DNA of 22,501 nt from a virus, in IMG/VR virus record IMGVR_UViG_3300032282_003136, positions 1 through 22,501 of that record, one strand, 5' to 3'. The notes below the pieces were generated by a model. It was not told where the DNA came from. It did not search any database and worked only from the letters and a program-made list of their open reading frames with translations. The stretch's first letter is position 1; the number at the start of each line of letters is the position of its first letter. Shown one piece after another: positions 1 to 22,501 of the stretch. The translations under genes were made by a program, and so were the position numbers.

Positions 1-1
1 C

Positions 2-469
2 AAGATCCATCGGGTCGTGGTCGAAGAGGAGCGGGTTAGCCAGCAGAAGGAGCTGCGGATCGTGGACAGCCTGGCGCCGTTGATCCAACAGCACCGGTTT
101 ATCGTTGCCAAGCAGGTGCTGCAGCGCAGCTATGCCGAGGCCGAGCAGGACCCGGAGCATGGCCACCTGCGATCACTGCCCTACCAGCTCTCACGCATCA
201 CAACGGAACGAGGCTGCCTGGAATGGGACGACCGAGCGGACGTGCTTTCGTTTGGGGTGAAGCACTTCCTTGATCTGCTGGCGAAGGATCAGGAGAAGGA
301 GCAGCAGAAGCGGGTGGACGAAGAGGAGGATGCCTTGCTGGAGTTGTTCCTGAGCAATGACGCGAGCGCGATCGACACCCTGGTGCTGGGCGGCCGGCGG
401 CCGGCGCAGCGGGGGCCCCAGGGCGGCGTCACCCGGGAGCCGCGGCCGGTGACAGCGGCGAGGCCCTAG
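2..469 (+). CDS. Terminase large subunit (T7 gp19-like), C-terminal part, cut by the window edge
   Basis: The frame is open from base 2, so the gene begins outside the window and only about 155 C-terminal residues are present; the GTG at 17 is internal. The protein is the ATP-driven DNA packaging motor and nuclease that cuts concatemers and pumps DNA into the prohead. The fragment shows the end of the nuclease domain: a QQHRFIV block, then LSRITTERGCLEWDDRADVL, which matches the T7 gp19 pattern of R-I-T-x-x-R-G-x-L-x-x-D-D-R-x-D; the acidic residues of the DDRAD motif are expected to help bind catalytic metal. A charged helix (KDQEKEQQKRVDEEED) and a low-complexity Gly/Pro/Arg tail follow. 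It lies on the strand opposite to the structural genes, and its TAG overlaps the stop codon of the convergent probable small terminase gene (CTAG at 466-469). Family assignment is firm from motif and context; the upstream ATPase domain is not visible. Confidence 0.85.
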   Translation, partial: KIHRVVVEEERVSQQKELRIVDSLAPLIQQHRFIVAKQVLQRSYAEAEQDPEHGHLRSLPYQLSRITTERGCLEWDDRADVLSFGVKHFLDLLAKDQEKEQQKRVDEEEDALLELFLSNDASAIDTLVLGGRRPAQRGPQGGVTREPRPVTAARP

Positions 470-756
470 GCCGCCCCCTCCACTGGCGGGGTGGGCAGCA
501 CCACCAGGCGGCGCTTCTCCCGGATGCGGCTGCTGTCGATGTTGCCGGCGATCTTCGCGTTCAAGCGCTCCCGCTGCGAAACGCCGATCGAGCTGGTGAT
601 GCCGTTGTGCTTGAGCACCGCCAGGGCCAAGCGCTTGTCCTCATCGGTCGGCACCAGCACCCGGCCGTCCTCGAGGACGCGGACATCGAGGGATTTTTCG
701 ATCTCCTTCAGCAGCTTCGCCTGGATCGACTCCAGCTGTTTTTGGTGGTCGGCCAC
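466..756 (-). CDS. Probable small terminase subunit / DNA maturase A (T7 gp18 position)
   Basis: This 96-residue, highly charged helical protein starts at GTG (754-756). There is no in-frame ATG before the upstream stop. The N-terminus is coiled-coil-like (KQLESIQAKLLKEIEKSLD), followed by a block ending in LALAVLKHNGITSS. This resembles the A-x-x-x-L-K-D-N-G-I segment common in small terminase subunits of T7-like phages, and the length is close to that of T7 gp18 (89 residues). Its role would be recognition of DNA for packaging together with the large subunit, encoded just beyond it on the other strand. The stop codon overlaps the large terminase stop, so the two genes are tail to tail. A 32-bp gap separates its start from the divergent YkuD-domain gene. 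No convincing Shine-Dalgarno sequence is seen. The functional call rests on a short motif and on position; it could be an unrelated small phage protein. Confidence 0.55.
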   Translation of the reverse strand: MADHQKQLESIQAKLLKEIEKSLDVRVLEDGRVLVPTDEDKRLALAVLKHNGITSSIGVSQRERLNAKIAGNIDSSRIREKRRLVVLPTPPVEGAA

Positions 757-788
757 GCTTACATGGGTGCAGACTTCCTGCCCCCATC

Positions 789-1316
789 ATGCCCTCCCTT
801 GTCGGACCGACCAAGACGCCGCACCAGTTTGGCTTCAAGTCTGGCGATCACCACCTTGTGGTCAACGACGACGCTGAGACCCTGAAGGCCTTTGACTTCT
901 ACGGCAACAAGCTGTTCACCATCCCCTGTCTGGCGCGTGGCCAGGGCAACGATGACGAGTGGGAATCGCCAAACACCGACACCCCGCCGGGCCTCTACAG
1001 GGTCGGAACGGTGTGGCGCGACTACGAGAAGCTCGGGGACGTCCCTGCCGCTCTGCCGTGGGATCTACTGCCCTATGGCTGGTTCACACTTGATCTGGAG
1101 GAACTGGAGGCCCAGGAGCGCCGCTACGGACGCGCCGGCATTGCTATCCATGGCGGCGGATCGGCCCTTGGTCCCATTGGCTGCTGGGCTCCTTGCCAGC
1201 CCCTGGTGACCACGCACGGTTGCATCAGGGCCCACAACGCTGATCTGCGCGACAAGATTATGCCCCTGCTGGCCAAGGGCACGGTGTTCGTGTCGGTCTA
1301 CCAGGAGGGTGCTTAG
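789..1316 (+). CDS. YkuD-fold (L,D-transpeptidase-like) protein, possible endolysin
   Basis: This 175-residue protein has no signal peptide or membrane segment. It carries the YkuD signature: IHGGG with His121, then TTHGCIRAHN with His143, the nucleophile-position Cys145 and Arg147. In the YkuD family this Cys/His/Arg set forms or cleaves acyl-enzyme intermediates on peptidoglycan stem peptides. In a phage lysis region it most likely acts on the host wall, either as an endolysin-like enzyme or by remodelling cross-links; the sequence cannot decide which. It is on the plus strand, against the flow of the late genes. It starts at ATG 789, 32 bp from the divergent small terminase gene, without a clear ribosome site. 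Its TAG (1314-1316) overlaps the stop codon of the convergent structural protein gene. No other lysozyme, amidase or glycosidase gene is seen in the lysis region, which favours a lysis role. The only other wall-active domains visible are in the ejection protein at 13329-16595. Confidence 0.75.
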   Translation: MPSLVGPTKTPHQFGFKSGDHHLVVNDDAETLKAFDFYGNKLFTIPCLARGQGNDDEWESPNTDTPPGLYRVGTVWRDYEKLGDVPAALPWDLLPYGWFTLDLEELEAQERRYGRAGIAIHGGGSALGPIGCWAPCQPLVTTHGCIRAHNADLRDKIMPLLAKGTVFVSVYQEGA

Positions 1317-2806
1317 CTCATTGCCTCCTGCGCCACCACATCCACACCAACGTCGGCAGATGTTGCGGCGGGTGTTGTAACGGCAATGGTGAGAGTATCC
1401 GAGAGGTCACCCTTAATGTTGGTGTATAGGGCGAATTGGTTTGAGAGGTCAAGGCTGAGCAGGCCGGATCCGCCAGCTGGGGCGGTAAAGCGATTCACAA
1501 CCTCTCCGCCAGTCATGGCCGTGGCGGAGACGTCTCGCTCTGCAAAGCTGTTTGGAGATCCAAGCGAAGACAGCGGGACGAAACTGCTGCCGGTCAGAGT
1601 AATCGGAACCGTAGGCTGCGATTGAATGATCTCAATTTGGCACAATGCCGATGCAGTAAGCATTAAGCCACGTGGCAGAATTTGGCCACGATTTATCAAC
1701 CCAATCGTATAGCTTTGGCCCGCCACTGGTGCCGCTGCCATTGCGCCGCCAGTAACAATGTCGGCAATCGTCAATGCATTGGTCGTATTGCTTGAAACCC
1801 TTGCCGTGTAAGTGATGCCTCCGTTCACGTATGCCACAAAACGGCCTTTCCATTGGTCAGTTGTCCAGGGAGTGCCGGCAACGGTCAGGCTGGTGGTTGT
1901 GCCAGCCGTGATCGCTGAGGATGCCTGAGTGTATTCAATGGTCCCCATGATCCTGTTGCGAAAGCTAATCAGTGGATACCGCACCGAGTTGGCAGGGACG
2001 GTGCGGCGCGGAGCCTGGGCAGCCATGCCGTAGCCGTATGTAAACCCTCGCTGATCATCTTGGCCGCCCTCAGTTATCACGGAAACACCCCAGTGGATCA
2101 TGTCCTGGACAGATGCCACGGCGGTTGTATTGCGCAGTTCATACCGTACCGGCAGGTTTCCAGTGCGACACCAGGGAAGCGTGTTAGCGGATAGCGTGGC
2201 AACGGAATACTCATGCATGATTAGATCAACGCCACTAATCGTCACCCCAAACCTAACCATGCCACCGCCGTACCAGGCATATTCTATAAAGGGCATCAGA
2301 AGATTGTTCCAGTTAATTGCGGCGATCCTTCCGGCATCGCCGCTCCACTGAGTTAGAGGGACCCTTGTTTCGTTAATAGTGCCGGTCGCGTCAGAACGTA
2401 TAACCACTGCCATCCCCTTTGGGTTTGCGGTAGTTACCAGGCTTCCATTTTGCTCGTGAAATGCTCCATTAGAGTCATCAAAAAACCCAAACCGTTGCAA
2501 CTGTCCCGTGAGTGCAGTGCCAAATACAATCGCCCCTGTTGCCCTTTGTGCTTTGCCAGGCTGATAGCGGTGGTATGGCCGCGACTGCCGGATGGCAATG
2601 TCACCGGCTGCCGTGCTCACCCGCATTCGCACTCCACCAAGCTCCGGTCGGTGGCTGATCGTGGCGCCGCCAACCGTCAGGCTTTGCCACCTTGCCGGCT
2701 GGACGCCGTACTCAAAATCCGCGTCGTAGCTGCTTTGGTGCCGTGTCGTCTTCAATCGCCCAAACACGTCCGTGTGATGGGGATCGAAGGTGATGGCGGA
2801 GCCCAT
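1313..2806 (-). CDS. Phage structural protein, probable tail/fibre-associated, of a family seen in cyanophages
   Basis: This is a 497-residue beta-rich protein with no signal peptide. The N-terminal half contains conserved-looking blocks: RQSRPYHRYQPGK (about 73-85), QRFGFFDDSNGAFHEQNG (about 104-121), a W-Y-G-G-G-M-V-R-F-G stretch (about 178-187) and TGNLPVRYE (about 215-223). From memory, this set occurs in a family of uncharacterised structural proteins of cyanophages and other aquatic phages. The C-terminal half is rich in Thr, Ser and Gly (for example a T-T-T-S-L-T-V run and further T/S-rich strands), as in receptor-binding or decoration proteins. It follows the small membrane-protein genes on the same strand and is less GC-rich than the core genes. 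It starts at ATG 2806, the only start codon after the preceding in-frame stop that I found; ribosome binding signals are poor. Its stop overlaps that of the YkuD-domain gene. A role in host contact is inferred; no enzyme motif is seen. Confidence 0.6.
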   Translation of the reverse strand: MGSAITFDPHHTDVFGRLKTTRHQSSYDADFEYGVQPARWQSLTVGGATISHRPELGGVRMRVSTAAGDIAIRQSRPYHRYQPGKAQRATGAIVFGTALTGQLQRFGFFDDSNGAFHEQNGSLVTTANPKGMAVVIRSDATGTINETRVPLTQWSGDAGRIAAINWNNLLMPFIEYAWYGGGMVRFGVTISGVDLIMHEYSVATLSANTLPWCRTGNLPVRYELRNTTAVASVQDMIHWGVSVITEGGQDDQRGFTYGYGMAAQAPRRTVPANSVRYPLISFRNRIMGTIEYTQASSAITAGTTTSLTVAGTPWTTDQWKGRFVAYVNGGITYTARVSSNTTNALTIADIVTGGAMAAAPVAGQSYTIGLINRGQILPRGLMLTASALCQIEIIQSQPTVPITLTGSSFVPLSSLGSPNSFAERDVSATAMTGGEVVNRFTAPAGGSGLLSLDLSNQFALYTNIKGDLSDTLTIAVTTPAATSADVGVDVVAQEAMS

Positions 2807-2863
2807 GAGTGCACGGCAGATCTGCTCCCCATGCTACGGGGGTGCAGAGCATTCGGCTAAGAC

Positions 2864-3058
2864 CTAGCTCTTGGCCAGCTTGGTGATGATGCCGGCCAGC
2901 ATCTCCAGCGCCCGGTAGCCCTTCACCAGCGCTCGATCAAAGGTGCCGAGGGCGTCGTTGTCGTGAGGCGTGGGGGTGAGGTTCACGATCACCACGGCAA
3001 TGGCGTGCGCCACGGCGCCGGCAATCATCCAGTGCTCGAAACTGTGACCGAGAATCAC
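2864..3058 (-). CDS. Small single-span membrane protein, candidate holin or lysis accessory protein
   Basis: The start is taken as GTG at 3058, because it overlaps the TGA of the upstream gene in the sequence GTGA, an arrangement typical of translational coupling; a longer reading to 3118 would run deep into the upstream gene. The resulting 64-residue protein has one hydrophobic segment near the N-terminus (about residues 10-27, WMIAGAVAHAIAVVIVNL). A TPTPHDNDAL turn follows, then a basic amphipathic C-terminal helix ending ITKLAKS. Small phage proteins with one membrane span, an N-L-T-P-T-P turn and such a tail are common beside lysis genes. The position after the tail fibre corresponds to T7 gene 17.5 (holin). 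Function is inferred from topology and position only. Confidence 0.6.
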   Translation of the reverse strand: MILGHSFEHWMIAGAVAHAIAVVIVNLTPTPHDNDALGTFDRALVKGYRALEMLAGIITKLAKS

Positions 3059-3309
3059 CGCTCTTGCCTCCCTTCCAGCGCTGACAGTCGGGTCTCGTGG
3101 TCGTTGCATCGATCCCATAGGCGATCAATAGAGGCATCCAGCCGTTCGATCGTCTTGTCCAGGTGGGTCAGGCTCTGCGTCAGCAGGGCCAGCGCCGTGG
3201 CCTGCTGGTTATCGGTGTGGCCTCGGGCATGCACCCATCGGTCCAGCTTGCCAAGTAGCCAGCCGGCTCCCAGGACCGCTATGCCGCTGATGGGCTCGGG
3301 GAGTGACAT
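3055..3309 (-). CDS. Small membrane-anchored coiled-coil protein in the lysis region
   Basis: This 84-residue protein starts at ATG 3309. The alternative ATG at 3360 would add 17 residues but lies upstream of, and would be excluded by, the candidate -10 box at 3334-3339. An AGG lies about 8 nt before the chosen ATG. The N-terminus has one hydrophobic segment (ISGIAVLGAGWLLGKL, about residues 8-23). The rest is a long heptad-patterned helix (LLTQSLTHLDKTIERLDASI, then a second helical stretch ending LSALEGRQER). The topology, an N-terminal anchor with a coiled coil on one side, resembles spanin-like or XhlA-like accessory proteins, but no family motif is clear. It is coupled by a 4-nt overlap to the next small membrane-protein gene, suggesting the pair works together, possibly in lysis. 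Confidence 0.6.
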   Translation of the reverse strand: MSLPEPISGIAVLGAGWLLGKLDRWVHARGHTDNQQATALALLTQSLTHLDKTIERLDASIDRLWDRCNDHETRLSALEGRQER

Positions 3310-3326
3310 GGTGGCCTGATGTGCGA

Positions 3327-3360
3327 TGCGGCAATTATACAGGGGTGGATCATGCCGCAA
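3327..3360 (-). promoter_or_regulatory. Candidate promoter with overlapping inverted repeat before the small membrane-protein genes
   Basis: On the minus strand a perfect TATAAT (3334-3339) lies 25 nt before ATG 3309, with TTGCGG (3355-3360) as a possible -35 box at a short 15-bp spacing. Exact 7-bp arms TGCGGCA and TGCCGCA (3353-3359 and 3327-3333) flank the -10 box with a 19-nt spacer and could form an operator or an RNA hairpin. In this GC-rich DNA a perfect -10 stands out, but the spacing is suboptimal and no transcription data exist. Confidence 0.3.
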
Positions 3361-3381
3361 GTTGTCAGGGGCCAGCCGCGA

Positions 3382-3819
3382 TCAGGGAATGACAAATGTA
3401 GAGTCAAGGTTGGCGGATTTAATGTAGCCGCGCAAAAGGGCTTTTTGACTTTCGCTGACAACAGAAGGCTGTAAAATATTAAAAATGCAAGCCTGAAGGG
3501 CTGGCACATTTGGCCTTCCGGCTTTTGCGTCGCCGATTGCTGCAATGAACTCGACACACGCAAGTGCTAGAGGCAGTGAGTTTACTGCTGCCGCCCTGAT
3601 CAGTTGATAGACACTGCTATCAAGGATGCTGTCGTATAGGAGCTGGTAGTCAGGCTGCGGGGGGGGTGTGGGTTCCGCAAGTCGCGGCGTGTTGCCAGCA
3701 TCGAGCCAGGCTTGAAACTTTTGCCATTCGGGAGTACCGTTATTTCTGTCAGGAAGAAACATAGCACTGCCGTTTTCAAGAGGCAGCCTGATTGTATTGT
3801 TGGTGGTGAGTTGATACAT
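3382..3819 (-). CDS. Conserved-type hypothetical protein following the tail fibre
   Basis: This 145-residue soluble protein begins 6 nt after the tail fibre stop. Its N-terminus (MYQLTTNNTIRLPLENGSAM, then PEWQKFQAWLDAGNTP, about residues 29-45) is followed by a proline-rich linker (PTPPPQPDYQLL). This layout (short beta segment, E-W-x-x-F/Y-x-x-W-L-x-x-G-N-x-P, proline linker, helical tail) is often found in small genes just downstream of tail fibres in phages and may reflect a fibre assembly or trimerisation partner. The C-terminal half is helical with few charges. The gene is clearly lower in GC than the core genes, like the adjacent fibre C-terminus. No enzymatic motif is seen; function is unknown. 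Confidence 0.6.
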   Translation of the reverse strand: MYQLTTNNTIRLPLENGSAMFLPDRNNGTPEWQKFQAWLDAGNTPRLAEPTPPPQPDYQLLYDSILDSSVYQLIRAAAVNSLPLALACVEFIAAIGDAKAGRPNVPALQACIFNILQPSVVSESQKALLRGYIKSANLDSTFVIP

Positions 3820-3825
3820 GGTTGG

Positions 3826-5391
3826 TTAAAAGCGGGCTGAGGCGGTCCAGGCTGAAGTATAAAAACCATTACCCGGAGCTGTCAATGTTCCTTCTATATT
3901 AATTGCCTCTGAGTTTACTCCGTAGATGCTTGCCGTGGCAACGTTGAGTAGACTACTGTTGGCCTGCGTCATTGTGGGGGTGGTTCGCATGGAAACCTTT
4001 AGTGGTACATGCAGCGAATAGGTCCAGCCAGTTGTCCCATATACATTAAAACTGGAAGTGCCTCGCTGATAGTACCTCTGACACCGCATCAACGTAAACT
4101 CAAGAGGCGGCCGCTCAAACGGAGTCGCGGCAGCCCCGAGCTCGATTTGTACCTGGGCAATATCAAAGGTGCCGGATTGCTGTCCGAGGCTGCCATTGCG
4201 GGCGTTATATATGGAACCACCGTCAAGCCAAATGTTTAAGACAAGATAATCATCGTTATTAGTGCCCAATACTTTACCACTGATCGAAGGCAATGTTACA
4301 GTGACAGTCACCTTTTGCCAGCTAGTGCCAATGGATACTTTGGCGGTGCCAATGCCATTTACTTCTGCGCTAAATGATCCACCTGTGCCGAAAAACTGTA
4401 TCAGCTCCACGGCAATGCTGCGGGCAGCATCGGCCTTAGCCCAAAAGCTGACCGTTACCTGTTGACCTGCGAAGGTGCGGACATCTTCAATGCGCTGCGC
4501 CATTACCGAATAATTGCCTGCCCCGACAACCGAGCTGACAACCGTGCGGCAGAAGAACTCCGGCTCGCCCGGCACATCAGCCTGTCCCAGTGTGAATGCC
4601 TGACGCGTAACAGTGTGGGTACTGCCGGCACGGTAGGCACCCCACTGGTCCGCTGCATAGCCGTTACCTGTAAAGGTGGTCCCGTCCTGCCAGACGTCGA
4701 AGTTGCCGTTAATGATGCGGTTGCGGAGGCCAGTATTGGTGAGGTAGCGGCCATCGGGATCCACCGGGAAATAGTCCACCCAGTTCCAGGATGCGGCGGT
4801 AGGGGTGCCATAGATGAGCCTGGCCTTCACATCCGTGCCACCGACAAAGCCGGCGGGCTTACCTGACAGCGGGCTAAACGATCCCAGACCGGTGGTGTTG
4901 CTGATCTCGATCCGCTGGCTTGCTGTCGGCGATGCCGGGATATTCGCCACAGCAGCGATGGGCTGATACGGCAGTGCTGCTGCCACGGCGGCAATAGCAG
5001 CATTTGCCGCCGCTGCCGCCGTCGTTGCCGTGGTCACCGCAGAGGCCGTGATGTCAGCCTGCTCCTGGATCACGTAGAGCGATTGCAGGTCGGCCGTGTT
5101 GAGGTCGGCCTGCGTGGGCGGGGAGCCTGGAGCCCAGACCACCAGCTGCGAGCCGTTTGGCGTCTTGCGGATGACTGTGAGCGTTGCCCCTACGGCCGGC
5201 GCAACGGTGGTTTGGATCTGGGTGTTGGAGAGCCAAGAGAATCCGGCGCCTTCCGCCAGTTCTGTCCCGGTTCCCGCGGCAACGTCATAGCCCAAATAAA
5301 CCTTTACGTGGGCTCGCAGGATGAAAGGGAAGCTGACCGAAAACAGACGGGTTGTGCCGTTGCCCGGGGTCTGGGTGTAGGCGTAGGCCAA
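3826..5391 (-). CDS. Tail fibre protein with T7 gp17-type N-terminal attachment domain
   Basis: This 521-residue protein is close in length to T7 gp17 (553). Residues 1 to about 112 match the T7 fibre attachment domain: a Y-x-x-x-x-G-x-x-x-x-F-S-V-x-F-P-F start, a strand-rich middle, then L-N-x-A-x-L-Q-S-L-Y-V-I-Q-E-Q-A-D. An Ala-rich helical segment follows (about 115-145), probably the trimeric shaft start. From about 230 a receptor-facing part begins with RNRIINGNFDVWQDGTTF, then a jelly-roll-like domain ending AQVQIELGAAATPFERPP, as in carbohydrate-binding regions of phage and cyanobacterial surface proteins. The start is TTG at 5391: the next in-frame stop is only 21 nt upstream and no ATG or GTG is available, while homology to gp17 begins at once. 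The last 200 codons are markedly lower in GC than the N-terminal part, suggesting exchange of the receptor-binding tip. Confidence 0.85.
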   Translation of the reverse strand: MAYAYTQTPGNGTTRLFSVSFPFILRAHVKVYLGYDVAAGTGTELAEGAGFSWLSNTQIQTTVAPAVGATLTVIRKTPNGSQLVVWAPGSPPTQADLNTADLQSLYVIQEQADITASAVTTATTAAAAANAAIAAVAAALPYQPIAAVANIPASPTASQRIEISNTTGLGSFSPLSGKPAGFVGGTDVKARLIYGTPTAASWNWVDYFPVDPDGRYLTNTGLRNRIINGNFDVWQDGTTFTGNGYAADQWGAYRAGSTHTVTRQAFTLGQADVPGEPEFFCRTVVSSVVGAGNYSVMAQRIEDVRTFAGQQVTVSFWAKADAARSIAVELIQFFGTGGSFSAEVNGIGTAKVSIGTSWQKVTVTVTLPSISGKVLGTNNDDYLVLNIWLDGGSIYNARNGSLGQQSGTFDIAQVQIELGAAATPFERPPLEFTLMRCQRYYQRGTSSFNVYGTTGWTYSLHVPLKVSMRTTPTMTQANSSLLNVATASIYGVNSEAINIEGTLTAPGNGFYTSAWTASARF

Positions 5392-5449
5392 GGCAAGCTC
5401 TGCAGCCGTGTATCACTTTATTGTGGGGCCGCCGCCGCCGGCTACAAGG

Positions 5450-8400
5450 TCACTGGGAGCCGGGCACCAGGGCCCTGGTGACGGCGCGGAACTCGTTGTT
5501 GGCCTCTGGGATCGCGTTGGAGTAGACCTGCGCGGCCAGGCCCTGCCACTCCTTTGCCCAGGGGGTGTCGCTGGCCTGCAGCTGCCCGGTGGCGCGAAGG
5601 TCGTAGTAGGTGCCGATCTCCCGGATCACCCATGGCCCCGGCATCTGCTGGCGTACTGCCGGTGGTCGGTCCTTCACCTCGCGGTTCGAGGAGGTGGCCG
5701 GATCAGCCTGCAGCGCCCGGTACTCGGGCGAGCGGAAGAGCCAGTTGTAGGCCTCGTAGATGGTGCGGCCCTTGATCGCCTGCGCCACCAGGTTGTGCAG
5801 CGGCGTTTCGAGCATGTCCTGATCCTTCACCGTGACCTTCTCGCCGTTGTCCCGCTTCAGCACTTGGGCGCGGATCGTCTTGATGCTGAACTCTCCCGAT
5901 CGGCCATGGAGGTCGTTGAGCAGGTCGTAGTCGCTGCCGCCCTTGGTGCTGTAGCGGTATCGGTTCCATTCCTTCTGGGCCTCGGGCGCCAGGGGGACAC
6001 CATTGAGGCGGCCGGTCAGCAGTGGCTGGGGAGCATCAAGGAGGTCCTGCCTGTCCAGCTCCCGATGCACCGGGCTGGTGTAGAAGCCCGGCATCCCAAT
6101 CGGGTGGTCTTCCTGCCGCATCCCGTCGGAGAGGTGGATGTCGCGGCCCAGGTGGTCCTTCTCCCGATAGGCCACGCCGGCAACGCGGCCTAGGGCCGGC
6201 TGCAGGGTCACCAGCAGGTTGCGCAGGCCGTCCTCGGTGTAGCGGATCTCCTCGGGCAGGTTGCCCATCAGATCGCGGTCGGCGGCGGTGATCTCGGGGT
6301 AGCGGTAGAAGTCCTTGCTGCCGCTTTCTCCAAGCCTTTCCGCAGTGCGGACAAGGCCGCCAACGGGGTTCCCCTGGCCTGATGCCACCCAGCCGAGGAA
6401 CCGCTTCCACTTCGTCTCGTCGTTGCTCTGCAGCACCTGCAGGAACTGCTGCAGGAACTGCAGGGGGGTGGCCCTCACGATGGCGCCGGTCATCACCTGC
6501 CCGATACCAGCGGCGATCGTCGCCTTGTCGTAATGGCTTGCGCCGGCCGCGTCCGCCGCATCGTGCAAGTCCTTCCACAGCATCAGCGTGTTCAGCAGCG
6601 GCACCTGGCCCAGTGGGATCGGGATGCCAAAGACGGTGTTAGGGACGTTCCCTGCAGCCAGCCATTCCCGCCGCTGCTTGGGGTCCTGCGGGCCGTTGCC
6701 GGTGAGCTTCCCCCACGGGTTGTCGAGCGCCAGGAAGCCGGCCCCCAGGAAGGCCTGGAGCACCCAGGCGCTTTCCACCTGCGCGATCTGCGCCGCCGTG
6801 GGGCTGGCGCCATGGAGGTGCTGGGTCAGCAGCTTGGCCGTCTTAAACCCCGCCCCCAGCGGCCCGGTGGCCGTGTCCAGCAGGAAGGCGATGCTGTTGG
6901 TGGGGACCCGGGGGAACGGGAACGCCGTGGAGTCCAGGATCCAGTTGGCCTTCTGCGCTCGCTTCTGGATGTCGAAGACCGCGGCGGCCGCTCCCTCCGG
7001 GTCGTTCTGCATCCGCATCGCCTGGGCATAGTCCCAGGCCCCCTGCTGCATGTCATTGGCCAGCACGGGGGTGCCGGGGATCCCCTTCTGCGCCATGTAG
7101 GCCCGAAGATCCTCGTCGCTGGCCAGGTCCTTGGTGATGCTGTTCTTGCGGCGAAAGTCGATCAGGTTCTGCTCCGAGGGGATCTCCTGATAGATCGCGT
7201 CCTCAAGTTGCTTGTCCACGTAGGCCTTCAGCCTGGCCTGATCCGTTACGCCAGTCTGCGCATCCACCAGGCCCAGCTGGATGCCGTTGCGCTTGGCATC
7301 CATCAGCAGGTCGTTGTGGAGCTTGAACCGGTACATCCGGGCGCCCACCACGTTGTCGTCCACCGACAGCATCCGAAAGCCGGGTGTCACCGGGAAGTTG
7401 GTGACGCCGGGGATCTTCTCAGCCAGGGATTTCTGGGTCAGCTTCCAGGCCACATGGATTTTGTCGCGGATGTCGCGGATCAGCCCTTCATCACCAAACG
7501 GGTTCTTGTCGCCGCTGGCCCACAGCCGCGGATCCCAGTTGATCGGCTTCTGCAGCACCTCCCGCGCCTGCTGCAGCTCCTGCTCGGGGCTCAGCGCCCG
7601 GCCGTGCATGTCCACGTCGTTGGCGAATGGCGTGTTGCCATCCAGGAACCGCTCCCAGTAGAGCTCCCGGAAGCCGAGCCGCATGGCCCGCTGGCTCGTG
7701 CTGAAGGCCTCCCATGCGGTCTGGTAGCCCTCCAACCGATCGCGCCAGGCGGTGCGGAACACCTTGGTGCCGAACGGGGCCATCAGCGGTCCGTTCTCCG
7801 CTGCCACCTTGGCCAGGCCCCAGGTCTCCATCACCCGGTTGGGGATGGCGCTGCTGAAGATCGGCGTGAAACCGTTGAACAGCCACGTGTCCTTCACGTA
7901 GCCCATGTCGCGGCGGGCGGCGGGCGATGTCCACTTCTCATCGAGCATGCCGAGGGGGTCCATCCCGGCGATTGCGATGTCGAGCTCCAGCTGCTTCAGC
8001 CCCGCCACACCATCGGGGCCCTGGTCCACCAGGCTGACCACCTTCCCGAAGATCGAATCGTCGCTGTAGTCGGCGATTTCCTGCTTCGTGGGGATCGGGT
8101 TGTCCTCGGTGCCAGGGCGGACGATCAGGTCCTGCTCGGGGATCCGCAGCTGGTCGGCGAAGTCCCCAGGGACCTTCTTGATGCTCTGCAGGGACTGGCC
8201 CAGCCGGCGGCGGTTCAGGGCCCAGTTGCGCTGGCCCAGCAGGGCCTTCTCGTAGCTGGTGGCGAACTTGCGGCCTAGCTCCACTGGTGCCGGCACGCCG
8301 GCCTCCTCCATGAAGGCCCGGATCGAGCGGATGTCGGCCAGCATGTTCTGCATGGTGAGGTCCGCGATCACCCGGTTGCGGGTGGTGGCCTCCAGGATGT

Positions 8401-8881
8401 TCTGCACCGGCAGCATGTTCTGGGCCGCAAACTGCACCAGCCCGTCGTAGTCGAGGCCGGCGGCAGGAAAGGCCGCCGAGGCCATGTCGGCAAACTGCTC
8501 GGGGCTCACCGCGGAGGTGACGAAGGCATGGTCGCCGGGCGCCTTGCTGGCCCAGTCGCCCAGCAGCACCTCAGCCGCGGCGCCCATCTCCTCGGCCGGC
8601 AGCTCATCGAACCAGTCCGCCAGCTGCGCGAAGTTCTGGAAGCGGCCATCGGCGCCCATTGGGGTCTCCCTCTCCCCCAGCGATCGGCGCACCAGCTGCC
8701 GAATCGAGTCGGAATCCATTGCCCCCAGGAAGCGCCGCAGCATCTGCGTGGCTGGGTCACCGGCCTGCTCGTTCGACAGGGCCCGCGACACCCGTTGGGT
8801 CTGGTCCAGATCGGCTTGTTGCTTGGCCTGCCGTTGCTTCAGCTCGGCAATTTGCCGGAGCAAGTCATCGCAGTTGCTCAT
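5450..8881 (-). CDS. Large internal virion / DNA ejection protein (T7 gp16-like C-terminal region)
   Basis: This 1143-residue protein opens with a short coiled coil (LLRQIAELKQRQAKQQADL). The key family evidence is FPFPRVPTNSIAFLL (about 651-665), a hydrophobic helix near 700-718, and LTGNGPQDPKQRREWLAAGN (about 722-741). These parallel the F-P-F-F-x-T-P-x-N-I and L-T-G-x-G-P-x-D-P-x-x-R-x-x-W-x-x-A-G-N signatures near the C-terminus of large T7-like core proteins, the part sometimes labelled LPD38. In T7, gp16 lies in the capsid core and is ejected to help form the channel through which DNA enters the cell. It is the last of three giant genes and overlaps the upstream gene by 4 nt (ATGA at 8878-8881). 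No transglycosylase motif is seen here; wall-active modules lie instead in the protein encoded at 13329-16595. The exact role of the long N-terminal region is unknown. Confidence 0.75.
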   Translation of the reverse strand: MSNCDDLLRQIAELKQRQAKQQADLDQTQRVSRALSNEQAGDPATQMLRRFLGAMDSDSIRQLVRRSLGERETPMGADGRFQNFAQLADWFDELPAEEMGAAAEVLLGDWASKAPGDHAFVTSAVSPEQFADMASAAFPAAGLDYDGLVQFAAQNMLPVQNILEATTRNRVIADLTMQNMLADIRSIRAFMEEAGVPAPVELGRKFATSYEKALLGQRNWALNRRRLGQSLQSIKKVPGDFADQLRIPEQDLIVRPGTEDNPIPTKQEIADYSDDSIFGKVVSLVDQGPDGVAGLKQLELDIAIAGMDPLGMLDEKWTSPAARRDMGYVKDTWLFNGFTPIFSSAIPNRVMETWGLAKVAAENGPLMAPFGTKVFRTAWRDRLEGYQTAWEAFSTSQRAMRLGFRELYWERFLDGNTPFANDVDMHGRALSPEQELQQAREVLQKPINWDPRLWASGDKNPFGDEGLIRDIRDKIHVAWKLTQKSLAEKIPGVTNFPVTPGFRMLSVDDNVVGARMYRFKLHNDLLMDAKRNGIQLGLVDAQTGVTDQARLKAYVDKQLEDAIYQEIPSEQNLIDFRRKNSITKDLASDEDLRAYMAQKGIPGTPVLANDMQQGAWDYAQAMRMQNDPEGAAAAVFDIQKRAQKANWILDSTAFPFPRVPTNSIAFLLDTATGPLGAGFKTAKLLTQHLHGASPTAAQIAQVESAWVLQAFLGAGFLALDNPWGKLTGNGPQDPKQRREWLAAGNVPNTVFGIPIPLGQVPLLNTLMLWKDLHDAADAAGASHYDKATIAAGIGQVMTGAIVRATPLQFLQQFLQVLQSNDETKWKRFLGWVASGQGNPVGGLVRTAERLGESGSKDFYRYPEITAADRDLMGNLPEEIRYTEDGLRNLLVTLQPALGRVAGVAYREKDHLGRDIHLSDGMRQEDHPIGMPGFYTSPVHRELDRQDLLDAPQPLLTGRLNGVPLAPEAQKEWNRYRYSTKGGSDYDLLNDLHGRSGEFSIKTIRAQVLKRDNGEKVTVKDQDMLETPLHNLVAQAIKGRTIYEAYNWLFRSPEYRALQADPATSSNREVKDRPPAVRQQMPGPWVIREIGTYYDLRATGQLQASDTPWAKEWQGLAAQVYSNAIPEANNEFRAVTRALVPGSQ

Positions 8882-11800
8882 GTGCCGCAGCCTCCTTCGT
8901 TGAGTTTCTGTTGCAGGTCATCGATCTGGGCCCTGGTGCCCTCGATCTGGCGTTGCTGTTCAGGCAGCGGCAGCCGGGGGCGCCCTGAAGCGAACTCCTG
9001 CACCGGCACCACCACGGTTTCACCCGAAGTATCCCGCGTAACGGCCTTCACTGCTGCCTTCACGGTTTTGCCGTGGGCAGCCACCTGGTCGGGGTCGAAC
9101 CCGGCGGCAACCAGGGCATCGCGGAACTGGGCGGCCGATTTGGATTCCCCCTTGGTCCGGTCGTTCGCCAGCACATAGGCAGCGCGATCCAGATCGGACT
9201 CGAACTGCAGGGTCTTGCGCCCGTATCGGGGGGAGGCCTTGGCCAGCTCGGGGGGCAGGGTGAACTCCGGCGCACCGGATACTTCGGACGCGATTTGCTT
9301 GGCCTGGCCGGCATCAAGGGCATCAAGGGCATCAAGGCCCTGGCGCAAGTTGCCGAAGGCTTTGCCAGCGCGACGGTAGAGGCGAGCGTCGGACTCGGCC
9401 ATCTTGCGCATCTGCTGCTCGAAGATGTCGGCGATGGAACCCGTCGGCTCAGGGGGCAGCACCTCGGGGGTGACGGAGCCCACAGCGCGAGGCCCCGGCA
9501 CGATCATGTCGGGCCCTTGCAGCATGTCCTGATCTACCAGCCCGGCAGACTCGTTGAGAGCGTTCTGGCTCTCCCTGGCCAGCCTGCGGCCCCGGTCTCT
9601 CATGTCGGCCAGGATTCCATCGATCTCCGCAAAAATCTCATCTGCGCTTCCGGGCTCCACCCACTCGGCCCCCAGGCCCTGCGCCTTCTTCTCCTCCAGC
9701 GAGAGGAGGTCGTAGCCCTCGGCCTCCCGCGCCGCCTTCTCCGCCGCCCAGGCGATCTCGGCATCCTGCCGGGCGTGCTCCGCGGCCAGCCGCAGTTCGT
9801 CCGCGGCGGCCTGCCGGGTGGCGGGCATGTTTGGCAGCTGCTCCTCCAGCGGCAGCGTCGGGTCCATGGCAGCCAGCTCCCGCTGCGCCGCGCCGATGTC
9901 TGCCGATGGGGCCGCGGGGAGATCCAGCGGCTGCATTTCGGTGGGCCGCACCTCGCCATTGGCGATCGCCCGTTGGATGGCGTGGGCCTCCAGCGCTGCA
10001 CGATCGGGCTCGGGGATCGGCGCCGGCGGCGGAGGGGGTGGCGCCAGCTCCTGGGGGGTGGCCTTCATGCCGCTGCTGACCAGCTCCCGCTCGATGCTGT
10101 CGCCGATCTTCCGCTGGATCTGCTTGGCCACGATCGAGGCGTTTTCGCCCTGGGCAATCCGTTCCGCGCCCTTGCTCAGCAGCTGCCCCACGGGGCCAGC
10201 CTGGTTCTTGAGGGTGTCGAACAGGCTCAGGGCCTGCTGAGCATCGGCCACCCGTTGGCCGGCGGCGGCCGTGTCGATCGTGGTGGCGTCGGCCTCGCTC
10301 AGTGCGTCGGCGTTCCGGGTGGCGAATCCGAACAGGCGCCGGTCCTTGGCCAGGCCCGACCGAACATCGGCGACCAGCTCGGCACGCTGCAGCATCGGGT
10401 TCAGCACCTCGTCACCGAAGAGGCCGCCCTGCGCCGACGGGGCCACCACGTTGCCCTGCTGCTTGGCCTGATCCAGCACCTCGCGGAACGTGTCCTCGGT
10501 CATCTTCGGGCGCTGCTTCAGCACCTGGTAGGCGCCGCGCATGCCCGGCTCATCGAGGCCCGATTCCCCCAGGGCCACGTAGCGGCCCAGCCTGTGCTCG
10601 CCATTGACCGCATCCTGGAAGATGTCCGGCGGCAGCTTGCTCAGGGCCAGCCCCTGCCGTCCCCAGCCCTTGTCGAGGGGGATCCCGGCGGCCTGCAGCT
10701 GCGCCTGATCGGTCAGCCCGGTGGACCGGATGAACTTGGCCGCATCGAACGGGGTGCCGTTGCCTGCGCTGATGTTGCTCAGCGCCCCGGCGGCCCTGGC
10801 GCTGGCTGGGGTGGTGGCGTTCACCTCTTCCACCCGCAGCGATGGGATACCCAGCCGCTTGGCCAGGGCCAGACGGTTGTGGCCGTTCACCACCTTGGTC
10901 CTCCCGTCACGGAGATCCGAGAACACCTCCAGAACCCCCTCGGCATTGGGGTCCCACCGCCCGACGCCGCCCAGCGACTGGCCCATCTGCTCGCCTTGGG
11001 CGTTGATGCCCTCCTTGTATTGGAACTCCTGGGGCGCCGCGTAGATGTCCTCGGTCCGCATGGTGCGGATGTCGCCGCGCAGACGGTTCGGCACGATCGT
11101 GGTGCCATCGGCAGACAGGGCCTGCATCCCGTTGATCACCTCCTCGCGGGAGAAGGGCCACGTCTTACCGGTGTCGTCGCCGATCCGCTGCGCCAGGGTG
11201 GGGCTGGCGTCCGGGTGCGACAACTCATCCAGGGTGGTGGCCGGGAGCCTGTCGAGCTGCGCCGACCACGGCTGAAGATCGCCGACGCCGTTCAGGTAAA
11301 TCTCGCTGAGTGAGTTGGTGGGCACGCCGGCCCAGGCCTCACTGATCTCCTCCCGTGGTTGCGGCGCCGGCCGGGAGGCGATGACCTCCTCGATGTGCCG
11401 CAGCACAGGGCCTCCATCGGCGCCGACAGCGGCCACCGCCTGCAGCTCGGCCGGGTCCAGCTGGCTCACCAGCTTTTGGGCATCGGCCACCTCTGGCAGG
11501 GCCGGGTCGTAGGCCGACGGATCGAGCGGGGTAACTTCCTCGGCTGCCGCTGCAGGAGCTGCCGAGGATTGCTCGGTAGCTGCCGGGGCTGGCGCGGGGG
11601 GCTCTGCTCGTGCGGCTGCTTTGGCAGCCAGCTGCTGCTGCACCGGGCTGTTGGGGTCAGGGCCCATGCCCCATGGGTCGGCAAGGCCTTCGCCGCGCAG
11701 CTCGTCCAGTGGCGGCACGGGTTGCCGGGGCAGCACGTCGGGACCGCCGCCCGACGGGGTGGTCGGCACCAGTGCGTTGGAAGCATTGCGCCGCAGCCAT

Positions 11801-13329
11801 TCCTGATAGGACGCCTCATCGGGAAACCAGGGGTCTACGCCTGGATCGAACTGCCTCAGGGGTGCGTCAGGGTTCAGGACAGGCCCGCCGACGGCCATCG
11901 GCCGCGATGGAACGTACCTTTCCGGCCCGTCAGCAGTGCGCGGTCCTTCCCTCCATGCCTGACTGGGCCCGGTGGATCTGATGGTTGGGGACTGGCTGCC
12001 ATCACCGCCGAACGAATCCTTCCATGCCTGACTGGGCCCGGTGGATCTGATGGTTGGGGACTGGCTGCCATCACCGCCGAACGAATCCCTCCATGGCTGG
12101 CTGGGCCCGGTGGACCTGACGGTCGTTGGGGCAAAGCCTTGGCCGGCCGTTGACGGTGGCGCCGTTGCCGCAGGTGCTGCCGCTGGGGCTTCTGCGGGGG
12201 CTCCTGCGGGGGCTCCTGCGGGGGTGACACCTGGTTGCTGCTGCGCACCACGGCCCCAGCGGGCCAGCACCGCATCGCGGGCTTCGTTGGGAGTCTGCGG
12301 GATCGGAACCGGAGCCGGCTTCTGCAATGCCTGTTCTGTGAAGCGCTGCTGCCCCTCGATGTCTTCCACCAGGCCCCGGGCCTTCAGCTTTTCCCCGGCA
12401 GAGACGTGAGCGGTGTTGGCTCCGGCCGCCCGCTGGAATCGGCGGATGTTGCCGAAATCCCCCACGGCCCTGGCGCCAGCCGATCCAGCCAGGCCCAGCA
12501 GCTCGCCGCCAACGATGTTGGGGATCAGGCTCTTAACGGCCGCCGTCACCCGGTCGTCCTTCGCCGGGTCCACCGACAGCGGCACGCCGTCGATGCCGGT
12601 GAGGGCGCCCACCATGTTGCTCATGTTCCCCTGGGTGGAGTCCTGCAGCAGGGCCCCCATGCCATGGATCACACCCAGAGTGGTCCCCCAGCGCAATCCC
12701 CTGCTGGCCCAGCTCGCGCCACCAGCGGCGAGGCGCCGGCCGACAGCGCCACCGATTGGCATGGTGCCGATCTCGATGCCAGCCATGCGGCCCTGGTTGT
12801 CGATCACGCCGCGCTGCCCCTCGGTCAGGTCCTCCGGCTGCTTGGCTCCCAGCGCCTTGTAGCCGGCCCGGGTGAAGGCATTCAGCGCCCGGCCCGGGGG
12901 GGAGCGGCGGGGATCGGCGTACTTGCCCGGCGCCAGGATCTTCTGGGGCAGGGCGATCAACCCTTCCCCGGCCGTTTGGATGGCGCCGTAGACGCCTGAC
13001 GCCTGCAGCTGCCGCGCCACGGGCGAGACTGCGCCGGCGGCGGTTATCAGCCTGGCAATCGGATTCGCGTTTCCGACCCCAGCCATCCACGGGTTCCGCT
13101 GAACCGTCCCCGGCTTCTGCGTCCCCTGGAGACTGAGCACCTGCTTCCCGGCATACCGCAGTTCGTTGGCCACCGTATGAACCGGGTCGGCCCACCACGG
13201 CTTAAGGGCTTTCTTGGCCAGGGCCTTCGGCTTGGGGCCGGGGGTCGGCGGCGGCGGGGTGTGATCCTGCGAGTGGTCATCGCCGACCAGTTGCCAGCGG
13301 CCATTCTTCTGGACGAGTGTTTGTGGCAT
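8878..13329 (-). CDS. Giant virion/ejection protein with ParB-like domain and tandem repeats (polyvalent-protein type)
   Basis: This 1483-residue protein sits between the gp15-like and gp16-like genes, with TGATG and ATGA overlaps on either side. The N-terminal 300 residues include Gly/Ala-rich hydrophobic stretches. Residues about 350-620 are Pro/Ala-rich, with three PAG/APAEA units and about 2.6 copies of a 23-residue repeat (RSTGPSQAWKDSFGGDGS). Residues about 750-870 look like a ParB/DdrB-type domain: a D-I-Y-A-A-P-Q-x-F-Q-Y-K region, WDPNAEGVLEVFSDLRDG, then VVNGHNRLALAKRLGIPSLR (about 813-832) and an A-A-G-A-L-S-N-I-S-A-G-N-G helix. A further block near 1370-1425 (LQFESDLDRAAYVLANDRT) resembles a domain seen in phage polyvalent proteins. 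The C-terminus is a coiled coil. By position it is probably packaged and injected with the DNA. The ParB-like call is from motif recall; whether it binds nucleotide or cuts DNA is unknown. Confidence 0.7.
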   Translation of the reverse strand: MPQTLVQKNGRWQLVGDDHSQDHTPPPPTPGPKPKALAKKALKPWWADPVHTVANELRYAGKQVLSLQGTQKPGTVQRNPWMAGVGNANPIARLITAAGAVSPVARQLQASGVYGAIQTAGEGLIALPQKILAPGKYADPRRSPPGRALNAFTRAGYKALGAKQPEDLTEGQRGVIDNQGRMAGIEIGTMPIGGAVGRRLAAGGASWASRGLRWGTTLGVIHGMGALLQDSTQGNMSNMVGALTGIDGVPLSVDPAKDDRVTAAVKSLIPNIVGGELLGLAGSAGARAVGDFGNIRRFQRAAGANTAHVSAGEKLKARGLVEDIEGQQRFTEQALQKPAPVPIPQTPNEARDAVLARWGRGAQQQPGVTPAGAPAGAPAEAPAAAPAATAPPSTAGQGFAPTTVRSTGPSQPWRDSFGGDGSQSPTIRSTGPSQAWKDSFGGDGSQSPTIRSTGPSQAWREGPRTADGPERYVPSRPMAVGGPVLNPDAPLRQFDPGVDPWFPDEASYQEWLRRNASNALVPTTPSGGGPDVLPRQPVPPLDELRGEGLADPWGMGPDPNSPVQQQLAAKAAARAEPPAPAPAATEQSSAAPAAAAEEVTPLDPSAYDPALPEVADAQKLVSQLDPAELQAVAAVGADGGPVLRHIEEVIASRPAPQPREEISEAWAGVPTNSLSEIYLNGVGDLQPWSAQLDRLPATTLDELSHPDASPTLAQRIGDDTGKTWPFSREEVINGMQALSADGTTIVPNRLRGDIRTMRTEDIYAAPQEFQYKEGINAQGEQMGQSLGGVGRWDPNAEGVLEVFSDLRDGRTKVVNGHNRLALAKRLGIPSLRVEEVNATTPASARAAGALSNISAGNGTPFDAAKFIRSTGLTDQAQLQAAGIPLDKGWGRQGLALSKLPPDIFQDAVNGEHRLGRYVALGESGLDEPGMRGAYQVLKQRPKMTEDTFREVLDQAKQQGNVVAPSAQGGLFGDEVLNPMLQRAELVADVRSGLAKDRRLFGFATRNADALSEADATTIDTAAAGQRVADAQQALSLFDTLKNQAGPVGQLLSKGAERIAQGENASIVAKQIQRKIGDSIERELVSSGMKATPQELAPPPPPPAPIPEPDRAALEAHAIQRAIANGEVRPTEMQPLDLPAAPSADIGAAQRELAAMDPTLPLEEQLPNMPATRQAAADELRLAAEHARQDAEIAWAAEKAAREAEGYDLLSLEEKKAQGLGAEWVEPGSADEIFAEIDGILADMRDRGRRLARESQNALNESAGLVDQDMLQGPDMIVPGPRAVGSVTPEVLPPEPTGSIADIFEQQMRKMAESDARLYRRAGKAFGNLRQGLDALDALDAGQAKQIASEVSGAPEFTLPPELAKASPRYGRKTLQFESDLDRAAYVLANDRTKGESKSAAQFRDALVAAGFDPDQVAAHGKTVKAAVKAVTRDTSGETVVVPVQEFASGRPRLPLPEQQRQIEGTRAQIDDLQQKLNEGGCGT
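9311..9337 (-). repeat. Three exact 9-bp tandem repeats (Leu-Asp-Ala) inside the giant ParB-like gene
   Basis: The plus-strand unit GCATCAAGG occurs three times in a row and encodes LDALDALDA on the minus strand. It is in frame and lies in a helical stretch, so copy number change would lengthen the helix without breaking the gene. Confidence 0.8.
11956..12120 (-). repeat. 69-bp tandem repeat, about 2.4-2.6 copies, coding for a 23-residue unit
   Basis: Units lie at 11956-12024 and 12025-12093, with a diverged partial third at 12094-12120. The first two differ at very few positions, showing recent duplication, and the third has several substitutions. The encoded unit contains RSTGPSQAW followed by DSFGGDGSQSP. 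All copies are in frame in the proline/alanine-rich linker before the ParB-like domain. This is not a CRISPR: there are no spacers, and the repeat is translated. Confidence 0.9.
12185..12220 (-). repeat. Three 12-bp tandem repeats coding for a Pro-Ala-Gly-Ala linker
   Basis: On the plus strand the unit GGGGCTCCTGCG is present at 12197-12208 and 12209-12220, preceded by a one-base variant at 12185-12196. It encodes a flexible Ala/Pro/Gly stretch in the linker of the giant virion protein. Confidence 0.8.
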
Positions 13330-16300
13330 CAGGGCCTCCCCTTCTGGTTGGGATCAATGCGGATTCGGACGTCACCAACGCCGCGGGCGGTGGAGCCATA
13401 GAGGCGGCTGAACGCCACGGGGGACAGGTCGATCACGCGATCTGCTGGCCGGCTCCTCGAGCCGCCCATCTGTCCGGTGTCGTTGGCCCACACCCGGATC
13501 TTTTTGCCGGTGGCGGTGTCTTCGACGATCAGCCACTTGTTCATGTGGGAGCCCTTGAGGCTCCACTGGACCGCTGCCGTCATCTGATTGCCCGTGAACA
13601 CCTCGCCGTTGGCGGTCCTGCCCCCCAGCGATCCGTCGCTGCCGCCGCTGCCGGTGTAGAAAGTCGCCCTGCCGGCGAGGGGCGCCACCTTCCCGTCACC
13701 GCCTCCGCCACCACCACGGAACTCGACGTGGCCGCCGTGGGAGCCGGGGTAGTCGTTGACCACCCAGCCGTAGCGGGCCCCGTTCTTGCGGATCCAGGCG
13801 ATCGAGCTGCCGTGGATGTCCATCGCGTTGCCCCCCAGGTGCTGGCTGCCTTCAACGCCACCCACGGCAGCGTTCTTACCAGGGGTGCGCTGAGAGCTGG
13901 CGATATCGCTCGCCTTCACTTGACCACCTGAATCCCGCACCATTGCGGCGAACGCATTGGCCCCCTGCCTGGTGAAGATTGCAGGGCGGCCTGCTGAATC
14001 CATTGCGCCAGGGATGGTGAAGCCTGCGCCCGTATCAGTCGAACCGCTGCGGATGGCGGGGCCGCTGTCCCAGCGACTGGGGAAAGGGTCACCCATAAAA
14101 GGGCCTCCGCCATCCTGGCCGCCTCCGCCACCACGGGCACGCATCGAGATCGTGAACTGGCCAGGCGCCGCGCTACGGGCCCCGAACCTTGGCCACTCGG
14201 CAGCGGAAGCCGGTTGCGCCCCCGTGGCGGCATCCATGGCCCATCTGGCAGCAGCCCCCAGTGCTGACTGCCCCTGCGAGACCATCGCCACCAGGTGGCG
14301 CTGCGGCGTCGTGATGGCGCTGCTCTGATCGTTCAGGCGCCTCATCGCATCCGGTGGCACGTTGATCCCGTAGCGGGCCCCCTGGACCCGCAGGAACTCG
14401 GCTGGCGATGGTGCCAGCGCATCCATGGCGGCGCGCCTCAGCTGGGGGGAGAAGCCGCCACCGTTCGCGGCGTTCGTCAGCTCGCGGCCGACCGCCTCCT
14501 TGCTCAGGATCGACTCGTTCTGGTAGTTGCGGAGCCGCTGCTGTCGGTTGGGCATCGAATCGAGCTGCTTGGTCTCGAAGGTCGGTGGCGCGGGAGGCCC
14601 CGCCGGCTTGCCGCTGGGCTTGGGGGCATTCGGATCCGGTGCCATGGCATTGAGCCCCGGCAGCGAGGGGGCGCCGGAGACGCGCCCGCCAGGGAACAGC
14701 AGATTGAACGCCGCCTGGTTCTTGGCCGCAAAGTCTGCGGCGGCACGGCTCGCCACTTCGTAGGTCTCCCCGGGGTCCAGCGGTCCCCCCTTCTTCGCGG
14801 CAGCGGCGGCGACAGCGCTGTTCACCGCCGGGTACATGGCCGCGTTGAACCGCCTGACCGACTCGGCCAGGTTGGCGGCCCGCTCGGTCTTCGCGTTCAT
14901 GCTGCCGGCACGCTGGAGCTCCTTGTAGTCAGCGCCGTAGTTGGCGGCCAGCGCTGCGTGCTTAGCGGATTCCACCGCCCGGTTCACTTCGGCAGACGCC
15001 AGGGTGGCGGACTTGCCATCTTTGGAGCGGATGATCGACTCAAGCCTGGAAGCCACCTCCCCAAACTTCGCCGGGTTGATCTGCCCACGCAGCGCCGCCA
15101 GATCACGCCGCAGCGCCGCCGGGTCGAAGTCCGTCCCCCAGGCATCGCGGGCCCTGGCCAGCACCTCTTCGCCGGCATCCGGGGCGTAGCTCTTGCCCTT
15201 GATCTCGATCTGGAGGCCCAGCTGATCGTTGATCGCCTTCAGCAGTGGCGCCACCGGAGCATTGGGGTTCTGCTGCCGGAACCGCGCCAGGATCTGGTCG
15301 GCTCGCTCCACCATGGCGGCCTGATCGAGGGGGCCTTCGTTGCCGGGTTGGTAGATGCCTGCCACGGCCGGCAGCTTCCCGGCAGCCGGGGCGCCGTTGA
15401 TCAGCATGTCCGAGAAGTTCGCTACCCCCTGCTCCTCTTCGCGCTTCTGCACCGCCCAGCCGTATTTCATCTCGGTGTCGGCGGCCGTCTCCGGGAACAT
15501 CTGCGCCAGCGTTTGCTGCACCGGCCGCTTGGCCACCGGATCCCAGTACGTGGGCCCCGCTTTGATGCGGTCCACGATGTTTTTGAACACCGGATCCTGC
15601 CCATAGGCAGCCTCGGTGCGCAGCGCCTTGTAGACCGTTTCCGCCAGCTTCAGCGGCTGCCCGCCGCTCCCCATCAGGCCGGAGTGATAGGCCAGGATCT
15701 TGGCCGCCTGGGTCATCACCTCGGCCTGGGCGTCCTCGTTGAAGGTCGGGCTCTTCCGCTCGAGCATCACCCCGGAGCTGCCGATCGTGATCTGGCCGGC
15801 TCCGCTCAGCGCCTGCCGCTGCACATCCATGATCAGGCTGCGGATCTGCCCCCCGGCCACCCCCGGCAGAGTGGCATCCAGGTATTGCACCCGGTCCCCG
15901 CGCGCGCGGTTGCTGATCGCTTCCTCGGCCGCCGTGATCTTCGGCAGCGCGTAATTCAGAAACCCCGGCGATGCGGTATCGAGCCCGTATTTCTCGGTCA
16001 AGCTGCGGATGTAGCCAGCCTTCATCTGCGCCAGGGCCGCCTGCCCCTTGTCTGGCGAAAGGAACATGGCTGGGCCCATCTCCTCGTAGGCGCCCAGCAT
16101 CCCGGCCTCAGCCTCGGCGCCGGCCAGCTTCGCCAGCGCCCGCTGCACCCCCTGCTCCCGGTAGGGGTTGAGCAGGTTCATCAGGATCCCCGCTTCCGGG
16201 TCGCGCTTGCCCAGTTCGCGGTTGGCCTTGGCGTAGTCGAAGGCGCCGGCCTCGTTGGTTGCATCCGCCTGGCTGAGGGCCCGCAGCGCCATGTTTTTGG

Positions 16301-16595
16301 CGAAGACCTGCGCTTCCCCCTGCTGCGAGGCCCAGCCGGCGGCACGCTCGCCCGCGCCCTGGAGCGTGTTGGTCAAGTTGGCGTTGAATGGCGCGAGCGC
16401 TTGCGCCAGCTCCTGAAATCGGTTGACGCCGCCGTAGCCGGCCTGCTCCGGGCCTCGAAGCGTGGTGATCCCCTGCAGCTGGGGCATGGCCGGCGGGCCC
16501 GCAATGGCGCCCAGCTGGATCTGCGCCGGCTGGATGAAGGCCTGCACCGGCTTGGCTTCCGGGTTGACCTGGCCAAGGGGGAGATTCGTTTCCAT
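13329..16595 (-). CDS. Ejection/core protein (gp15 position) with C-terminal M15-type peptidase and RlpA-like domains
   Basis: This is a 1088-residue protein. The first 700 residues are largely helical without recognisable enzyme motifs and occupy the place of T7 gp15. Two wall-active modules follow. First, around residues 880-960, an M15/VanY-type D,D- or L,D-carboxypeptidase is marked by SQHLGGNAMDIHG (about 916-928), a Y-G-W segment and GGHVEF (about 952-957), giving the expected His, Asp and His zinc ligands. Second, around 975-1078, an RlpA-like double-psi beta-barrel is marked by RATFYTGSG, GGRTANGEVF, NDTGQMGG (about 1036-1043) and RVIDLSPVAF. RlpA proteins of this fold cleave glycan strands as lytic transglycosylases. 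The pair could cut both peptide and glycan bonds to open the wall during DNA entry, the task done in T7 by the gp16 transglycosylase domain. It starts at ATG 16595 in a TGATG overlap and ends in a TGATG overlap with the next gene. Confidence 0.8.
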   Translation of the reverse strand: METNLPLGQVNPEAKPVQAFIQPAQIQLGAIAGPPAMPQLQGITTLRGPEQAGYGGVNRFQELAQALAPFNANLTNTLQGAGERAAGWASQQGEAQVFAKNMALRALSQADATNEAGAFDYAKANRELGKRDPEAGILMNLLNPYREQGVQRALAKLAGAEAEAGMLGAYEEMGPAMFLSPDKGQAALAQMKAGYIRSLTEKYGLDTASPGFLNYALPKITAAEEAISNRARGDRVQYLDATLPGVAGGQIRSLIMDVQRQALSGAGQITIGSSGVMLERKSPTFNEDAQAEVMTQAAKILAYHSGLMGSGGQPLKLAETVYKALRTEAAYGQDPVFKNIVDRIKAGPTYWDPVAKRPVQQTLAQMFPETAADTEMKYGWAVQKREEEQGVANFSDMLINGAPAAGKLPAVAGIYQPGNEGPLDQAAMVERADQILARFRQQNPNAPVAPLLKAINDQLGLQIEIKGKSYAPDAGEEVLARARDAWGTDFDPAALRRDLAALRGQINPAKFGEVASRLESIIRSKDGKSATLASAEVNRAVESAKHAALAANYGADYKELQRAGSMNAKTERAANLAESVRRFNAAMYPAVNSAVAAAAAKKGGPLDPGETYEVASRAAADFAAKNQAAFNLLFPGGRVSGAPSLPGLNAMAPDPNAPKPSGKPAGPPAPPTFETKQLDSMPNRQQRLRNYQNESILSKEAVGRELTNAANGGGFSPQLRRAAMDALAPSPAEFLRVQGARYGINVPPDAMRRLNDQSSAITTPQRHLVAMVSQGQSALGAAARWAMDAATGAQPASAAEWPRFGARSAAPGQFTISMRARGGGGGQDGGGPFMGDPFPSRWDSGPAIRSGSTDTGAGFTIPGAMDSAGRPAIFTRQGANAFAAMVRDSGGQVKASDIASSQRTPGKNAAVGGVEGSQHLGGNAMDIHGSSIAWIRKNGARYGWVVNDYPGSHGGHVEFRGGGGGGDGKVAPLAGRATFYTGSGGSDGSLGGRTANGEVFTGNQMTAAVQWSLKGSHMNKWLIVEDTATGKKIRVWANDTGQMGGSRSRPADRVIDLSPVAFSRLYGSTARGVGDVRIRIDPNQKGRP

Positions 16596-17437
16596 CAGCC
16601 GATCCCAACGGTGGGGATGGTGCCGCCCTTGGGCTCAGCGGCCTTCTTGAGCCCTGACGCGCTGGCCATGTAGGTGTTGACCCCGCCCAGCAGGCTTGAG
16701 CCGATCCGCAGCGCAGCAGCGCCGCCGCTGGGGCCAGTGCCGGTCATCGACGGGGCCGCCGGCTGCATCAGTGCAGGCATCGGCGCGAACGGCTCGATCG
16801 GCTCGATGTAGGTCGTCGGCGCGTAGAACTGCTGGCTGTTCCACTCGCTCAGGTAGCGGCCCACCAGGGCGGTCTGCTCCCGGCTGAACTGGTTGCGCTG
16901 CAGCTGGTCGTTGATCTGCGCGATCGCGTTGTAGTCGCCGGCCTGTCGGGCGTAGTTGTTGATCAACTGATCGACGGACAGGCCCTCGGCATCCATGGCC
17001 TGCACCGAGGCCCTGGCCTGCAGCGTCCGCCAGCCGTACTGCTGCTGGGCAACCGCGGCTTGCATTGCCACCTCCTGCAGGCGATCCGAGGCGGCCTGGG
17101 AATTGCCGATGAACTCCGCGCCAGCGGCGGCCCGGCTGTCGCGCACCACGTTGGCCTGGTTGATCTGTTTCGCCAGCTCGAAGCTCTGCAGCTGGTGGAC
17201 ATAGCCCAGCTGCTGCTGGTACTGCACCTGTTGCCCCCAGAACTGATACTGAGCATTCGCATCGCTGAAGCGCTGGTTCTGATTGGCCTGCCACTGGGCG
17301 AATTGATTGGTCGCTTTTTGGAAGCTGCTCTGATTCAGGTAGTCCTGCTTTGCGGCCGCGCTTTGCTGCCCAGCACCGAACAGGTTCAGTGCCGTGCTGA
17401 CGCCTGCAATTCCAAGGCTGAGCGGATCGATTATCAC
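16595..17437 (-). CDS. Internal virion protein, T7 gp14-like
   Basis: This 280-residue protein is rich in Gln, Ala and Asn. It has a short hydrophobic N-terminus (MIIDPLSLGIAGVSTALNLF), as in T7-like gp14 proteins, followed by long helices (QQSAAAKQDYLNQSSFQKAT and the Gln-rich Y-Q-Q-Q-L-G-Y region). A Pro-rich segment (about 205-235) and a small Gly-rich tail close it. In T7, gp14 inserts in the outer membrane after ejection as part of the DNA channel. It starts at GTG 17437 within GTGA overlapping the upstream stop, and its own TGA overlaps the ATG of the next gene. Assignment rests on order, composition and N-terminal character, with no catalytic motif; it is longer than T7 gp14 (196). Confidence 0.7.
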   Translation of the reverse strand: MIIDPLSLGIAGVSTALNLFGAGQQSAAAKQDYLNQSSFQKATNQFAQWQANQNQRFSDANAQYQFWGQQVQYQQQLGYVHQLQSFELAKQINQANVVRDSRAAAGAEFIGNSQAASDRLQEVAMQAAVAQQQYGWRTLQARASVQAMDAEGLSVDQLINNYARQAGDYNAIAQINDQLQRNQFSREQTALVGRYLSEWNSQQFYAPTTYIEPIEPFAPMPALMQPAAPSMTGTGPSGGAAALRIGSSLLGGVNTYMASASGLKKAAEPKGGTIPTVGIG

Positions 17438-17889
17438 TTCGGCACCCCTTCAAACCTGCAGAACAAAGCGCAGCTGGAACCAAACGGGGCCGGCTGATGA
17501 ACCGTGAACCCCAGCGATTTCAGCCAGCGAATCGAGCCCATGTTCCTGGCATAAACCCAGTTCCTGAGCGGACCATAGCGCTGGAGGCAGCGATCCACCC
17601 AGCCCTTCCCCTCCCGGACGAGCTGCCGCCGGTTGGCAGCAGTGGCGAGCAGTCCATCCGTGCAAAGCATCCAGATCACGCCACCCTCGGCCACGCCGCA
17701 CAGGGCCACCGGCACGTCGCCGTCGTCAATCACGGCATGGCATTCGTGACCCAAGCTGGCTTGCCAGCTCTGCCGCACGGCTTCGATGGGGCTCAGGCGG
17801 TCGCTCAGCCACACCTCGTGGCGGTCCGCTTCCCGCAGGTGGTGGCCGATGAAATCCACCACGTCACTGGTGGCCAGGGCCCATCTCAT
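17434..17889 (-). CDS. T7 gp13-like protein with acetyltransferase-like (GNAT) fold
   Basis: The start is taken at ATG 17889, which overlaps the gp12 stop as ATGA; a start at 17931 would lie inside gp12. The 151-residue product matches the pattern of T7 gp13: an I-W-M-L-C-T-D-x-L strand, a helix with RRQLVREGKGWVDRCLQRYG, then LRNWVYARNMGSIRWLKSLG and FTVHQPAPFG. T7 gp13 is needed for assembly of the internal core. The last part (N-x-x-S-I-R-W-L-x-x-L-G-F) is also the classic end of a GNAT domain, but the acetyl-CoA loop R/Q-x-x-G-x-G/A is replaced by RRQLVREGKG, so catalysis is doubtful. Neighbours gp12 and gp14 on either side agree with the T7 order. Confidence 0.75.
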   Translation of the reverse strand: MRWALATSDVVDFIGHHLREADRHEVWLSDRLSPIEAVRQSWQASLGHECHAVIDDGDVPVALCGVAEGGVIWMLCTDGLLATAANRRQLVREGKGWVDRCLQRYGPLRNWVYARNMGSIRWLKSLGFTVHQPAPFGSSCALFCRFEGVPK

Positions 17890-20327
17890 TGCTGCACCGC
17901 CCGGCCCCTGCCGGTGACCAGCCCGGTCCACTCCAGCGACGCGAATTTGCAGGGGTGGGCCGTGTCGTTCTCGATCGTGACCGTGTTGCTCTCCCCCCGG
18001 CCAAAAACCGGGATGGGGAACACCCCCGCCTGCCCCTGGTCCGCACCCTGCAGCAGGCCTATCGTGCTGCCGGGGAAGGGGTAGACCCCCTCATCGCGGC
18101 TGCCGCTGGGCGTGACCCGCACCTGAAACCAGCCGGTCTCGTGGTAGCGCAGCCGCGCCTGCCGGATCTGGGCCCGCAGCGTGTTGCTGGCCACCTGCCC
18201 GCCGCCCTGTGCCCGCATCGGCTTGAACCGCGACGGCCGATAGCGGAAGGTGTAGACCTCGCCGAAGTAGACCTGCGCCGCAGACCAGTCGCCGCGGGCC
18301 GTGATTGTGCTGCCGCTGCTGGCAGACCCCAGCAGCACTCCGCCCTGGTAGCCCGACTGGTAGGCGGACCATGCCTGGGTTGTGGCCCTGATGATGAACG
18401 GCAGGGTCCAGGTCGTCGCATTCGTGGCGGAGTTGTAGGTCCCGGCAGCCACCCGCATGGCAGCCGGGCTGGCGGTGGTGGTGCTCACCCAGCGATCGAG
18501 CAACAGCGGGTACGGAGCCGCGGCGATCGACTGCCGATCGAGCACCGGCATCTTCTCCAAGAAGACCTCGCCGCCACGCTGGACCAGGAGGTAAAGCATC
18601 TCCTGGATTGCCACGATCGAAAGGATGCTGTCGGCCCCAGGGAGATCCCAGTAGCTCCAGCTGGACTGTGCTCGCTCTATCCCGCTGCCGCCATTTCGGT
18701 AGAAGTATTTGTAGGTGTAAATCCTGTTCGCATAGCCGCTTTTGCTGCTGATGCAGTACAGCGAATTGCCCGTATCGTTTGCCGCAAGCTGAAAGATCCC
18801 AGACGGGATGTAGCTACTTACGTGATCGGTGATGCTTTCCGCATCGCCCACCAGCGCAGTGCCGGCGCCGCGCACGGAGAATTGCCGCAGCTGGCTCCAA
18901 TCCCCGTTGGACTGACAGAACACAACCGAGCCGCCCATCTGGATTGGCCGCACAGCTGTATCGATTTCATATCCAGTTAAGATCGTAATTGCATCTGTTG
19001 ATGGCGTAAGCGATGCATCTGTTGCATAGGATCTAAACTGGTAATCATCGCTGAACAGCAACATTTCCCCCTGAAAGGGGACCGCATAGCGCAGCACGCT
19101 CACCTTTGCGCTGCTGGCAATCTTGTCGATCGGGTCCGAATCCAGCACCGTTGTCACTGTTTCCGGAAAGAAGGCGAAGAAGTCCTTCGCCCGGCTGAAG
19201 ATTCGCTTCTCATCCGCCAAGATTCCAAGCCGCCCGCGGTGAACGAAGATGTCGTTCACGGTTTGGCCAACAAAGCTCGGGTCCGGCGCTGATTCGCTGT
19301 CGCCGGCCACTCGCTGCCCCCACGTCGGCAGGGTGAGGCCCGTTAGCGCTGCACCGTTGAGAGGCCCGAAGTACCACGTCCCAGCGGGCAGCCTCACCAG
19401 CACTTGCGGCATGGTGGTGGGATCGAGTTTGTACTGCGCACCCGGGGCCACGGTCTCTTCCCATGCGCCCTCTCCAAAGGTGCCGGCGCCAGTGCGCGGC
19501 ACGAACTTCACGTAGTAGCCATCGAAGTTGCTCGACGGGTCGCCCGTCACCTCCACCTGGTAGCCCTGGGGCGCGATGGTCGGCAGGCTGGTGAATGACT
19601 GCACCGAATTGGTGATCGCGGTGATGTCCGTGTTGGCCCTGGCGTCGGTGGCGCTGATCGTGATCGTGCTGGCGCTGGTGAAATGCAGCACCGATCCGGC
19701 CTGGGCAATCGAGACGCCGGACACGCCGGCCAGGGCCGTCTTGATCTGGCCGGCAATGTCTGCTGTGCTGATTGCCGTGCCGGCCGTGGTCGTGGTCGTC
19801 ACCGTGGCCAGGGTGCCGTTCAGGTTCACCTTGTAGGACTGGCCGTAGTTGGCGGCCTTGACCCACACCAGTGCCTCGTTGGTCGCCGGCCTGGCCACGG
19901 CGGGGGCCACCGCCGCGTCCATTGCCACCACCTTGAGCGAGCTGGCCACGAAGGTGTAGTCGGCCACGGTGCCACACCGGATCTGCTGCTTGGCATTCGT
20001 CACGGTGGAGAGGTAGCCGTAACCGCTGGGGGCGCTGACGGTCTGCGCCACGCCGTCCAAGTCGAACACCTTCACCGTGCTGTTGCTGATCACCGCCAGA
20101 TACCGCTCGGTGCGGTCGCGCAGGATCGCGTGGACAAAGACATCGCCCAGGCTGGTGGCGGACACCTTGGCCAGGGTCTGCGTGGGATCCCGTTTGCGCA
20201 GGCCCTCCGCGCTGCTGCTCACCCCGTTGATCTGCAGCTCCGCCTGGGTGGGATCCCGCTGCGCGTCCGGTTGCTGGCTGACCCCCTGGATCAGGTTCGG
20301 GATCGTGGAGGTGAAAAGATTGGCCAT
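17886..20327 (-). CDS. Tail tubular protein B (T7 gp12-like nozzle)
   Basis: This 813-residue protein is close to T7 gp12 (794). It begins with the diagnostic T7-like N-terminus: ANLFTSTIPNLIQGVSQQPD, then a Q-A-E-L-Q-x-N-G-V-S-S-S-A-E-G-L-R-K-R block in which P-x-L-x-x-G-V-S-Q-Q and G-L-x-x-R-P/D mark the family. A middle section contains FVGQTVNDIFVHRGRLGILAD and FSRAKDFFAFFPETVT (about 355-400), also typical. The C-terminal part is beta-rich. The protein forms the distal hexameric nozzle of the short tail, where fibres and the gp11 ring attach. It starts at ATG 20327 in a TAATG overlap with gp11 and ends in an ATGA overlap with gp13. Nothing suggests truncation. Confidence 0.93.
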   Translation of the reverse strand: MANLFTSTIPNLIQGVSQQPDAQRDPTQAELQINGVSSSAEGLRKRDPTQTLAKVSATSLGDVFVHAILRDRTERYLAVISNSTVKVFDLDGVAQTVSAPSGYGYLSTVTNAKQQIRCGTVADYTFVASSLKVVAMDAAVAPAVARPATNEALVWVKAANYGQSYKVNLNGTLATVTTTTTAGTAISTADIAGQIKTALAGVSGVSIAQAGSVLHFTSASTITISATDARANTDITAITNSVQSFTSLPTIAPQGYQVEVTGDPSSNFDGYYVKFVPRTGAGTFGEGAWEETVAPGAQYKLDPTTMPQVLVRLPAGTWYFGPLNGAALTGLTLPTWGQRVAGDSESAPDPSFVGQTVNDIFVHRGRLGILADEKRIFSRAKDFFAFFPETVTTVLDSDPIDKIASSAKVSVLRYAVPFQGEMLLFSDDYQFRSYATDASLTPSTDAITILTGYEIDTAVRPIQMGGSVVFCQSNGDWSQLRQFSVRGAGTALVGDAESITDHVSSYIPSGIFQLAANDTGNSLYCISSKSGYANRIYTYKYFYRNGGSGIERAQSSWSYWDLPGADSILSIVAIQEMLYLLVQRGGEVFLEKMPVLDRQSIAAAPYPLLLDRWVSTTTASPAAMRVAAGTYNSATNATTWTLPFIIRATTQAWSAYQSGYQGGVLLGSASSGSTITARGDWSAAQVYFGEVYTFRYRPSRFKPMRAQGGGQVASNTLRAQIRQARLRYHETGWFQVRVTPSGSRDEGVYPFPGSTIGLLQGADQGQAGVFPIPVFGRGESNTVTIENDTAHPCKFASLEWTGLVTGRGRAVQQ

Positions 20328-20983
20328 TAGTCAAAAGCGCTCCGGCTGTTACGACCGACCAGCCCGGCCGCAGGGTTGAAGGTGCCAAACGGCAGCACGC
20401 CGCGCTGACCGCTCAGGCTGTTGGGCTGGAGCTGCTGCAGCTCGTTTCGGTCCAGCTCGGCCCGGGCCATCATCAAATCCTGCTGGGTGTAGCGCTCGAT
20501 CGAGTCCGACCCCAGAAACCGGTTGGCGAAGGCCCTGGCGCTCAGGATGCTGATGTAACGGTTGTAGGTCTCAGGGCAGTCATCCCAGGGCAGCATCCAC
20601 ACCACATCGGCGGTGAGCTTCGTGACGGTGCCCGTCAACACGAAAGTGCAGTTTGTCAGGTCGTAGACCCGTTGCCCTCGAAGGATAAAGCGCCCATCCC
20701 ACTGAAACGGATCGGGGGCAAAGCGGGTGAGGTTCGATGGCACGGTGATGGTGCCGTCCGTGGCCACGGCAAACGGGTAGTCCTGCTCCGAGTTCCAGCT
20801 CCAGCCCTTGGTCTGCTCCTGCTTGTGAAACTCCAGCAGGGTCCGCTCGGCGATGCTCGATTCGGTCATCACCGGGTCGTCGAGGCCGTTGACCGGGGCC
20901 TCACCGATCACGGCCAGCAGGATATTGACGGCATCCAGCAGCGTGGTGCGGCCTGGCGTTGCCGACTGGTTGGCCAGGCCCAT
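20327..20983 (-). CDS. Tail tubular protein A (T7 gp11-like gatekeeper)
   Basis: This is a 218-residue protein if started at ATG 20983, which is preceded by a weak GGA about 8 nt upstream; a GTG at 21007 in the same frame would add 8 residues but has no ribosome site. The family pattern is clear: LLDAVNILLAVIGEAPVNGL (T7 gp11 has A-V-N-D-I-L-A-S-I-G-E-P-P-V), a helix with RTLLEFHKQEQTKGWSWNSE, then a T-V-P-S-N-L-T-R-F segment. In the tail it forms the dodecameric ring that joins the portal to gp12 and holds the fibres. It is the first gene after the terminator that follows the capsid gene, so it depends on read-through or on another promoter. Its TAA overlaps the gp12 ATG. Confidence 0.92.
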   Translation of the reverse strand: MGLANQSATPGRTTLLDAVNILLAVIGEAPVNGLDDPVMTESSIAERTLLEFHKQEQTKGWSWNSEQDYPFAVATDGTITVPSNLTRFAPDPFQWDGRFILRGQRVYDLTNCTFVLTGTVTKLTADVVWMLPWDDCPETYNRYISILSARAFANRFLGSDSIERYTQQDLMMARAELDRNELQQLQPNSLSGQRGVLPFGTFNPAAGLVGRNSRSAFD

Positions 20984-21025
20984 GAGCGATCCAGCGCTGT
21001 AGAGCACATGCTATCGGCTGCCATG

Positions 21026-21052
21026 AAAAAGGCCCCCGGCAAACCGAGGGCC
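21026..21052 (-). terminator. Rho-independent terminator after the capsid gene (T7 T-phi equivalent)
   Basis: Read on the minus strand, a 9-bp stem of GGCCCTCGG and CCGGGGGCC (one T-G wobble) with a TTTG loop is followed directly by TTTTT. It lies 22 nt after the capsid stop and before gp11, exactly where T7 places T-phi, and would keep capsid transcripts more abundant than downstream tail and core transcripts. Confidence 0.88.
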
Positions 21053-21074
21053 ACGTGATTCTTCCGGACAGAGC

Positions 21075-22100
21075 TTAGGGGATCACAATCGCAGCAGCAC
21101 ATTCATCCCGCAGCCGGCCGATGCCGATCGACTGCGTGGCCACAGCCAGGGTGGCCTGGTACTGAATGTTGAAGTCGCCGTCGGGGTTGGTCATCTGGAG
21201 CTTGGGTGCTCGCAGGGTGAGCATGCCGACAGCTTCCTTGCTGAAGACCAGGCCCTTGCACTTCGATAGATCCTGGGCGTAGTCGCTGTTCTTGTCGAAC
21301 GAGCTCAGCGTGTAGGAGGCCTGCACCAGGTGGTTAGACCACATGATGGGAACACCCTTCACCCGATAGACCAAGCCATTTGCCAGGGTGCCGTTGCTCG
21401 GGCCGGCGGCGGAGTTGTTGTAATCCGCGTTGATCACACGGCTGCCTTCAGTGAGGTAGTCGTACTCCTCCGGTGCAAGGACACAGACCAGCGTGGAGGG
21501 ATCTACGTCCTTTTTGCGGAACTGGGTCACGATGTCTCCCAATGCGCTCACCAGTTCGTCGCCTTTGCTGGATTTCGAGGCAGCCGCATAGCCAGCCGTG
21601 AGCGTCTTTTTGTAGCCGGTTCGGCCAGTGTTGATGGAGCGGGTGAGGGGTTCAGAGCTGTTGCTGGCTCCGGCGTAGATAATCCTGGCGATGCGCTTGT
21701 CGGTCTCCCAGGCCAGGGCGATGCCCAGCTGCTCGAAGAACTCGCTGGCCACATCGGCATAGTTCATCAGCTGATCAAGGTCGAAGATCGCTTGGTCGGC
21801 AGCCATGAGGCCATCGACGGCAATGTTCTTGACGTTGACGTCGCTGGGGGAGTTGCTGGCCAGGCCTCCCAGCAGCGGCACGCCGGGCGTCACGTAAGAC
21901 GCGGCAGCGCGGCCGGTGACCTGGAAGTCGAAGCTCTTCCCGCCCCTGATGTTCCTGGTCTTGACCAGGTTCTTGAAAACCGTGTTGCGCTTCAGCGCAT
22001 TCAGGATCTCGGATTGCCCCAGTTTCTGGAACACAGTATCGACCGTGCCCGACCCCTGGATCTGGCCAAGCCTGGCCAGCAAGGCATCATTAACCGCCAT
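21075..22100 (-). CDS. Major capsid protein (T7 gp10-like)
   Basis: This 341-residue protein is almost the length of T7 gp10A (345). Conserved features include R-N-I-R-G-G-K-S-F-D-F-Q-V-T-G-R followed by A-A-S-Y-V-T-P-G (T7: S-G-K-S-A-Q-F-P-V-x-G-R-T-x-A-x-Y-x-x-P-G), DGLMAADQAIFDLDQLMNY (T7 D-G-L-L-T-A-D-V), and a SEFFEQLGIALAWETDKRIA helix. The C-terminal part has FSKEAVGMLTLRAPKLQMTN, as in the S-A-V-G-x-x-x-L-R-D block of T7. The protein has the HK97-type capsid fold and builds the icosahedral head. It starts at ATG 22100 without a Shine-Dalgarno sequence and is preceded by a 195-bp structured leader. A strong terminator follows it. No gp10B-type frameshift extension is seen. Confidence 0.93.
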   Translation of the reverse strand: MAVNDALLARLGQIQGSGTVDTVFQKLGQSEILNALKRNTVFKNLVKTRNIRGGKSFDFQVTGRAAASYVTPGVPLLGGLASNSPSDVNVKNIAVDGLMAADQAIFDLDQLMNYADVASEFFEQLGIALAWETDKRIARIIYAGASNSSEPLTRSINTGRTGYKKTLTAGYAAASKSSKGDELVSALGDIVTQFRKKDVDPSTLVCVLAPEEYDYLTEGSRVINADYNNSAAGPSNGTLANGLVYRVKGVPIMWSNHLVQASYTLSSFDKNSDYAQDLSKCKGLVFSKEAVGMLTLRAPKLQMTNPDGDFNIQYQATLAVATQSIGIGRLRDECAAAIVIP

Positions 22101-22146
22101 GGTTGCAAAAAGCTGTTGGGTTGTTTGCCCGTGGCTTCTTGCAACC
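22101..22146 (-). promoter_or_regulatory. Inverted repeat in the capsid gene leader, directly before the start codon
   Basis: Perfect 8-bp arms GGTTGCAA (22139-22146) and TTGCAACC (22101-22108, minus-strand readings) are separated by 30 nt. The 3' arm ends directly at the capsid ATG, and no Shine-Dalgarno sequence is visible in between. The hairpin would put the translation start at the foot of a stem, so it could affect capsid translation or mRNA stability. This is inferred from sequence only. Confidence 0.4.
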
Positions 22147-22227
22147 TGTGTTCAGCGGTTCCCCCGTAGAGGGCCAAACGATGCAGAGACGCTGTAGCTG
22201 TAACGGCTGACTTGACCGGCGCGATGT

Positions 22228-22272
22228 GCGCTGACCCCTCCCGCAGGGGGGCCGGCGCTACACAGGTGTAGC
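22228..22272 (-). repeat. Adjacent inverted repeats between scaffold and capsid genes
   Basis: A GC-rich imperfect hairpin spans 22228-22258 (outer GCGC/GCGC, inner CCCC/GGGG). It abuts a palindrome at 22257-22272 with 7-bp arms GCTACAC and GTGTAGC around AG. The remaining bases of the 22101-22296 gap hold no ORF. No T-run follows, so a terminator is unlikely; an RNA processing site, mRNA stabiliser or protein-binding site is possible. Confidence 0.45.
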
Positions 22273-22296
22273 AGTCGTTGCGGGAATGTTACGTCT

Positions 22297-22501
22297 TCAA
22301 GCCCAATCTGGCGAGTTCGCGATTGCTGCCCTCACCCGTTTGGCGTAGGCGGGATCAACGTGCATCAGCCGCTCGCCAGCGGCGTTGCGTCGATCGACGG
22401 CTGCGTTCTGCTGCTCGATCGACGCGAACCGCATCGGGGCCTGCCCTCGCCCGCCCCTGGCCAGTTGCGGCTCACTGCGCGGCCGTGGGTTGTTGCCGGC
22501 G
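22297..22501 (-). CDS. Probable scaffolding (capsid assembly) protein, C-terminal end only
   Basis: Reading the minus strand from the window edge gives an open frame of 67 residues ending in TGA (22297-22299). The visible part is a basic, Gly/Pro-rich linker (NNPRPRSEPQLARGGRGQ) followed by helices with MRFASIEQQNAAVDRRNAAG and LMHVDPAYAKRVRAAIANSP. A short helical tail containing D-P-A-Y is common at the ends of T7-like scaffolding proteins, and the gene directly before the capsid gene in T7 is the scaffold gene 9. The identity rests mostly on this position. The start is outside the window. Confidence 0.5.
   Translation of the reverse strand, partial: AGNNPRPRSEPQLARGGRGQAPMRFASIEQQNAAVDRRNAAGERLMHVDPAYAKRVRAAIANSPDWA

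Follow-up and report, generated by a model that had tools for sequence, protein, structure and literature searches.

Genome comparison shows that the large terminase gene (TerL) came to face the small terminase gene (TerS) tail to tail before the S-SRP02-like T7-type cyanophages diverged. We describe this arrangement in the window, the whole 22,501-base IMG/VR virus record IMGVR_UViG_3300032282_003136, which carries at its left end four neighbouring genes in the order TerL C-terminus (+), TerS (-), YkuD enzyme (+) and structural protein (-). The T7-type late genes of the window (major capsid protein, tail tubes, internal virion proteins and tail fibre) are on the minus strand. The strand alternation of the four genes, claimed in a preliminary description, holds, with all four open reading frames present where it had placed them. 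On the genomes compared, this layout is real, old, lineage-wide and unusual among T7-type phages. We favour, with some reservation, the reading that a gene rearrangement defining the lineage underlies the alternation, which reflects no special property of these four genes. The block contains the following features.

2 to 469, plus strand: TerL, C-terminal 155 residues (phrog_15524, E 3e-25; PF22530 just under the cut-off)
466 to 469: stop-codon overlap of TerL and TerS, CTAG, 4 nt (from the sequence)
466 to 756, minus strand: TerS of the T7 gp18 family, GTG start (from the PF11123 and phrog_891 matches of lineage homologues)
757 to 788: divergent gap of 32 bp, TerS start codon to YkuD start codon (from the sequence)
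789 to 1316, plus strand: YkuD (L,D-transpeptidase-fold) enzyme, putative endolysin (PF03734)
1313 to 1316: stop-codon overlap of YkuD and the structural protein, TTAG, 4 nt (from the sequence)
1313 to 2806, minus strand: virion structural protein, variable cassette (phrog_1645, E 6e-67)

The divergent gap is 32 bp, as had been claimed, and the two tail-to-tail overlaps, given earlier as 3 nt, are both 4 nt. CTAG and TTAG each carry a stop codon on both strands, and such overlaps would be by-products of compaction. Only the last 155 TerL residues are in the window, and since the contig begins inside TerL, the plus-strand promoter lies outside it. This part of TerL is 89-95% identical to the complete TerL genes of six relatives. 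The window TerS alone gives a weak match (phrog_891, E 0.004); its assignment is supported by the observation that all seven lineage TerS homologues match PF11123 DNA_Packaging_2 (best E 2e-11) and phrog_891 (best E 3e-11), the copies in six relatives being 78-87% identical to that of the window.

Searches with TerL and TerS alignments returned 109 loci, in which TerS was then located by profile search. TerS lies opposite TerL, beyond the TerL 3' end, in 55 of the 109 loci and before TerL on the same strand in 49; the profile search found no TerS in the remaining five. The 55 lineage loci are those whose TerL has 49% or more identity to the lineage, together with those retrieved with TerS; they contain near-identical contigs, 47 being sequence-distinct. 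The 49 outgroup loci have a TerL identity to the lineage of at most 39%. All 55 IMG/VR lineage loci have TerL and TerS converging at the stop codons, as do S-SRP02 and S37-C6. The T7 order, with TerS upstream of TerL on one strand, is found in 0/55 lineage loci versus 49/49 outgroup loci with an identified TerS. The contrast with T7-type one-strand order that had been drawn for the window thus stands, and extends to Syn5, with all genes on one strand, and to P60, likewise in the region read. Phages with the T7-type order have a homologous TerL, and TerS in the 49 outgroup loci is of the T7 gp18 family; TerS in Syn5 and P60 was not detected with the TerS profile used. We found no earlier description of the convergent TerL/TerS layout in the literature searched.

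The window is a single metagenomic contig, cut inside TerL, which would leave room for a chimeric contig or a misannotation as the source of the arrangement. We give this explanation virtually no weight, as the same arrangement is repeated in six independent metagenome assemblies close to the window, six IMG/VR contigs having TerL and TerS 78-95% identical to its own and arranged alike, and in the isolate S-SRP02; the TerL/TerS part is also found in fosmid genomes. Misassembly is, by this comparison, already refuted by independent genomes. S-SRP02 (MW822601, PMC8790148) carries a hypothetical gene, TerL (+), TerS (-, annotated as hypothetical) and a lysis-type gene (+), with the rest on the other strand. 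It differs from the window in having a C39 peptidase instead of YkuD and a TerL/TerS overlap of 11 nt. Its TerL is about 50% identical to that of the window over the common C-terminal stretch, and both have TerL, TTA, TTB, MCP and p044, placing the window in the S-SRP02-like T7-type lineage. Near-complete relatives further share RNA polymerase, integrase and MarR, and across the lineage the related TerL, capsid, tail, RNA polymerase and integrase genes follow one order. The accessible part of its paper (PMC8790148) makes no remark on the strand pattern. In the uncultured fosmid phages MedDCM-OCT-S38-C3 (Stopalavirus) and S37-C6 (Oinezvirus), TerL and TerS are also convergent, overlapping by 29 and 20 nt, and a MarR-like gene is present; unlike in the window, most of their virion genes are on the TerL strand and the slot beside TerS is without a lysis gene.

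While the convergence is kept throughout the lineage loci, the exact 4-nt TerL/TerS overlap is not. Of the 47 distinct loci, 43 overlap by 4-68 nt and the others lie within 8 nt, the extremes being a gap of 8 nt and an overlap of 68 nt. This variation in length indicates that no particular stop overlap has been selected at the TerL/TerS junction. The overlaps longer than 4 nt in these loci (11, 14, 20, 26, 29, 32, 53, 59 and 68 nt) are all 2 modulo 3, so that the TerL and TerS tails keep one fixed relative reading phase. Convergence being the most conserved feature, with nearly all distinct loci overlapping, TerL and TerS could form a regulated unit in which antisense 3' ends determine the ratio of TerL to TerS, with the lysis gene merely carried along. 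We hold this to be quite improbable: the overlap has no fixed length, the junction shows no conserved RNA structure, and tight packing suffices as an explanation.

The reversal extends beyond the four genes. According to our in-house gene caller, which yields an occasional spurious open reading frame, nearly all called genes in the relatives G001 to G006 are on one strand, the exceptions being p013, a second open reading frame, TerL and the lysis-slot gene. The annotation of the S-SRP02 record itself agrees, its odd strand holding only p010, p012 and p013. As read from these gene maps, the freshwater branch has an island of one or two upstream open reading frames, TerL and usually a lysis-type gene, opposite to the remaining genes of the genome and with TerS nested inside; in G001-G006 and S-SRP02 the island is on plus and almost everything else on minus. 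A noncoding region of 0.8-1.0 kb with near-identical blocks across the six genomes lies between the early genes and p013 in G001-G006, and one 39-bp unit is tandemly repeated upstream of p013 in G006. The island would most likely be expressed from its own plus-strand start within this noncoding region. No promoter for the island or for TerS was identified.

YkuD of the window scores 30.2 bits against PF03734 (cut-off 23.4), has a THGCIR catalytic motif and is 55-58% identical to genes of other cyanophages, one of them annotated as an endolysin. The lysis slot is occupied either by YkuD or by an unrelated C39 peptidase (G003 and S-SRP02), and in three relatives (G007, L051 and L145) YkuD is on the minus strand, directly upstream of TerS on the TerS strand. 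Among the checked genomes with a full-length plus-strand YkuD, the 4-nt TTAG overlap is kept in 5/5 (the window, G001, G002, G005 and G006), and the overlapping gene belongs to three unrelated protein families. These observations point to a YkuD stop context that provides an opposite-strand stop for whichever cassette adjoins. The structural cassette at the YkuD stop is itself variable, unrelated genes substituting there in relatives, and GC content is 55.8% over 1313-2806 and 50.2% over 3382-3819, versus 66% from 5451 onward. We further note that in G004 (5318-5437, with TerL on plus) YkuD is cut to 39 residues with its N- and C-terminal ends fused in frame, which may be a real deletion or an assembly fault.

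The absence of terminators at both junctions, another claim made for the window, is confirmed there and in ten relatives. The TerL/TerS and YkuD junctions are without a T-run or a consistent hairpin, and a bidirectional terminator was rejected on both counts; the aligned capsid/tail-tube junction, by contrast, has a T-run and a hairpin resembling a terminator. With no visible terminator at the junctions, read-through and overlapping antisense RNA are plausible. Sigma-70 promoters and terminators in the window were not above shuffles, and an Rfam search returned nothing. A search of noncoding DNA for phage RNA polymerase promoters, with exact 14-mers and approximate 18-mers, gave only the palindrome described below, local tandem repeats and low-complexity matches. 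The sequence CTGCACCCATGTAA, which we take to resemble the Syn5 promoter, was dropped as a look-alike of it, the motif being palindromic and present in both orientations.

This geometry had led to the proposal of a noncontiguous operon, with the structural gene and TerS on one minus transcript and TerL and the lysis gene on one plus transcript, and with mutual antisense control. In a fuller form of this proposal the two transcripts would regulate each other via polymerase collision and double-stranded RNA cleavage, timing lysis against packaging. Such operons have been described in S. aureus and its phages, as menE-menC-MW1733-ytkD-MW1731 and tha/ith in phage 80alpha (PMC7154746, PMC11087260). 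The window resembles them in its nesting of opposite-strand genes, TerS between TerL and YkuD, and YkuD between TerS and the structural gene, and the lack of terminator-like structures in the window and its relatives also fits; co-transcription was measured in those systems, whereas here the likeness is one of geometry. We nevertheless think the proposal rather unlikely, since the lysis gene is swapped and strand-flipped among relatives, TerS has its own candidate control site, and the marine relatives keep the TerL/TerS convergence without a lysis slot. Interchange of YkuD and C39, and the minus-strand placement in three relatives, mean that the mutual antisense coupling of lysis and packaging put forward earlier is not a conserved requirement, and an obligatory coupling is unsupported. 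A lysis-timing antisense switch is possible but would not be required, the swaps and flips of the slot arguing against a conserved function. Some antisense RNA would be expected even so, with no need for a dedicated lysis-packaging timer.

The candidate control site of TerS belongs to a wider series. A motif search identified a palindrome, TNCA-N4-TGNA, enriched in noncoding DNA (DNA outside our in-house gene calls, with the shuffled mean as expectation). G001-G006 and S-SRP02 have 11-13 noncoding copies each versus shuffled means of 0.36-0.74; the error-rich contig G007 likewise has 11-13, versus 1.34, and S38-C3 has 11 versus 1.10. Enrichment is not clear in S37-C6 (5 versus 2.38), and Syn5, which differs from the window in this respect too, shows none (6 versus 5.2 over the whole genome). 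In the window the copies are as follows.

760 to 771: operator-like palindrome TACATGGGTGCA, preceding the TerS start by 3 nt and the YkuD ATG by 17 nt
2834 to 2847: degenerate copy upstream of the structural protein
3338 to 3349: copy preceding the minus-strand gene at 3055-3309, 28 nt before its called start
5401 to 5412: copy preceding the tail fibre gene by 9 nt
20990 to 21001: copy preceding tail tube A by 6 nt
22259 to 22270: copy preceding the major capsid gene by 158 nt

Palindromes lie 0-10 nt before several start codons, including those of TerS (3 nt), SSB, tail tube A and tail fibre. The site 3 nt before TerS is found in the window, G001-G005 and S-SRP02, and is kept where the neighbour is C39 (G003 and S-SRP02). 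By hand tally, a palindrome precedes TerS in 11/13 divergent lysis arrangements versus 0/3 with a co-directional YkuD, a difference (Fisher p 0.018) that is suggestive only, since few arrangements enter the tally and they come from related genomes, so that the p value overstates independence. Action as an RNA hairpin is disfavoured, as many sense-strand copies would pair A-C or G-G. The series is a candidate operator array, the binding protein being guessed from location.

The palindrome beside the TerS and YkuD starts is observed directly; its conserved position 3 nt before TerS suggests that TerS has its own control site and need not rely on read-through from the structural genes across YkuD. 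The genes of the block are, in our judgement, probably independent units, with TerS having a controlled start of its own inside the 32-bp gap; the operator-like site there would act beside both start codons. Against this, the gap is too short for two full promoters, so that expression of the lysis gene may yet require read-through across TerS. We also count against independent units the low synonymous variation at TerS codons 71-90 (window about 487-546) across seven genomes, as low in 86/5000 permutations, which could mark a hidden plus-strand element. A synonymous-site dip expected of a plus-strand promoter was looked for within the TerS 5' end and not seen.

The location of the palindromes may point to a MarR-like regulator. 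Five genomes, G001-G005, have them exactly 31, 72 and 163 nt ahead of the MarR-like gene; G006 has them at 31 and 163 nt and S38-C3 at 31 nt, and none was found before that gene in S-SRP02. The Pfam MarR match of the protein is weak, below the cut-off, and since the window stops short of the MarR gene, we assume the gene for this phage on the basis of its relatives. A MarR-family repressor might bind the genome-wide array, including the shared TerS/lysis site, and silence late genes one by one in lysogeny, the convergent TerL/TerS adding antisense control after induction; we consider this fuller scheme unlikely. For LUZ100 and T7-like relatives with temperate features, control by a MarR-like regulator has been proposed (PMC10134795). 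LUZ100 similarly has a MarR-like regulator near the integrase and proposed binding sites, although these are placed only around the RNA polymerase promoter, while here palindromes also precede late genes. The stoperator-type array of mycobacteriophage cluster A places numerous repressor sites in short intergenic gaps, and its repressor recognises an asymmetric site (PMC9283540); the many intergenic candidate sites here are palindromic.

The two packaging subunits normally share one operon. That a whole lineage keeps TerL and TerS on opposite strands, facing each other, raises the question of how the TerL:TerS balance is set. Antisense control is testable, the isolate S-SRP02 being available, and the palindrome array, as a candidate set of operators, gives a practical starting point for the debate on temperate lifestyles among T7-like phages.
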